Source: Rosettibacter firmus (lineage in GTDB: Bacteria; Bacteroidota; Ignavibacteria; Ignavibacteriales; Melioribacteraceae). Taken from it: 64,000 nt of DNA. Under the pieces are notes generated by a model, which had not been told where the DNA came from, did not search any database, and saw only the letters and a program-made list of their open reading frames with translations. A program made the translations under genes and the position numbers. Positions within the stretch are counted from its first letter, which is position 1, and each line of letters begins with the position of its first letter. The stretch is from NCBI RefSeq assembly GCF_036860695.1, contig NZ_JAYKGJ010000005.1, positions 1-64,000 on the forward strand, given 5' to 3'. This document shows, piece after piece, positions 1 to 64,000 of this stretch.

Positions 1-1719
1 AACACTTTTGGTAGTGGGAAGTTCTATCTTTCTGTTTCATTCACAAAGAACACTACAATTAAGAACTATCCAAATTGTGTATACTACTTGGATGGCAACG
101 TTTGGGTAATAGGCGGAGCCACATTAACGATCGAAAGTGGGGTGCAGGTCAACCTGGGAAATTACAACTTCCATGTTGGTTACTGGAGTAGTGAATCTGG
201 TGTCTTACAAGCTAATGGAGTCACGTTTACTGGGAGTGGTAACGGGATCCTTCAGTTCGAATACACTGCCACCGGGCAATTAATATACTGTGAATTTGCC
301 TATCAACTGAAAGTGAATGCGCGTCAGCAAGCAAATGTTGTTATAAATCAATCAAATTTTGGAGTAATGTGCTCTGTGGAGAATACATCATCTATCGTCT
401 TGAATGCAAAGAATAATTATTGGGGAGATCCCAGTGGGCCAAAACATTCAACAAATCCAAACGGCCAAGGTGCGAGGGTCAGTGATAAGGTAGACTTTAT
501 ACCTTTTAAAACTTCACTTATACCTACTATACTTTATTGGCCAGTAACAGAGACATACACGGTAACTCAGGACTACGGTGCCTACAACGAGATTGGCAAT
601 TCCAAGTACCACACTGGAATTGATTTAGTTACAAGCAATCGATTGGTTGTTGCAACATTTTCTGGTACGGTTCATAGCATTAAGAACAACACGGATGGTT
701 GGGGGAATGCAATAATTATAAATCACGGGGAAGGCATTTACAGTCTGTATGCCCACCTAGCCAGTTTTGCCCAGAATTTCTCCATTGGGCAATTAATCAC
801 GGTTGGGCAACTGATTGGAACGATGGGCAGTACAGGTAACGTAACGGGAGTACATCTCCACTTTGAAGTAAAAACGGATGGTTCGTGGGGTAATGGTTAC
901 ACAGATGATATTCCGGATGGTTATGGATATAAAGATCCACGATTATATATCTTGCCTTTCTTTGAGGCTGATATTTCTCCGGTTGTTGTACGGGTTACAT
1001 CAAATGATACTCTTGATGTGAGATCGGGTCCTTCCCCCGAGTACGCTCTTTTGACTAGACTAATTCCGAATCAACGATATGTAGCTTACAAAGCAAACAG
1101 CAATTGGTACAAAATCTATTTACCAAATGCAAGTGGACCCATCTCAGGTTGGTCGATTAGTACATCGTCACTTACTGAGGAACCTACTGCACGTTATTTG
1201 CAAATAATAAATACAGGCGGTACTGGTCTCTTTGTCAGAACAGAAGCAGGAACGAATTTTCCACCAGTAAAGACAAAGAACGGATTTACAAATCTCAAAG
1301 TCTGGGATGATCAACGTTTTCCAATCATTGACCAAACTACTGTGGGTGGTGTAACATGGTACAAGATAGATTTACCAACTTTGGCCAGTCAATCTCAAGG
1401 GTGGATTAGCGGTGACTTTGTAACTGGAATTGTCAATTCTGATCAAACTATCCCCGAATATTTTTTGCTTCGCCAGAATTATCCTAATCCATTTAATCTT
1501 TCAACCACTATATCATTTGATCTACCATCGAAATCTTTTGTATCATTAAAGGTTTTTGATGTTTTAGGAAAAGAGGTTTCTAATCTTGTTTCTGAAGAGC
1601 TGCCTGCTGGAACATATTCACGACAATGGAATGCGGTAGGTTTAGCAAGTGGAATATATTTCTACCGTTTGCAAGCTGGTTCATTTATAGAAACAAAGAA
1701 ATTAATATTAATGAAATAA
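1..1719 (+). CDS. Secreted M23 (LytM-type) peptidase with SH3-like domains and T9SS tail, 5' end cut by window
   Basis: The reading frame is open from the first base, so the true start lies outside the window; a TTG at 88 is only the first start-like codon. In order: a beta-helix-like stretch ending in an 'NNYWGDPSGP' motif (about residues 138-147 of the visible frame); an M23 metallopeptidase domain with zinc ligands H204, D208 (HxxxD) and the HLH pair H285/H287; two SH3b-like modules (about 325-385 and 400-475); and a type A T9SS C-terminal domain with 'QNYPNPFN'. M23 enzymes cut peptide cross-links in peptidoglycan; the tail predicts export by T9SS and surface anchoring or release. Base composition is richer in G+C than the rest (a 60-base sample at 121-180 is 45%). 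Substrate could be own or foreign cell wall. Domain calls are strong, the biological role is inferred. Confidence 0.88.
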   Translation, partial: NTFGSGKFYLSVSFTKNTTIKNYPNCVYYLDGNVWVIGGATLTIESGVQVNLGNYNFHVGYWSSESGVLQANGVTFTGSGNGILQFEYTATGQLIYCEFAYQLKVNARQQANVVINQSNFGVMCSVENTSSIVLNAKNNYWGDPSGPKHSTNPNGQGARVSDKVDFIPFKTSLIPTILYWPVTETYTVTQDYGAYNEIGNSKYHTGIDLVTSNRLVVATFSGTVHSIKNNTDGWGNAIIINHGEGIYSLYAHLASFAQNFSIGQLITVGQLIGTMGSTGNVTGVHLHFEVKTDGSWGNGYTDDIPDGYGYKDPRLYILPFFEADISPVVVRVTSNDTLDVRSGPSPEYALLTRLIPNQRYVAYKANSNWYKIYLPNASGPISGWSISTSSLTEEPTARYLQIINTGGTGLFVRTEAGTNFPPVKTKNGFTNLKVWDDQRFPIIDQTTVGGVTWYKIDLPTLASQSQGWISGDFVTGIVNSDQTIPEYFLLRQNYPNPFNLSTTISFDLPSKSFVSLKVFDVLGKEVSNLVSEELPAGTYSRQWNAVGLASGIYFYRLQAGSFIETKKLILMK

Positions 1720-1843
1720 AATTTAGCTCTGCTTAAGTCCTGCGTGCATAAATTTTTTAAAATATCTGTGGATATTGAGTAAAGATTAATTGGAAATAGA
1801 TGAAATTAATCTTTTTTATAGTCTAACCACATTTGGGGTAGGT

Positions 1844-3619
1844 ATGAAAAGAAAAATATTATCAACGATTTTTTTCATTCTTTTAGCAATTAATCTTTCA
1901 TTTTCTCAAATACAGAATCCCGAGTGGGTTAATTTTACTGCAAATAAAGATATTAGAGCACTATTAATTGAAGGTAATTACGTCTGGGTTGGGACAACTG
2001 GAGGTTTAGTTAAGGTAAATATGCTTACAGGTGAGAAAGTTAATTATAATAAAATAAACTCACGTCTGCCAGATAATTATGTTAATGCAATAGCCATAGA
2101 TTCACATGGTAACAAATGGATTGGGACATGGGGAGGAGGCTTAGCAAAGTTTGATGGAGTAAACTGGACTGTTTATAACGCATCAAATTCAGATCTGCCA
2201 GCTAATCGGGTTTATGCTATAGCCATAGATTCACAGGGGAACAAATGGATTGGGACTTGGGGAGAAGGCTTAGCAAAGTTTGATGGAGTAAACTGGACTG
2301 TTTATAACGCATCAAATTCAGGTCTGCCATATGATTATGTTTATGCTATAGCCATAGATTTACAGGGGAACAAATGGATTGGGACTTGGGGAGGAGGTTT
2401 AACAAAGTTTGATGGAGTAAACTGGACTGTTTATAACACATCAAATTCAGGTCTGCCAGATAATGATGTTTTTGCAATAGCCATAGATTCACAAGGGAAC
2501 AAATGGATTGGGACATATGGAGGCTTAGCAAAGTTTGATGGTGTAAACTGGATTGTTTATAAAACATGGAATTCAGGTCTGCCATCTAATCGGGTCAGTG
2601 CAATAGCCATAGATTCAGAGGGGAACAAATGGATTGGGACATATAGAGGCTTAGCAAAGTTTGATGGAACAAATTGGACTGTTTATAACACATCAAATTC
2701 AGATTTGCCAGATAATAGTGTTTATGCAATAACTATCGATTCACAAGGGAACAAATGGATTGGGACATATGGAGGCTTAGCAAAGTTTGATGGAACAAAT
2801 TGGACTGTTTACAGCTCATCAAATTCAGGTCTACCAGATGATGAGGTTCTTGCAATAGCCATAGATTCAGAGGGGAACAAATGGATTGGGACAGAGTATG
2901 GAGGCTTAGCAAAGTTTGATGGAGTAAATTGGACTGTTTATGACGAATGGAATTCAGGTTTGCCATCTAATTATGTTAATGCAATAGCCATAGATTCAGA
3001 GGGGAACAAATGGATTGGGACATATGGAGGCTTAGCAAAGTTTGATGGTGTAAACTGGATTGTTTATAAAACATGGAATTCAGGTCTGCCAGATGATGTT
3101 GTTAATGCAATAGCCATAGATTCACAAGGGAACAAATGGATTGGGACTTGGGGTGGAGGCTTAGCAAAGTTTGATGGAGTAAACTGGACTGTTTATAACA
3201 CATTAAATTCAGGTCTGCCAGATAATGATGTTAATGCAATAGTCATAGATTCGCAGGGGGACAAATGGATTGGGACAGATGGTGGAGGCTTAGCAGTGTA
3301 TCGTGAGGGTGGAGTAATACTTGATGTTAATGAGAAAGAAGAAAATACTATGCCTAAGAAATTTTCACTATATCAAAATTATCCTAATCCATTTAATTCA
3401 AGTACAATAATTGAGTTTGAACTCGCAGATATTTCTAATGTTAAACTTGAGTTATATGATGTATTGGGGAGAAAGTTAAGAACAATTATTTCAAATGAAC
3501 TTCAAGCTGGAAGACACCAGTTTAGATTTGATGCTGCTGATTTACCAAGTGGAATTTACTTTTATGTTTTATCAACTAATAAATTTATTGAATCAAAAAA
3601 GATGATGCTAATTAAATAA
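1844..3619 (+). CDS. Secreted beta-propeller repeat protein with T9SS tail
   Basis: The ATG at 1844 follows a GGGGTAGG-like ribosome site and begins a clean signal peptide (MKRK, hydrophobic core, ending LSFSQ), so it is preferred to an upstream in-frame codon at 1790. The 591-residue protein has one degenerate and ten near-identical 42-43-residue repeats of the form 'GLPxxxVxAIAIDSxGNKW' followed by 'IGTxGGLAKFDGxNWTVY', the pattern of two-component-regulator propeller repeats (PF07494). These form beta-propeller blades. The last ~80 residues are a T9SS sorting domain with 'QNYPNPFN'. There is no kinase domain, so it is probably a secreted or surface binding protein; its ligand is unknown. 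Repeats 4 and 8 share 90 identical bases. Confidence 0.85.
   Translation: MKRKILSTIFFILLAINLSFSQIQNPEWVNFTANKDIRALLIEGNYVWVGTTGGLVKVNMLTGEKVNYNKINSRLPDNYVNAIAIDSHGNKWIGTWGGGLAKFDGVNWTVYNASNSDLPANRVYAIAIDSQGNKWIGTWGEGLAKFDGVNWTVYNASNSGLPYDYVYAIAIDLQGNKWIGTWGGGLTKFDGVNWTVYNTSNSGLPDNDVFAIAIDSQGNKWIGTYGGLAKFDGVNWIVYKTWNSGLPSNRVSAIAIDSEGNKWIGTYRGLAKFDGTNWTVYNTSNSDLPDNSVYAITIDSQGNKWIGTYGGLAKFDGTNWTVYSSSNSGLPDDEVLAIAIDSEGNKWIGTEYGGLAKFDGVNWTVYDEWNSGLPSNYVNAIAIDSEGNKWIGTYGGLAKFDGVNWIVYKTWNSGLPDDVVNAIAIDSQGNKWIGTWGGGLAKFDGVNWTVYNTLNSGLPDNDVNAIVIDSQGDKWIGTDGGGLAVYREGGVILDVNEKEENTMPKKFSLYQNYPNPFNSSTIIEFELADISNVKLELYDVLGRKLRTIISNELQAGRHQFRFDAADLPSGIYFYVLSTNKFIESKKMMLIK
2066..3303 (+). repeat. Ten tandem 126-129 bp coding repeats (propeller blades)
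   Basis: Each unit starts with CTGCCA (Leu-Pro) and contains 'GGGAACAAATGGATTGGGAC'. Units differ mainly in codons for the loop residues and in the presence of one extra Gly codon (TWGGG versus TYGG). The segments 2495-2584 and 3002-3091 are identical over 90 bases, which suggests recent duplication or gene conversion inside the array. Confidence 0.95.
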
Positions 3620-4458
3620 TGAACAACAAATCATTTTTTTTATTATAAAACTCAATTGTATTTTAGCCTGATAATCACTTCAAACTTACGAAGTTAGTGA
3701 ATTTTATAAATTAACTTATTTTTACTGCATATTATTAATAAAAAATTAAAGTTAGAAAATTTTTAGTACTTTGTTATTATAAGTATTATTAAGAAAAGCT
3801 TATTATAATAACTAGTTTTTGATTTATCTTTAGTTACATAACCTCATTACAGCAATCTTTTTTCTAAAATTTATAACAAGCCTGATTTAATAGCTGAATG
3901 TTTTTTAACAGCTCTTTTATTAGTAGCATTACATATCTAGTATGTTTTTCTAATTTGCATGTTTGAGGAATCCTGTGTATAAATTTTAGTAACTATCCCT
4001 GTTGGATTGATGACCTGTCCTGTTATTGTAAACTTATTCTATTAGATGACTTTTATATACTGTTAATTAACACGAAGTGTTTTATTGCTCTTATTTTAAT
4101 AGCTATTTTAGTTTTCCATCAGGTGAGAATTTGTTTTTAATTATCTCGTTTAGCTATTTAAGTAATGCTTTTATTATTTTTATTTTGGCTCTGAAATTTT
4201 GATTAAAGTGGGGTAATATTTCTTAAGAATCTATAAATTAAATACAAAGAATGTTTAAAATACATTTTGAGAATATTTTGTTATCTAATTAGGAATATTA
4301 CAGAATAAATTATCTTCATAATTATTAAATAAAAATATTCACTTAAATTAGTAATAGCTTTTTTTAAAAAAATTTATTGCCAATATTAAATACAATTAAA
4401 CTCATTTCAAATAAAATCATTTATAGTTATTTTTATTATGTAATAAGATTGGTTCAAC
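3620..4458. other. Gene-poor AT-rich gap (839 bp)
   Basis: Stops are dense in all frames and no RNA gene, terminator or convincing small gene was recognised. The next gene has no obvious promoter matching TAnnTTTG. It may be decayed coding sequence, but no recognisable family remains. Confidence 0.6.
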
Positions 4459-5301
4459 ATGAAATATTTTGATCCTGTAACACAAGACCCGATTTATGTA
4501 AATAATCGATATTCCTCTTCGATGAGACCAGTAGTTTTTGAAAGCAATGGTTGTAAAGTGTTAGGGACTTTGCTTCTTGCTTCTGGCGAAGAATTACATC
4601 CTGTTATAATTCTATTACATGGATTTCCTGGAAATGAAACTAACATGGACTTAGCTCATGTATTTAGAAGGCAGGGATTTAATGTTCTGATTTTTCACTA
4701 TCGCGGTTGCTGGGGTAGCGAAGGTGATTATTCATGGAAAAATTTAATAGAAGATTTGGATGCAGCAATAAAATTTTTGAGAACAGATGAATCAAAAGAT
4801 TTATACAGAATAGATAGCAAGAAAATTATACTTATTGGTTATAGCATGGGTGGTTTTGCTGCAATGTATTATTCAGTATTCCATAAAGAGATAAAAAATG
4901 TTGCATCAATTGCTGGATTTAATCCAGGAGCTTTTGGTGAAATTTTGGAATTGAGTAAAGAAATTTATGAACATAGTTTAGATAAAATTAATTTTGCAAC
5001 ACAACTTGTTAAAAATACTACAGCAGAAAAATTACTGAATGAATTAATAGAATATAAAAATGAATGGAACTTATTAAATTATGTTAGCAAGTTATCACAA
5101 AAAAATCTTTTACTAATTGCTGCCGAATATGATTCAACAGCTCCACTTGAAATTCACCATATTCCATTAGTTGCAGCACTTAGTCTTATTAATGCTGAAA
5201 ATTTTGTTCAATATGTTCTTGGTTGTGGTCATTCATTTATTGATAAAAGAATTGAACTTGCTAGAATAATTTCAAACTGGTTATCAAGAGTAGAGTTTTA
5301 A
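4459..5301 (+). CDS. Alpha/beta hydrolase (serine hydrolase)
   Basis: A 280-residue cytoplasmic protein without a signal peptide. The alpha/beta-hydrolase fold shows the oxyanion-hole HG turn ('LLHGFPGNE', about residue 53), the nucleophile elbow GYSMGG with S129, the acid D225 ('AAEYDSTAP') and the base H258 ('GCGHSF'), a full catalytic triad. The 'HYRGCWGSEGDYSW' segment is typical of the peptidase S9/acyl-esterase branch. The TAA stop is followed at once by the ATG of the decarboxylase gene, so the two are almost certainly co-transcribed and translationally coupled. Substrate unknown; an amide or ester linked to an aromatic amino acid or amine is an inference from that neighbour only. Confidence 0.85.
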   Translation: MKYFDPVTQDPIYVNNRYSSSMRPVVFESNGCKVLGTLLLASGEELHPVIILLHGFPGNETNMDLAHVFRRQGFNVLIFHYRGCWGSEGDYSWKNLIEDLDAAIKFLRTDESKDLYRIDSKKIILIGYSMGGFAAMYYSVFHKEIKNVASIAGFNPGAFGEILELSKEIYEHSLDKINFATQLVKNTTAEKLLNELIEYKNEWNLLNYVSKLSQKNLLLIAAEYDSTAPLEIHHIPLVAALSLINAENFVQYVLGCGHSFIDKRIELARIISNWLSRVEF

Positions 5302-6750
5302 ATGGAAAAGAAAAAAAATTTATGCGATATGCCTGCTGAAGAGTTTAAAGATGCAGGTTTTAAATTAATTGAATGGTCAGCAAATTATCTTAACAATATT
5401 GAAAAACTTCCTGTTCTGCCTGATATTAAACCTGGTGATATAAAACTAAAATTGCCAACTGAACCACCAGAAAATGGAGAAAAGTTTGATGAAATTATTT
5501 CTGATATCGATAAAATAATTTTACCAGGTATTACTCACTGGCAACATCCAAATTTTATGGCTTATTTTGCTTCAACTGCAAGTGGTCCGGGAATTCTGGC
5601 AGATATTGTTAGTTCAACTTTTAATTCGAATGGAATGGTCTGGAAATCTTCACCTGCATTAACAGAACTTGAACAAACTGTACTTGAATGGTATCGCAAA
5701 ATTTTAAATCTTTCAGAAGAATTCAAAGGTATAATTTACGATACTGCTTCAGTAAGTTCATTACATGGAATTGCAGCTGCACGTGAAAATCTTAATCTTA
5801 ATATAAGAAATAAAGGAATGACAGGAATACCTAAACTTAGACTTTATTGTTCGGAACAAGCACATTCTTCAATTGATAAAGCTGCAATTACACTGGGAAT
5901 TGGTTTAGAAGGAATTAAAAAAATTCCAGTAGATTCTGATTTTCAATTAATTCCAGCCGAACTTGAAAAAGCAATTGAAGATGATATAAAAAATGGAATT
6001 CTTCCTTTTTGCGTAGTAGCTACGATTGGTACAACATCTACAACAAGTGTAGATCCAGTGGACAAAATCGCAGAGATTTGTAAAAAATATAATTTATGGT
6101 TACATGTTGATGCAGCTTATGCTGGAGTTACAGCCATGCTTCCAGAAATGAAAGATTATTTTATAGGAATAAATGAAGCAGATTCTATTGTTACTAATCC
6201 GCACAAATGGCTTTTTGTCCCGATTGACTTAAGTGTATTTTATACAAAAAAACCTGAAGTATTAAAACGAGCTTTTTCACTTGTACCTGAATATTTGAAA
6301 ACAAACGAAGATTCACTGGTCGATAATTTAATGGATTATGGAATTCAACTTGGAAGAAGATTTCGTGCATTGAAGTTATGGTTTGTTATTAGATATTTTG
6401 GAGTAAATGGATTAAAAGAAAGAATTAGAGAACATATTCGTTTAGCAAAACTATTTGCAAGCTGGATTGATGAACATCCAATGTTCGAAAGACTTGCCCC
6501 AACTCATTTTAGCACTGTTTGTTTTAGAGCTAAGATTGATGGAATGAACGAAGATTCCTTAAATAATCTAAATGAAAAATTAATTAATGAGATTAATTCA
6601 ACTGGAAAACTTTTTTTAACTCACACTAAACTTAATAATAAGTTTACTTTAAGACTTGTTGTATCTGGAATAAGACAGGAAGAAAGGCATGTAAAACAAG
6701 CATGGGATTTGATTAATAAGAAATTGCATGAATTAATTAATTTGAAGTAA
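5302..6750 (+). CDS. PLP-dependent group II decarboxylase (aromatic-L-amino-acid decarboxylase type)
   Basis: The 482-residue protein matches the aromatic amino-acid decarboxylase family in length and order. The N-terminal 'HWQHPNFMAYF' (79-89) is the family signature for the substrate-side segment. H188 in 'SEQAHSS' should stack on the cofactor, D270 in 'HVDAAYAG' should bind the pyridine nitrogen, and K302 in 'NPHKW' should form the Schiff base with PLP. The reaction expected is removal of CO2 from an aromatic L-amino acid to give an amine such as tryptamine, tyramine or phenethylamine; which one cannot be read from the sequence. It begins directly after the hydrolase stop codon with no gap. 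Glutamate decarboxylase is less likely because of the AADC-type N-terminus. Confidence 0.9.
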   Translation: MEKKKNLCDMPAEEFKDAGFKLIEWSANYLNNIEKLPVLPDIKPGDIKLKLPTEPPENGEKFDEIISDIDKIILPGITHWQHPNFMAYFASTASGPGILADIVSSTFNSNGMVWKSSPALTELEQTVLEWYRKILNLSEEFKGIIYDTASVSSLHGIAAARENLNLNIRNKGMTGIPKLRLYCSEQAHSSIDKAAITLGIGLEGIKKIPVDSDFQLIPAELEKAIEDDIKNGILPFCVVATIGTTSTTSVDPVDKIAEICKKYNLWLHVDAAYAGVTAMLPEMKDYFIGINEADSIVTNPHKWLFVPIDLSVFYTKKPEVLKRAFSLVPEYLKTNEDSLVDNLMDYGIQLGRRFRALKLWFVIRYFGVNGLKERIREHIRLAKLFASWIDEHPMFERLAPTHFSTVCFRAKIDGMNEDSLNNLNEKLINEINSTGKLFLTHTKLNNKFTLRLVVSGIRQEERHVKQAWDLINKKLHELINLK

Positions 6751-6798
6751 TTTTAAAACACAATATTTTTGTATAAGATAAATTCAAGAGGGCATTCA

Positions 6799-8748
6799 TT
6801 GAAAAATGTTTTTTTGTTTCTACTAAGTTTATCATCTCTTCAAGCTCAGATAAATTTAGATAGTTTACTGAGAGTAAATCCATCACTGCCAGAAACATCT
6901 CAAGTCGATATTCTAATAAATAATTGTTGGTTAATGAGAAATAAAAATCCGCAACTGGCTAAAAAGTACGGCGAAGAAGCAATATCTAAGGCTAAGAAAT
7001 CAAATAAAAAAAATTTACAGGCAAAAGCGATGAATATACTTGGTGTGGTTTATCGTAATCTCGGTGAACATGAAAAAGCATTAGATCTTTTTAATGATGC
7101 ACTCAATATTGCTATAGAAACAAAAGATTCAATTCAAATGGCTTATTCATATAATAATGTTGGAGGTATATATCGACTACAGGGAAATAATTCACTTGCA
7201 CTCGAGTATGTTTATAGAGGTCTTGAGATATTTGAAAAATTTAATCACGCAGAAGGGAAAGCATTTTGTTCTATAAATATTGGTTTGATTTATAAAAATC
7301 AAGAAAACTTTGATCAAGCACTTGAACATTTTATGAATGTTTTGCAATTGAGAAGAAAAACTAAAGATGAACCAGGAATTGCTTTGACATTAATTTTAAT
7401 TGGTGAAACATATATTGCTAAAGAAGATATTAATAATGCACTTAAATTTTATTTACTGGCAGAAGCAAAATATAAAAAACTCAATGATCTTAGAGGACTT
7501 GCATCTGCATGGGGAGGAATTGGTAAAGTATATGAGTTAAAAGGTGAGTATGAAAAAGCAATAAATTATCATACACGAGCATTAAATTACTCGAGAGAAT
7601 TGAATTATTTAGATGGTCAGGTAATGAATCTTAATAGACTTGCTATAATTCATGCAAAATTAAATAAATTAAAAGAAGCAGAAGAATTTTTAAAACAAGC
7701 TAAAAGTCTGGCAAAATACTTAAGTGCAGCCTACCTGGTTCTGGATTGCTATAATCAATGGATCAATTATTATGAAATTATTAATGATTATAAAAACGCA
7801 TTTTATTATAGTAAAAAAATTGACACAGTGAAAGATTCATTAATTAGTAAACAAAATGTTTCTGTAATAAAAACTATGGAATCAATATATAAAGCTGAAA
7901 AATCTGAGAGAGAAAAAGCAATATTACAAAAAGATAAAGAGTTAGCAGAAAAACAACGAGATTATTTTATTCTAATTACACTTTTAATTCTTTTGATAGC
8001 AGTTATTACATATAGTCGTTACATTACAAAGAAAATTGCAAACGAAAAATTGAAGAAACTTAATTTGATGAAAGATACTCTTTTTAGAATTATAGCTCAC
8101 GATTTAAGAAATCCTTTTAGTATAATGTTTGGTTATATAAATTTACTAAAAGATAATTATGACACATTAAACGATGAAGAAAAATTAACCTTCATAACAA
8201 ACATGGGAAAAGCTGCTAAGCAAAATCTTCACTTGCTGGAAAATTTATTATTGTGGTCACGTTTGCAGACTGGCAAACTTGAAGTAAATATGAGAGTATT
8301 AGATTTATATGAAATAATTATTGAAAACTTTTTAGCACTGAGCGAATTAGCAAAAGATAAAAATATAAATCTCGAAACCTCAATCAATGATGAACTGAAA
8401 GTGAAAGCAGATGAAAACATGCTCAATTTTATATTAAAAAACTTAATTCATAATGGGATTAAATATACTCATAAAGGAGGCAAGGTCTATGTAAGTGCAG
8501 AGAAGATGGATAAGTTTGTAAAAATAAATATTGAAGATAATGGTACAGGATTAGATGAGTTAACAAAGAGTAAACTTTTTGAATATGATTTAAATAAAAG
8601 AAAAAATGGTACAGAAGGAGAAGGAGGTTCTGGACTGGGATTAATAATTTGTAAAGAGTTTATAGAAAAGCTTGGTGGAAATTTGTATGTGTTTAGTGAG
8701 CTTAATAAGGGAACAAAATTTTCATTTACATTACCATCTGCAAATTGA
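6799..8748 (+). CDS. TPR-containing sensor histidine kinase
   Basis: I place the start at TTG 6799: AAGAGGG lies 6 bases upstream and the product then begins with a signal peptide (MKNVFLFLLSLSSLQAQ). An in-frame TTG at 6769 has no ribosome site. The 649-residue protein has about seven periplasmic TPR repeats (residues ~50-340), a short coiled segment, one membrane helix ('YFILITLLILLIAVITY', ~393-412), then a HisKA domain with phospho-acceptor H434 in 'IIAHDLRNP' and an HATPase_c domain with the N box ('LIHNGIKYTH'), 'DNGTG' and 'GGSGLGL' boxes. It is a complete kinase with no receiver domain; its partner is not adjacent (the next regulator is on the other strand with its own kinase). TPRs probably bind a protein or peptide signal. 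Confidence 0.9.
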   Translation: MKNVFLFLLSLSSLQAQINLDSLLRVNPSLPETSQVDILINNCWLMRNKNPQLAKKYGEEAISKAKKSNKKNLQAKAMNILGVVYRNLGEHEKALDLFNDALNIAIETKDSIQMAYSYNNVGGIYRLQGNNSLALEYVYRGLEIFEKFNHAEGKAFCSINIGLIYKNQENFDQALEHFMNVLQLRRKTKDEPGIALTLILIGETYIAKEDINNALKFYLLAEAKYKKLNDLRGLASAWGGIGKVYELKGEYEKAINYHTRALNYSRELNYLDGQVMNLNRLAIIHAKLNKLKEAEEFLKQAKSLAKYLSAAYLVLDCYNQWINYYEIINDYKNAFYYSKKIDTVKDSLISKQNVSVIKTMESIYKAEKSEREKAILQKDKELAEKQRDYFILITLLILLIAVITYSRYITKKIANEKLKKLNLMKDTLFRIIAHDLRNPFSIMFGYINLLKDNYDTLNDEEKLTFITNMGKAAKQNLHLLENLLLWSRLQTGKLEVNMRVLDLYEIIIENFLALSELAKDKNINLETSINDELKVKADENMLNFILKNLIHNGIKYTHKGGKVYVSAEKMDKFVKINIEDNGTGLDELTKSKLFEYDLNKRKNGTEGEGGSGLGLIICKEFIEKLGGNLYVFSELNKGTKFSFTLPSAN

Positions 8749-9331
8749 ATTCTATAGCATCAAATAATAATACTTAATTTTCTGAAATATCATTTGTTTA
8801 AGAAATTATATAATTAATTACTGGTTCAAGAGAGCCAATACAACGAAATTGTTTTATAAAGTTTGCAACAAAGAAAAAATTATTATCACTATTTAATAAA
8901 GTAGCTACATCTATTAAAATATTTTTCCCTTAAGTATACTTCTAAATTATTAAGTTTTTTGTCTTGTAAAAAAAACAATATTGCTATTTAAACGTTCCCT
9001 TAAATATCTCTTCTAAAGTTGATTTAGTTGAGTTGTGACAATTATGAACTATTAATTTGATGGTTTATTTAATTTTCTTTTAAGTAATGACTTTAAAAAT
9101 TGCATATAAGAAAATTTGTTTTCTAAACGAGTCGGCGAATGATCAATAATTTCTTTTGCTGGTTTATTTAATCAAAGCATTGTTAATATTAGCTGATTCT
9201 TTCCTTTGTGTTTGATTTTTTCTTTCATCTTTTACAGGAAAAAATTCAATCTATCCATAGGTTTGAATTTTCTTGAGTTATTTTCCTTAAATGAAATAGT
9301 TCAACTATTTCCAGTATCTTATCAGGATATA
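8749..9331. other. Gene-poor AT-rich gap (583 bp) with short repeats
   Basis: No gene is supported. Two similar 22-23 base segments occur at 8925-8946 and 8995-9017 (both start TTCCCTTAA and end CTTCTAAA). A 36-base segment at 9280-9315 is repeated at 12864-12899 (31 of 36 identical) in another gap. These suggest decayed or duplicated sequence rather than random spacer. Confidence 0.55.
9280..9315. repeat. Interspersed 36-bp repeat, copy 1
   Basis: Matches 12864-12899 at 31 of 36 positions. The core GAAATAGTTCAACTATTTC is a near-perfect palindrome with a 1-base centre. Read on the minus strand both copies encode similar peptides (LEI-V/A-E-L/Q-FHLRK), so it may instead be a remnant of a duplicated gene. 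Confidence 0.5.
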
Positions 9332-10054
9332 TTAAATATTTTCACCTGCTTCGAATATGTAACCTAAACTTCTTATACTTTTTATATAAACGGGATTTGA
9401 AGGATCATCTTCAAAATATTTTCTTAATCTTGATATGAATATATCAACTGTTCTTGTTTCAGCTTCTGGATTCATATTCCAGACATTCTCTAATAATTCT
9501 TTCCTGCTAATTATTCTTCCTTTATTCTCTATAAGATATTTTAGAAGTATGGCTTCAAAGTATGTAAGATTAAATTCAGATTTCCCTTTTCTGAATCTCA
9601 GAGTGTCAAAATTAATTTCACAATCACCAAATTTGTAAACAGGATTTTGTTTAATTGATTTTATGTACCAGTTTTTTCTTTTGAGCATTCCTTTAATTCT
9701 CAATAACAATTCCTGCAGATGAAATGGCTTTGTAATGTAATCATCTGCACCAATTTCGAGACCTTTAACTTTATCATCAACAGTAGTGCGAGCTGTTAGC
9801 ATTAAAATCGGAATCTGAGGATCTTTTTCTCTTACCTTAGCTGCAACTTCAAAACCATTTTGGTATGGAAGCATAATATCGAGAATGATTAAATCGTAAT
9901 TGCCTTTATTGAATTTTTCGATTGCCTGTGTTCCGTCTTTAGCCCAATCGATTATGTAACCTTCTTCCGATAAATTATATTCAAGACCTGTTGCAAGGCT
10001 TTCTTCATCTTCAACTAAAAGGATTCTGGCATTAAAAATATTTTCTTCACTCAT
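9332..10054 (-). CDS. OmpR/PhoB-family response regulator
   Basis: 240 residues. The N-terminal receiver domain has the acidic pair E15/D16, phospho-acceptor D59 in 'LIILDIMLP', the switch Thr 87 and K109 in 'YITKPF'. A linker leads to a winged-helix DNA-binding domain (~135-236) with the 'TRTVDIFISRLRKYF' recognition helix region. It should bind direct repeats upstream of targets after phosphorylation by the kinase gene just upstream on the same strand. The ATG overlaps the kinase TGA in an ATGA (10051-10054), a classic coupled pair. Targets cannot be told from the window. Confidence 0.95.
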   Translation of the reverse strand: MSEENIFNARILLVEDEESLATGLEYNLSEEGYIIDWAKDGTQAIEKFNKGNYDLIILDIMLPYQNGFEVAAKVREKDPQIPILMLTARTTVDDKVKGLEIGADDYITKPFHLQELLLRIKGMLKRKNWYIKSIKQNPVYKFGDCEINFDTLRFRKGKSEFNLTYFEAILLKYLIENKGRIISRKELLENVWNMNPEAETRTVDIFISRLRKYFEDDPSNPVYIKSIRSLGYIFEAGENI

Positions 10055-11019
10055 AGTTTCTTACTTTTTGTTGTTCTCTTTATTATAGGAAGTTCAATTA
10101 TAAAAGTTGTACCTTTACCTTTGCCTTCACTTTTTACGGAAATTTTTCCTTTATGATTTCTTATAATTTCTTTAACCAGGTAAAGACCAAGTCCAGTGCC
10201 TTTTACATTAGGTATGTCTTTATCGTAAATTCTGTAAAACTTCTGAAAAATATTTTTTTGCTCGTTAGGTGGAATCCCGATTCCGTAATCTTTGAAATAT
10301 ATTTCAACTTTATTAAAAAATGTATTAACTGACACAATTATTTTTGGTTCACCTGTAGTGTATTTGATAGAGTTATCAATAAGATTATCAAATACCATTT
10401 TAAAGGCATTAACATCAATAAAAATTTTTGCTGAGTTAATACATTGGAAGTTAATAGCGTTATCCTTCAATCTGAATTGTTCTGCTGATTCTTTTATTAG
10501 ACGATCAAGTATTTCACATGAATCATATACTTCAAAGTTTGCTTTATTTTTTCTGCTCTCAAGAGCAGATATTTCAAGTATAGTACTTATAAGTTTTTGC
10601 AATCTTGCTGTATCTCTTAACATCTGATCAATGAATTCTTTTTGCTTTTCTGCAGGAACATTTCGGGAATTCAGAGTTTCAAGATAAAGTTGAATTGAAG
10701 ATAATGGGGATTTTAATTCGTGAGTTATGTTAGCAATAAAATTATCATATAGTCTTGTTAAATTTATCTGCACATTTAAATGTCTGAAAATCAGAACCAT
10801 ACTAAATGACAAACCAACAAGTAAAACTATTCCACCAACAAAAGGAAAAACGTTGGGGGTATTAATTACAATTTGAGGAGATACCTTTTCTCCAACCTTT
10901 TCAAATATCAGATAGTTTGATATATACCAGTAGATCCACAATCCAAGAAGTGCAAGCCAAACAATTTGTGCAAGAATAAAAATAGCAAGGTCATGAGCAA
11001 GCGAATTTCTTTTACGCAT
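10051..11019 (-). CDS. Two-component sensor histidine kinase
   Basis: 322 residues with two membrane helices (about 12-34 and 58-78) flanking a very short periplasmic loop of roughly 25 residues, so the sensor probably reads the membrane or a partner protein rather than a large ligand. HisKA follows directly, with H100 in 'NITHELKSP', and HATPase_c shows 'NLIDNSIKYT', 'DYGIGIP' and 'GTGLGLYL'. No HAMP or PAS domain is evident. It is first in a two-gene operon with the OmpR-type regulator (4-base overlap) and is divergent from the radical-SAM gene at 11165. A CAAATTTA at 11086-11093 reads as a TAnnTTTG element for this strand. Confidence 0.93.
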   Translation of the reverse strand: MRKRNSLAHDLAIFILAQIVWLALLGLWIYWYISNYLIFEKVGEKVSPQIVINTPNVFPFVGGIVLLVGLSFSMVLIFRHLNVQINLTRLYDNFIANITHELKSPLSSIQLYLETLNSRNVPAEKQKEFIDQMLRDTARLQKLISTILEISALESRKNKANFEVYDSCEILDRLIKESAEQFRLKDNAINFQCINSAKIFIDVNAFKMVFDNLIDNSIKYTTGEPKIIVSVNTFFNKVEIYFKDYGIGIPPNEQKNIFQKFYRIYDKDIPNVKGTGLGLYLVKEIIRNHKGKISVKSEGKGKGTTFIIELPIIKRTTKSKKL

Positions 11020-11085
11020 TTTTAAATAATTAAAATTTCTTTACGCATAATATCAATTATCTTAAAATCAAGTTCAATCTAAAAC

Positions 11086-11093
11086 CAAATTTA
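11086..11093 (-). promoter_or_regulatory. Possible -7 promoter element for the kinase/regulator operon
   Basis: On the minus strand this reads TAAATTTG, matching the Bacteroidota consensus TAnnTTTG, 67 bases before the kinase start. No clear -33 TTTG partner was found at the usual distance. Confidence 0.3.
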
Positions 11094-11164
11094 TTTACAG
11101 TTCTTTTACATTACTATATTAATATTTTTTACAAATTTTAGTAACAAATATATGAGAATAAAAA

Positions 11165-12643
11165 ATGAAAGTTCTTTTAGTCTATCCCGAAACTCCGGCA
11201 ACATACTGGAGTTTCAAAGATGCATTGAAGTTTATATCAAAGAAAGCTGCAGAACCACCGCTTGGTTTAATTACTGTAGCTGCAATGCTTCCAAGTGAAT
11301 GGGAAAAAAAATTGATTGATATGAATGTGAGTAAACTTCAAGATGAAGATTTACTCTGGGCAGATTATGTTTTTATAAGCGGAATGAATGTACATCTAAA
11401 TTCATTTAGAGAAATTGTAAGGCGGTGTAATAAACTTGGAATCAAAGTGGTTGCTGGAGGACCACTTGCTACTACTCAGTATAGTGATTTACTCGGAGTT
11501 GATCACTTTGTTCTGAATGAAGCAGAAATCACTTTACCAAAGTTTTTAGAGGATTTAAAGAAAGGAACTGCCAAACAAGTTTATTGTACTGATGAATTTC
11601 CAGATATTAGTATAACTCCAGTTCCATTGTTTGAATTACTTGATATGAAAAAGTATGCATCGATGAGTGTGCAGTATTCACGTGGCTGTCCTTATGATTG
11701 CGAATTTTGTAGCATTACCATGCTTAATGGTAGAAAACCAAGAACAAAATCACCTGAGCAATTTATCAAAGAATTAAATCGCTTGTGCGAACTTGGGTAT
11801 AAAGGATCAATATCCGTTGTTGATGATAATTTTATTGGAAATAAAAGAAAACTAAAAGATGAATTTCTTCCGGCATTGATTCAATGGTCAAAAGAACATA
11901 ATTATATTTTTAATTTCATAACTGAAGTTTCTGTTAATCTTGCTGATGACGATGAGTTAATGAATATGATGATTGAAGCTGGTTTTAGTAGTGTTTTTGT
12001 TGGTATTGAAACTCCGAACAGCGATAGTCTTGCTGAATGTGGAAAAACTCAAAACCTTAGAAGAAATCTTGTTGATTCTGTTAAAAAATTGCAACGGGCT
12101 GGATTTGTAGTTTCTGGGGGTTTTATTGTTGGTTTTGATAATGATACTGAAAAAGTGTTTGATGAACAGATTCAATTCATTCAACAGAGTGGAATTACTA
12201 ACGCAATGGTTGGGTTGCTTAATGCACCAACTGGAACAAAACTTTATAAAAGAATGAAAGCTGAAGGAAGACTTATTGATATGTTCTCTGGAAATAATAT
12301 GGATGCTTCAATCAATTTTGTCCCTAAAATGAATTATAAAACACTTATTCGTGGTTATAGTAATCTCCTTCATACAATTTATTCTCAGAAAGAATATTTC
12401 AGAAGATTGAATGAATTTCTTAAAGAATACCGAGTTCCTAAATGGCAGACAAGTAAAATTTCTTTACGCGAAATTAAGGCATTCTTTAGATTAATATGGA
12501 TACTTGGAATTGTTGAGAAAGGGAAAAAATATTTCTGGAAACTTCTATTCCTGACATTATTCAAATATCCTAAAAAATTTACTACAGCAATGACTCTTGC
12601 AGTTTATGGATATCATTTTAGAAGAGTAATTAGAGCAGTATAA
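11165..12643 (+). CDS. B12-binding-domain radical SAM protein (DUF4070-type C-terminus)
   Basis: 492 residues. The first ~140 form a cobalamin-binding Rossmann-like domain ('AAMLPSEWEKKLIDMN', 'VVAGGPLATT', 'NEAEITLPKFL'). The radical-SAM core carries the Fe-S motif CX3CX2C at C175, C179 and C182 ('RGCPYDCEFCSI'), followed by a TIM-barrel segment. The C-terminal ~170 residues ('LLHTIYSQKEYFRRL') look like the DUF4070 domain of this group. Related enzymes do methylations and ring or chain modifications, for example of hopanoids and other lipids; the substrate here is unknown. It stands alone, divergent from the two-component operon. Confidence 0.85.
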   Translation: MKVLLVYPETPATYWSFKDALKFISKKAAEPPLGLITVAAMLPSEWEKKLIDMNVSKLQDEDLLWADYVFISGMNVHLNSFREIVRRCNKLGIKVVAGGPLATTQYSDLLGVDHFVLNEAEITLPKFLEDLKKGTAKQVYCTDEFPDISITPVPLFELLDMKKYASMSVQYSRGCPYDCEFCSITMLNGRKPRTKSPEQFIKELNRLCELGYKGSISVVDDNFIGNKRKLKDEFLPALIQWSKEHNYIFNFITEVSVNLADDDELMNMMIEAGFSSVFVGIETPNSDSLAECGKTQNLRRNLVDSVKKLQRAGFVVSGGFIVGFDNDTEKVFDEQIQFIQQSGITNAMVGLLNAPTGTKLYKRMKAEGRLIDMFSGNNMDASINFVPKMNYKTLIRGYSNLLHTIYSQKEYFRRLNEFLKEYRVPKWQTSKISLREIKAFFRLIWILGIVEKGKKYFWKLLFLTLFKYPKKFTTAMTLAVYGYHFRRVIRAV

Positions 12644-13114
12644 TATTTTATGCAGATTGATTACATAATCTTGACTTCAAATAAAGGTATTTCTAAATGA
12701 TTTGTAACAATCTGGTTGTTATTATCATCTGCAGGCATTTTTTTTACTCACTTAAAAATTGTTATAAAGAAAATATTTAAGCCAGAACCGAACATATTCT
12801 CTTCTAACGTAAGTCCATTTGGTCAAACCTATTCCGTATCGTTCGTTATAAATATTCTTCAATCATTTTTCTTAAGTGAAATTGTTCAGCTATTTCCAGC
12901 ATTATTTTCTATTTATTACAGGATTGATTTTAAAATTTTTATAATATACTTCTTAAGGTCTTTCTCTCATGCAGAAGAATCTTTGTCTCTATCTTATCTA
13001 CTTTTTCTCTCTTACATTTTCATTTTTAAATGACTTACTTACGAACTGTATATCCTGAGATAAGAGCCACTTGAAATCTTTTATTAGTACTTTCTTACTT
13101 CCAGATCGTTTTCT
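12644..13114. other. Gene-poor gap (about 470 bp) upstream of glycyl-tRNA synthetase
   Basis: A 105-codon open frame exists at 12716-13033 but it starts at a non-ATG codon without a ribosome site, looks like no family and has biased composition, so I do not call it. The gap holds the second copy of the 36-base repeat. Confidence 0.5.
12864..12899. repeat. Interspersed 36-bp repeat, copy 2
   Basis: 31 of 36 bases match 9280-9315 in the same orientation. The inner palindrome is partly preserved (one mismatch and one wobble pair in nine). Confidence 0.5.
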
Positions 13115-13122
13115 TATATTTG
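13115..13122 (+). promoter_or_regulatory. Bacteroidota-type promoter of glycyl-tRNA synthetase
   Basis: TATATTTG matches TAnnTTTG; TTTC at 13091-13094 lies 20 bases upstream, close to the TTTG -33 box. Transcription would then begin around 13130, just ahead of the GGAGG at 13138-13142, which excludes start codons further upstream. Confidence 0.5.
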
Positions 13123-13148
13123 TGTTTAAAAATTCTTGGAGGTGTAAA

Positions 13149-14594
13149 ATCGCAAAGTCAAATAATGATGTAGTAGATAAAATTGTATCGCTTGCCAAGC
13201 GAAGGGGATTTGTTTTTCAATCAAGTGAAATTTATGGTGGTTTGAATGGTTGCTGGGATTATGGTCCACTGGGGGTAGAATTATTGCGTAATATAAAAGA
13301 AGAGTGGTGGAAAGCAATGACTTATCGTGATGATATTGAAGGTTTGGATGCAGCTATTCTAATGCATCCACGTGTCTGGGAAGCAAGCGGTCATGTCGAA
13401 AATTTTACTGATCCAATGATTGATTGCAAACAATGTAAATCCAGATTTCGTCTCGATACTTTAACCGAGATGATTTCTGATAAGAATAAAGAAAAAGCAA
13501 TTAAGGAACTCGATATCAATCTGTTTAATCAGGAAGGTTCAATAGACGACAAATTTACTTCTATATTAGAAAATCAAAATCTTGCTCCTAAATTGCTGGA
13601 ATTAATTAATTGTCCACAATGCGGAAATAAAGGTACATTTACACAACCAAGAAAATTTAATTTAATGTTCAAAACTTTTTTGGGTCCCGTAGAAGATGAA
13701 AGTAATGTAATTTATTTACGACCAGAAACAGCTCAAGGAATCTATGTAAACTTTTTAAATGTGGCTAATTCAAGTAGACAGAAACTTCCATTTGGCATTG
13801 CTCAAATTGGTAAAGCTTTCCGCAATGAAATTAATACAAAAAATTTTCTTTTTAGAACTCGCGAATTTGAACAAATGGAAATGCAATATTTTGTTAAACC
13901 AGGCACCGATAAAAAATATTTTGATGAATGGAAAGAAATAAGAATCGAATGGTATAAATCACTTGGAATGACACCATCAAAACTACGCTTTCACGATCAT
14001 CCCAAAGATAAATTAGCCCACTACGCAAAAGAAGCTACTGATATTGAATATGAATTTCCATTTGGCTGGGGAGAAATTGAAGGTATTCATAATAGAACTG
14101 ATTATGATTTAAGTCGTCATCAGGAATATTCTGGTAAGTCACAACTTTATTTTGATGATGAAACAAAAGAAAAATATATTCCATATATCATTGAAACTTC
14201 AGCAGGAGCCAGTCGTTCTTTTATGGCATTTTTAATTGATGCTTACTATGAAGAAGAAGTTAATGGTGAGTTAAGGAGTGTTTTAAGATTTCATCCTAAG
14301 TTAGCTCCAATTAAAGCTGCTATTTTTCCACTTGTTAATAAAGATGGAATGCCAGAAGTTGCATTAAAAATTGAATCTCAATTAAGACCACACTTAAAAA
14401 TATTTTATGATGATAAAGGTGCAATAGGTCGTCGTTATCGAAGAATGGACGAAGCTGGTACGCCATTCTGCATTACTGTTGATACTCAAACTTTGCAAGA
14501 CGAAACAGTTACTGTTCGCGATAGAGATTCAATGAATCAAGTGCGTGTTTCTATTAGTAATTTATTGAATTATCTTCTCGAAAAATTAAGATAG
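13149..14594 (+). CDS. glyQS: Glycyl-tRNA synthetase (dimeric, bacterial/eukaryotic-type single chain), apparent ATC start
   Basis: The class II synthetase charges tRNA-Gly. The product (481 residues from 13149) shows 'FVFQSSEIYGGLNGCWDYGPLG', the zinc-type pairs 'CKQC' and 'CPQC', 'RPETAQGIYVNF', 'AQIGKAFRNEI' and 'SRHQEYSGKS', and ends with an anticodon-binding domain containing 'GAIGRRYRRMDEAGTPFCITVD'. Normal start would be Met-Ala-Lys-Ser-Asn; here the codon in that place is ATC, exactly 6 bases after GGAGG (13138-13142). No in-frame ATG, GTG or TTG occurs between this RBS and the catalytic core, and the ATGs at 13165 and 13168 are out of frame. An upstream in-frame TTG at 13071 would precede the likely promoter. 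So either AUC is the real start or one base is wrong in the assembly. Confidence 0.93.
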   Translation: MAKSNNDVVDKIVSLAKRRGFVFQSSEIYGGLNGCWDYGPLGVELLRNIKEEWWKAMTYRDDIEGLDAAILMHPRVWEASGHVENFTDPMIDCKQCKSRFRLDTLTEMISDKNKEKAIKELDINLFNQEGSIDDKFTSILENQNLAPKLLELINCPQCGNKGTFTQPRKFNLMFKTFLGPVEDESNVIYLRPETAQGIYVNFLNVANSSRQKLPFGIAQIGKAFRNEINTKNFLFRTREFEQMEMQYFVKPGTDKKYFDEWKEIRIEWYKSLGMTPSKLRFHDHPKDKLAHYAKEATDIEYEFPFGWGEIEGIHNRTDYDLSRHQEYSGKSQLYFDDETKEKYIPYIIETSAGASRSFMAFLIDAYYEEEVNGELRSVLRFHPKLAPIKAAIFPLVNKDGMPEVALKIESQLRPHLKIFYDDKGAIGRRYRRMDEAGTPFCITVDTQTLQDETVTVRDRDSMNQVRVSISNLLNYLLEKLR

Positions 14595-14599
14595 ACAAC

Positions 14600-14649
14600 A
14601 AGAGCATAAACAAATTTACAAGTTTACTTCGGTTTTTGTTTATGCTCTT
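14600..14649 (+). terminator. Hairpin terminator after glycyl-tRNA synthetase
   Basis: A perfect 15-bp inverted repeat (AAGAGCATAAACAAA at 14600-14614 and its complement at 14635-14649) with a 20-base loop, followed by an AT-rich tail. The stop codon is six bases upstream. Confidence 0.75.
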
Positions 14650-14772
14650 AATTTTATAAAATAAATACTTTACATTGATACTTCGAAGGGCATGAATTAA
14701 TTTTAATAAATCCTAAAACAAAATTTCCTTTAATGCAACTAAATAATGTCACAAATTAAAGGAGTTAGATGA

Positions 14773-16098
14773 ATGAAAAACAAATTGCTGTTTATTTTTC
14801 TATTTGCAAGTTTTATAATTACTTCAGCTCAATATAGAAAAATCCAGTTTGTTCAATATAAATTGGATAATGGGCTGAATGTTATTTTACATCAGGATAA
14901 TTCCACTCCAATTGTTGTAGTTTCAGTTTTATATCATGTTGGAAGTAAAAATGAAGATCCCGAAAGAACTGGCTTTGCACATTTCTTTGAACATCTAATG
15001 TTCGAAGGCTCTCCAAATATTCCAAGAGGAGAATATTTTAAAATAATTGAAGCTGCTGGTGGAGAATTAAATGCAAATACATCTTTTGATCGAACATTTT
15101 ATTATGAAATTCTTCCATCAAATCAATTGGAACTTGGTTTGTATATGGAATCAGAAAGAATGCTTCATCTAAAGATTGACAGCATAGGTGTGGAAACACA
15201 AAGGAAAGTTGTAAAAGAAGAGAGAAAACAACGCTACGAAAATCAACCTTATGGTTCATTGATTGAAAAATTATTTAGTAATGCTTACAAAGTTCATCCT
15301 TATCGATGGACTCCAATTGGTCAGGTACAATATATCGATCAAGCTAAATTAGAAGAATTTATTGCTTTCTACAAAAAATATTATGTACCACAAAATGCAA
15401 CTTTAAGTATAGCAGGTGATATTGATATTGAAAAGACTAAAGAATTAGTTCAAAAATATTTTGGAGAAATACCACCTGGAAATGAAGAAATTGTTCGTCC
15501 AAAAATTGTTGAACCAGAAAAAACTGAAGAAGTAAGAGAGATTATTTACGATAATGTTCAACTTCCACTGGTTGTTTTTGGATATCATATGCCAGCGCAG
15601 GGGACTCCAGATTATTATGCATTGAGTATGTTAACAACATTATTATCTGGTGGCGAAAGTTCCAGATTACAAAAGGAAGTTAAAGATAAACAGCAAAAAG
15701 CATTAGCAATTGCTTCAATACCAATACCTATGGAAGATCCAGGATTATTTATTGTTTATGGATTGGCAAATGTTGGCGTTACAGCAGAAGATTTAGAAGC
15801 TTCTATTCAAAAAGAAATAGACAAAGTTAAAAATGAATTAATAAGTGAATATGAATTCAAAAAAATAAGAAATCAAATCGAAAGTGATTTTGTTAGAAGT
15901 AATTCAACAATGCGTGGAATAGCTGAAAGTTTAGCTAATTATTTTGTTTATTATGGTGATGCAAATTTAATTAATACTGAAATTCAAAGATATATGAAAG
16001 TAACACGAGAAGATATTAAAAGAGTTGCCAATAAATACTTACGAAATGAAAATAGAGTAGTTCTTTATTACTTACCAAAATCACTCGAAAAAAAATGA
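14773..16098 (+). CDS. M16 zinc peptidase, catalytic subunit
   Basis: 441 residues with a signal peptide (ending 'ITSAQ'). The inverted zinc motif HxxEH is intact as H70-F-F-E73-H74 in 'HFFEHLMFEG', with the third ligand among E149/E150 and the usual 'PYG' after it, so the protein should be an active periplasmic metallopeptidase. Length fits the ~45 kDa half-size M16B subunits that pair with a non-catalytic partner, and the next gene encodes just that. AAAGGAG sits 8 bases before the ATG at 14773; a second ATG four bases upstream is out of frame. Likely role is degradation of peptides in the periplasm. Confidence 0.93.
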   Translation: MKNKLLFIFLFASFIITSAQYRKIQFVQYKLDNGLNVILHQDNSTPIVVVSVLYHVGSKNEDPERTGFAHFFEHLMFEGSPNIPRGEYFKIIEAAGGELNANTSFDRTFYYEILPSNQLELGLYMESERMLHLKIDSIGVETQRKVVKEERKQRYENQPYGSLIEKLFSNAYKVHPYRWTPIGQVQYIDQAKLEEFIAFYKKYYVPQNATLSIAGDIDIEKTKELVQKYFGEIPPGNEEIVRPKIVEPEKTEEVREIIYDNVQLPLVVFGYHMPAQGTPDYYALSMLTTLLSGGESSRLQKEVKDKQQKALAIASIPIPMEDPGLFIVYGLANVGVTAEDLEASIQKEIDKVKNELISEYEFKKIRNQIESDFVRSNSTMRGIAESLANYFVYYGDANLINTEIQRYMKVTREDIKRVANKYLRNENRVVLYYLPKSLEKK

Positions 16099-16149
16099 AC
16101 AATGTCAAATCAATTTTGTAGGGCAAAATGAATTAAAGGAGTTTTAAAA

Positions 16150-18222
16150 ATGGTAAAAAAATTACTTCTAATTATATCCTTAGTATTTATTTTCACATCA
16201 TTAAATGCACAGGTTGATAGATCAAAAAGACCTCAAGCAGGTCCAGCCCCGGAAGTAAAAATTGGCGAATATGAATCTTTCGAACTCCCTAATGGATTGA
16301 AAGTTTTTGTAGTTGAAAATCATAAGTTACCGAGAGTGACTTTTAATTTATATATCGATATAGATCCAATACTGGAAGGAGAAAATGTAGGTTATGTTTC
16401 TGCTGCTGGTGAATTGTTAAAAACAGGTACTAAAACAAGAACAAAAGATCAAATTGATGAAGAAATAGATTTTATTGGTGCAGAACTTTCTACTTCTGCT
16501 AATGGCATTACTGCATCGGGATTAGAAAAACATAAAGAAAAAATTCTTGAGATAATGGCAGATATTGCTTTAAATGCAAATTTCAAACAGGAAGAACTTG
16601 ATAAAATAAAAAAACAAATGCTTTCGGCAATTGCTGTATCTAAAGATGAACCAAATTCAATTGCAAGAAGAGTTAGTTCTGTTTTGATGTTCGGAAAAAA
16701 TCATCCATATGGAGAACCAGAAACAGAAGAGTCTATTAATTCAATTACACTCGAAATGTGTAAGGAATATTATCAAACTTATTTTAGACCAAATGTGGCT
16801 TATCTTGCTGTTGTAGGTGATATAACAAAAGAAAAAGCAAAATCTTTAATTCAAAAATATTTTGGGAAATGGGAGAAAAAAGAAGTTCCCAAAAAAACAT
16901 ACGATACTCCAAAACCACCATTAATTAATAAAGTATGTTTAGTAGATAGACCTAATTCAGTTCAATCGGTAATTGCAATTTGTTATCCTGTAGAATTAAA
17001 AGTTGGGAGTGAAGATGAGATAAAAGCTTCTGTAACAAATCTTATACTTGGAGGTAGTGCTACTGGCAGATTGTTTATGAATCTTCGTGAAGCAAAAGGT
17101 TACACATACGGATCATATTCACAACTAAAATCTGATCCTTTAATTGGAAATTTTATTGCATTTGCTCAGGTGAGAAATAGTGTTACTGATAGCTCAATAA
17201 CAGAAATTTTAAAAGAAATGAAAAGAATCAGAAATGAAAAAATTTCTCAAGAAGAACTTGATAAAGCAAAAAATTATTTAGCAGGTGAATTTATAAGGAG
17301 TCTGGAAAATCCAGCTACTATTGCTCAATTTGCAATAAACACAGCAAGATTTAATCTTCCCAAAGACTATTATAGAAATTATTTAAAAAATCTTGCAGCT
17401 GTTACAGTAGATGATGTAATGGAGATGGCAAAAAAATATATACTACCTTCTAATTCTTATTTACTTGTAGTTGGAAATGGTGCTGAGATATCAGAAAAAT
17501 TGAAGAATTTTAGTATTACCGGGAAAATTGAATATTACGATGTATTCGGGAATTTGTATGATCCATCACAAAAAAAATTACCAGCTGGTTTAACCGTAGA
17601 TCAAGTATTAAACAAATATATTGATGTTATTGGCGGGAAAGAAAAAATAAATAGTATTAAAGATAGAACAATTAAATTATCAGGCTCAACTCAAGGTATG
17701 AATATTACTGTTACCATTTCTCAAAAATATCCTGATAAGTTATTGCAGGTAATAGATGCTGGAGTTTTTCAACAAAAGACTGTTTTTGATGGTGAGAAAG
17801 GAAAAGTTGAAGTAATGGGACAGGTGCAGGATCTAAATAATGAACAAATTGAAAATTTGAAAGGACAGGCAATTGATGCAGTGCTTGATTATTCAAAATA
17901 TGGAATAAAACCTGAACTCGTTGCTATTGAAACTATTAATGGGAAGGATGCTTATAAGGTGACTCTAACATCATCATCAGGAAATAAAACAATTCAGTAT
18001 TATGATGTTGAAAGTGGATATTTAATTAGAATAGTCAGTAATGTTACAACTCCTCAAGGGACCTTTACTCAAACAATGGATATGAGTGATTATCGAGAAG
18101 TCAATGGAATAAAATATCCATTCAAGTATATTCAAAGTTTTGGACCACAATCAATTGAATTAACAGTTTTATCTGTTGAAATGAATACAGGATTACCTGA
18201 TTCACTGTTCGAAGTTAAATAA
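16150..18222 (+). CDS. M16 peptidase, non-catalytic subunit with C-terminal LolA-like domain
   Basis: 690 residues, signal peptide ending 'TSLNAQ'. The M16 fold is clear ('FELPNGLKVFVVENHKLP' at the start, 'AYLAVVGDI', 'NLREAKGYTYGSYS' with the Arg/Tyr pair that completes the partner's active site), but the HxxEH position reads 'VSAAGELL', so no zinc is bound. Residues ~500-690 add a domain beginning 'VDQVLNKYIDVIGGKEKI' that resembles the LolA/outer-membrane-lipoprotein-sorting fold seen in some Bacteroidota proteins. AAAGGAG lies upstream of the ATG; 51 bases separate it from the catalytic subunit gene. The two should form one heterodimeric protease. The role of the extra domain is unknown, perhaps peptide or lipid binding. 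Confidence 0.88.
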   Translation: MVKKLLLIISLVFIFTSLNAQVDRSKRPQAGPAPEVKIGEYESFELPNGLKVFVVENHKLPRVTFNLYIDIDPILEGENVGYVSAAGELLKTGTKTRTKDQIDEEIDFIGAELSTSANGITASGLEKHKEKILEIMADIALNANFKQEELDKIKKQMLSAIAVSKDEPNSIARRVSSVLMFGKNHPYGEPETEESINSITLEMCKEYYQTYFRPNVAYLAVVGDITKEKAKSLIQKYFGKWEKKEVPKKTYDTPKPPLINKVCLVDRPNSVQSVIAICYPVELKVGSEDEIKASVTNLILGGSATGRLFMNLREAKGYTYGSYSQLKSDPLIGNFIAFAQVRNSVTDSSITEILKEMKRIRNEKISQEELDKAKNYLAGEFIRSLENPATIAQFAINTARFNLPKDYYRNYLKNLAAVTVDDVMEMAKKYILPSNSYLLVVGNGAEISEKLKNFSITGKIEYYDVFGNLYDPSQKKLPAGLTVDQVLNKYIDVIGGKEKINSIKDRTIKLSGSTQGMNITVTISQKYPDKLLQVIDAGVFQQKTVFDGEKGKVEVMGQVQDLNNEQIENLKGQAIDAVLDYSKYGIKPELVAIETINGKDAYKVTLTSSSGNKTIQYYDVESGYLIRIVSNVTTPQGTFTQTMDMSDYREVNGIKYPFKYIQSFGPQSIELTVLSVEMNTGLPDSLFEVK

Positions 18223-18233
18223 AATTATTTTGT

Positions 18234-18272
18234 GGCCATTTCAATATTACTTTTGAAATGGCCTCTTTTTAT
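18234..18272 (+). terminator. Rho-independent terminator after the M16 pair
   Basis: GGCCATTTCAA at 18234-18244 pairs perfectly with TTGAAATGGCC at 18253-18263 (11 bp, 8-base loop), then TCTTTTTATTTTT. Confidence 0.92.
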
Positions 18273-18302
18273 TTTTGTAATTGATTTTTTAGAAAGTTTA
18301 AA

Positions 18303-18926
18303 ATGAAAAATTATTCAGTAATAGTATTCGATCTGGGAAATGTACTAATCCCTTTTGATTATGGAAGAATCATTAATAAACTAAATTCAATTGAAGATGG
18401 ACTTGGATTTAAGTTTGCCAATCTTTATAAAGAACATTATGAATTCCACAGAAATTTTGAGCGTGGATTAGTATCACGTGAAGAATTCTTAAATACAATG
18501 CTTGACTGGACAGATCATAAAATTAATCCTGATGAATTTTGTAAAATTTATTCAGATATTTTTTCGTTGAACGAAAATGTAATTTCTTTGATACCTGTAT
18601 TAAAAAAGAATTATACTGTACTGCTACTTTCAAACACAAATGAAATTCATGAAGAATATGGATATAGGCATTACGAGTTTTTAAAGTATTTTGATAAAAT
18701 CTTTCTTTCCTATAAAGTTGGTGCAGTTAAACCAGAAGAAAAAATTTATAAAGCAGTTGAAACTTTTTCTCAAAAACCTTCTTCAGAACATTTATTTATT
18801 GATGACATCCCTGATTATGTAGAAGGTGCAAAAAAATGTGGCTGGGATGGAATTGTTTTTCAAAACTATGAACAATTAGTAAATGATTTGAAATTAAGAA
18901 ATATTATTCTTGATGGAATTAACTAA
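18303..18926 (+). CDS. HAD-superfamily phosphatase (YihX-like)
   Basis: 207 residues, cytoplasmic. Motif I is 'FDLGNVLIPFD' with nucleophile D10; glycine replaces the usual second Asp, as in the YihX sugar-phosphatase branch. Motif II is 'LLLSNTNE', motif III the Lys in 'AVKPEEKIY', motif IV 'FIDDIPDYVEGA'. A cap domain lies between about residues 16 and 90. A small phosphorylated metabolite is the probable substrate, unspecified by sequence. Its stop overlaps the end of the convergent ArsC/Spx-like gene by eight bases. Confidence 0.85.
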   Translation: MKNYSVIVFDLGNVLIPFDYGRIINKLNSIEDGLGFKFANLYKEHYEFHRNFERGLVSREEFLNTMLDWTDHKINPDEFCKIYSDIFSLNENVISLIPVLKKNYTVLLLSNTNEIHEEYGYRHYEFLKYFDKIFLSYKVGAVKPEEKIYKAVETFSQKPSSEHLFIDDIPDYVEGAKKCGWDGIVFQNYEQLVNDLKLRNIILDGIN

Positions 18927-19263
18927 GCCAGTTTTTCCATATTTCAGGTTTATATCCCACTGTAACTTCTTTACCACAGCGAACAATTGGAGTTTTTAAT
19001 AGCAATGAATCATTTAATAATTCTTCTTCAATATTAAAGACCATAAATTGCAGATTTCTTTTTTTAAATTGCTTCCCTTCTCTGTCAATTAATTCTTCGA
19101 GTGGGATTTTTACTTTTATATTCTCAAGTTCTCCTTTTGTTAATCCTTTTTCGTTCAAATCTCTAAAATGGTATTTAATTCCTCTTTCCTTAAAAAATCT
19201 TTCTGCTTTTCGTGTGTCATTGCAGCTTTTAGTTCCGATTATCTGGATATTTAATTGATTCAT
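18919..19263 (-). CDS. ArsC/Spx-family thioredoxin-fold protein
   Basis: 114 residues from the ATG at 19263, chosen because GGAGA lies just upstream; an in-frame codon at 19290 lacks a site. The start 'IQIIGTKSCNDTRKAERFF' is the ArsC/Spx/YffB signature with a single Cys (no CxxC), and the end 'LLLKTPIVRCGKEVTVGYKPEIW' carries the cis-Pro and a second Cys. Members are arsenate reductases, RNA-polymerase-binding Spx regulators or uncharacterised reductases; the ArsC RPxxx site is not obvious here, so I favour the generic family name. It runs convergently into the HAD gene with an 8-base overlap of 3' ends. Confidence 0.8.
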   Translation of the reverse strand: MNQLNIQIIGTKSCNDTRKAERFFKERGIKYHFRDLNEKGLTKGELENIKVKIPLEELIDREGKQFKKRNLQFMVFNIEEELLNDSLLLKTPIVRCGKEVTVGYKPEIWKNWLS

Positions 19264-19302
19264 AATTTCTCCAATAAAATTGTATACCAAAATTCATAAT
19301 CA

Positions 19303-19310
19303 TATTTTTG
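19303..19310 (+). promoter_or_regulatory. Probable promoter of the DPP III-like gene
   Basis: TATTTTTG fits TAnnTTTG, with ATTG at 19279-19282 spaced 20 bases upstream (near-consensus -33 TTTG). The gene start is 35 bases downstream. Confidence 0.45.
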
Positions 19311-19344
19311 AATACAAAAATAAAAATTATTAATTGGGTTTATT

Positions 19345-21390
19345 ATGCATTTATTAAAAAAAATTATTTATATAATCATTGCAGGAATTATAGCTATGAG
19401 TTGTACTAAAAAAGAAGAAATAAAAGATGATTTCAAATATGTAACTGAACAATTTGCAGACTTAAGAATTCAGAGATATAAAGTTGAAGGTTTTGAAAAT
19501 CTTACTCTTCAGCAGAAAAAATTAGTTTATTATCTATATCAGGCAGCACTATATGGAAGAGATATAATCTGGGATCAAAATTATAAACATAATTTGTTAA
19601 TCAGAAAAACACTGGAAACTATTGTAAGAACTTATAATGGTGATAGAACAAATTTAGAGTTTGCAAAATTTTTAGAGTATACAAAACGTGTCTGGTTTTC
19701 AAATGGGATTCATCATCATTACTCGAATAAAAAATTTCTGCCAGAATTTTCGAAGGAGTATTTTGTTCACTTAATTAATAATTCTAATAAAGATGAACTT
19801 CCATTAGATAAGAATGAAACAGTAGAAGACTTAATTAGAAAATTAGAACCAATTTTATTTGATCCCACAGTTGATGCAATAAAAGTAAATCAAGATTCTA
19901 AATTTGATTTGATAAAAACATCAGCTGTAAATTTTTATGAGAACTTAAGTCAAAAAGAAGTTGAAGATTATTATAAAAAAATTATTGATCCAAAAGATAT
20001 GCATCCAGTTTCTTATGGATTGAATTCAAAATTAATTAAACAAAATGGACGTATTTATGAACGCATCTGGAAATTAAATGGAATGTATGATGCTGCTATT
20101 CAAAAAATTATTTACTGGCTTAAAAAAGCTGTTGAAGTAGCTGAAAATGAACAACAGAAAAAAGCACTTAGTTTATTGATTGAATACTATGAAACTGGTG
20201 ATTTAAAAAAGTGGGATGAATATAATATAGAATGGGTAAAAGATACTTCATCTGTAGTTGATGTTATTAATGGATTTATTGAAACTTATAATGATCCATT
20301 GGGATACAGAGCATCTTTTGAATCTGTAGTGTCTTTTAAGGATTTCGAAGCTACAAAAAGAATTCAAGCTATAAGTGAAAATGCACAATGGTTTGAAGAT
20401 AATTCACCAATAATGACAGAGCATAAAAAAGAAAATGTTAAAGGAATATCTGCAAAAGTAATAACAGTTGTTGTTGAATCTGGCGATGCATCTCCTTCAA
20501 CTCCGATTGGAATTAATTTACCAAATGCAGAATGGATAAGAAAAGAACATGGTTCAAAATCTGTAAATTTAGGTAATATAGTTCACTCGTATAATAAAGC
20601 AATGGAAAATAGTGGATTGATAGAAGAATTTGCTTATTCACAGGAAGAAATAGAACGTGCTAAAAAATATGGTGCACTTGCAAGCGATTTACATACAGAT
20701 ATGCATGAAGTTATTGGTCACGCATCTGGGAAATTAAAACCAGGTGTTGGTCAACCAAATGAAACATTAAAAAATTATGCATCAACACTTGAAGAAGCTC
20801 GTGCTGATTTAGTGGCTCTATATTTTATTATGGACAAAAAATTAGTAGATATTGGTGTAATGCCTTCACTTGAAGTTGGAAAAGCTGAATATGATTCATA
20901 TATAAGAAATGGATTAATAGTTCAACTTGCAAGGATTAAACCTGGAGAAAATTTAGAAGAAGCTCATATGAGAAATAGGCAATTGATTTCAAAATGGGCT
21001 TATGAAAAAGGTTTATCGGATAATGTAATTGAGAAGAAAATTAGAGATGGAAAAACATTTTTTGTAATAAATGATTATGAGAAGCTGAGAAAATTATTTG
21101 GAGAACTGCTACGTGAAATTCAGAGAATTAAATCAGAAGGTGATTATGAAGCAGGAAAAAATCTTGTAGAAAAATATGGAGTAAAAGTCGATACTGAATT
21201 ACATAAAGAAGTGCTTGAAAGATATAAAAAATTAAATATCGCACCTTATGCAGGTTTTATAAATCCAAAATTAACTCCAGTATTTAAGGATGGAGAAATA
21301 ATAGATGTGCAGATTGAATATCCTGAAGATTTTACAGAACAAATGCTCTATTATGCAAAAGAATATTCAGTTTTACCTGTAAATAACTGA
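19345..21390 (+). CDS. Lipoprotein dipeptidyl-peptidase III-like metallopeptidase (M49)
   Basis: 681 residues with a lipoprotein signal peptide (lipobox 'AMSC', C20), so it is probably anchored in the envelope. The M49 hallmark HExxGH is present as H454-E-V-I-G-H459 in 'MHEVIGHASGKL', followed by 'LEEARADLVALYF' (E483/E484), which supplies the third zinc ligand as in DPP III 'EECRAE'. DPP III enzymes remove dipeptides from the N-terminus of oligopeptides. Family members in Bacteroidota have this length. It is a single-gene unit with its own TAnnTTTG promoter. Together with the nearby M16 pair it suggests active peptide turnover in the periplasm. Confidence 0.9.
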   Translation: MHLLKKIIYIIIAGIIAMSCTKKEEIKDDFKYVTEQFADLRIQRYKVEGFENLTLQQKKLVYYLYQAALYGRDIIWDQNYKHNLLIRKTLETIVRTYNGDRTNLEFAKFLEYTKRVWFSNGIHHHYSNKKFLPEFSKEYFVHLINNSNKDELPLDKNETVEDLIRKLEPILFDPTVDAIKVNQDSKFDLIKTSAVNFYENLSQKEVEDYYKKIIDPKDMHPVSYGLNSKLIKQNGRIYERIWKLNGMYDAAIQKIIYWLKKAVEVAENEQQKKALSLLIEYYETGDLKKWDEYNIEWVKDTSSVVDVINGFIETYNDPLGYRASFESVVSFKDFEATKRIQAISENAQWFEDNSPIMTEHKKENVKGISAKVITVVVESGDASPSTPIGINLPNAEWIRKEHGSKSVNLGNIVHSYNKAMENSGLIEEFAYSQEEIERAKKYGALASDLHTDMHEVIGHASGKLKPGVGQPNETLKNYASTLEEARADLVALYFIMDKKLVDIGVMPSLEVGKAEYDSYIRNGLIVQLARIKPGENLEEAHMRNRQLISKWAYEKGLSDNVIEKKIRDGKTFFVINDYEKLRKLFGELLREIQRIKSEGDYEAGKNLVEKYGVKVDTELHKEVLERYKKLNIAPYAGFINPKLTPVFKDGEIIDVQIEYPEDFTEQMLYYAKEYSVLPVNN

Positions 21391-22047
21391 ACGATTTTGT
21401 ATTCTTAGATGTGAATAAACTAAAATTATATACTAAACAAATTTACGTGTTACTACTATTTTGTACTTATTAGTTTATGAAAATGTAAATCATGTTATTA
21501 CACTAATTAATGTTGTTCCTTTACTTGCTTAAGGATAATTAATGATATCTGTATTAATAAAAGTTATTATCTAAAATTATAAGAATATATCTTCAATGGA
21601 TTTATATCCAGAATGATAACTCGAAAGAAAAGAATAGATTTGCCAGAAATTTTTAATAATCTTGCTTGAACTCTTTAAGTATTTTAATAACTCGTTTTAA
21701 TAATACAAGAATAATTATTATAATAATTGAAAGTACAATCCATTTAGTCATTTCTAAATGATTGCTTTTTTTATTGTAATTCTAAAACAATATCACTAAA
21801 AATATTGTGAGATTAATCATAGTAAATATAATATTTCAAAATATTTGGACTATAAAACTTCCATAAATAGAAATTCATAAGGGTATAATTTTTGCTGTTC
21901 ACCTTGGTTTGTAAAATAATTTGTTTATAAAATTTTTTTTGATATTAATTAATAAAAAGTTATATTAATAGTGGCTAATGAGGGTTATATTCAAGTTTCG
22001 AGTTCCCTTAATTTAAATTACCTGCTAATTGATGCAGGCAAATAGAT
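21391..22047. other. AT-rich gap (657 bp), one possible small gene
   Basis: No terminator or RNA gene was recognised. The only coding candidate is a 32-codon frame on the minus strand (21653-21751). Confidence 0.5.
21653..21751 (-). CDS. Possible 32-residue single-helix membrane peptide
   Basis: ATG-started frame encoding 'MTKWIVLSIIIIIILVLLKR' followed by a basic-acidic tail 'VIKILKEFKQDY'. The shape (short N-terminus, ~15 hydrophobic residues, positive flank) is that of small membrane proteins. There is no clear ribosome site; a 7-bp inverted repeat (CATTTAG/CTAAATG, 21741-21760) overlaps the start. AT-rich chance frames of this type are common, so this is tentative. Confidence 0.22.
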   Translation of the reverse strand: MTKWIVLSIIIIIILVLLKRVIKILKEFKQDY

Positions 22048-23250
22048 ATGAAATGTATGCTAAAAAGGGTACTGATTATTTTACTTTTCCTGATATCTTC
22101 TGTTCTGGGCTCTAATAATCTTAAATTACAAATTACCAATTCTCTTGTTGAAAAAGGATTTGAAAATGTTTCTGTAACAATTAATTCTACCGATGTAGTA
22201 ATAACTTTAGAAAATAGAAAATACCGTTATAATGTTGATGCTCTAACTGAGATTATGAAAGAGATATTAGAATTCAAGGAAGTAAAAATGATAACAATAG
22301 TTTTTTTAAAAAATCAGATACCTGTTGTATCCATTAAATATGATAATAATGATTTTAAAAATGTTATAACAGATGAACAAAAGATGAGAACCTTAAAAGA
22401 GAAAGTTATAATATCTTACAATGTAAGTGAAAACATGAGTGAAGTTAGCTATAGTAATAGTTCTAATAACAAATTTGATATTATCATTAATCCAGGATTT
22501 AAAGGACAATTTGGTGATTATGATAATCCTGTAAGAGCTCAGGTTAATATTATACCTGAAATAAGAACTTCTTTCTGGCAAGGGATGGATTTAGTAGCTC
22601 AATTATTAATACCTGTATATAATGAATTTCAAGGTGAGGAATCAATTCATCCAGGCATAATCTCATTTAATCAGAATTTTAGATTAAAGGAAAATTATTT
22701 CATTTCATCTTCTATTGGTTATTTTACTGAAAATAGATATGGATTTGATATATCAGCAGCAAAAATATTTTTTAATGGTGATCTGATTGCAGGATTTAAT
22801 TTAGGTTATACAGGTTATCTTTCATTTATAAGTAACAAAATCTTTTATTCTGATTTATACTTATGGACAACTAATTTTAGTGTAGAATATAGAATTAATA
22901 AATATGATTTAACGTTAGGTATATTAGCTGGAAAGTTTTTATATGGTGATAATAGCATAAGATTGAATATTAATAGAGAATTTGGAGAAGTTGAAATAGG
23001 TTTTTTCATTGTTCATTCAGATAGAGGGAAATCAAATGGGGGTTTAAATTTTTCTATACCATTATTTCCTTCAACGTATGCACGTCCTTCTACAGTAAGA
23101 TTAAGAACAGCAGAATCATTTAGATGGGAATATAAAGTGAAAGGAGAACTGGAATCGTTGATCGGTATAACTTATTACACAGGGAATACTTTTTTTAGAA
23201 CACTAAAAAAGTACAATCCGAATTTAATTCTGAATAAAATAAGTAAATAA
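22048..23250 (+). CDS. Outer-membrane beta-barrel protein, YjbH-like
   Basis: 400 residues with a signal peptide (Met 22048 or Met 22057; no strong ribosome site separates them). The first ~130 residues are a soluble alpha/beta region ('LTEIMKEILEFKEVKMITIVFL'); the remainder is rich in alternating aromatic strands typical of a beta-barrel, with 'FGDYDNPVRAQVNIIPEIRTSFW' and 'NREFGEVEIGFFIVHSDRG' resembling the exopolysaccharide-related YjbH family. It is about half the length of typical YjbH and is not beside capsule genes. It lies 31 bases before a lipoprotein gene on the same strand. Function unknown; an envelope or polysaccharide-related role is inferred. Confidence 0.6.
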   Translation: MKCMLKRVLIILLFLISSVLGSNNLKLQITNSLVEKGFENVSVTINSTDVVITLENRKYRYNVDALTEIMKEILEFKEVKMITIVFLKNQIPVVSIKYDNNDFKNVITDEQKMRTLKEKVIISYNVSENMSEVSYSNSSNNKFDIIINPGFKGQFGDYDNPVRAQVNIIPEIRTSFWQGMDLVAQLLIPVYNEFQGEESIHPGIISFNQNFRLKENYFISSSIGYFTENRYGFDISAAKIFFNGDLIAGFNLGYTGYLSFISNKIFYSDLYLWTTNFSVEYRINKYDLTLGILAGKFLYGDNSIRLNINREFGEVEIGFFIVHSDRGKSNGGLNFSIPLFPSTYARPSTVRLRTAESFRWEYKVKGELESLIGITYYTGNTFFRTLKKYNPNLILNKISK

Positions 23251-23281
23251 ATTTTATTCTATAACATTTAAGGAGTATAGT

Positions 23282-24610
23282 ATGTTAACAAAAAACAAAC
23301 ACTTATTAAATTATCTTGTAATAACAATGATAATTCTTTTTGGTACGATATTTATAAGTTGTGAAAGTACCAAAACTGCTCCAATTCTTCCCCCACCTCC
23401 TACGGAGGTTCAACCACCAGCACCCTTAATTCTCAATGGTTATGTAAGAGATGCAGTGAGTTTAGCATCTATACAGTCAGCCACTGTTATAATAGCTAAT
23501 GAAGCTGGTGACATTTTAACAACTCTGGCTACAGATGCAAGCGGAAAATATGCATATGATATCTCGAATATCCCTGCAGCAAAATTGAATATTGGAATAT
23601 CAGCTGCATCATACACTTCAAAAAAAGTTGTAGCATTAATCGATAGGTCAAATTATACTGCTTCAGTCCCGGTTGCTTATCTTACAAGAATAACCGGAAC
23701 TACCCAGACGGTTGTAGCATCAAGTGGTGGACAAGTTACTAATTCTTCTTTAGAATCCGTAGGCGGTTTACCTGTAACTTTACAAATTCCACCTAATGCA
23801 CTCTCTGAAAACAAAGCTATTACTGTTGCTTCATTAACAGTTAATAATACGTTATCATTACCACCGACTACAAATAAGGTAATAACTTCAGCTGCTAATT
23901 TTGAACCTACAGGATTAACATTTACTCAACCAGTAACAGTTTCATTTCCACTTCCATATACAACAACAGCTGGTAGAGAGTTAACTTTGTATAGACTTAA
24001 TCCCATTACATTGGTATGGGAAAATAGAGGTACTGCTATAGTTGATGCTAATGGAAAATCAGCTTCAGCTCAAATAACAGGTTTTTCTACATGGTCTATA
24101 GGTGATAATGGAACTTTTACTCAAACAGGTTTTAGTGATACACAACCCGATGCATCAGAGCAGATTGTCCCTAATGGTCAAACTGTTCAACATTCTTATA
24201 CTCCAATTATAAATATTACTCAAAAAACAGGTGATTTAAGTGATGCCTGGATTAGAAATGTTATAGGTAACATTGATTTATTTTCTGCATATGACTTAAG
24301 ATTTAATACACAGGGATTAGTACAACCTGTTACAATTTCTTACAATGCATTCCCACAACCAGCTTTACCAACGGAATATCAAAAAGATATTAATAATGAT
24401 GGTAAAATGGATCATTATAATCCTAATGCACCAAACGAAGTAGGAACATGGAATTGGTCTGCTGTAGTTCAGAGATTTATTGTAACTGTTTCTGGAAGTA
24501 TCAATGTCGGAGGCAATTCGGCCAATGTTACTGTTGGTTTTAAAGTGTATAAGAAAATTAGAGATGTATGGACATGGGTTAAAAAGCATGATCAGGGCGT
24601 AGGAGGTTGA
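23282..24610 (+). CDS. Lipoprotein with carboxypeptidase-regulatory-like and ZU5-like domains
   Basis: 442 residues; AAGGAG precedes the ATG. The lipobox 'FISC' places the lipid on C27, followed by a Pro-rich linker ('PPPPTEVQPPAP'). Residues ~50-130 form a CarboxypepD_reg-like Ig fold ('LNGYVRDAVSLASIQSATVI', 'TDASGKYAYDI'). Residues ~140-270 match the ZU5-like pattern 'ASSGGQVTN' plus 'LQIPPNALSENKAITVASL'. The C-terminal part is unrecognised. It is probably a surface or periplasmic structural lipoprotein acting with the upstream barrel, but no function can be named. Confidence 0.7.
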   Translation: MLTKNKHLLNYLVITMIILFGTIFISCESTKTAPILPPPPTEVQPPAPLILNGYVRDAVSLASIQSATVIIANEAGDILTTLATDASGKYAYDISNIPAAKLNIGISAASYTSKKVVALIDRSNYTASVPVAYLTRITGTTQTVVASSGGQVTNSSLESVGGLPVTLQIPPNALSENKAITVASLTVNNTLSLPPTTNKVITSAANFEPTGLTFTQPVTVSFPLPYTTTAGRELTLYRLNPITLVWENRGTAIVDANGKSASAQITGFSTWSIGDNGTFTQTGFSDTQPDASEQIVPNGQTVQHSYTPIINITQKTGDLSDAWIRNVIGNIDLFSAYDLRFNTQGLVQPVTISYNAFPQPALPTEYQKDINNDGKMDHYNPNAPNEVGTWNWSAVVQRFIVTVSGSINVGGNSANVTVGFKVYKKIRDVWTWVKKHDQGVGG

Positions 24611-24766
24611 TAAATCTATAATTGATATTGATAGTAAGTAGTAAGGTAGTATTTAATTAAACACAATAACTCTTGTTAATAATAGATTAATAATTTTAGG
24701 TATAGAAGAATTAATCATTATAAGTTTTATTGATGATAGAAGGAAGAATTTAAAATAAAGTTAACC

Positions 24767-24955
24767 TTATTTGCGAGCTTCAGCTTTAGAAGAAAATTCT
24801 TTGAAAAAGACTAAATCCCAGGGGATACCAGATTTAGTAGATTTGGTTTGACCGGAATTATGTTCGGCAAGACGACGAGAAAGGTCGTTAGTCGAGCCGA
24901 CATAAAACTTGTTTTTTGATTTACTGAAAATAATGTAAGTAAAAAAAGTACTCAT
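24767..24955 (-). CDS. Truncated GIY-YIG domain protein, abutting tRNA-Pro
   Basis: 62 residues with 'FTYIIFSKSKNKFYVGSTND', 'SRRLAEHNSG' and 'TKSTKSGIPWDLVFF', the pattern of the short URI/UPF0213 GIY-YIG group. It stops at 'AEARK', just where family members continue with the 'RE..IK..K' helix that holds the metal-binding Glu; normal length is about 80-100 residues. It therefore probably lacks catalytic activity or is a degraded gene. Its ATG is two bases after the tRNA-Pro 3' end on the same strand, leaving no room for a ribosome site: if expressed from the tRNA transcript its message would be leaderless after tRNA 3' processing. Confidence 0.7.
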   Translation of the reverse strand: MSTFFTYIIFSKSKNKFYVGSTNDLSRRLAEHNSGQTKSTKSGIPWDLVFFKEFSSKAEARK

Positions 24956-24957
24956 AG

Positions 24958-25032
24958 TCGGGGTGGAGAGATTTGAACTCTCGACCTCTTCGTCCCGAAC
25001 GAAGCGCGCTAACCGGGCTGCGCTACACCCCG
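24958..25032 (-). tRNA. tRNA-Pro (anticodon CGG)
   Basis: 75 bases forming a full cloverleaf on the minus strand: acceptor CGGGGTG/CACCCCG, D stem GCGC, anticodon stem CTTCG/CGAAG around loop TTCGGGA (anticodon CGG), T stem GAGAG/CTCTC with TTCAAAT loop, discriminator A. CCA is not encoded. Confidence 0.96.
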
Positions 25033-25102
25033 ATCTACTTGTACAAAAATATTGTTTTTGATTTAGATATAAAAATAATTTAATAACTTAAAAGGGGGCA
25101 GT

Positions 25103-26194
25103 ATGAAGAAATTTTTTTTAATTTTATTGATAATTAATGTAATAGTATCTCCAATATACGCACAGCTCGCAAAAAATAGCTGGCTGGCAAGTGCAGGTTT
25201 AACTTATCCTCGTTTTGTGAATGTTAATGTTACAATATCAAATACAAACTATGGTGGATTTCTATCTCTCCAGAGAAACTTTACAGAACATGTTGGATTA
25301 AGACTGACAGGTTCCTATTTACATTTTGAAGGTGAATGGGGTACCCCTGCAACAACATCAGAAACAAATTCTTTAAGCGGAAATTTAGATTTTATATTTT
25401 ATCTTGTGCCTTGTGAATCTGTATCTCCATTTTTATTTGCTGGTGCTGGAGTTGATTATAGAATGCTCACAAATAAAGCTACCCCAACAATTGATGATAA
25501 TGCTATAGCTGGACAATTTAATGCTGGATTTGGTTTGGAATGGGAATTAACCTCTAATTTAAGGTTACTTACAGAAGCTGCATATCATCTTGTTTCTAAT
25601 TCCGAATTTGACGGTGCACTGGGTATAGGCGAAGTTAATGCTAAAGATTCTTACATGGCAATAAAGCTGGGTGTATCATATTATTTCGCAAAAGGAGAAC
25701 CTTCTAAGTATTGTCAATTATATTCTGGCTTAGCAGCAGAAAAGATTTCTCAAGTCGACTATGAAAGAATTGAAGAAATTATTAAAAGATATATCCCACG
25801 AGAAGTTGTTAAAGAAGTAGTAGTTGAAAAACCTGTTAGTGTCGAAAAAGCTAAAGCAGAGAAATGGGTACTGGTAGGTGTTAATTTTGAATTTAATAGT
25901 GCTAAAATTACACCTGAATCATATCCAATTCTTTATGATGCAGCTAAAACATTGCTTCAGTATCCTGACCTGAAAGTAGAAATTCAAGGTTATACTGATA
26001 ACATTGGCTCAGAAGAGTATAATAAAAAATTATCTCAAAGAAGAGCTGATGCTGTAAAAAATTATCTGGTTTCAAAAGGAATTAATCCTGCAAGATTGAA
26101 AGCAGTAGGTTATGGAGAATCAAATCCGATTGGAGATAACAATACTGCTAATGGTAGAGCTATGAATAGAAGGATTGAATTTAAAATTCAGTAA
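25103..26194 (+). CDS. OmpA-family outer-membrane protein
   Basis: 363 residues; AAAAGGGGG precedes the ATG, and a signal peptide ends 'SPIYAQ'. The N-terminal ~190 residues form a beta-barrel ('FLSLQRNFTEHVGLRLTGSYLHFEG', 'LFAGAGVDYRM'). After a linker, the C-terminal OmpA domain ('VNFEFNSAKITPESYP', 'VEIQGYTDNIGSEEYNKKLS', 'RRADAVKNYLVSKGI', 'GYGESNPIGDN', 'NRRIEF') should bind peptidoglycan, tying outer membrane to wall. It is a single-gene unit followed by a hairpin terminator. Confidence 0.93.
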   Translation: MKKFFLILLIINVIVSPIYAQLAKNSWLASAGLTYPRFVNVNVTISNTNYGGFLSLQRNFTEHVGLRLTGSYLHFEGEWGTPATTSETNSLSGNLDFIFYLVPCESVSPFLFAGAGVDYRMLTNKATPTIDDNAIAGQFNAGFGLEWELTSNLRLLTEAAYHLVSNSEFDGALGIGEVNAKDSYMAIKLGVSYYFAKGEPSKYCQLYSGLAAEKISQVDYERIEEIIKRYIPREVVKEVVVEKPVSVEKAKAEKWVLVGVNFEFNSAKITPESYPILYDAAKTLLQYPDLKVEIQGYTDNIGSEEYNKKLSQRRADAVKNYLVSKGINPARLKAVGYGESNPIGDNNTANGRAMNRRIEFKIQ

Positions 26195-26207
26195 TAAGTT
26201 AAATTAA

Positions 26208-26234
26208 AATGCCTCTTTACTTTAAAGAGGCATT
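26208..26234 (+). terminator. Hairpin terminator after the OmpA-family gene
   Basis: AATGCCTCTTTA (26208-26219) pairs with TAAAGAGGCATT (26223-26234), 12 bp with a 3-base loop. The T-run is short (CTTATAAG then TTTGTTTTT). Confidence 0.75.
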
Positions 26235-26238
26235 CTTA

Positions 26239-26246
26239 TAAGTTTG
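26239..26246 (+). promoter_or_regulatory. Likely promoter of the pyr operon
   Basis: TAAGTTTG matches TAnnTTTG; TTTA at 26216-26219 is 19 bases upstream. Initiation near 26253 would put the PyrR hairpin at the very 5' end of the leader. Confidence 0.45.
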
Positions 26247-26258
26247 TTTTTAAAATTA

Positions 26259-26290
26259 TCCTTTAATTTTATCCAGTGAGATAAAAAGGA
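26259..26290 (+). promoter_or_regulatory. PyrR-binding loop in the pyr leader RNA
   Basis: TTTTATC (26267-26273) and GATAAAA (26280-26286) make a 7-bp stem closing the hexaloop CAGTGA, which fits the PyrR loop CNGNGA; TCCT/AGGA (26259-26262, 26287-26290) add a lower stem with an A-containing bulge on the 5' side only. That is the architecture of the known anti-antiterminator bound by PyrR-UMP. Confidence 0.7.
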
Positions 26291-26320
26291 ATGCAAAATA
26301 TTAAAATTAACCAACAATAA

Positions 26321-26356
26321 AACCTCGGCGACCTTTGGTCAACGAGGATTTTTTTT
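26321..26356 (+). terminator. Attenuator terminator in the pyrR leader
   Basis: CCTCG (26323-26327)/CGAGG (26343-26347) and inner GACC/GGTC with loop TTT, a 2x2 internal loop, then eight Ts. It lies between the promoter and the pyrR ribosome site (GAGG at 26365-26368), so it can only control entry into the operon. Confidence 0.85.
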
Positions 26357-26376
26357 ATATAGATGAGGTATTAATT

Positions 26377-26931
26377 ATGGATACAAAAGATATCAAAGCT
26401 AAGATAATTGATGAAGAAGGATTAAATAGAACAATAACTCGTCTTACTCATGAAATACTTGAGAGAAATAAAGGTTCAAAGAATATAGTTTTAATAGGAA
26501 TGCGGACTCGTGGAGAATTTATTGCTCAAAGAATTAAAGCGAAGATTAAAGAAATTGAAAATTACGAACCAAGTTTTGGTGTACTCGATGTAACTCTTTA
26601 TCGAGATGATTTTAGAACTCGATTAAAACAGCCTGAAGTATCTGTAACTAATATTACTTTTGATATTAATGAAAAAGATGTAATATTAATAGATGATGTA
26701 CTTTACACAGGCAGAACAGTTCGTGCTGCAATGGATGCTTTAATGGATCTTGGAAGACCCAGTACAATTCAGCTTTGTGTTCTGGTAGATAGAGGTCATC
26801 GAGAACTTCCAATAAAAGCAGATTTTGTTGGTAAAAATATTCCAACTTCAATTGATGAAGAAGTTCGTGTTCGATTAAAAGAAATTGATGGTGAAGATTC
26901 AATTTATTTAGTAAATGTTCCTAAAAATTAA
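26377..26931 (+). CDS. pyrR: PyrR bifunctional pyr operon attenuator / uracil phosphoribosyltransferase
   Basis: 184 residues from the ATG at 26377, which has GAGG 8 bases upstream; an in-frame codon at 26335 falls inside the terminator hairpin and is rejected. The type I PRTase PRPP loop is '[21 protein letters not shown]'. '[16 protein letters not shown]' near the N-terminus and '[22 protein letters not shown]' near the C-terminus are PyrR signatures. PyrR binds its leader hairpin when UMP is high and favours termination; it may also make UMP from uracil. It heads the pyrR-pyrB-pyrC operon, so it should control itself. Confidence 0.95.
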
Positions 26932-26942
26932 GAGAGAGGAAA

Positions 26943-27866
26943 ATGGCACTATCAAGCAGGCATTTATTGGGCTTATATGGAGTACCCAAAGAAGATATCC
27001 AATTAATTTTAGATACTGCAACAACCTTCCGAGAAGTATTAGAGAGACCAATCAAAAAAGTACCAACATTACAGGGAAAAACAATTGTAAATTTATTTTA
27101 TGAAAATTCAACAAGAACAAGAATTTCATTCGAACTTGCACAGAAAAGATTATCAGCCGATACTATTAATTTTTCTACATCAACAAGTAGTACAAAAAAA
27201 GGAGAGACATTTAAAGATACAGTTCGAAACATTGAAGCAATGAAAGTTGATATGATTGTTGTTCGACATCAATCAGCTGGAGTACCACATTTCTTAACAA
27301 GAATTACTAAAGCAAATATAATAAATGCTGGAGATGGACTTCATGAACATCCAACACAGGCACTTCTTGATATGTATTCAATAAGAGAAAAATTTGGAAC
27401 ATTAAAAGGCTTGAACATTTGTATAGTTGGAGATATTGCACATAGTAGAGTTGCAATGTCAAATATTTTTGGACTTAAAACTATGGGAGCGAATGTATCT
27501 GTCTGTGGTCCATCAACTATGATACCTATGGGAATAGAATCTCTGGGAGTTAAAGTTTTAAACGATATCGATAAAGCAATTGCAAATAATGATGTTCTGA
27601 ACGTTTTAAGAATTCAACTTGAACGAGATGCTGGTAGAAGAATTCCAACTACAAGAGAGTATCACAATTACTTTGGAATTACTACAGAGAGAATCGAAAG
27701 AAACAATAAAAATATTGTAATACTTCATCCTGGTCCAATTAATCGAGGTGTTGAAATATCATCCGAAGTTGCTGATGGACCTTATCAAATAATTTTAGAT
27801 CAGGTTACAAATGGTGTTGCTATAAGAATGGCAGTTCTTTATTTACTTGGTACAATGGTAAATTAA
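26943..27866 (+). CDS. pyrB: Aspartate carbamoyltransferase catalytic chain
   Basis: 307 residues, the normal length. It joins carbamoyl phosphate and aspartate in pyrimidine synthesis. The carbamoyl-phosphate motif is 'ENSTRTRISFELAQ', followed by 'VVRHQSAG', 'INAGDGLHEHPTQALLD' and the aspartate-loop 'HPGPINRGVEIS'. AGAGAGG lies in the 11-base gap after pyrR. There is no regulatory chain (pyrI) beside it, so the unregulated trimeric form with control by PyrR attenuation is likely. Confidence 0.97.
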   Translation: MALSSRHLLGLYGVPKEDIQLILDTATTFREVLERPIKKVPTLQGKTIVNLFYENSTRTRISFELAQKRLSADTINFSTSTSSTKKGETFKDTVRNIEAMKVDMIVVRHQSAGVPHFLTRITKANIINAGDGLHEHPTQALLDMYSIREKFGTLKGLNICIVGDIAHSRVAMSNIFGLKTMGANVSVCGPSTMIPMGIESLGVKVLNDIDKAIANNDVLNVLRIQLERDAGRRIPTTREYHNYFGITTERIERNNKNIVILHPGPINRGVEISSEVADGPYQIILDQVTNGVAIRMAVLYLLGTMVN

Positions 27867-27876
27867 AAGGTGAAAA

Positions 27877-29166
27877 ATGAAAATTATTCTAAAACAGGTT
27901 ATACTTTTTAATCCATATCAAAAATTAAATGAAAAAAATGATTTATTAATTGAAGATGGCATAATAAAAAAAATTGGTGGTTTGACAGACGAAGAATGGA
28001 AATCATCAAAAATTTTTGACTTTGAAAATAAATATTGTGTGCCAGGTTTATTTGATATGCATGTACATTTAAGAGAACCTGGAAGAGAAGATGAAGAAAC
28101 AATTGAAACAGGTTGTAATGCTGCTGCAGCTGGCGGTTTTACAGAAATTGCTTGTATGCCTAATACTAATCCATGCATCGAAAATGCAGAAGTTGTAAGA
28201 TTTATAAAGGATAAAGCACAACATCATCTCGTTGAAGTTTATCCAATAGGAGCAGCAACTGTTGAAAGAAAGGGAGAAGCTTTATCTCCAATGTATGAAC
28301 TATTTGAAGCTGGAGCTGTTGCTTTTTCTGATGATGGGAATGCAATTAAAAATGCTGGAATATTAAGACATGCACTTGAATACTCAAAAATGTTTGATGC
28401 ACCAATTATTGAACATTGTGAAGATGAATCGTTATCAAATGGGGCAATGAATGAAGGAGTTGTTTCTACTATTCTTGGATTACCAGCTATTCCTAACATT
28501 GCAGAAGATTTAATTGTTATTCGAGATATTTTAATGGCTGAATTTACTGGAGCTAAAGTTCATATTGCACATGTTAGTTCTAAAAATGCTGTTGAATTTA
28601 TAAGACAGGCAAAGAAAAAAAATATAAAAGTAACTGCTGAAGTTACACCACATCATTTTACATTGACAGATGAATCTCTTAAAACATATGATACAAATTT
28701 TAAAATGAGTCCGCCACTTCGTACACAAGAAGATATTGATGCTATTATTGAAGGTCTTAAAGATGGTACAATTGATTGCATTGCAAGTGACCACGCTCCA
28801 CATTCAATTGAAGAAAAAGAGATGGAATTTATATTTGCTCCTAATGGTATCATTGGACTTGAAACTCAACTTGGCTTAGCATTAAGTGAACTTGTACATA
28901 AAAAGCATTTGTCTTTTTCACAATTAATTGAAAAACTATCTATAAATCCCAGAAAGATTTTAAACTTACCAGTTCCACTTATCAAAACAGGAGAAAAAGC
29001 TAATCTCACTATTATTGATCCAGATTTGATATGGACTGTTGATGTTTCGAAGTTCAAGTCAAAATCTAAAAACTCACCTTTTGATAAACGTTTATTGACA
29101 GGGAAATCATTAGCAGTAATTAATAAAGGCAAAATGTTTTTCGAAGATAAATTCTTTGATATTTAG
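27877..29166 (+). CDS. pyrC: Dihydroorotase
   Basis: 429 residues, type I (amidohydrolase) dihydroorotase, which cyclises carbamoyl aspartate. Metal motif 'DMHVHLREPG', later His in 'IEHCED' and 'HIAHVSS', and the active-site Asp in 'IASDHAPHSIEEK' are all present, so it is a catalytic PyrC, not the inactive paralogue found with some PyrB proteins. AAAGGTG precedes the ATG ten bases after pyrB. Last gene of the operon; a clear terminator was not recognised in the 144 bases that follow. Confidence 0.96.
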   Translation: MKIILKQVILFNPYQKLNEKNDLLIEDGIIKKIGGLTDEEWKSSKIFDFENKYCVPGLFDMHVHLREPGREDEETIETGCNAAAAGGFTEIACMPNTNPCIENAEVVRFIKDKAQHHLVEVYPIGAATVERKGEALSPMYELFEAGAVAFSDDGNAIKNAGILRHALEYSKMFDAPIIEHCEDESLSNGAMNEGVVSTILGLPAIPNIAEDLIVIRDILMAEFTGAKVHIAHVSSKNAVEFIRQAKKKNIKVTAEVTPHHFTLTDESLKTYDTNFKMSPPLRTQEDIDAIIEGLKDGTIDCIASDHAPHSIEEKEMEFIFAPNGIIGLETQLGLALSELVHKKHLSFSQLIEKLSINPRKILNLPVPLIKTGEKANLTIIDPDLIWTVDVSKFKSKSKNSPFDKRLLTGKSLAVINKGKMFFEDKFFDI

Positions 29167-29310
29167 TTATTAATTCTGAAATATTAATCACAGTTGTATA
29201 AGAGAAGATACAGTAAGAATTTCTCTGTAAAGAATTTTTATGAAATTTCAAATAAATACTGGCATACTGATTGCTTAAAAATCTCCAAATTAATTTATGG
29301 AGATTAAATA

Positions 29311-30123
29311 ATGAAAAAGTGGATCTATTTTAATATTGTTAGCTTATTATTAATTGTCTCTTGTGATGATATTCGTTTTGATGATGTCCCACCATCACCA
29401 CCTACAAACATTAGAACAATCACTGGTGATGAAAGAGTTGATATATACTGGGATCACAGTCCAGAAAGCGATGTTGCTGGTTATAATGTATACTATAGTT
29501 ATTCTTATGATGGAAGATATACTTTGATAGGTAGTACAGACGATAATTATTTTGTTGACACAGGTTGCGAGAACGGAGTAACATATTATTATGCAGTAAC
29601 AGCATATGATTACAATAATAATGAAAGTGAACTTAGCAGAGATGTAGTTTATGATACTCCACGTCCCGAAGGCTTTAACCAGGCAGTATTTGATTATCAT
29701 GTTTCTCCTAACAATTCTGGTTACGATTTTAGTAATTATCAAGTTGTTGCATATAATGACGAAAGTGCAGATTTTTTCTTTGAATATTATGATGGTAAAT
29801 ATTATATAACTGTCTGGGAAGATACAGATATTCAGGATATGGGATTAACTAATGATATTTATGATATAAGTTATGCTCCTGTTAATGGATGGGTTTCAAT
29901 TAAACCTGGTGAAAACATAAAATATACAGAAGCTATTGTTGGACATACTTATGTTATATGGACATGGGATAATCACTATGCTAAGATACGAATTAAAAAT
30001 ATTACAAGAGAAAGAATGGTTTTTGATTGGGCATATCAGTTAGCAGAAGGAAACAGGGAATTAAAAAGAAACGCAACTAAATTTGATAGAAATAATATGC
30101 CTAAATCAATTTCACGCAATTAA
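29311..30123 (+). CDS. Lipoprotein with one fibronectin type III domain
   Basis: 270 residues with a lipoprotein signal (lipobox 'IVSC', C18). Residues ~28-112 form an FnIII domain ('PPSPPTNIRTITGDERVDIYW', 'DVAGYNVYYS', 'VTYYYAVTAYDYNNNESELS'). The C-terminal ~150 residues are aromatic and strand-rich without a recognised family. It is probably an outer-membrane or periplasmic binding lipoprotein. Single-gene unit ended by a strong terminator. Confidence 0.75.
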   Translation: MKKWIYFNIVSLLLIVSCDDIRFDDVPPSPPTNIRTITGDERVDIYWDHSPESDVAGYNVYYSYSYDGRYTLIGSTDDNYFVDTGCENGVTYYYAVTAYDYNNNESELSRDVVYDTPRPEGFNQAVFDYHVSPNNSGYDFSNYQVVAYNDESADFFFEYYDGKYYITVWEDTDIQDMGLTNDIYDISYAPVNGWVSIKPGENIKYTEAIVGHTYVIWTWDNHYAKIRIKNITRERMVFDWAYQLAEGNRELKRNATKFDRNNMPKSISRN

Positions 30124-30146
30124 TGAACTATTAATATCAAATTATG

Positions 30147-30179
30147 AAAAGCATATTCCATCAGGGATATGCTTTTTTA
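30147..30179 (+). terminator. Rho-independent terminator
   Basis: AGCATATTCC (30150-30159) pairs with GGGATATGCT (30164-30173) with one G-U pair and loop ATCA; four As precede the stem and six Ts follow. Confidence 0.9.
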
Positions 30180-30201
30180 TTTCTTTTAATTTATTTTGTA
30201 A

Positions 30202-30669
30202 GTGATAATTAATGTGAAAAATATTCTAATTAATAAATTGAATAAAATTGTGAATAATGTTTTAATGATAATATTCGCATTCTTTTTTCTTAATTGTAAT
30301 GTAAGTTATTCTCAGGATATAAAAATTAATGATGTAAGCAAGATATTTATTCATTTCGAAGATGGTTTGAATAACAATGCTATCGATAAATTTTCATCTT
30401 ATTTTGCTGAGAAAAGTTTTATTAGTCTAAAAAATGGGAACTCGGGTTATTACAGTGCAAATCAATCTTACTATGTTATTAAAGATTTTTTGAGCATTTA
30501 TAAACCAATTTCATTTAAATTAACTAACATTGTTACAGATTCCACTAATCCATTTGCATCAGGAGTTCTAAAATTTAATAATAATGGAATTAAAGGCACA
30601 GCAATTGTCTTTATATCGTTGCAATTAATCAGGAATCAATGGAAAATATCTCAAATTACTATTAATTAA
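30202..30669 (+). CDS. Small exported protein, DUF4783-like
   Basis: 155 residues from a GTG at 30202; a GTG at 30214 and an ATG at 30265 are alternatives, none with a good ribosome site. The hydrophobic start ends in 'NVSYSQ', a signal peptide. The mature part ('IFIHFEDGLNNNAIDKFSSYFAEKSFISL', 'YYSANQSYYVIKDFLSIYKP', 'GTAIVFISLQLIRNQWKISQI') fits the DUF4783/NTF2-like pattern found upstream of signalling genes in Bacteroidota. It lies 12 bases before the large kinase gene. Function unknown; a small lipid- or ligand-binding fold is likely. Confidence 0.65.
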   Translation: MIINVKNILINKLNKIVNNVLMIIFAFFFLNCNVSYSQDIKINDVSKIFIHFEDGLNNNAIDKFSSYFAEKSFISLKNGNSGYYSANQSYYVIKDFLSIYKPISFKLTNIVTDSTNPFASGVLKFNNNGIKGTAIVFISLQLIRNQWKISQITIN

Positions 30670-30681
30670 GTTCCTATTAGC

Positions 30682-33600
30682 GTGATTATCATTAGTTCAA
30701 AAACAAAGAAAATTATTTTCTATTTATGTATTGTTCTCCTGGTGTTATCAGGATTTTTATCTCCTGTAGTTGTGAATTATTGTAGAAATAATTGGAAATC
30801 ATTAATAGATTCACAAATTGAGAGTGATGAAAAAGCAATTAAAGAAAATTTCAAAAAGAAGATAAAGTTCTTATTTAGTGAATCGAGAAATATTAAAAAT
30901 GATGTTCGGAGAAAGATTAACAAACTTCCTTTTGAACAATTATCTGAAATATTAAAAAACTATAAAACTTTAATTCAGATTTATGATAATCAAAAAAATA
31001 TAATTTATTGGGATTCAAGGAATTATCTTAATCAAGAAATATATTTAAACCAGAATAATCTCAACAGGATATTTTTTTTCGATGATGATTTAAATGTTTA
31101 TTTAACCACTATTGATACAATTACAACTCCAAATATTTTTTATGTTTCTGTTAATTTACCTATCGAAAAAAAATACAAATTAAGTAACAAAGATAAATTC
31201 GTAAGCTGGTCTGAGTTTCTTTCTAAATCTTTGAATACGAGTGTTGAAGTAAATTACACTTATGCTAAATTAATTAGAAATGGTAAATTTCATTCAACAG
31301 AGTTGATTAATAATAAAAGTGAAGTAATAGGAGAAGTTTTATTTGAAAAACCTTCTGTAGATTTCTTATTGAGCGATGTAATAAAAGTGATAAGAACCTT
31401 ACAGTTATTTTTATTTTTACTGATATTTCTATACTTGATTAATCTCGTTATCTCATTCGTAAGAAAATCGCAGAAAAATTATGTTAAGTTTATTTGCTAT
31501 TCTCTTATTGTTCTATCATTAAGAATTCTTTTATTCATTTTTAATTTTCCTTCATCATATATAAGAAACTCATTAACAGATGCATCAAACTTCTCATCGA
31601 AATTTGCATTTGGAATTGTAAAATCTCCGCTTGAATTCACTCTAACAATTATTACTTTATTCATAATAATTTCTACTGGATTTAAATATTTTATCAAATG
31701 GTATAATGAAGGGAAAACTCGAAATAATAATTGGGTAATCTTTATAGGTCTCATTCTTATTAATTACTTTTTAATTTTGTTGCTATGGCGGGGAATGGGG
31801 GCATCAATACGAAGTGTAATTTTTGATTCAACAATTCGTTATTTCAAAGAATTTAAATTAATTCCAGAAGCACCTGCTCTACTTATGGATTTCAACATTC
31901 TGATGTTTGGAATCTCGTTATTAATTTTTTCGATAATGTTACTGCTTGTTTTGTTTTATTATATTCCAGTAAAAAACAATAAGAACAAATTTTTCAAAGC
32001 ATTGATAATTTTATTTTTCTGTTTGCAAATATTCGGTTTAGTATTTGATACATTACAAAAAAATCCACAAGGCACGCCAATAATTAGAGTAATATTTTTA
32101 AGTACTATTTTTTTATTAGCTTATGTTTTTAATAAGGAAAATTTCAAAAGCATCACTAAATATGTTTATATATCATTCGGGGCATCAATTGTAACAGTAA
32201 GTCTTTTAACTTATTATAATTCTGAAATTGAAAGAGAATCTCTTAAAACAACTGCATATGATTTAACTCGTGCTAATCAAAATATTTATCAGTTTATAGT
32301 TTACCAGACATTATACGATATTCAAAATAATAATAGTTTGAAAGATGCTTTTCTCGATAACAAAAATTTTTATTCCAGTGCATTTTTAGTCTGGTCAAAA
32401 AGTATGCTTTACAAAGAATCAATTCCATCTGCAATAGCTTTTTACAATGCTGAGAAAAAACAAGTAGGAACATTTTCTTCTTCAATAATAGATTTTGGAA
32501 TTAACGAGAATTTAGAAGAGATAGATGTTAATGAAGATGATATTGTTATAAAAATAATTCCAAATATTTACGGAGATGATTTTTTAATCAAAGGAATAGT
32601 AGCAATTAAAAATAATAATAAAATTCTGGGCTATGCATTGATTTATGCTCTATATGAAGAAATTAATTTTAGATTTTTAAATGTTCCAAAATATTTTTTG
32701 GCTGAACAACAGGGAATATCATCTGCTATAGATTATGAAAGAGTAAAGATATTTTATTTCAATGATAAAGAATTAGTAAAATCATATGGAGCTTTATCAC
32801 TTTCTAAAAACGATATTAAAACATTTATAAATGCATCTTTTAATAATACTAATGAAGCATGGTTAAATATTTCATTGAGCGATGAGAAATTTCTTTTTTA
32901 TATTCTAAAATTAAATGATGATTCTTCTAAAATATTAGCAGTTGGTAAAGCCGAAAAAAGTTTTACATGGAATCTTTCGGATTTCTTCAAAGTCTTTTTT
33001 GTTCACTCGATCATAATTTTATTTACACTTATTCTAATTTCATTATGGAATTATAAAGAGTTGCTGAAGTTTTTACAAAGTTATCGAACAAAAATTGCAG
33101 TTGCTTTTTTATTTATAGCAATAATACCACTGATAATATTTGCTTTGTACATAAAAAATATTACTGAAGAAAATGCAAGAGAATTTAGAATAGAAGAATT
33201 ATCAAAATATACTGAACAACTTAAAAATTATCTTAGTGTTTATGAAAATAGTACTATAAAAGATAGTAACTTAATTTTCTTAAAAGCATCGAAAGATCTG
33301 GGAATTGAGTTTTCTGTATTTGATAACAAGTATCTTAATTTTAGCACAGAACAAAATTTATATAAGGCAAATTTATTACCAGTAATTGTTCCTTTTAATG
33401 TTTATAACAATCTTATTTTGAAGGGATATGATAAAGCATATTTTATTAATGAACTTGAAAACAATCCTTATACTTCAGTTTATTTTAAAATTATTTTTAA
33501 TGGGAAAAATTATTTAATTGAAGTTAATGATCTTTTAAACAAAATAAGAGTCTCAGTTACAGATAAGGATGTTAATGTATTCATGTTTGGTATAATTTCT

Positions 33601-34470
33601 CTTGCTGTTATTTTAATAATAATAGTTAGTACTTTACTGGCAAATCAAATTTATTTACCTGTAAAAAAACTTACACATGCAACTCGTTCAGTTGGAAGTG
33701 GTGATTTAACAGTAGAAATTAAAGGGAATTATACTGGAGAAATACTGGAGCTTACGGAAGGTTTTAATAAAATGGTTGAGCAGTTAAGGAAAAGTCAATT
33801 TGAAATGGTTAAGCTTGAAAGAGAAGCAGCATGGAGAGAAATGGCAAAACAGGTTGCTCACGAAATTAAAAATCCTTTAACACCGATGAAATTATCTGTA
33901 CAACAATTAATAATAGCTTATAAAGATAAATCTCCTAAGTTTGGAGAAATATTTGATAAAGTTACTGCTACAATAATTAATCAAATTGAAGTATTAAAAA
34001 ATATAGCAACTGAATTTTCTAATTTTGCAAGAATGCCTAAGTTAAATGTTAATAAAGTTAATCTTGGTAAAATTATAAATGAAACTATAAACTTATTTAC
34101 AGATGAAAAGTTGTCTATAAAATTAATTTCAGAAAAAGAATTTGTAGTTAATGCAGACGAAGAACATTTGAATAGAACATTTATTAATCTCATTCGTAAT
34201 TCGATTCAGGCAGAAGCAAAAAATATTTTGATAATAGTTAAAGAAGAACAAAATTATTGTGCTGTAAGAATTTCAGATGATGGTACTGGAATTCCTGAAG
34301 AATTTATAGAAAAAGTATTTGAAGAAAATTTTACTACAAAAAAACATGGAATGGGTCTGGGTTTAAGTATGACAAAGAAATTTCTTAACAGTATTGGTGG
34401 CACAATAGAAATTGAAAATACATCAGAAAAAGGGACAACATTTTTAATTAAAATTCCATTGGCAGAATAA
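30682..34470 (+). CDS. Large NtrY-like membrane sensor histidine kinase
   Basis: 1262 residues from a GTG. The N-terminal half has an extracytoplasmic domain after the first helix, a bundle of about eight membrane helices (~230-490), a second extracytoplasmic region (~505-760), and two further helices around a third sensor loop (~810-960). Then HAMP ('LPVKKLTHATRSVGSGDLTVEI'), HisKA with H1060 in 'VAHEIKNPLTPMKLS', and HATPase_c ('LIRNSIQAEAKNI', 'DDGTGIPEEF', 'HGMGLGLSM'). The 'EIKNPLTPMKLS' H-box is the NtrY/AtoS type, whose partners are usually sigma-54 regulators; none lies nearby. It overlaps the next gene by one base (TAATG), so it is part of a run with the helicase-nuclease and amidase genes. 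Confidence 0.9.
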   Translation: MIIISSKTKKIIFYLCIVLLVLSGFLSPVVVNYCRNNWKSLIDSQIESDEKAIKENFKKKIKFLFSESRNIKNDVRRKINKLPFEQLSEILKNYKTLIQIYDNQKNIIYWDSRNYLNQEIYLNQNNLNRIFFFDDDLNVYLTTIDTITTPNIFYVSVNLPIEKKYKLSNKDKFVSWSEFLSKSLNTSVEVNYTYAKLIRNGKFHSTELINNKSEVIGEVLFEKPSVDFLLSDVIKVIRTLQLFLFLLIFLYLINLVISFVRKSQKNYVKFICYSLIVLSLRILLFIFNFPSSYIRNSLTDASNFSSKFAFGIVKSPLEFTLTIITLFIIISTGFKYFIKWYNEGKTRNNNWVIFIGLILINYFLILLLWRGMGASIRSVIFDSTIRYFKEFKLIPEAPALLMDFNILMFGISLLIFSIMLLLVLFYYIPVKNNKNKFFKALIILFFCLQIFGLVFDTLQKNPQGTPIIRVIFLSTIFLLAYVFNKENFKSITKYVYISFGASIVTVSLLTYYNSEIERESLKTTAYDLTRANQNIYQFIVYQTLYDIQNNNSLKDAFLDNKNFYSSAFLVWSKSMLYKESIPSAIAFYNAEKKQVGTFSSSIIDFGINENLEEIDVNEDDIVIKIIPNIYGDDFLIKGIVAIKNNNKILGYALIYALYEEINFRFLNVPKYFLAEQQGISSAIDYERVKIFYFNDKELVKSYGALSLSKNDIKTFINASFNNTNEAWLNISLSDEKFLFYILKLNDDSSKILAVGKAEKSFTWNLSDFFKVFFVHSIIILFTLILISLWNYKELLKFLQSYRTKIAVAFLFIAIIPLIIFALYIKNITEENAREFRIEELSKYTEQLKNYLSVYENSTIKDSNLIFLKASKDLGIEFSVFDNKYLNFSTEQNLYKANLLPVIVPFNVYNNLILKGYDKAYFINELENNPYTSVYFKIIFNGKNYLIEVNDLLNKIRVSVTDKDVNVFMFGIISLAVILIIIVSTLLANQIYLPVKKLTHATRSVGSGDLTVEIKGNYTGEILELTEGFNKMVEQLRKSQFEMVKLEREAAWREMAKQVAHEIKNPLTPMKLSVQQLIIAYKDKSPKFGEIFDKVTATIINQIEVLKNIATEFSNFARMPKLNVNKVNLGKIINETINLFTDEKLSIKLISEKEFVVNADEEHLNRTFINLIRNSIQAEAKNILIIVKEEQNYCAVRISDDGTGIPEEFIEKVFEENFTTKKHGMGLGLSMTKKFLNSIGGTIEIENTSEKGTTFLIKIPLAE

Positions 34471-37400
34471 TGCTTACTCAGTATCAAAAAGAAGCTCTCG
34501 ATTTTAATACACATATTTTATTATCTGCAAATGCTGGCTCTGGCAAGACATTTGTCCTTGCTAAAAGATTTGTAAATATTTTACTGAATGAAAATGTTGA
34601 ATTAGAAAATCTTGTAGCAATAACTTTTACAGATAAAGCTGCTGGTGAATTAAACAAAAGAATTGCTCTTGAGATTGAAGAACGACTTTTAAATGAAACT
34701 GATGCCAACCTAAAAAGAAGATTAGAAAACATAAGAAGACAGCTTGTATTTGCCAATATCTCCACAATCCATTCTTTTTGTGTGAATGTTCTAAGAGAAT
34801 TTGCTCCTGAAGCTGGAATTGATGCCAATTTTAATCCTGTTGATCAATTAACCGCAGATGAAATATTAGATCAATCCATAAATGAATCGATGAATAAACT
34901 CATTATTGATACTGCTTATGAAAAAAAATTAAAGTATCTGATACGATTTTTTGGCTCTCGTAGAATTCTGGAACGACATATTAAAAATGCTATTGGGTCA
35001 AGAAAAATTATTGAGCAAAATCTTAAAGAGATTTATTCTAAATCAGAACAGGAAATTGCTGAGTATTTTAAAAACCGTTTTGATGATTTGTTTAATTCTT
35101 TGTATAACGAAAGGATTAATAATGTTATAAAAATTATTCAAGTCATAAATAATTTTGTTCTTGATAATAACAAGAATAGCCAAACTGCCATTTCAATATT
35201 AGAGATATTGAAGGATTATTCAGATTCTCTTCCACTTAATCAAAAAATGAATATTATAAAATCGTTGGATAAAATATTATTAACTAATAATGATAGAACT
35301 GTTAGGACTCAAGGATATCTTAGGAAAAATAGAGAGTACTTCATTGATGAAATTAAAATTGTTGAAGAATTTTTTTCTGAGATTAAATATTTCTATGAAC
35401 TCGATAAAATAGATGAGTTGCATTTAGAATTAGCTCACTTTGGAAAATGGTTTCTGGATGTTTATGATTATATCCTTAATGTTTATACTGAAAAAAAACA
35501 CCAGAGAAGTTATGTCGATTTTGAAGATATTCTATTATTGACACAAAAAATTTTAGAACTTGATGAAGTTAAGGAATATTTAAGGGCGAAGTACAAATAC
35601 ATTATGATTGATGAATATCAGGATACAAATGAACTGCAATACAAAATCTTTATGCCAATTCTGGATTATTTGAAACAGGGAAATCTTTTTGTTGTAGGTG
35701 ACGAAAAGCAAAGTATATATATGTTTAGAGATGCTGAACTTGAAATATTTAATAAAACAAAAGTTGATATTAAAGAAAGCGTGCCAGAAGGGAAATTACT
35801 GAATCTTCCCCATAGTTTTAGAATGGCTCCACAAATAGTTCTTTTTACAAATACACTTTTTTCAAAATTATTTTCTAATCCTTCCACAATCTATAATGAT
35901 GTTGAATATAGTGAATTAATATGTACTAAAAATGAAAGTGAAGAAGGAGCTGTTGAAATATTATTTGCTGACGAAAATGGAATTTCTGAAGCCGAAATGG
36001 TTACTAATAAAATAATTGAAATTACATCGGGAGAAAATAAAAAAGTAGATTTAAGTGATATTGGAATATTGTGTAGAAAGAGAGATTTTTTTGAAGAACT
36101 TGAAAAAGAGTTTGTTAAAAAGAAAATTCCTTATATAATAATTGGTGGCAAAGGATTCTATCAAAATCAAATTGTTTATGATGTTTATAATTATATCACT
36201 TTCCTGCTTAACTTAAATGACGATGCTGCATTAATAGGAATATTACGATCTCCTTTCTATACAATTTCTGATAGAGAACTTTTTGCTATCTCACTTGAAA
36301 ATGGAAATTCTTTTTTTGATAAATTAATTCAAAAGTCTAATGAAGAAGAGAAATACAAAAAAATAGTAGATACATTATTAAAACATCAAAAGTTAACAAT
36401 AAGTACAGAACCATATTTCTTAATTAGACAAATTCTACTTGATACAAATTACTGGTCTATTATAGCAGCAAAAAGAAATTCAGAACAGGATGTTGCAAAT
36501 CTTGAAAAGTTAATATCACTTGCAAGAGATTATTCAAGAAAGAGTTTCAAAAATCTTTATGATTTTGTGATTGCATTGAAAAATTCGATTAAAACTATTG
36601 AAGATGAAAGTCAAGCTCAAATTTTTAAAGATAAAGATGCAGTTAAATTATTGACAATTCATCAAGCAAAAGGTCTCGAATTCAAAGTAGTATTTTTATA
36701 TGGATGTAATAATTATGCAAAGGAAGATACGGTTAAAACTAAAAGCTTGAATGTAGATAAAAATTTTGGTTTGCTTGTAAAAGTCCCACTAAATAAAAAT
36801 ATCTTTGGTGGATTTCATACACCACCAATAGTTTCGCTTTACAATCATATTAATTATAAAAAGAATATAGCAGAAATTAAGAGACTTCTATATGTTGCTG
36901 TTACAAGAGCTAAAAATTATCTTTATATAAGTTTATCGCACAAAAATTTTAAACCACAGCGAGATTCCTTTTTCTATTTCATCGATGAAGCTTTAAAACC
37001 AGATTACACAGTTGACTCAATTGATTTGCAAGGGAAAATCAAATATATGAAGCAGGAGAGTGATAACTATATTTTTTATGATAAAGACTATCATTTGGAA
37101 ATTCCATTAATTAAAGAAGTAAAATCTGTTGAAATAAATAATCAAAAGGATGATGAAATTGAAGAGCCAAAAGAATTAATTATTGAAAAAATATCTGATA
37201 GACCAAAAGGTGAAATCTTTTCTGCAACCAAAATATCAATTTTTAATCAATGTCCCTGGAAGTATGAACTTATTTATGAACTTGGCTATACAACTATTTA
37301 TGATATAATAAAGAAGTATTACAATGTTTATGAATTTAATTTTAAGGAAGAAGAAGAATTACAATATCATTCCGATGTGAAAGGTAGAGTAATTCATTCG

Positions 37401-38000
37401 GTATTAAAAGAAAATCCCGAAATTGAAAATCTTGAAGAGTTAATAGAAAGATATTTAAAAGAAGAATCGATTAATGATGAAAATGCGGTTAGTTTATTAA
37501 AACAAAAAATCTATAGCGAGCTCGAAAGATTTTGTTCATCAGAACTTTATAAAAATTTATTGCAGACTAAATCGAAAAACGAAATAGAAATATATTGTAA
37601 AGAAGGAGAACACTACTTATTTGGTATTATCGATAAATTAATTTTTGAAAATGACAAAATCATTATTGTTGATTATAAAACTGATAATATCAATGATAAC
37701 CAGATAGAAGAAAGAGCAAATGAATATTTTATACAATTACAATTCTATGCTTATATTTTAAGTAAGTATTATAAAGAGTATAATTCGTTCTTAACAAGAA
37801 TTATCTTTACAAAATATCCAGCTAATGTTATCGAAAAAGAAATTACAAGAAACGAATTAAGTTCTTTTAGCAAAGAATTGAATGATATTATAAGTAAAAT
37901 TATTAATAATGAATTTAATCACAACTTAAATCATTGTAGCAAATGCAATTTTGCTTTAGATGGAGGCAAATGCGTAAAACAAATAGCTCGGAATTATTAA
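34470..38000 (+). CDS. addA: AddA-like UvrD-family helicase with C-terminal PD-(D/E)XK nuclease
   Basis: 1176 residues. The SF1A helicase has Walker A 'NAGSGKTFVLAKR', motif Ia 'AITFTDKAAGELNKR', Walker B/Q region 'IMIDEYQDTNELQ', 'VVGDEKQSIYMFR', 'LLTIHQAKGLEFKVVFLYG' and 'RLLYVAVTRAKNYLYI'. The C-terminal nuclease shows 'GRVIHSVLKE', 'FGIIDKLI' and 'IIIVDYKTDN'. C928 ('NQCPW') with C1156, C1159 and C1168 ('HCSKCNFALDGGKC') frames the nuclease in the way the Fe-S cluster does in AddB and Cas4/Dna2 nucleases. No addB gene is adjacent. Expected role: processing of double-strand DNA ends for recombination. It starts with a 1-base overlap after the kinase gene. Confidence 0.85.
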   Translation: MLTQYQKEALDFNTHILLSANAGSGKTFVLAKRFVNILLNENVELENLVAITFTDKAAGELNKRIALEIEERLLNETDANLKRRLENIRRQLVFANISTIHSFCVNVLREFAPEAGIDANFNPVDQLTADEILDQSINESMNKLIIDTAYEKKLKYLIRFFGSRRILERHIKNAIGSRKIIEQNLKEIYSKSEQEIAEYFKNRFDDLFNSLYNERINNVIKIIQVINNFVLDNNKNSQTAISILEILKDYSDSLPLNQKMNIIKSLDKILLTNNDRTVRTQGYLRKNREYFIDEIKIVEEFFSEIKYFYELDKIDELHLELAHFGKWFLDVYDYILNVYTEKKHQRSYVDFEDILLLTQKILELDEVKEYLRAKYKYIMIDEYQDTNELQYKIFMPILDYLKQGNLFVVGDEKQSIYMFRDAELEIFNKTKVDIKESVPEGKLLNLPHSFRMAPQIVLFTNTLFSKLFSNPSTIYNDVEYSELICTKNESEEGAVEILFADENGISEAEMVTNKIIEITSGENKKVDLSDIGILCRKRDFFEELEKEFVKKKIPYIIIGGKGFYQNQIVYDVYNYITFLLNLNDDAALIGILRSPFYTISDRELFAISLENGNSFFDKLIQKSNEEEKYKKIVDTLLKHQKLTISTEPYFLIRQILLDTNYWSIIAAKRNSEQDVANLEKLISLARDYSRKSFKNLYDFVIALKNSIKTIEDESQAQIFKDKDAVKLLTIHQAKGLEFKVVFLYGCNNYAKEDTVKTKSLNVDKNFGLLVKVPLNKNIFGGFHTPPIVSLYNHINYKKNIAEIKRLLYVAVTRAKNYLYISLSHKNFKPQRDSFFYFIDEALKPDYTVDSIDLQGKIKYMKQESDNYIFYDKDYHLEIPLIKEVKSVEINNQKDDEIEEPKELIIEKISDRPKGEIFSATKISIFNQCPWKYELIYELGYTTIYDIIKKYYNVYEFNFKEEEELQYHSDVKGRVIHSVLKENPEIENLEELIERYLKEESINDENAVSLLKQKIYSELERFCSSELYKNLLQTKSKNEIEIYCKEGEHYLFGIIDKLIFENDKIIIVDYKTDNINDNQIEERANEYFIQLQFYAYILSKYYKEYNSFLTRIIFTKYPANVIEKEITRNELSSFSKELNDIISKIINNEFNHNLNHCSKCNFALDGGKCVKQIARNY

Positions 38001-39055
38001 TAATACATTTAATAACATTTGTTATTACTGTTTTTGTAATAAGCTCGTGTACTATCTGTAATTTCCCGCTTTATGAATATCCACCGAACTGGAAAGATAT
38101 TTCTAAAAGAGATAGTGTAATAAATTTGTATTCAAAGTATTTAAAAGGGAAAAAAATATTTTTAGATCCTGGACACGGTGGCGAAGATAGAAAAAATAGA
38201 AGCAAGAATGGTGAAATAATTGAAGCAGATGTAAATTTAAAAGTGGCATTATATTTAAGAGAATATCTTGAAAAAGCTGGTGTAACAGTATTTATGTCTC
38301 GAGAAGAAGATAAAACTGTACCACTCTTACTAAGATCTGAATTAGCAAATAATTCTAATGCAGATTTATTTATAAGTATTCATCATAATGCACCTGCGAA
38401 ATGGGAAGATGATTATACAAATTATACTTCTACTTATTATCACGCTAAAGAAGATGATTATGAATATGAACCATCTGAAAGAGATATTGCTCGATATATT
38501 CAACGAGATCTTTCTTATGTGATGGGTAATCCTGGTGGATTGGGTTCTTTTGATGGAACTTATTCTGATTACGACATTTATCCTGGAGAAGGATTTTCTG
38601 TTTTAAGAAGAACAAAAATTCCTGCTGTACTTGTTGAATGTGCATTTCATACAAGTAGACTCGAAATACTTAGATTGAATGATGAAACATTTAATCAGAT
38701 TCAAGCCTGGGGTATTTTTTGTGGTATTGCTAAATATTATAGAGCAGGAATTCCTGTAATAGAAATAATAAATGATAGTTTGAAATATGAGAATAATTAT
38801 TTAAAGATATGTTTTCAGTTGAAAGATTCTTACGGTATAAATCAAAAAGCTATAAAAGTATATTTTGATAAGAATGAAATAAGTTATTCATTTGATAAGC
38901 AAACAAATATTGTTTCTACTAAAATAGAAATTTCAGATGATGGAGAGCATCTTATTAGAGTTATATGTGCCAATAAAAATGGAAACCATTCATTGCCTTA
39001 TCATAAAAAGATTGTAATAAACAAAAATGAAATAAAAATTTTTGATGCAGAATAA
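37970..39055 (+). CDS. N-acetylmuramoyl-L-alanine amidase (Amidase_3), lipoprotein
   Basis: 361 residues from the ATG at 37970, three bases after GGAGG (rather tight), overlapping the helicase gene by 31 bases; an in-frame ATG at 37943 would leave no proper signal peptide. The signal ends with lipobox 'VISSC'. The Amidase_3 domain has zinc ligands H69 ('LDPGHGGEDR'), the Glu of 'GEIIEADVN' and the His of 'SIHHNA', and the catalytic Glu in 'AVLVECAFHT'. It cuts the bond between muramic acid and the stem peptide, often at cell separation. The C-terminal ~80 residues are an Ig-like module ('DDGEHLIRVICANKNG'). Confidence 0.9.
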   Translation: MRKTNSSELLIIHLITFVITVFVISSCTICNFPLYEYPPNWKDISKRDSVINLYSKYLKGKKIFLDPGHGGEDRKNRSKNGEIIEADVNLKVALYLREYLEKAGVTVFMSREEDKTVPLLLRSELANNSNADLFISIHHNAPAKWEDDYTNYTSTYYHAKEDDYEYEPSERDIARYIQRDLSYVMGNPGGLGSFDGTYSDYDIYPGEGFSVLRRTKIPAVLVECAFHTSRLEILRLNDETFNQIQAWGIFCGIAKYYRAGIPVIEIINDSLKYENNYLKICFQLKDSYGINQKAIKVYFDKNEISYSFDKQTNIVSTKIEISDDGEHLIRVICANKNGNHSLPYHKKIVINKNEIKIFDAE

Positions 39056-39087
39056 TTATGAACTTATAAACTTAATAGGAGTTTAAT

Positions 39088-40104
39088 ATGAAAATTTATT
39101 CAAAGAATGATCTTAATAATTACTTTTTATCCTTAACCTATGATGATATCAGCTTGATACCAACACAAATTTCTAATGTAAAGACCAGAGCAAGCATAAA
39201 TACAAAATCAAGATTTCTTGATTTAGAATTATCATTACCTATTATTTCAAGTCCAATGGATACAGTAACAGGTATTGAAATGGCAAAGGAATTATCAAAT
39301 CTGGGTTGTCTTGGTATAGTAAATCGATTTGATTCATCATTAAACGAAATATTTAATAACAATAATGTTATAAATGGAATAAAAGCTGTTTCAATAAATT
39401 TAAATGCTGATGATAGATTAATTGAAAAGATTGCAGAAAATAATTTGATTATTTGTATTGATACAGCAAATGCAAGTAATGCATTTGTGCTTAAAAAGTG
39501 TGAAGAAATTAAGAAAAAATATAATGTGAAAGTAATTGTAGGGAATATTGCTTCTGGTTCTACATTAAAAGATATATCAAATGCAGGAGCTGATGCAGTT
39601 CGTATTGGAATTGGTGGTGGTAGTGTTTGTACAACATCAATTCAAACTGGAATTGGAATAGGTCAGATTTCTTCTATACTCGATGTTTATTTTACAAGAG
39701 AAGAACAAAAAATAAAAATTGAATTAATTGCAGATGGTGGTATAAAAAGTCCTGGTGATATTACAAAAGCATTGGCTTGTGGTGCAGATGCTGTTATGCT
39801 TGGTAGAATGCTTGCAGGCACAAAAGAAACACCTGGTGAAATAATTAAATACAATGATCAATTATGGAAAAAATATAGAGGTTCGGCATCTTTTGGTGTA
39901 AAGATGAAAAATGAATTTATAGAAGGAGAAGAAACATTAATTCCATACAAGGGTTCTGTAAGAAATGTAATTAATGCAATATCCGATGGTTTAAGAAGTG
40001 CAATGAGTTATTTGAATTGTAACAGCATTGATGAACTTAAGAAAATCGATTCTTTTGCAGTACTCAGTACAAGTTCGTACATTGAAAGATTGCCAAGAAA
40101 GTAG
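39088..40104 (+). CDS. IMP dehydrogenase / GMP reductase family enzyme without CBS domains
   Basis: 338 residues forming one TIM barrel: '[20 protein letters not shown]', '[16 protein letters not shown]', '[33 protein letters not shown]' with active-site C181, '[25 protein letters not shown]' and 'VPYKG-like [11 protein letters not shown]'. The usual IMPDH CBS pair is missing and total length equals GMP reductase, while the '[12 protein letters not shown]' and 'YRGSASFG' parts suit either. It could therefore make XMP from IMP or IMP from GMP; sequence alone does not decide. AGGAG precedes the ATG; it may be the last gene of the preceding run. Confidence 0.85.
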
Positions 40105-40115
40105 TTTTCTATAAA

Positions 40116-42338
40116 TTATATTCCTTTTTTGAATTTATAATTTAATCTAAGTGAATTAGTAACAACAGATACAGAACTTAAAGACATTGCTAAAGCTGCA
40201 AACATTGGATTTAATGCTCCGATAGCAGCTAAAGGTATTAAAACTATATTGTAAATAAATGCCCAGAATAAATTTTGTTTTATAGTTTTTATTGTTAATC
40301 TCGAAAGTTTTATAAGTTTTACAATGTTAATTAAATTGCCTTTTAATAAAGTAATATCTGCTGTTTCGATGGCGATATCTGTGCCTGTTCCAATTGCAAT
40401 TCCAACATCAGCTTGAGCTAATGCTGGTGCATCATTAATTCCATCACCAATCATTGCAACAATATTTTTATTTGATTGATATTGCTTAACAATCTCAGCT
40501 TTTTCATTAGGTAAAATTCTTCCTTTATATTCTTTTATACCAGCTTTTTTTGCTATTATTTCAGCTGTTTTTTCGCTGTCTCCAGTTATCATTACTGTAC
40601 GTATATTCATTTCATTTAATTTAGAAATTGCTTCAATTGAACTACTTTTTAAATTATCTTCAATAACTATAAATCCAGTTAATTTTCTGTCAATAGCAAT
40701 GCATACTACTGTTTTACCATCTTCGTGAAGTTTTTCATATTCATTTAATAAATGATCTATTTCAACAGAATGTTCTTTCATTAGATTTAAGTTTCCAATT
40801 AAAATTGATTTATTATTTACTACACCAGAAACTCCAAAACCAGAATGATTTGAAAAACTATCAGGAGAATTAAAATTAATATTAAGCGTTTTTGCTTTTT
40901 CTACAATTGATTTTGCTAAGGGATGTTCAGATTTAGATTCAAGCGATGCAGCGTACGAAAGCAATTCATTCTGGTTTATATCATAAGAATAAATTCCAGT
41001 AACAACAGGTTTTCCTTCGGTAAGAGTGCCAGTTTTATCGAAGATTACCGTAGATATTTTATGTGCTAATTCTATTGCTTCGCTATTCTTAAATAAAATT
41101 CCATTTGTAGCTCCTAAACCAGTTCCAACAATTATAGCTGTCGGTGTAGCTAAACCAAGTGCACATGGACAGGCAATAATTAACACTGTAACAAAATTTA
41201 TCAATGCAGTAATAAAGGAAGAATTAGTGGGTATAACCAACCAGCCCAAAAAAGTAATAAGTGCTATTAAAATTACTACAGGTACAAAAATACTTGCAAT
41301 TCTATCTGCTAATTTTTGAATTTGTGGTTTTGTTGATTGAGCATTTTGTACAAAATTTATTATTTGACCTAATATGGATTTATCACCTATTTGTGTAACT
41401 TTGAAATTAAATGTACCATTAATGTTTATTGTTCCACCAATTACCTTAGAATTTATTTCTTTATCTACAGGGATACTTTCACCAGTAATCATTGATTCAT
41501 CTACTGTAGAAAAGCCCCAGGTAACAATTCCATCAGCAGGAATTTTTTCTCCTGGTCGTATTACAACAATATCACCAATTTGTAATTCTGATGTTGGTAT
41601 TTGTATCTGTTCATTGTTTTTAATTACAGTAGTATATCTGGGTTTAAGCTCGATTAATTTTTTTATAGCTTCATTAGTTTTTCTTTTTGATTTATGCTCT
41701 AATAGTTTTCCCATTAATATCAGGGTTATGATTACTGCTGTGGTATCAAAATAAACATGATTTTGATTTGTACTTGCTAAAATTTCAGGGAAAAGAGTTA
41801 TAGCTGCACTATAGATGTATGCACTTCCAGTTCCAATTGCAACTAAAGAATTCATATCTGCAGTAAAATGCTTTAGGTTTTTCCAGAATATGCTGAAAAA
41901 TCTTTTTCCCGAAATGAATAAAATTGGGGTTGTTAGTATTAATAATATCTTTTTTGTTTGTTCATAATTTAATGGGAAATACTCATTAAAAAATTGGGAA
42001 TCTATTAGCATGTTTATAATAAAAATAGGAATGGTAAGAAGTAGAGCAAAAGTAAATTCTTTTTTTAAAGTAATGTAATACTCATCTTTTTCATCAATTT
42101 TGATTTCTGACTTTTCTTTATTTTCTTCTTCATACTTAAGTATGTAGCCATATTCTTTTAAGGCATCAGAAATTAAAGATAAATTTAAAGCCTGATTTTC
42201 TGTTTCGAGTCTAACACGTTCGGTTGCAAGATTAACACTAACATTTTTAATATCATCGAATTGACTGATAATTTTTTCTACTCGTGTAACGCAACTTGCA
42301 CACGTCATTCCTTCAATTTTTAAATCATAAGTTTTCAC
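40116..42338 (-). CDS. copA: Copper-exporting P1B-type ATPase
   Basis: 740 residues. One N-terminal HMA domain with 'GMTCASC' (C13, C16), eight expected membrane helices, 'TGESIPVDKE' in the actuator, the Cu(I) transport motif 'CPCALGLATP' in helix 6, phosphorylation D434 in 'DKTGTLTEG', 'HPLAKSIV' for ATP binding, and 'MIGDGINDAPALAQADVGIA'. CPC plus the later 'YNIVLIPLAAIGALNPM' and 'MSLSSVSVVTNSLRL' are the Cu(I) class signature. It pumps Cu(I) out of the cytoplasm. Its gene starts two bases after the small HMA gene and runs convergently with the IMPDH/GMPR gene, only 11 bases apart. Confidence 0.96.
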   Translation of the reverse strand: MKTYDLKIEGMTCASCVTRVEKIISQFDDIKNVSVNLATERVRLETENQALNLSLISDALKEYGYILKYEEENKEKSEIKIDEKDEYYITLKKEFTFALLLTIPIFIINMLIDSQFFNEYFPLNYEQTKKILLILTTPILFISGKRFFSIFWKNLKHFTADMNSLVAIGTGSAYIYSAAITLFPEILASTNQNHVYFDTTAVIITLILMGKLLEHKSKRKTNEAIKKLIELKPRYTTVIKNNEQIQIPTSELQIGDIVVIRPGEKIPADGIVTWGFSTVDESMITGESIPVDKEINSKVIGGTININGTFNFKVTQIGDKSILGQIINFVQNAQSTKPQIQKLADRIASIFVPVVILIALITFLGWLVIPTNSSFITALINFVTVLIIACPCALGLATPTAIIVGTGLGATNGILFKNSEAIELAHKISTVIFDKTGTLTEGKPVVTGIYSYDINQNELLSYAASLESKSEHPLAKSIVEKAKTLNINFNSPDSFSNHSGFGVSGVVNNKSILIGNLNLMKEHSVEIDHLLNEYEKLHEDGKTVVCIAIDRKLTGFIVIEDNLKSSSIEAISKLNEMNIRTVMITGDSEKTAEIIAKKAGIKEYKGRILPNEKAEIVKQYQSNKNIVAMIGDGINDAPALAQADVGIAIGTGTDIAIETADITLLKGNLINIVKLIKLSRLTIKTIKQNLFWAFIYNIVLIPLAAIGALNPMFAALAMSLSSVSVVTNSLRLNYKFKKGI

Positions 42339-42340
42339 TG

Positions 42341-42544
42341 TTACTCCTTATGTACTTTATAACCTGCTTCTTCAATTGCTTTTTCTATTTCTTCGAATTT
42401 TATTTTTGATTCGTCGAAAGTAATAGTTGCAGTACCAATTTCAACTTTATGTTTTTCTATACCTATTTTTGTCAAAGCTTTTTCAATTGCCATTATGCAA
42501 TGTTTACAACTCATACCATCAATTTTTATTTCTGTGGTTGTCAT
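42341..42544 (-). CDS. copZ: Small heavy-metal-associated protein (CopZ-type copper chaperone)
   Basis: 67 residues forming one HMA ferredoxin-like fold, with metal motif 'GMSCKHC' and the end 'EAGYKVHKE'. AGGAGA lies just before the ATG. It should carry Cu(I) in the cytoplasm and hand it to CopA, whose gene begins two bases downstream. Confidence 0.9.
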   Translation of the reverse strand: MTTTEIKIDGMSCKHCIMAIEKALTKIGIEKHKVEIGTATITFDESKIKFEEIEKAIEEAGYKVHKE

Positions 42545-42633
42545 AGATTCTCCTATTTTTGTTGATGAAATATATATTAGCCTGATGAATTTTATTTATA
42601 TATAATTTTGAAAATATTACAAAATTTTTGGAT

Positions 42634-43230
42634 TTATAAGGATATAACCTTATCTATAGGTTTTCTTAAATTTAGAAGATTTTTTTTGAATTCGCTTGCA
42701 GAAAATCCCGTTACTTTTTTGAATTGGCTTGAAAGATGTTGAACACTTTTATAACCTAATTTGTAAGCAATTTCGCTTAGTGTTAGCTCATCATATTTTA
42801 ATAATTCTTTTGCTCTTTCAATTTTTTGTAATATTATAAATTGCTCTATTGTGATACTCTCTAAAGAAGAAAAAATATAGCTTAAATAATTATAGTCCAT
42901 ACCTATTTTTTCTTCGATCAAACTTGAGAAATTTTTGTTTGATGTTAATAATTCATCATTCTGATAAATTATTGATATCACAGTGTTTTTAATTTTTTCA
43001 ACAATTTTTGCTTTTCTATTTTCTAAAATTTCAAAGCCGTTTGCTTCGAGTGCTTTTTTAATTTCATTAAGCTTTTTCTGATCAATTGGCTTTGTTAATT
43101 CTACTTCGCCAAGTGTTATATTTTTAATTTCAATTCCTGCTTTTTCTAATTCTTCTTTTACAACTTTAATACATCTGTTGCAAACCATATTTTTTATATA
43201 AAGAATATTTGTTTTGTTCTTTGATTCCAT
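42634..43230 (-). CDS. AraC-family regulator with N-terminal HMA-like metal-binding domain
   Basis: 198 residues. Residues ~8-75 resemble an HMA fold with 'MVCNRCIKVVKEEL' (C17, C20 as MxCxxC) and end 'ALEANGFEIL'. Residues ~95-190 are an AraC-type DNA-binding domain ('ERAKELLKYDELTLSEIAYKLGYKSVQHLSSQFKKVTGFSASEFKK'-like order, second helix-turn-helix complete). This pairing, set directly upstream of copZ-copA on the same strand (89-base gap), suggests a one-component copper sensor that activates or represses the pump, replacing CueR or CsoR. That is inference from fusion and context; DNA-binding and metal tests are not available here. Confidence 0.82.
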   Translation of the reverse strand: MESKNKTNILYIKNMVCNRCIKVVKEELEKAGIEIKNITLGEVELTKPIDQKKLNEIKKALEANGFEILENRKAKIVEKIKNTVISIIYQNDELLTSNKNFSSLIEEKIGMDYNYLSYIFSSLESITIEQFIILQKIERAKELLKYDELTLSEIAYKLGYKSVQHLSSQFKKVTGFSASEFKKNLLNLRKPIDKVISL

Positions 43231-43443
43231 AATATATTACAAAAATTAATTTCTTATTTTGAAATAGAATTAATAAGTCTAATAATATTACTGCGTAAGT
43301 AAATTTAAACATTTTAATTTACGTTTGCTTATAAACAAAACAATATTGCAATGAATTCATTTTAGATTGGATGGTAGATAGAATAATAGTAGAATGGTAA
43401 GGATAGACGTATTAATTATTTACATAATAAAATTGATTTAATG

Positions 43444-43947
43444 TTAATGAGAAACAGGCAAAACTTTAATACTTACTAATCTATTATTGTTTGATTCGTC
43501 GTAATAGTTGAGTAAATTGTATTTGTGAATATCTGTACTGGTTTTTAATTCTGTTCTATTATTGTTTTGATTAAAATTATTTTTCTTAAATTGAGGATGG
43601 TTGTTCATTATCTGAATTCTTGGTTTAGAAGCTTTAGTTTTATAATATGTAGTATTATTGTTAACTTTTTTATTAAATGATTGATTTGAATGATTTTGCT
43701 GATAGTTTTCTGAATAATTTGCAACTACTGGAATGGGTTCTGGTTTATAATGTACAATTACTTTCTCGGTATTATGATTAATAATTCTTTGTGGCATATA
43801 TAGATTGTTGAGTTTTTTCTTCTCTTCTTCTATTACAGGATTTTTTTCAGCTTTAATTTTGTATGAAATATATGATATAATAATTACTATCATCATTATG
43901 CTGAAAAATAATATTAAACTTGTATATATAATTGGTAGTAGTGTCAT
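43444..43947 (-). CDS. Unknown single-pass membrane protein with Asn-rich tail
   Basis: 167 residues. One helix at ~5-29 ('YTSLILFFSIMMIVIIISYIS'), then a charged, Asn- and Lys-rich, probably disordered tail with 'HYKPEPIPVVANYSEN'. AAAGG lies 8 bases before the ATG, which supports it over an overlapping hydrophobic frame on the other strand (43805-44017). No family was recognised. It stands alone between the copper cluster and the HU gene. Confidence 0.55.
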   Translation of the reverse strand: MTLLPIIYTSLILFFSIMMIVIIISYISYKIKAEKNPVIEEEKKKLNNLYMPQRIINHNTEKVIVHYKPEPIPVVANYSENYQQNHSNQSFNKKVNNNTTYYKTKASKPRIQIMNNHPQFKKNNFNQNNNRTELKTSTDIHKYNLLNYYDESNNNRLVSIKVLPVSH

Positions 43948-44175
43948 TTTTTTAACCTTTATAATTTTTTACTTTATAGGACAAAACCTGTACCAATTAA
44001 AATGTTTGTTTTTATAAGTATTTAAGAGCATTCAAGTGTAGTACTTATCTAATAATTAGAAAGTGTTTTATAGTGAAACATTTATGGTAAACTTATAATC
44101 CAGTCTAAAATTGGATATAATTTTAAGATTTGATATTTTTTCAACTGTAATTTACATTTTAATTGAGGATATATT

Positions 44176-44484
44176 ATGACAAAAGCAGATATTGTTGATC
44201 GAGTAGCTCTGGGAACAGGACTTACAAAGTTAGAGACTGAAGCTATTATCGAAGGATTTTTAAATACTGTGATTGAATATCTCAAAGAAGGGAAAGGAAT
44301 AGAAATTAGAGGATTTGGAAGTTTTAAGGTGAAAAAGAAAAAAGCAAGATATGCAAGAAATCCCAGAACAGGCGAAACAGTTTTCGTAGAGGAACATTAT
44401 GTTCCAGTCTTTAAATTTTCAAAAGATTTCAAAAATGCTGTTAATAATGGGATGAAAGAAAAAAATTTACAAAATAATACGTGA
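44176..44484 (+). CDS. HU/IHF-family DNA-binding protein
   Basis: 102 residues. 'MTKADIVDRVALGTGLTKLE' starts the helical dimer domain, 'GIEIRGFGSFKVKKKKARYARNPRTGE' is the beta-arm region with the DNA-intercalating 'RNPRTG' motif, and 'VPVFKFSKDFKNAVN' closes. GAGGA is 7 bases before the ATG. The protein bends DNA and packs the chromosome. The 'IEIRGFGSF' segment is nearer IHF than HU, but with only one gene in view the homodimer or heterodimer question is open. Its end overlaps or abuts the next gene's start. Confidence 0.93.
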   Translation: MTKADIVDRVALGTGLTKLETEAIIEGFLNTVIEYLKEGKGIEIRGFGSFKVKKKKARYARNPRTGETVFVEEHYVPVFKFSKDFKNAVNNGMKEKNLQNNT

Positions 44485-45197
44485 TAGGTATGAGTAAACT
44501 AATAGAATGTACTGGTTGTGGAGAATTACTTGAACCGAATTTTAATTTCTGTCCATATTGTGGTACAAAAATTAAAAAAGAAAACACCAGAGTTAGTTCT
44601 TCAAGCAAAAAAGAATTTAAAAGCAACAAACAGGTAAAAGAATTTTCAGGCACAAAACTATTTACTGTGGTTGCTGTGCTATTAATATTCGGTTTAGTAT
44701 TAATTTTTTCTTCTGGTATATTTGATAAACCAAAAGTAAGTGTTAATCCAAATACTTTACCAAATGATGAAATACATAGAGGAATTAATTTAGAAAATAT
44801 TCAACAAATAAATAGTTTAGAAGAAGAATTAAAAGCAAATCCATCTGATAAATCAAAGTTATTGACATTAGCTCATTTGTTGAATGATTCGGGTTTCAAA
44901 GAAAAAGCGATAGAAAGATATAAAGAATATCTTAAGATTGATCCTAAAAGTCCTGATGTGTTAGTTGATATGGGAGTATGTTATTATGATTTGGGTAATT
45001 ATGAAGAAGCATTAAAATATATGAAAGATGCTTTGAAATACGAACCAAAACATCAGATAGCTCATTTAAACATTGGAGTTGTTTTAATGGCTACTGGTAA
45101 AAAAAATGATGCAAAAGAATGGTGGAAAAAAGCTTTTGAAATAAATCCGAATAATGAGATTGGAAAAAGAGCACAAGAATTAATTAATTCACATTAA
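44481..45197 (+). CDS. Zinc-ribbon, membrane-anchored TPR protein
   Basis: 238 residues. The N-terminus is a zinc ribbon ('CTGCGEL' and 'FCPYCGTKI'), then a linker, one membrane helix ('LFTVVAVLLIFGLVLIFSS') and two to three TPR repeats ('PDVLVDMGVCYYDLGNYEEALKYMKDAL', 'AHLNIGVVLMATGKKNDAKEWWKKAFEIN'). The start may be the GTG at 44481 (4-base overlap with the HU gene) or the ATG at 44490; neither has a good ribosome site. Likely an assembly or quality-control factor at the membrane; function unknown. It is upstream of the ribosomal-type small gene on the same strand. Confidence 0.75.
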   Translation: MIGMSKLIECTGCGELLEPNFNFCPYCGTKIKKENTRVSSSSKKEFKSNKQVKEFSGTKLFTVVAVLLIFGLVLIFSSGIFDKPKVSVNPNTLPNDEIHRGINLENIQQINSLEEELKANPSDKSKLLTLAHLLNDSGFKEKAIERYKEYLKIDPKSPDVLVDMGVCYYDLGNYEEALKYMKDALKYEPKHQIAHLNIGVVLMATGKKNDAKEWWKKAFEINPNNEIGKRAQELINSH

Positions 45198-45210
45198 AAA
45201 GGAGAGAAAT

Positions 45211-45306
45211 ATGCCTTGCGGTAGAAAAAGAAAACGCCATAAAATGGCAACACACAAGCGTAAAAAACGCTTACGTAAGAACAGACATAAAAAGAAATTA
45301 AGATAA
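45211..45306 (+). CDS. 31-residue bS22/mS38-like ribosomal protein (AURKAIP1/COX24 family)
   Basis: AAAAGGAGAG lies directly upstream of ATG 45211. The peptide begins 'MPCGRKRKRHKMATHKRKKR' and goes on to 'LRKNRHKKKLR'; 21 of 31 residues are Arg, Lys or His. This HKMxxHKRKKRLRKxR pattern is the AURKAIP1/COX24 motif, found in mitochondrial mS38 and in actinobacterial bS22, which sit near the ribosome decoding site. It is a short basic gene missed by length filters. It is followed after six bases by tRNA-Thr. Confidence 0.88.
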   Translation: MPCGRKRKRHKMATHKRKKRLRKNRHKKKLR

Positions 45307-45312
45307 TCTAAA

Positions 45313-45385
45313 GCCATCTTAGCTCAGCTGGTAGAGCAGCGCATTCGTAATGCGCGGGTCGGGGGTTCGAGTCCCCCAGATGGCT
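45313..45385 (+). tRNA. tRNA-Thr (anticodon CGT)
   Basis: 73-base cloverleaf: acceptor GCCATCT/AGATGGC, D stem GCTC/GAGC, anticodon stem GCGCA/TGCGC around TTCGTAA (anticodon CGT), T stem GGGGG/CCCCC with TTCGAGT, discriminator T. CCA is not encoded. Confidence 0.97.
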
Positions 45386-45527
45386 CAATATTTTTCCAAC
45401 CTATTAATTCCCACATATTTTATTATCATCTAAAAATTATCTCCATTAAATATTAATTGTGTTTTTTTATTGTACATCTTCAGCTTATGATTTTAATAAC
45501 ATTGACGAAAGTTTTTTAAAAAAATTC

Positions 45528-45557
45528 TTGACAATCCGTAATAAAAACAGTTATTTT
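45528..45557 (+). promoter_or_regulatory. Promoter of the dcw cluster
   Basis: TTGACA (45528-45533), 18-base spacer, TATTTT (45552-45557). Unlike the other promoters noted, this resembles the standard sigma-70 form. Confidence 0.6.
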
Positions 45558-45563
45558 GCAGTC

Positions 45564-45603
45564 AAGTGGGAAAAAATGTTTAATTGTGGGGAAATGTAGA
45601 GGT
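45564..45603 (+). promoter_or_regulatory. MraZ operator: tandem boxes with 10-base period
   Basis: Four consecutive 10-base units (AAGTGGGAAA, AAATGTTTAA, TTGTGGGGAA, ATGTAGAGGT) keep a TG or T at the same phase; units 1 and 3 are strongest. MraZ proteins bind such helically phased (A)AGTGGG/TGGG repeats upstream of their own gene. The site lies between the -10 box and the mraZ start. Confidence 0.65.
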
Positions 45604-45610
45604 AATATTT

Positions 45611-46060
45611 ATGTTCATGGGAAGTTTTAGATATTCAATTGATTCAAAAGGTAGAATTAGTATTCCTTTTAGGTTTCGTAAATATATTAATCCAGAAGCT
45701 GATGGTACTTTTATAATGACAAGAGGATTATATCAAAATATAGATGTATATCCACTTGATTACTGGAAATCGGAAGTAATGGTTAGAATAGATCAACTTG
45801 ATGATTACATACCAGAAGAAGCAACATTTAAGAGAATGTTATTCGAACTTTCGGCTGAAGATAAATTAGATTCTCAATCTCGCTTATTAATCCCGAAGAA
45901 TCTTCTTGAATTTGCTGGTATAGAAAAGGAAGTTTTTATTTTAGGTCAGAATAAAAAATTTGAAATCTGGAATCCTGATATTTACGAAGAATTTAAAAAA
46001 GGAATTAATGTTCCATATGCTGAAATTTCAAAAAATATTATGCAACAAAAAAAGAAATGA
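45611..46060 (+). CDS. mraZ: MraZ transcriptional regulator of the dcw cluster
   Basis: 149 residues from ATG 45611, with AGAGG 8 bases upstream; a further in-frame codon at 45584 lies inside the operator. Two SpoVT/AbrB-like MraZ repeats are seen: 'FRYSIDSKGRISIPFRFRKY' (N) and 'EDKLDSQSRLLIPKNLLEFAGI' (C), each with the DxxxR motif. MraZ forms ring oligomers that bind the phased boxes upstream and repress the cluster. Its TGA overlaps the rsmH ATG (ATGA). Confidence 0.95.
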   Translation: MFMGSFRYSIDSKGRISIPFRFRKYINPEADGTFIMTRGLYQNIDVYPLDYWKSEVMVRIDQLDDYIPEEATFKRMLFELSAEDKLDSQSRLLIPKNLLEFAGIEKEVFILGQNKKFEIWNPDIYEEFKKGINVPYAEISKNIMQQKKK

Positions 46061-46977
46061 ATTATCATATTCCTGTTCTCCTGAAGGAGAGCATAGATTT
46101 ACTGGTAACAAAAAAAGAAGGAATTTATTTTGAAGGCACAGCAGGTTTTGGTGGACATACAGAGGGAATTCTTAATAGTCTTAACAAAGAAGGAAAATTA
46201 ATTGCTACAGATAAAGATGAGAATGCATTTAAGTATTGTAAGGAACGATTTCAGAACGATAAAAGATTTTCTATTTATAATACGACTTTTTTGAATATAG
46301 ATATTATTTCAAAAATCGAGTTCATTGAAAAATTTGATGGCATCTTTTTAGATCTGGGGGTATCTTCTTATCAGCTCGATAGTCCCGATGCAGGTTTTAC
46401 TTTTAGAGAAGATGCGCCCCTTGATCTTAGGATGAACAAAAATGAAAAAATAACTGCAGCAGATATATTAAATAATTTTTCTGAAGAAGAAATAGCAGAT
46501 ATTTTATTTAATTATGGTGAAGAAAGAAGAGCTAAATATATAGCTAAAAAAATTGTTGAAGAAAGAAGTAAGAAAAAATTCGAAACATCATTTCAACTCA
46601 GAAACATAATCGAAAAGATTGTACCACCTAATTATTTATCAAAAACTTTATCAAGAGTTTTTCAGGCATTGAGAATTTATGTAAATAATGAACTGGAAGA
46701 ATTAAAAGCATTCCTTGATAAAGCAGTTAGTCTTTTAAATAAGAATGGTAGGATTGTGGTTATTTCTTATCATTCACTGGAAGATAGAATTGTTAAAGAA
46801 AAATTCAAATACGAAACACTGAAATGCGTTTGTCCAAGTGGAACTCCAATTTGTATATGTGGAAAAATACAGAGATTGAAATTGATTAATAATAAACCAA
46901 TTGTTCCATCTGAAGAAGAGATAAGTAAAAATAAAAGAGCAAGAAGTGCAAAACTAAGAGCAGCAGAAAGAATTTAA
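46057..46977 (+). CDS. rsmH: 16S rRNA (cytosine-1402 N4) methyltransferase
   Basis: 306 residues, standard length. SAM-binding 'EGTAGFGGHTEGIL', 'DLGVSSYQLDSPDAGFTFREDAPLDLRMN' and the C-terminal 'ISYHSLEDRIVKEKF' and 'NKRARSAKLRAAER' signatures are present. The enzyme methylates C1402 of 16S rRNA at the P site. It overlaps mraZ by four bases and sits five bases before ftsL, its usual place. Confidence 0.97.
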   Translation: MNYHIPVLLKESIDLLVTKKEGIYFEGTAGFGGHTEGILNSLNKEGKLIATDKDENAFKYCKERFQNDKRFSIYNTTFLNIDIISKIEFIEKFDGIFLDLGVSSYQLDSPDAGFTFREDAPLDLRMNKNEKITAADILNNFSEEEIADILFNYGEERRAKYIAKKIVEERSKKKFETSFQLRNIIEKIVPPNYLSKTLSRVFQALRIYVNNELEELKAFLDKAVSLLNKNGRIVVISYHSLEDRIVKEKFKYETLKCVCPSGTPICICGKIQRLKLINNKPIVPSEEEISKNKRARSAKLRAAERI

Positions 46978-46982
46978 TTAAT

Positions 46983-47303
46983 ATGAAAGTAAGTTCACTA
47001 AAAAATTTTATTGTTATTGTTTTTATTATAGCTTGTTTTCTTTTTATCCACGTAGCAACAGTATCCGAAATTAGAAAATTGAAAAGAGAGAAAATAAATA
47101 AAATAGAACAGTTAAATGAAAGACAAAGTAGAATTGAACTAAAAATGGTTGAACAACAAAAGTTAATCTCAGAAGAAAGAATAGTAAAAATTGCTAAAGA
47201 TTCACTGGGTATGATTCTACCATCAGATAATTTAGAAACAATAAAAATATCGAAAGAACAAATAAAAAGAATTGAGAAATTAGTAAAAGAAAAATATGAT
47301 TAA
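46983..47303 (+). CDS. ftsL: FtsL-like division protein
   Basis: 106 residues: short N-terminus, one membrane helix ('FIVIVFIIACFLFIHVATV', ~9-27), then a coiled-coil ('SEIRKLKREKINKIEQLNERQSRIELKMVEQQ'-type heptads) and 'RIVKIAKDSLGMILP', the short motif seen at the end of many FtsL proteins. Sequence is poorly conserved in this family, so position between rsmH and ftsI is part of the evidence. It should form a complex with FtsQ and FtsB-like protein and activate FtsW/FtsI. It overlaps ftsI by eight bases. Confidence 0.82.
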   Translation: MKVSSLKNFIVIVFIIACFLFIHVATVSEIRKLKREKINKIEQLNERQSRIELKMVEQQKLISEERIVKIAKDSLGMILPSDNLETIKISKEQIKRIEKLVKEKYD

Positions 47304-49314
47304 TTATCGAGCACTGATAATACTTGGATTTTCTTTTTTATTCTTTATTGCTTTATTGATAAGATTATATTCAATTCAAATAATTAATAATGAGTATTAT
47401 TTATTGAAAGCTCAAGCTCAACAGATTAAGCCACGAATAGTAAAAGCAGAAAGAGGAATGATAAAAGATAGAAATGGAGAAATTCTTTGTTTTACACGCG
47501 ATTTTTTTTCTTTTTATGTGGATACAAGAATGATGAACTCTAATAGAGTGGATACAATTGCTAAAGAATTTTCGAGAGTTTTTAGAAAGAGTGAAAGTTA
47601 TTATAAAAAAATTATAGAAAATGGAATAAGAAATATTTGTATAGAAAAAAAAGTACCAGTTGAAAAAGCTTTACACTTGAAAAAACTTATTGTAGATGGA
47701 TTCTTTTATGAGGAGGATTTTTCAAGAGTATATCCTTATGGTAAGTTAGCATCACATGTGCTTGGTTATGTTGATAGAGAATTTAAAGGTGTTTCAGGTT
47801 TAGAGAAAGTATTTGATAAAAAATTAGCTGGCATTGATGGTAATTTTGTTTTTCAAAGAGATGTACTTGGAAGAATAGTCTCTATTGATGAAAAAAAATC
47901 TAAAGCACCAAAACCAGGAAATAACTTGATACTAACAATTAATAAGACATATCAAAGTATTCTTGAAGATGAATTATCTAAAGGTCTACAAAAATATGAA
48001 GGAGAATCGGCTGTTGGTATTATAATGAATCCTAATACAGGAGAAATTTTAGCACTTGCTAATATTCCAGATTATGATCCAAATAATTATAAAGATTATC
48101 CAATTGATGCAATGAGAAATCGAGCAATTACAGATACTTATGAACCAGGGTCAACTATTAAGTCAATTGTATTTTCAATTTTATTTGACTTAAATCTTGT
48201 TAAAGAAAATGAAATTATTAATACCGAAAACGGAAAATATATTTTCAGAAATATTCGAATTTCTGATTCTCATCCTTATACAAGTTTAACTGTAAAAGAA
48301 ATACTTGAACAATCAAGTAATATTGGCATGACTAAATTATCAACTAAAATTCCAGATGAAATTTTTTATAAATATTTAAGAGATTTTGGTTTTGGTAATT
48401 ATACATCTATCGAATTACCTGGTGAAGCCGAAGGTACATTAAAAAGACCTATTAATTTTACTCCATATACAAAAGCATTTATGTCTTTTGGATACGAATT
48501 TTCTGTAACTCCATTACAAATAATTACCGCCTATTCAGCTTTAATAAATGGTGGAAAATTACTTAAACCATATATTGTAAAAGCAATAACTGATGAAAAA
48601 GATAGCTTGATTGAAGAATATAAACCACAAGTAATAAGAAATGTTATTCGTAAAGAGACTTCTGATTTAATGAGAAATTTACTTGTTGGTGTCGTTGAAA
48701 ATGGGACAGGAAAAGAAGCACAACTCGATAATGTTTTAGTTGGAGGTAAGACAGGAACTTCACAAAAATTAGTTGATGGTAGTTATACTAGTAGTAAACA
48801 TAACTCATCTTTTGTTGGATTTTTTCCAGCTGATAATCCCCAATTAATTTGTTTGATATTGGTTAATGCACCAAAAGTCGGGAAATATGGAGGTCTGGTT
48901 GCAGCTCCTATTTTTAAAAATGTTGCACAGAGAATTCTCGATGCTGATTTAAGTTTGGCGCCTTTGAGAAAAAAAATAAACAGAAAAAATATTTTAATAG
49001 ATCGATTAATAACAAAAACTAATTCAGAAAATTATGATACAAAAAGTTTCATGAATATTTCTGAGAGTAAAACCAAACACAAGGAAAAAAGAAGAATTTT
49101 AATTGAAAATAAAAATGTTATGCCGAATTTAATTAATCATTCGTTACGAGATGCAATAGCTATCTTAAATGAACTTGGAGTTAAATACAAAATTACAGGT
49201 ATTGGAAAAATTGTTTCTCAAAGCATTGAACCAGGAACTCCCATTAATCATAATTCAATTTGTTACTTACAATGTGCTATAAATAAAAAAGTAAATGTAA
49301 TTAAATCTAATTGA
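47296..49314 (+). CDS. ftsI: Septal peptidoglycan transpeptidase (PBP3/FtsI) with C-terminal PASTA domain
   Basis: 672 residues. One N-terminal helix, a PBP dimerisation domain ('AERGMIKDRNGEILCF'), then the transpeptidase with S286 (STIKS), S340-S-N342 and K485 (KTGTS). Residues ~610-665 add one PASTA domain ('VMPNLINHSLRDAIAILNELGV', 'SIEPGTPI'). It cross-links septal wall with FtsW. PASTA tails are common in Bacteroidota and in Gram-positive FtsI-type proteins (SpoVD, PBP2x) and may bind wall polymer. A TGA-free 8-base overlap joins it to ftsL. Confidence 0.95.
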   Translation: MINYRALIILGFSFLFFIALLIRLYSIQIINNEYYLLKAQAQQIKPRIVKAERGMIKDRNGEILCFTRDFFSFYVDTRMMNSNRVDTIAKEFSRVFRKSESYYKKIIENGIRNICIEKKVPVEKALHLKKLIVDGFFYEEDFSRVYPYGKLASHVLGYVDREFKGVSGLEKVFDKKLAGIDGNFVFQRDVLGRIVSIDEKKSKAPKPGNNLILTINKTYQSILEDELSKGLQKYEGESAVGIIMNPNTGEILALANIPDYDPNNYKDYPIDAMRNRAITDTYEPGSTIKSIVFSILFDLNLVKENEIINTENGKYIFRNIRISDSHPYTSLTVKEILEQSSNIGMTKLSTKIPDEIFYKYLRDFGFGNYTSIELPGEAEGTLKRPINFTPYTKAFMSFGYEFSVTPLQIITAYSALINGGKLLKPYIVKAITDEKDSLIEEYKPQVIRNVIRKETSDLMRNLLVGVVENGTGKEAQLDNVLVGGKTGTSQKLVDGSYTSSKHNSSFVGFFPADNPQLICLILVNAPKVGKYGGLVAAPIFKNVAQRILDADLSLAPLRKKINRKNILIDRLITKTNSENYDTKSFMNISESKTKHKEKRRILIENKNVMPNLINHSLRDAIAILNELGVKYKITGIGKIVSQSIEPGTPINHNSICYLQCAINKKVNVIKSN

Positions 49315-49324
49315 AGGAATAAAA

Positions 49325-50803
49325 TTGAAACTTAGCGAATTATTAAATCATGTAAGAGTAATTCAAGTAGTTGGTAATGCAGAATTAAAAGAGATAGAAG
49401 ATATAACACATAACTCTAATTCTGTTAAAAAGAATTCGCTATTCTTTGCAATTGAAGGTTTTAAAACAGATGGACATAAATATATACCAGATGCAATTAA
49501 TAATGGTGCTGCTGCAGTTGTGCTATCAAATGTAAATGCTGTCCCCGATGAATTATTTACTCATTCAAATTGCGTAAAAATTGTTGTTGAAGATACAAGA
49601 AAATCTTTAGCAGAGTTTTCAAATATCTTTTATGGAAGACCATCGGAAAAATTGACTTTAATTGGTATTACAGGAACAAAAGGAAAAACAACAACAGCTT
49701 TTTTTGTCAAAAATGTCTTTGAAACTGCTGGATTTAAATCTGGACTTATAGGAACAATTGCTAATTATATTGGAAGCAAAGAAATTAAAACAATGTTAAC
49801 TACACCTCAATCGAATGAAATTAATTCATTATTATCCCAGATGATTGCCGAAGGTTGTTCTCATTGTGTTATGGAAGTTTCTTCCCATGCTCTTCATTTA
49901 CATCGTGTTGATAAACTTAGTTTTAATTATGGGATCTTTACGAATATAACTTCTGATCATATGGACTATCATAAAACTTTTGATCATTACCTTAATTCCA
50001 AGAAGATATTGTTTGATATGTTGCCATCCGATGGTTATGCAATTGTTAATACTGATGATCCTAATATTGGAGAGTTGTTAAAAGATTGCAAAGCAAAAAA
50101 AGTAACTTATGGATTATCCTCTAATTCAGATTTTAAAATAAAAGATATTGAATATACACTTGAAGGCACAAGCTTTTCTATTGAATATAATAGGAAAGTA
50201 TATAAACTGGAAACGAAACTCGTTGGACATTTTAATGCTTTTAATGCATCTGCTGCTTTTATTACTGGTGTGCTAAGTGGTCTTGATATTGAAAAAGTTA
50301 TTTATGGAATCAAAACTACACCACAGGTACCAGGAAGATTTGAAGTGATTTCTAAGAATAATAAAAAAGTAATCATTGATTATTCACATACAGCAGATTC
50401 TCTTAAACAAGCTTTAATTGCTATACATCATATTGTTAAAGACGAAAGACCAATTTATACAGTATTTGGATGTGGTGGTGATAGAGATAGAACAAAGAGA
50501 CCTGTAATGGGAAAAATTGCATCCGAAATGAGTAAAAAAGTTTATGTAACCTCAGATAATCCAAGAACAGAAGACCCGAATAAAATTATAGAACAAATTT
50601 TAAGTGGAATTAAACAAAATAATTATTGTGCTATTGAAAATAGAGAAGAAGCAATTCGCACTGCAATTTTTGATAGCGAAGATAATGCTGTTATCTTAAT
50701 TGCTGGTAAAGGACACGAAAATTACCAGGAGATTAATGGCGTAAGAAAACATTTTTCAGATAAAGAAATTGCAACTAAATACTTAGAAGAATGGGCAAAA
50801 TAA
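49325..50803 (+). CDS. murE: UDP-MurNAc-L-Ala-D-Glu:meso-diaminopimelate ligase
   Basis: 492 residues from a TTG preceded by GAAGGA at about seven bases. ATP loop 'ITGTKGKTTTAFFV', 'TTPQSNEINSLL', 'HVMEVSSHAL'-type central motif ('HCVMEVSSHALHLHR') and 'CGGDRDRTKRPVM'. The specificity motif is 'TSDNPRTEDP': DNPR marks meso-DAP as the third residue rather than lysine. It overlaps murF by 13 bases. Confidence 0.96.
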   Translation: MKLSELLNHVRVIQVVGNAELKEIEDITHNSNSVKKNSLFFAIEGFKTDGHKYIPDAINNGAAAVVLSNVNAVPDELFTHSNCVKIVVEDTRKSLAEFSNIFYGRPSEKLTLIGITGTKGKTTTAFFVKNVFETAGFKSGLIGTIANYIGSKEIKTMLTTPQSNEINSLLSQMIAEGCSHCVMEVSSHALHLHRVDKLSFNYGIFTNITSDHMDYHKTFDHYLNSKKILFDMLPSDGYAIVNTDDPNIGELLKDCKAKKVTYGLSSNSDFKIKDIEYTLEGTSFSIEYNRKVYKLETKLVGHFNAFNASAAFITGVLSGLDIEKVIYGIKTTPQVPGRFEVISKNNKKVIIDYSHTADSLKQALIAIHHIVKDERPIYTVFGCGGDRDRTKRPVMGKIASEMSKKVYVTSDNPRTEDPNKIIEQILSGIKQNNYCAIENREEAIRTAIFDSEDNAVILIAGKGHENYQEINGVRKHFSDKEIATKYLEEWAK

Positions 50804-52179
50804 AAATTACATTGGAAGATTTATTTAATCTTACAGGTTCAGTTATTTATAATCCCGATAATTATGAACCTCTATCTATTGTTGAAATAGATTCAAGAAA
50901 GGTAAATAGTCCCTGTTTATTTTTTGCAATTAAAGGTGAAAAATTTGATGGTCACAATTTTATAGACGAAGCAATAAAAAAAGGTGCTAAAGCAGTAGTA
51001 ATTAATAAAAATAAATTAAGAAAGTTTAATTCGCTGGATATTCCTTTTATTACAGTGCCAGATACAATTAAAGCTTATGGCGAGCTTGCAAATAAGTGGA
51101 GAAATAAACTAAACGCAAAAGTAATTTCAATTACTGGTAGTAATGGGAAGACAACAACAAAAGAAATGACTGCAACATTGCTCGAAGAAAAATTTAGTGT
51201 TGTAAAATCAGAAGCAAATAATAATAATCATATTGGAGTACCTCTTACAATTTTTAGTGCAGATGAAAAATGTGAAATGCTTGTACTGGAACATGGAACT
51301 AATCACATTGGTGAAATTCCTTACTCTGCAAAAATTGCTCAACCCGATTATGCTTTGATTACAAATATTGGAGATTCTCACATTGAATTCTTAAAAAATC
51401 GAGAAGAAGTTTATAAAGAAAAATCTGCTTTATTTGATGAAGCAAATCAAAAAGGAGGTTTTATTTTTATTAATCTGGATGATCCTTTTATTAAAAAGAA
51501 TAAAAATAAATACACGAATGTTGTTACTTATGGTTTTAATAAAAAAGCCGATGTAAGAGGAAAAATTTTAAAGTACGATGATCTGGGAAGAGTTAATATG
51601 CTTATTGAACATGATAATAACAGTTTTGATATTACTCTACCTGTATATGGACAATCAAATGCAAAAAATTTTTTAGCAGCTGTATCAATAGCATTAAAGG
51701 CTGGATTGTCTGAAGAAGATATTATTAATGCATCAAAAAAATTAAAGCCAGTTCATGGAAGACTCGAAGTAAAAGAATTAAATGAAATAATTTTGATTGA
51801 TGATACATATAATGCAAGTCCCGCTTCAGTAAATGCAGCTTATGATTTTTTGAAAAAAATTAAAAGATATAAAAAGAAGATTATAATCCTTGGAGATATG
51901 TTTGAACTTGGTAAACAAGCACCAAAATTTCATCGAGAACTTGCTAATGGGATTGAACAAAATAAAAATTTAATGGTGCTCACTATAGGAAATTTAATGA
52001 AGCATCTTTATAAAGAATTAAAAAAGAAAAAAATAAAAGCAATTCATTTTGAAACTCGTGAATCTTTGAAACTTTATCTTCAATATGAGGAAATCGAAAA
52101 TTCTGTAATTTTAATCAAAGGTTCGCGAGGAATGAAAATGGAAGAATTTGTAAACATAATCGAAAAAAGGTTTGAATAA
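50791..52179 (+). CDS. murF: UDP-MurNAc-tripeptide:D-Ala-D-Ala ligase
   Basis: 462 residues. N-terminal UDP-binding domain ('IDSRKVNSPCLFFAIKGEKFDGHNF'), ATP loop 'ITGSNGKTTTKEMTA', 'SEANNNNHIGVPLT', 'LEHGTNHIGEI', and C-terminal 'LIDDTYNASPASVNAAYDFL'. It adds the D-Ala-D-Ala dipeptide; ddl, which makes that dipeptide, is not in this cluster. The stop overlaps the mraY start by one base (TAATG). Confidence 0.96.
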   Translation: MGKIKITLEDLFNLTGSVIYNPDNYEPLSIVEIDSRKVNSPCLFFAIKGEKFDGHNFIDEAIKKGAKAVVINKNKLRKFNSLDIPFITVPDTIKAYGELANKWRNKLNAKVISITGSNGKTTTKEMTATLLEEKFSVVKSEANNNNHIGVPLTIFSADEKCEMLVLEHGTNHIGEIPYSAKIAQPDYALITNIGDSHIEFLKNREEVYKEKSALFDEANQKGGFIFINLDDPFIKKNKNKYTNVVTYGFNKKADVRGKILKYDDLGRVNMLIEHDNNSFDITLPVYGQSNAKNFLAAVSIALKAGLSEEDIINASKKLKPVHGRLEVKELNEIILIDDTYNASPASVNAAYDFLKKIKRYKKKIIILGDMFELGKQAPKFHRELANGIEQNKNLMVLTIGNLMKHLYKELKKKKIKAIHFETRESLKLYLQYEEIENSVILIKGSRGMKMEEFVNIIEKRFE

Positions 52180-53288
52180 TGTTTTACTATCTATTCAACT
52201 ATATTAACGAAACATTCAATCCACCAGGATTTGATGTATTCAGATTCTTATCTTTTAGATCTGCACTTGCTGCTATTACAGCACTTATAATATCATTCAT
52301 ATTCGGTCCTAAAATAATTTCTAAGTTAAAAGAGAAACAGATAGATCAACCTATTAGAGACGATGGACCAGAAACACATAAGAAGAAAGCTGGTACTCCA
52401 ACAATGGGAGGAATTATAATTTTAATTTCAATAATAATTCCAGTATTAATGTGGAGTAATTTGAAAAGTGTCTACATTCTTCTTGTATTATTTGCTACTG
52501 TTTTTTTAGGTGCTATTGGATTTCTTGATGATTACTTAAAAGTTATTAAAAAACTTCCTACAGGTTTAATAGCCAGATATAAATTGATGGGACAAATTTT
52601 TGTGGGTTTAATTATCGGTAGTGCTGTTTATTTTTTACCAGAGTTTTCACAATACAATACACAGACCACGTTACCATTTTTTAAAAATCTAAACTGGGAT
52701 TTTTCTTATTTATACATTCCATGGGTTATATTTATTATAACAGCTACATCAAATGCAGTAAATTTAACTGATGGCCTGGATGGACTTGCAATTGGTACAA
52801 TGATTATTGTAATGCTTGCTCTGGCTATAATTGTTTATGTAACTGGAAATGTAATCTATGCAGATTATTTGAATATTATTTACTTGTCTGGTAGCGGCGA
52901 ACTTACAGTTTTCATTGCTGCATTGATTGGTGCTGGCTTGGGATTTCTCTGGTTTAACTTCTATCCTGCAGAAGTTTTTATGGGCGACACAGGTTCACTT
53001 TCATTAGGGGGTGCTTTTGGTGTAATTATGATTATTGTTAAAAAAGATTTGCTAATTCCAATACTTGGAGGAATCTATTTCATCGAAACTCTATCAGTTA
53101 TTATTCAAAGATTATACTTTAAATACACAAAGAAAAAATATGGTGAGGGAAGAAGAGTATTTAAGATGGCACCAATTCATCATCATTTTGAGCAATTAAA
53201 TTGGGCAGAACCAAAAATTGTAATTAGATTTTATATAGTAACAATAATTCTGGCAATTTTAAGTTTAACTTCATTTAAGATAAGATGA
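52179..53288 (+). CDS. mraY: Phospho-MurNAc-pentapeptide translocase
   Basis: 369 residues with about ten membrane helices. Signature segments: 'GPETHKKKAGTPTMGGI', catalytic 'FLDDYLKV', 'NLTDGLDGLAIGT', 'FMGDTGSLSLGG' and 'APIHHHFE'. It moves the MurNAc-pentapeptide from UDP onto undecaprenyl phosphate to make lipid I on the inner face of the membrane. It overlaps murF by one base and murD by four (ATGA). Confidence 0.97.
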   Translation: MFYYLFNYINETFNPPGFDVFRFLSFRSALAAITALIISFIFGPKIISKLKEKQIDQPIRDDGPETHKKKAGTPTMGGIIILISIIIPVLMWSNLKSVYILLVLFATVFLGAIGFLDDYLKVIKKLPTGLIARYKLMGQIFVGLIIGSAVYFLPEFSQYNTQTTLPFFKNLNWDFSYLYIPWVIFIITATSNAVNLTDGLDGLAIGTMIIVMLALAIIVYVTGNVIYADYLNIIYLSGSGELTVFIAALIGAGLGFLWFNFYPAEVFMGDTGSLSLGGAFGVIMIIVKKDLLIPILGGIYFIETLSVIIQRLYFKYTKKKYGEGRRVFKMAPIHHHFEQLNWAEPKIVIRFYIVTIILAILSLTSFKIR

Positions 53289-54637
53289 TTGATATAAGAA
53301 ATAAAAAAATAACAATATTGGGTGCAGTCAGAAGTGGCATTGGAGCTGCACGACTTGCAAAAAAATTAGGTGCAATTCCTTTTGTAAGTGATTGTGCTTC
53401 TAAGGATAGTTTATCTAAATCAATTGAAATATTCGAAAAAGAAGGGATCGATTTTGAATATGGTAAACATTCAGATAAAGTTTATGATTGTGATTTTATT
53501 GTTACAAGTCCAGGTATTCCATCAAATTCTGCTGTAATACTAAATGCTTTAAAAAGAGGTATAAAAATTATTAGTGAAGTTGAATTTGCTTCCTGGTTTT
53601 GTAAAGGAACTATTATTTCAATTACTGGAACAAATGGGAAAACAACAACTACTTCTTTAATGAATTACACATTGAGTGAATGTGGATTAAAATCATATCC
53701 AGCTGGAAATATTGGTAATGCATTTTCTGAATTAGTACTGGATGTAAAAGAAAATGAATTTGTATCACTTGAAACTTCCAGTTTTCAACTTGACTTTGTT
53801 GATAAATTTAAACCGAAGTTTGCGATGATTTTAAATATTACTCCCGATCATCTTGATCGATATAATAATAATTTTAATGAGTACATTGATTCTAAATTTT
53901 TAATAACAAAAAATCAAAATGAAGACGACTTTTTTATTTACAATGCAGATGATATCACAATCAACACAAAATTAGAAAAAGTATCTGCTCATAAAATTGG
54001 GTTTTCTACAAAGAAAGAATTAAATGTTGGAACTTATTATAAAGATGGTAAAATGTTTTTTGCATGGTATGGAAAACAAGAAGAGATATGCAAAGCTTCA
54101 GATTTATTTATTAAAGGCGAACATAATATTGCTAATGCACTTGCAGTTTTATCAGTGGCTAAAATTTTAAATCTTCCAAATAAAAAAATAAGAAGTGCTT
54201 TTACTTCATTTAAAGGAGTAGAACATAGAATTGAATTTGTAAGAGAAATTAATGGTGTTGAATATTATAACGATTCAAAAGCTACAAATGTTGATTCTGT
54301 TTGGTATGCTTTGAGAAGTTTTGATAAACCAATTTATTTGATTCTTGGTGGAAAAGATAAAGGAAATAATTATGATCAGATAAAAGACTTAGTAGTAAGC
54401 AAAGTAAAAAAGATTTATGCTATTGGTTCTTCTGCAAATAAAATTTATGAGTATTTCAAAGATTATGTTCCAACAGAATATAAACAGACTATTGAAGATT
54501 GTGTGGAATCTGCAAGGAAAGAAGCAGAATCAGGTTCAGTTGTTCTTCTATCTCCAGCCTGTGCAAGTTTTGATATGTTTGATAATTACGAACATCGTGG
54601 TAAAGTATTTAAAACAGCAGTGAATAAATTAAAATGA
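53285..54637 (+). CDS. murD: UDP-MurNAc-L-Ala:D-Glu ligase
   Basis: 450 residues. 'VTSPGIPSNS', ATP loop 'ITGTNGKTTTTSLMNY', 'SSFQLDFVDKFKPKFAMILNITPDHLDRY', 'GVEHRIEFVREINGVEYYNDSKATN' and 'LSPACASFDMFDNYEHRGKVF' are all MurD hallmarks. It adds D-glutamate to UDP-MurNAc-L-Ala. It overlaps both neighbours by four bases. Confidence 0.97.
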   Translation: MIDIRNKKITILGAVRSGIGAARLAKKLGAIPFVSDCASKDSLSKSIEIFEKEGIDFEYGKHSDKVYDCDFIVTSPGIPSNSAVILNALKRGIKIISEVEFASWFCKGTIISITGTNGKTTTTSLMNYTLSECGLKSYPAGNIGNAFSELVLDVKENEFVSLETSSFQLDFVDKFKPKFAMILNITPDHLDRYNNNFNEYIDSKFLITKNQNEDDFFIYNADDITINTKLEKVSAHKIGFSTKKELNVGTYYKDGKMFFAWYGKQEEICKASDLFIKGEHNIANALAVLSVAKILNLPNKKIRSAFTSFKGVEHRIEFVREINGVEYYNDSKATNVDSVWYALRSFDKPIYLILGGKDKGNNYDQIKDLVVSKVKKIYAIGSSANKIYEYFKDYVPTEYKQTIEDCVESARKEAESGSVVLLSPACASFDMFDNYEHRGKVFKTAVNKLK

Positions 54638-55752
54638 TGAAGTTAATGATAAAATTGGTGATTGTTATTGTCATTGCTTTAATGCTTTTAGGAGCAATAA
54701 TGGTATTTACTGCAAGCGGTACATATAGCTTAAATAAGTTCAATAATTTTTATTTCTTATTTAAGTCTCATCTCTGGAAAGTAATATTTGCAAACATATT
54801 AATTTTTGTCTTTGCAACAATACCTTATGATTATTATAGAAAATTGAGTAAATGGTTAATGATAGGAACTATTATCGTTTTGATTCTTACATTATTTGTT
54901 GCTACTAAAACCAAAGGAGCAGGTAGATGGATTAACGTTTTTGGATTATTCAATTTTCAACCTTCTGAAATCGCAAAGATTTTATTAATAATTCATTTAT
55001 CAGCTTTAATAGAAAGGAAAAAACATTTAATAAAAGATTTCAAGAAAGGTTTTTTGTATGCATTAATCTGGATAGGTGCTACAGTTGGACTTATTATTAT
55101 CCAACCTCATGTTAGTGCTTCAGTAATTATGATTATTACATCATTTGCAATTTTATATGTAGGTGGTGCTCAGCTTAAACATATCCTTGGAGTATTCTCA
55201 GTTATTGGTACTCTTTTTATTCCTGTGATTTTATTATTTAGTCACGCAAGAGAGAGGATGACTGATTACATAAATAGTTTATTAACAGGTAATGATATAA
55301 ATATTCAGGTGGTTCAAGCTAAGATTGCATTGGGAAGTGGAGGATTCAAAGGACTGGGCTTAGGTAATAGTCGTCAAAGTGATTTGTTTTTACCTGAATC
55401 TTATGGAGATTTTATCTTTTCTGTAATAGGAGAAGAAACTGGTTTTATAGGGACATTTTTAATATTGTTTTCATATCTAATCTTGTTTTTAGCTTGTCTT
55501 GTTATAGCAAAAAAATCACAGGATAAATTTGGTCAACTTTTAGTGTTTGGATTAAGTTTTCATATTCTTATTAATGCCTTTATTAATGTTGGAGTTGTAA
55601 CTGGTTTACTTCCAACAACTGGTATTCCTCTTCCATTTATAAGTTTTGGAGGAACATCAATTATATTACTTGCAATATCAATTGGTATTATATTGAATGT
55701 TGCACAACAATCTTTAAGAACAGAAGAATTAAAATTGGCACAGGTAGGATGA
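54634..55752 (+). CDS. ftsW: Septal peptidoglycan glycosyltransferase FtsW
   Basis: 372 residues with about ten membrane helices and SEDS-family motifs: 'TKGAGRWINVFGLFNFQPSEIAK', 'QPHVSASVIMI', 'LGSGGFKGLGLGNSRQSDLFLPES' and 'GDFIFSVIGEETGFIG', and near the end 'GLLPTTGIPLPFISFGGTS'. It polymerises lipid II at the septum with FtsI. It overlaps murD and murG by four bases each. Confidence 0.96.
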   Translation: MMKLMIKLVIVIVIALMLLGAIMVFTASGTYSLNKFNNFYFLFKSHLWKVIFANILIFVFATIPYDYYRKLSKWLMIGTIIVLILTLFVATKTKGAGRWINVFGLFNFQPSEIAKILLIIHLSALIERKKHLIKDFKKGFLYALIWIGATVGLIIIQPHVSASVIMIITSFAILYVGGAQLKHILGVFSVIGTLFIPVILLFSHARERMTDYINSLLTGNDINIQVVQAKIALGSGGFKGLGLGNSRQSDLFLPESYGDFIFSVIGEETGFIGTFLILFSYLILFLACLVIAKKSQDKFGQLLVFGLSFHILINAFINVGVVTGLLPTTGIPLPFISFGGTSIILLAISIGIILNVAQQSLRTEELKLAQVG

Positions 55753-56843
55753 AAACAATTTATCGTTTCATATTTGCTGGTGGTGGAACAGGTGGTCATT
55801 TGTATCCAGCTCTGGCTGTTGCTCAGAAAGTTCGTCAATTAAAACCAGAGGCAGAAATTTTATTTGTAGGAACTAAAAATAAGATTGAAGCTAAAGTTGT
55901 TCCTCAATCTAATTTCAACTTTAAAACAATTTTAATCAGTGGATTTTCAAGAAAATTTAATTTTAATAATCTTTTGTTTCCATTTAAACTCACTGCAGGA
56001 TTAATTCAGTCGTTAATCATAAATATGAATTTCAAACCTCGTGTTGCGATAGGAACAGGTGCTTATGTATCGGGGCCTGTAATCTGGGCAGCTTCTGTTC
56101 TTGGAGCGAAAATTATACTTCTTGAGCAAAATTCATATCCTGGAATTACAAACAGATTGCTCGAAAAAAAAGCTGATGAAATTCATTTAACATATGAAGA
56201 ATCAAAAAAATATTTCAGATATAAAGAAAAATTATTTGTTACTGGAAATCCTGTAAGAGTTGAATTAAAATTGATAAATAAAGAAGAGGCTTTAAAAAGA
56301 TTTTCGCTACAAACTACTAAAAAGACTTTACTGGTACTTGGAGGAAGTCTTGGTGCAAAATCAATTAATAATGCTGTTGCTTATGCGATAGATGAATTGG
56401 TAAAAAATGATATTCAAATTTTGTGGCAAACAGGTAAGTTGTACTTTGATGAATATAAAAAATATGAGAGAAACGAAGTAAGAATTTTGCCATTTATAGA
56501 TGATATGCAGGCTGCTTATAGTGCATGTGATTTGGTTTTGGCAAGAGCAGGAGCAACAACAATTGCAGAAGTTTCTTTTCTGGGATTGCCTGTGATTTTT
56601 GTACCATCAACAAATGTTGCAGCAAATCATCAGATTTTAAATGCAAAAGTATTGGTTGAAAATAATGCTGCTCTGATGATCGAAGATAATAACTTGCAGA
56701 ATGAATTCTTAGATAAAATTATAGAATTAATTAATAATGAAGATAAATTAAATAGCTTAAGAAGTAACATAAAAAAGTTTTCAAAACCAGATGCAGCTGA
56801 TGTTATTGCAGAAAGAATTATAAAACTGGCGGAAAAATTCTGA
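55749..56843 (+). CDS. murG: UDP-GlcNAc:lipid I GlcNAc transferase
   Basis: 364 residues. 'FAGGGTGGHLYPALAVAQ' (N-terminal glycine loop for lipid I and membrane), 'GTGAYVSGPVIWAA', 'LEQNSYPGITNRLL', 'VLGGSLGAKSINNAV' and 'ARAGATTIAEVSFLGLPVIFVPS' (UDP-GlcNAc site) are complete. It makes lipid II. A 41-base gap separates it from murC, the longest within the cluster's second half. Confidence 0.97.
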   Translation: MKTIYRFIFAGGGTGGHLYPALAVAQKVRQLKPEAEILFVGTKNKIEAKVVPQSNFNFKTILISGFSRKFNFNNLLFPFKLTAGLIQSLIINMNFKPRVAIGTGAYVSGPVIWAASVLGAKIILLEQNSYPGITNRLLEKKADEIHLTYEESKKYFRYKEKLFVTGNPVRVELKLINKEEALKRFSLQTTKKTLLVLGGSLGAKSINNAVAYAIDELVKNDIQILWQTGKLYFDEYKKYERNEVRILPFIDDMQAAYSACDLVLARAGATTIAEVSFLGLPVIFVPSTNVAANHQILNAKVLVENNAALMIEDNNLQNEFLDKIIELINNEDKLNSLRSNIKKFSKPDAADVIAERIIKLAEKF

Positions 56844-56884
56844 AGAATTTTTAGTGTATTAAAAAAGTAAAGGAAATTTATTTT

Positions 56885-58276
56885 ATGATGACAAGAACAA
56901 TTAAAAATATTCATTTTGTTGGAATTGGTGGTATTGGAATGAGTGGTATTGCAGAAATACTTTTAAATCAAGGTTTTAAAATTACAGGTTCAGATTTACA
57001 TAAAACAGAAATTACAAAGCGACTTGAAGATCTTGGAATTAAAATTTATGAAGGTCATTCACCAGAAAATTTGGGAAATGCAGATTTAGTTGTTTATTCA
57101 TCAGCTGTAACACTGGATAATCCTGAAGTTAAAGCTGCAATAGAAAGAAAAATTCCTGTGATTAAAAGAGCTGAAATGCTTGCTGAATGTATGCGAATGA
57201 AGTATGGAATTGGTATTGCAGGTACACATGGAAAGACAACTACAACTTCGATGGTAGGTTTAGTTTTAACAGAAGCTGGAATTGATCCAACTATAATTGT
57301 TGGGGGAAGACTTTACAGTCTTGGAGGTACTAATGCAAGATTAGGAAAAGGTGATTTTATTGTTGTCGAAGCTGATGAATTTGATAGAACATTCTTAAAA
57401 CTAACACCTGTAATTGCAGCTATAACAACACTCGAAAGAGAACATCTTGATACATATAAAGATCTTGATGATTTAAAATCAGCATTTACTGAATTCGCAA
57501 ATAAAGTTCCTTTCTTTGGATTTGTAGTTTTATGCCTAGACGAACCAGCATTACAGGATATAATTCCATTAATTAATAAAAAGATTTTTACTTATGGACT
57601 TTCTCCACAGGCTGATATTAGAGCTATTGATATTACTCATGAGAAAAATTTTTCTAAGTATACAGTGGTTTATAAAGGGGAAGTTTTAGGTGAAATTAAA
57701 TTAAATGTGCCTGGAATTCATAATGTAAAAAATTCTCTTGTGGCTGTTACAATTGCAAAAGAGATGGGAGTGGAATTCTCTATTATTAAAAAAGCTCTTG
57801 AATCATTTACTGGTGTATATCGCCGATTCGAAAAAAAATACGATGAAGATGTTATGGTTGTTGATGATTATGCACATCATCCTACAGAAATAGATGTAAC
57901 GTTAGATGGAATTCGTCGTGGATGGAATAGAAGATTAGTTGCAGTTTTTCAACCACATCTTTATTCAAGAACAAGAGATTTTTATGCAGAATTTGGTCGA
58001 TCATTTTTGAACTCGGATGTTTTTATATGTACAGATGTTTATCCAGCACGAGAAGCTCCTATTGAAGGTGTAAGCGGAGAATTAATTGCTAATGCAGCAA
58101 AAAATTATGGTCATAAAAAAGTTTATTATGAACCAGATAAAACAAAGATTCCAGAACTTTTAAAAGAAATTTATAAAGAAAATGATATAATCATTACAAT
58201 GGGTGCAGGTGATATCTGGAAATATGGAGAACAATTTGTAGAATTTCTTAAATCAAGAAAAAAGAATAACAAATAA
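56885..58276 (+). CDS. murC: UDP-MurNAc:L-Ala ligase
   Basis: 463 residues. 'VGIGGIGMSGIAEILL' (UDP-binding), ATP loop 'IAGTHGKTTTTSMVG', 'VVEADEFDRTFLKLTP', 'GVYRRFEKKYDEDVMVVDDYAHHPTEIDVTL' and 'FQPHLYSRTRDFYAEF' are MurC hallmarks. It adds L-alanine, the first stem residue. In many bacteria murB and ddl follow; here ftsQ follows after one base. AAAGGAAA upstream serves as ribosome site. Confidence 0.97.
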   Translation: MMTRTIKNIHFVGIGGIGMSGIAEILLNQGFKITGSDLHKTEITKRLEDLGIKIYEGHSPENLGNADLVVYSSAVTLDNPEVKAAIERKIPVIKRAEMLAECMRMKYGIGIAGTHGKTTTTSMVGLVLTEAGIDPTIIVGGRLYSLGGTNARLGKGDFIVVEADEFDRTFLKLTPVIAAITTLEREHLDTYKDLDDLKSAFTEFANKVPFFGFVVLCLDEPALQDIIPLINKKIFTYGLSPQADIRAIDITHEKNFSKYTVVYKGEVLGEIKLNVPGIHNVKNSLVAVTIAKEMGVEFSIIKKALESFTGVYRRFEKKYDEDVMVVDDYAHHPTEIDVTLDGIRRGWNRRLVAVFQPHLYSRTRDFYAEFGRSFLNSDVFICTDVYPAREAPIEGVSGELIANAAKNYGHKKVYYEPDKTKIPELLKEIYKENDIIITMGAGDIWKYGEQFVEFLKSRKKNNK

Positions 58277-58277
58277 A

Positions 58278-59042
58278 ATGATTGGTAGAGTATTGAGTAT
58301 ATTATTACTTGTTATATTATCTGGATTAATATTTTACATAGGAATTACATATAACAACAATAACATTATAATTAATACAATAACTATAAATGGTAATTAT
58401 CATCTTACAAAAGAAGATTATATGAATTTTGCAAACTTAATTGATAAGACAGGTTATAAATATTTATCACTGCAAATAATAAAAGATAGAATAGAAAAAC
58501 ATCCATATGTTGATAAAGCAGATGTAAGATATGAAGGAAGCGGTAAAGTGACTATAAAAATTTATGAGAAAACTTTTGAAGCTATTCTTCTTGATAATCA
58601 AAAACAATATCTGGTAACAGACAAATTAGAAATACTTCCATTTCTTTCAGGTACAAAGAATGTTGATTATCCAATTATTTCAAATATATATAAAAAAGAT
58701 TCCATCAAGGTTATGACTTTTTATAAACAAAATTATGATTTGCTTACTGCATCAAAAATTTTAAGCGGAATTAAATTCATTAGCGAAGAGTTGTATGGTG
58801 AATTATCATTAATCGATATGAATTATGGTAATGATGTGATGATTTATGTTTCTTTATATGATTATCCAGTTATAATTGGAAGAGGCAACGAAATTAAAAA
58901 AATTGTTTACTTATATAATTTATGGAATTACTTAAAGGGCAAAGAAATAAATAACTTTATGAATTATGTAGACCTTAGATATAATGGTCATATTTATTTA
59001 GGTATTCAAGATAGTTTATTTGTAGGAGAACAGAAATTATGA
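58278..59042 (+). CDS. ftsQ: FtsQ/DivIB-like division protein
   Basis: 254 residues: short cytoplasmic N-terminus, one membrane helix ('VLSILLLVILSGLIFYIGI'), then a POTRA-like domain ('INTITINGNYHLTKEDYMNFANL', 'IKDRIEKHPYVDKADVRYEGSGKVTIKIYEK') and a beta domain ending 'YVDLRYNGHIYLGIQ', which matches the FtsQ 'VDLRYxNxI' end. It recruits FtsL/FtsB and FtsW/FtsI. Position between murC and ftsA supports the call. It overlaps ftsA by four bases. Confidence 0.9.
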   Translation: MIGRVLSILLLVILSGLIFYIGITYNNNNIIINTITINGNYHLTKEDYMNFANLIDKTGYKYLSLQIIKDRIEKHPYVDKADVRYEGSGKVTIKIYEKTFEAILLDNQKQYLVTDKLEILPFLSGTKNVDYPIISNIYKKDSIKVMTFYKQNYDLLTASKILSGIKFISEELYGELSLIDMNYGNDVMIYVSLYDYPVIIGRGNEIKKIVYLYNLWNYLKGKEINNFMNYVDLRYNGHIYLGIQDSLFVGEQKL

Positions 59043-60283
59043 AAAAAAATATTATTGCAGGACTTGATTTAGGAACAACAAAAGTTTGTGCAGTTATAGC
59101 AGAGCAAGCAGAAAATAGTATTAATATACTTGGATTTGGTGTAGCACCATCAGAAGGATTAAATCGCGGTCTTGTTGCAAATATTTCAAAAACCGCAGAA
59201 GCTATTAATCAAGCAATGAATGTAGCTTCCAATAGAGCAGGTATTAGTATTAAAGAATTAAATGTTGGAGTTGCTGGCGAACATATTACAAGCTTGCGTC
59301 ATAGAAATTATGTAACAATTAATAATCCAGACCATGAAATAACAAGAGAAGATCTTGAGAGACTTGAATCTGATGTTAAAACAATAAGAATTCCATCGGA
59401 TAGACAAATACTTCATATTATTCCAGAAGAATATTTTGTTGATTATCAAGGTGGTATTGATGATCCCATTGGTTTATGTGGTTCACGTCTCGAAGCTGTA
59501 AATCATGTTGTTCTTGCATCAATTCCTGCAATGGAAAATATTAGAAAATCTGTTGAACGTGCTGGATATTCTGTTAAAAATTATATCCTTCAACCAATAG
59601 CATCTTCAATATCTGTACTTGAAGAAAATGAAAAAGATCTCGGTGTACTTCTTATTGATATTGGTGGTGGTACAACTGATCTTGCAATTTTTCATCGTAA
59701 AGCAATTAAACATACAAAAGTTATTGGTGTGGCTGGTAATCAGGTAACAAATGACATACGAGAGACTCTTGGAATTGTAACTGCAGATGCAGAAAAAATT
59801 AAGAAAGAATATGGTTATGCAATTGAAAGTGCAATTATAAAAGATGAAGATATTTACTTAAAAGGTGTTGGTGCAAGAGGCAATATCAAAATTCCTATTT
59901 CATTGTTAACTCAAATTATTAGTGTTAGAATGAGAGAGCTATTTACTTTAATAGATAATGAACTTAGAGTTTCTGGTTTTAAAAATAAAATTAAAGCTGG
60001 TGTGGTTTTAACTGGTGGAGGTTCTCTATTGAGAGGTTGTGTTGAACTTGCTGAAGATGTCTTTGGATTACCTGCGAGAATTGGTGTACCACTGGAATTA
60101 GGTGAAGGTTTATCTCATGAAATTGAAAGTCCAGAATTTGCAACTGTAGCTGGATTGGTAAAAGGACTTCCTGGAATGATGCAGGAAGAAAGTAAAGTTG
60201 AAGTAAAGAAACTAAAGAAAGAAAAAAAGTTTAAGCCAGGAAAATATTTTAAAAAGATTCAAGAATTCTTTGAAAATTTATAA
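59039..60283 (+). CDS. ftsA: Cell division protein FtsA
   Basis: 414 residues, actin-like. Phosphate 1 'GLDLGTTKVCAVIAE', the SHS2 1C domain (~85-165), phosphate 2 'LLIDIGGGTTDLAIFH' and adenosine motif 'GVVLTGGGSLLRGC' are present. The basic end 'KYFKKIQEFFENL' looks like the amphipathic membrane-targeting helix. It tethers FtsZ to the membrane. ftsZ starts 23 bases later with AAGGAGG. Confidence 0.97.
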   Translation: MKKNIIAGLDLGTTKVCAVIAEQAENSINILGFGVAPSEGLNRGLVANISKTAEAINQAMNVASNRAGISIKELNVGVAGEHITSLRHRNYVTINNPDHEITREDLERLESDVKTIRIPSDRQILHIIPEEYFVDYQGGIDDPIGLCGSRLEAVNHVVLASIPAMENIRKSVERAGYSVKNYILQPIASSISVLEENEKDLGVLLIDIGGGTTDLAIFHRKAIKHTKVIGVAGNQVTNDIRETLGIVTADAEKIKKEYGYAIESAIIKDEDIYLKGVGARGNIKIPISLLTQIISVRMRELFTLIDNELRVSGFKNKIKAGVVLTGGGSLLRGCVELAEDVFGLPARIGVPLELGEGLSHEIESPEFATVAGLVKGLPGMMQEESKVEVKKLKKEKKFKPGKYFKKIQEFFENL

Positions 60284-60306
60284 ATGTACCACAACAAGGA
60301 GGTATT

Positions 60307-61611
60307 ATGACAGAATACAATAAGCACAAATTGAGATTTGTCACTCTCGATAGAGAAGAAACTCAAAAGCTTTCTGCCGTATTGAAAGTTGTTGGAGTAG
60401 GTGGCGGAGGCTGTAATGCTATTGATAGTATGATACATCGAGGATTAAGTGGAGTTGAATTTATAGCTGTTAATACAGATGCTCAGGCACTGGCAAAATC
60501 TATTGCACCAGTTAAAGTCCAGATTGGTGCAAACATAACTCGAGGTCTGGGAACAGGAGCTATTCCAAATATTGGTAAGAAAGCAGCAGAGGAAGACCGC
60601 GATAAATTAACACGAATTCTTGATGGTAGCGATATGGTTTTTGTTACCTGTGGTATGGGTGGGGGAACAGGAACTGGTGCTGCACCAATTGTTGCTTCAA
60701 TAGCTAAGAGTCTGGGAGCTCTTGTAGTTGGTATTGTTACAAAACCATTCTCCTGGGAAGGAAAACAAAGAATGAAAAATGCAGAGGAAGGGATAAAAGA
60801 ATTAAAACAGTATGTAGATAGTTTAATTGTAGTCCCTAACAGTCGGATTTTGAGTATTATTGATTCGGCGACAGCTGCAGTAGCAGCTTTCGATAAACCA
60901 AACGAAATTCTATACGAAGCAACAAGAGGTATAGCTGATATTATTACAATGACGGGAGTAATCAATGTAGATTTTGCAGATGTAAGAACAGTCATGAAAG
61001 AAAGTGGTCAGGCACTTATGGGATGTGGTATTGCAAGTGGAGAAAACCGTGCTGTAGAAGCAGCTCAAAAAGCAATATCATCACCTTTGCTCGAAGGTGT
61101 TTCAATAAAAGGTGCAAAAAATATCCTTCTTAATGTATCTGGTTCTTCCAATATGACCATGCAGGAAGTTGAAGCTGGTAACAATATTATATTCGAAGCT
61201 GCAGGTGAAGAAGCTAATGTAATATTTGGAGCAGTGATAAAAGAAGAATTAAATGACTACATTTCTTATACAGTTATAGCAACTGGCTTTGGCTCTAATG
61301 GTCAATCAAGTAGTTTGAATAATTTGAAGCAAGATCAAGAAAATAAAAATGCAACGAAAAAATCATTTGGTGGTATAGGTGGATTTACGAGAAGTAAAAA
61401 TGAAATAGAAAATACAGATGATTTAAATATTCCTACTATTCTTCGTATGAGAGGAAAAGATCCAGAACTTTTTCCAGATGATAATATAACAACAGGTTTT
61501 AAAGCAAATTCTGGTTCATTAAATCAAGATGAGGATCTAAATCCCAGAAAGAAAAAAGATGATAATGATGAAGAAGACAGCTCTTCATTTTTAAGAAAAA
61601 TTATGGACTAA
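60307..61611 (+). CDS. ftsZ: Cell division GTPase FtsZ
   Basis: 434 residues. 'VVGVGGGGCNAIDSMI', 'NTDAQALAKS', tubulin signature 'GMGGGTGTGAAPIVA', 'NSRIL', T7 loop 'NVDFADVRTVM' are intact. The FtsA-binding-type peptide 'DDLNIPTILRMRG' (about 371-383) is not at the very end as usual: 51 further residues, acidic and basic, finish in 'SSSFLRKIMD'. AAGGAGG precedes the ATG. Last gene of the cluster, followed by a long hairpin terminator. Confidence 0.98.
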   Translation: MTEYNKHKLRFVTLDREETQKLSAVLKVVGVGGGGCNAIDSMIHRGLSGVEFIAVNTDAQALAKSIAPVKVQIGANITRGLGTGAIPNIGKKAAEEDRDKLTRILDGSDMVFVTCGMGGGTGTGAAPIVASIAKSLGALVVGIVTKPFSWEGKQRMKNAEEGIKELKQYVDSLIVVPNSRILSIIDSATAAVAAFDKPNEILYEATRGIADIITMTGVINVDFADVRTVMKESGQALMGCGIASGENRAVEAAQKAISSPLLEGVSIKGAKNILLNVSGSSNMTMQEVEAGNNIIFEAAGEEANVIFGAVIKEELNDYISYTVIATGFGSNGQSSSLNNLKQDQENKNATKKSFGGIGGFTRSKNEIENTDDLNIPTILRMRGKDPELFPDDNITTGFKANSGSLNQDEDLNPRKKKDDNDEEDSSSFLRKIMD

Positions 61612-61618
61612 CAGTTTC

Positions 61619-61687
61619 AGGCTGATGTTGATTTTCCCTTGTTGTGGTAACGAGTGACAAACTTTGAAAATCAACTCAGCCTTTTTA
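61619..61687 (+). terminator. Terminator of the dcw cluster
   Basis: AGGCTGATGTTGATTTTC (61619-61636) pairs with GAAAATCAACTCAGCCT (61666-61682), 17 bp with one bulged T, long loop, then TTTTATT. Confidence 0.85.
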
Positions 61688-61815
61688 TTATCTACACTAA
61701 ACCTGATAATTCAGAAAATCTTTTAAAATAAAAATAATATGTTAATCCAGTTTTTAAATTTTCGTTTTACTTAAAGAATTGCTAATTTGAAAAAGAAAAA
61801 AAAGAATGATAAACC

Positions 61816-62550
61816 ATGAAGAAATATTTTTTATTAATAACATTAATTCTTTGCTTTAATAAAATAAATGCACAGGAAGAAGATATAGGTTGGGTTTCAC
61901 GCTTTGGTATTGCTGTTGGGTTTAATCCAGCTTATGTATTTCCAGATTTGAGTGATATTAATACGCAGATAAAAAAAATGGGAATTGATGAGTTAAGTAA
62001 TTCAGGTCTTATTTTGTGGGGTGGAAGTGGTTATGCTTACATTATGATGATTGAAGATTTTAGAATTGGAGCAATTGGATTAAGTGGTTCGACTTCGACA
62101 AGTGGAACAGTTGGTGAATTCGAAAAAGAAGTTAAATATAATTTTGGTCTTGGTGGATTAACTTTTGAATATACTCTACCTTTTATAAAAAATGTTGCAG
62201 TTTCTTTAGGTGCAATAGTTGGTTATGGTTCTTCTTCAATTGAAATTTATCAATCAAGCTCAGATTATTCATGGGAAAATGTCTGGTCTAAAGTTAATGA
62301 TGGTATTGTTATGACACGAGATGTGAGTGATATTCTAAAACAATCATATTTATTATTTACACCAACAATTAATTGCGATATTCCACTTACACGATTTTTT
62401 TCATTTAGAATTGGAGGCGGATACAATTTAACATTTAATAGAAGTTGGAAAGTTAACAACAATAAAAGTATATCAGGAATGCCTTCGGGCTTAAACTCAA
62501 ACTCATTTTTTATACAAACAGGAATTTATTTTGGCTTCTTTGCATACTGA
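61816..62550 (+). CDS. Predicted outer-membrane beta-barrel protein
   Basis: 244 residues with a signal peptide (ends 'NKINAQ'). Aromatic, Gly-rich strands ('SRFGIAVGFNPAYVF', 'LGGLTFEYTLPFIKNVAVSLGAIVGYGSS', 'FFSFRIGGGYNLTF', final 'FIQTGIYFGFFAY') and a C-terminal aromatic residue indicate a small barrel. No family recognised; porin or OmpW-like structural role possible. It begins 204 bases after ftsZ and ends one base before the dehydratase start, so these two may be co-transcribed. Confidence 0.65.
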   Translation: MKKYFLLITLILCFNKINAQEEDIGWVSRFGIAVGFNPAYVFPDLSDINTQIKKMGIDELSNSGLILWGGSGYAYIMMIEDFRIGAIGLSGSTSTSGTVGEFEKEVKYNFGLGGLTFEYTLPFIKNVAVSLGAIVGYGSSSIEIYQSSSDYSWENVWSKVNDGIVMTRDVSDILKQSYLLFTPTINCDIPLTRFFSFRIGGGYNLTFNRSWKVNNNKSISGMPSGLNSNSFFIQTGIYFGFFAY

Positions 62551-62551
62551 T

Positions 62552-63565
62552 ATGAAAAATGTACTTATAACTGGCGGAGCTGGTTTTATTGGTAGTAACT
62601 TCATTAATTATATTTTATCCCGCAAAGATGACTGGCAAATTGTTAATTTGGATAAATTAACATACGCTGGTAATCTTGAAAATTTAAAATCTGTTGAAAG
62701 AAATAAAAACTATCACTTCTTTAAAGGTGATATTACCAATCGTGAACTTATTGATTATCTATTCAAAAAATATTCTATAAAATATGTTATTAATTTTGCT
62801 GCTGAATCGCATGTAGATAGAAGCATTCTTGGTTCTGAAATTTTTTATAGAACAAATGTTATTGGAACTAATGTATTACTCGAAGCATCGAGAAGATATA
62901 ACATCGAAAAATTTATTCAGATCTCTACAGATGAAGTTTATGGTAGTTTAAGCGAAGAAGGATATTTTACAGAAGAAACTCCGCTCTCTCCTAATAGTCC
63001 ATATTCATCAAGTAAAGCTGCAGCAGATTTAATGGCTCTTGCATTTCATCATACTTATAATTTGCCAGTAGTTATTACGAGATGCTCGAATAACTATGGA
63101 CCTTATCAATTCCCAGAGAAATTAATTCCTCTTATGATTATTAATTGCTTGAATAATAAAAAACTTCCAGTATATGGTGATGGGCTGAATGTTCGAGACT
63201 GGATTTATGTAATTGATCACTGCAAAGCTATTGAATTAGTTTTTGAAAAAGGAAAAGCTGGTGAAGTCTATAATATAGGTGCAAGCTGTGAAATGAAAAA
63301 TATTGATATCGTAAAATTGATTTTAAAAAAGTTAAACAAATCAGATGACCTGATTGAATTTGTAAAAGATAGACCGGGGCATGATCGTCGTTATGCAATT
63401 GATTCTACAAAAATTCAGAATGAGCTGGGCTGGAAGCCAGAGTTTAATTTTGAATCTGCATTAGATTATACGATTGAATGGTATATAAAAAATAAAGACT
63501 GGTGGGAAAGAATAATTTCAGGAGAATATCTTAACTACTATAAAAAGCAATACGGAGATTTGTAG
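62552..63565 (+). CDS. rfbB: dTDP-glucose 4,6-dehydratase
   Basis: 337 residues from ATG 62552, one base after the previous stop; an in-frame TTG at 62531 lies inside the upstream gene. Rossmann start 'ITGGAGFIGSNFINYIL', 'FAAESHVDRSI', 'STDEVYGSL' with the catalytic Thr-Asp-Glu, 'YSSSKAAADLM' (YxxxK), 'RCSNNYGPYQFPEKLIPL' and 'DRPGHDRRYAIDSTKI'. It makes dTDP-4-keto-6-deoxyglucose, the second step to dTDP-rhamnose and related sugars. No rfbA, C or D in view; the next gene may start a polysaccharide locus. Confidence 0.95.
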   Translation: MKNVLITGGAGFIGSNFINYILSRKDDWQIVNLDKLTYAGNLENLKSVERNKNYHFFKGDITNRELIDYLFKKYSIKYVINFAAESHVDRSILGSEIFYRTNVIGTNVLLEASRRYNIEKFIQISTDEVYGSLSEEGYFTEETPLSPNSPYSSSKAAADLMALAFHHTYNLPVVITRCSNNYGPYQFPEKLIPLMIINCLNNKKLPVYGDGLNVRDWIYVIDHCKAIELVFEKGKAGEVYNIGASCEMKNIDIVKLILKKLNKSDDLIEFVKDRPGHDRRYAIDSTKIQNELGWKPEFNFESALDYTIEWYIKNKDWWERIISGEYLNYYKKQYGDL

Positions 63566-63598
63566 AATTTTTACACATCTCATCATACTTACAAGTAA

Positions 63599-63606
63599 TA
63601 TATTTG
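63599..63606 (+). promoter_or_regulatory. Possible -7 promoter element
   Basis: TATATTTG matches TAnnTTTG, 72 bases before the ATG at 63678. No -33 TTTG at the usual spacing. Confidence 0.3.
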
Positions 63607-63677
63607 TTATCGCTACAAAAAAATTATAATTTTAGAATTAATGTTATAATAATTAATTAACTCAGAATAATCTAAAG

Positions 63678-64000
63678 ATGAAAATGAGATTCATAAAATT
63701 TTTTATTTATTTCTTTGTGTATCTAATAAGTTATAATTTGTTTGCTCAGGATATTGAACAAACAACTTCAAAAACTCTTCAAACATCTGTAATGCAACCA
63801 ATTACTGTTACTGTTGGGGGAAATTTTGTAGTAACTGGTTCATTTACAGCTTTTAGAACACAGAGATTAGATCATTTCATAACCAGTTTATATAACCAAG
63901 CTCAAGAAATATCATTAGGAGCTGTAAATAAACCTGAAATTATAAAACAAATAAAAAAAGAATTACAAAAATATCCATTAAGAGATATTTTACTTAAGCG
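63678..64000 (+). CDS. Probable polysaccharide-export (SLBB-type) protein, 3' end cut by window
   Basis: Frame open to the last base; 107 complete codons are visible. A signal peptide ('FIKFFIYFFVYLISYNLFAQ') is followed by 'QPITVTVGGNFVVTGSFTAF', 'RTQRLDHFITSLYNQAQEIS' and 'KYPLRDILLKR'. This resembles the soluble-ligand-binding-beta-grasp (SLBB) export proteins that follow sugar-nucleotide genes in Ignavibacteria, and the neighbour is a dTDP-sugar enzyme. The decisive C-terminal part is outside the window, so the call is provisional. Confidence 0.5.
   Translation, partial: MKMRFIKFFIYFFVYLISYNLFAQDIEQTTSKTLQTSVMQPITVTVGGNFVVTGSFTAFRTQRLDHFITSLYNQAQEISLGAVNKPEIIKQIKKELQKYPLRDILLK

Follow-up and report, generated by a model that had tools for sequence, protein, structure and literature searches.

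Does a helicase–nuclease that is encoded with no addB beside it work as a single chain, or with a distant partner? A gene of Rosettibacter firmus raises this question. It lies in the 64,000-nucleotide stretch of contig NZ_JAYKGJ010000005.1 that we analyzed (the window), and its product joins a UvrD-type helicase to a PD-(D/E)XK nuclease with four cysteines. Nucleases of the iron-staple kind are defined, with AddB as the first example, in an excerpt of PMC7430649, and a passage of PMC4176176 describes the cluster as required for end binding. The literature that we covered presents the AddAB cluster as a feature of AddB, and in the open literature we found no description of four cysteines in AddA, which is weak evidence of novelty as key subscription papers lay outside that search. 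The protein is most probably the AddA of AddAB, a two-subunit bacterial enzyme that resects broken DNA ends for repair; its AddB is encoded far away, and both subunits carry a Cys4 iron-staple nuclease, giving a "double-staple" AddAB. Trees place the protein with AddA, a four-cysteine AddB is encoded elsewhere in the genome and the two proteins co-occur across genomes.

Domain architecture and genomic context

The addA-like gene occupies positions 34470 to 38000 of the forward strand and encodes 1176 amino acids. Its helicase part (34479 to 36941) extends from a UvrD-helicase domain beginning at residue 4 to a UvrD_C domain ending at residue 824, and the PDDEXK_1 nuclease domain (37218 to 37952) lies C-terminal to it, with all three Pfam matches above cut-off (residues 4-213, 448-824 and 917-1161, respectively). 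The Walker A (ANAGSGKT) and DE.QD motifs are unchanged across 27 orthologues, as expected of a UvrD-type SF1 helicase, and the nuclease residues H976, D1055, D1068, K1070, Q1089 and Y1093 are all found, leaving the PD-(D/E)XK motifs intact. Scores were 353 bits against TIGR02785 (addA_Gpos), half of the curated cut-off of 707.65, and 335 bits against TIGR02784 (addA_alphas; curated cut-off, 860.75); both models are lineage-specific, so the protein was not assigned to either.

As had been predicted, addB is not among the immediate neighbors of the gene. These are, by names read from their translations, a histidine-kinase-like (also sensor-kinase-like) open reading frame upstream on the same strand (30682 to 34470), whose stop codon overlaps the addA start (TAATG), and an amidase-like reading frame (37943-39055). 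A kinase homologue adjoins addA in 36 of 40 loci from the order, within which the gene order of small reading frame, histidine kinase, addA and amidase (30202-39055) is kept. A related-locus search with the single AddA protein as query gave no match.

Four conserved cysteines in the nuclease domain

The translation bears out the positions of the four cysteines, C928 (in NQCPW; codon at 37251 to 37253), C1156 (37935 to 37937), C1159 (37944 to 37946) and C1168 (37971 to 37973), all on the forward strand, the last three spaced as C1156-x2-C1159-x8-C1168 (NHCSKCNFALDGGKC). RecB-type motifs together with one cysteine on the N side and three on the C side, spanning the domain, are the sequence signature of an iron staple, and the protein shows all of these. 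Among 52 full-length AddAs from the order, C928 and C1156 are each kept in 50, C1159 in 49 and C1168 in 48, upholding the proposal of an AddB/Cas4-type frame; the sole other cysteine that is equally constant is C104 (52/52), while C485, C535 and C746 are found in 39, 36 and 22, respectively.

Across a broader set of 133 AddAs the cysteines follow an all-or-none pattern, with all four present in 76, none in 50 and a partial set in 7 compared to approximately 16 with all and 4 with none expected if they were independent, a contrast inflated by related sequences. This set was assembled by hand from the 52 AddAs of the order, 40 chosen rows from the class or phylum and the 41 of 80 named loci that were judged AddA-like; the 39 omitted loci were UvrD/PcrA-like or short, and include two (L121 and L159) that do have an adjoining AddB-like frame. 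One row (L104) is a probable duplicate of another (L020), without which the all-four count becomes 75 of 132. The four cysteines of AddA are conserved beyond chance.

In a tree built from the helicase part only, the cysteine label required 5 changes versus 33 in shuffles, indicating that the trait changed a few times (104 rows remained after L104 and close relatives from the order had been removed from the 133, and the 7 partial rows were left uncounted). Much of the class has the trait, as do family f24 and Thermoflavimicrobium dichotomicum (L106). Three AddAs (L195, L049 and L050) are without the cysteines, though placed among four-cysteine holders. Nearly all cysteine-free AddAs retain the H-D-D-K-Q-Y residues. 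The original prediction that the cluster belongs to AddB and not to AddA agrees with the sampled Lactobacillales, Staphylococcus and Bacillaceae, whose AddAs have none of the four cysteines, but fails for family f24 and the relatives of Thermoflavimicrobium, where AddA has all four.

Two loci of the order have irregular genes. In one (L038:4386-7877, from genome G006), C928 and C1156 are kept and the last two cysteines are missing from a truncated, frameshift-like C-terminus; in the other (L042, from G009), AddA is split into two reading frames of 855 and 298 amino acids, perhaps by a frameshift or sequencing error.

Predicted fold of the nuclease and nature of the metal

An AlphaFold2 model of residues 894-1176, built from ten sequences, reached a pLDDT of 81 and a pTM of 0.80, with low pLDDT (approximately 58-60) in the segments containing the three C-terminal cysteines. 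The top Foldseek match was AddA (4ceh_A), and structural alignment with VIA-align gave Z scores of 18.4 for AdnA, 15.6 for the Cas4-family protein ACE1, 14.9 for AddB, 13.7 for AddA (rmsd 11.2) and 13.4 for RecB. Alignments to AddB, Cas4, Dna2 and EXO5, which we take to be nucleases known for the cluster, extend to model residues 278-283, the cysteine end (279-283 for the best matches AdnA, ACE1 and AddB). Those to AddA 4ceh and RecB chain B end at residues 230-246, and with MGME1 included the range is 230-259. Although RecC is no iron-staple nuclease, its alignment also runs to residue 283 (Z score of 8), so the end of the aligned range proves nothing by itself. As modeled, the predicted fold matches the iron-staple nucleases AdnA, Cas4-family and AddB through the C-terminal end.

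The cysteine ahead of the nuclease core and the three beyond it would, in both subunits, hold the domain closed around a metal cluster, which is most likely 4Fe-4S. Zinc in its place, giving a staple that is purely structural and has no redox chemistry while the AddAB is ordinary in other respects, is improbable: a DUF3799 protein (3L0A) combines this frame of four cysteines with zinc according to an excerpt of PMC3466216 and also matches our model (Z score of 13.7), but the same source describes that zinc as a possible artefact, and AddB, Cas4 and Bad, with the same frame, bind Fe-S in the parts of PMC3466216, PMC4176176 and PMC7430649 that treat them.

A distant AddB partner

Searching the whole genome with PDDEXK_1 identified two proteins, AddA and a 1042-amino-acid protein on another contig, outside the window (G000:C1:1036483-1039608). 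The latter matches ADDB_N at 42 bits (cut-off, 26.6) and PDDEXK_1 above cut-off and carries C749, C1027, C1030 and C1036, as expected of an AddB with the four-cysteine frame. The proposed genome search thus located an addB, and the distant partner that the original prediction had allowed for exists with four cysteines of its own. When the AddB family profile was compared to solved structures in the PDB, AddB of Bacillus subtilis was by far the best match (1.6e-58).

The two subunits have closely matching distributions. AddB was found in 57 of 58 genomes (R. firmus included) and is absent only from G040; the AddA search gave a match in all 58, the best one in G040 being only UvrD-like. That genome (98% complete), without an AddA or AddB match, contains only helicases of the UvrD-like kind and a single match to PDDEXK_1, in a frame of 393 amino acids. 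Another genome (G038) encodes two copies of AddA as well as two of AddB. Among 119 genomes from the class, 69 have both proteins, 8 AddA only, 5 AddB only and 37 neither (Fisher P = 1.3e-17, a value that ignores the relatedness of the genomes). Of the eight AddA-only genomes, one (G120) has an ADDB_N match and in six (G103, G090, G106, G125, G131 and G137) a further PDDEXK_1 protein is encoded by a reading frame of roughly 900-1050 amino acids; in the last, G128 (540 contigs, 96% complete), neither an ADDB_N match nor a second PDDEXK_1 protein was found. The AddA of G128 (L215, on G128:C488) is a four-cysteine one.

The C-x2-C-x5-C tail occurs in 20 of 20 AddBs retrieved from the class, two of them (L232 and L238) identified by eye from the C-terminus as the motif script gave no match. 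When 50 AddBs were aligned (16 of the 31 from the order and 34 others), all four cysteines fell in aligned columns in 33; in others, such as those of L106, f24 and L109, three align and one is at a shifted place, and most or all are missing from the AddB of some lactobacilli, streptococci and alphaproteobacteria. Judged by sequence, AddB nearly always carries the putative cluster frame, and AddA only in some lineages.

Relatives show the two genes in proximity, as counted by eye for three families of the class: the distance between addA and addB is 0.8 kb in f18 (5/5 genomes), approximately 6 kb in f10 (6/11 genomes) and 9 kb in f14 (2/2 genomes with AddA), in each case with both on the same strand. 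In f24, addB adjoins a four-cysteine addA at all four loci. Among Thermoflavimicrobium relatives, 27 of 30 rows (L106 included) have the four cysteines, with a C-x2-C-x5-C tail, and the catalytic H, D and K (the excluded rows are a partial sequence, L268, one with an incomplete C-terminus, L272, and a plain UvrD, L273), and 25 of these 27 (L106 and 24 others) adjoin an AddB reading frame. We considered a rule that ties the staple to gene separation, as the two operon-type AddAs of the order (L049 and L050) would suggest, and rejected it, since four-cysteine AddAs lie beside addB in both f24 and the Thermoflavimicrobium group.

Within the order, addB adjoins addA in only 2 of 40 loci with flanking sequence (L049, on G050:C19, and L050, on G038:C37), where AddA lacks all four cysteines. 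Both are among the 4 of 40 loci without the kinase context, and G038 also has an ordinary unlinked pair. In the respective trees, the AddAs of L049 and L050 form a pair and so do their AddBs; the AddB pairing is weak, as it joins long branches and one of the two sequences is a fragment. The two loci look like a separate addB-addA cassette.

These patterns bear on whether AddA works alone as a single-chain helicase–nuclease like Dna2, Bad or the UvrD-Cas4 fusions, with the distant AddB doing something else, an option that the original prediction had raised and that we consider very unlikely. Neither the lack of an adjacent addB in 38 of 40 loci, nor the precedent of Bad as a monomeric Fe-S helicase–nuclease (in an excerpt of PMC7430649), nor the four-cysteine AddA of G128 with AddB not detected outweighs the tight co-occurrence, with both proteins missing from G040 and two of each in G038, the proximity of the genes in f10, f14, f18, f24 and Thermoflavimicrobium relatives and the cysteine tail retained in every class AddB retrieved. 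We rejected the solo enzyme on co-occurrence and proximity; a missing adjacent addB is not evidence for one. In the two-subunit AddAB that we favor, the SF1 helicase of AddA would drive unwinding from a double-strand break, with one strand trimmed by the AddA nuclease and the other by the AddB nuclease, and the complex may be subject to Chi-type control.

Placement of the protein among AddA nucleases

We built a tree from 122 nuclease domains, 84 of AddA and 38 of AddB, after removing near-duplicates and partial rows. The split between AddA and AddB takes 2 changes in this tree and the protein groups with AddA, not AddB, although resolution is poor (stars on 26 of the 119 inner branches). The exception is the four-cysteine AddA of L106, placed weakly beside AddB; four-cysteine AddAs are otherwise intermixed with cysteine-free AddAs. 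The helicase tree, which holds AddA rows only, also places the protein among AddAs. The separate phylogenies that had been suggested give the same answer for both parts, and the suggestion that an Fe-S-type nuclease sets this protein apart from AddA is not supported. Two observations named beforehand as counting against the original prediction, an addB elsewhere with its own Fe-S-type nuclease and clustering with AddA, were both made, and the third, cysteines that are not conserved in orthologues, was not. Among PDB sequences, the best match to the profile of the AddA nuclease domain was AddA 3u44_A (1.5e-6), and phmmer with the domain alone matched no chain.

Also very unlikely is a nuclease domain transplanted from AddB or Cas4 onto an AddA helicase, which would account for the shared cysteine frame and a weak Cas4 profile match (30 bits against a cut-off of 65) but goes against the separation of AddA and AddB domains, the intermixing of four-cysteine and cysteine-free AddAs and the best PDB match, and we found a transplant from AddB unsupported by the nuclease tree.

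Comparison with known systems

AddA of Bacillus subtilis is not known to carry the cluster. Four cysteines in AddA and separated genes are features of the present system, which is otherwise like AddAB of B. subtilis in having an AddA helicase–nuclease and an AddB with a four-cysteine staple (excerpts of PMC3466216 and PMC7430649). Mycobacterial AdnAB provides the best structural match through the AdnA nuclease, and AdnA is equated with AddB in a passage of PMC4824097; one survey, excerpted from PMC6452273, records AdnAB from Actinobacteria only. Unlike AdnAB, the partner here matches ADDB_N, and the AddA side is also stapled.

The UvrD-Cas4 fusions likewise combine a UvrD-type helicase and a Cas4-like nuclease in one chain, and part of PMC5704561 describes them as defense components that adjoin restriction or Dcm genes. 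By that description and context they differ from the present addA, which has a kinase and an amidase as neighbors, is retained throughout the order and goes with AddB. Bad and Dna2 are also single chains with a helicase and an iron-staple nuclease, but their helicase is of the SF1B 5'-3' type and C-terminal to the nuclease (passages of PMC7430649), whereas here a UvrD-type helicase precedes a C-terminal nuclease and there is a partner subunit.

AddAs with the cluster, without the cluster and with the cluster but without catalysis form a natural set, within a conserved repair machine, that separates the role of the cluster from that of the nuclease. The last kind is represented by all four AddAs sampled from family f6 (L185-L188, from G060, G070, G079 and G097), in which R replaces H976 and Q or H replaces D1068 while the four cysteines are kept. 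Cysteines that outlast the catalytic residues hint at a role beyond cutting. More tentatively, an AddAB with staples in both subunits might be a distinct type of enzyme whose AddA cluster does something other than cutting: it might bind DNA ends, or act as a switch, structural or redox, between the nucleases. The partner AddBs of f6 keep the D-x-K motif as ADYK in four of four cases.
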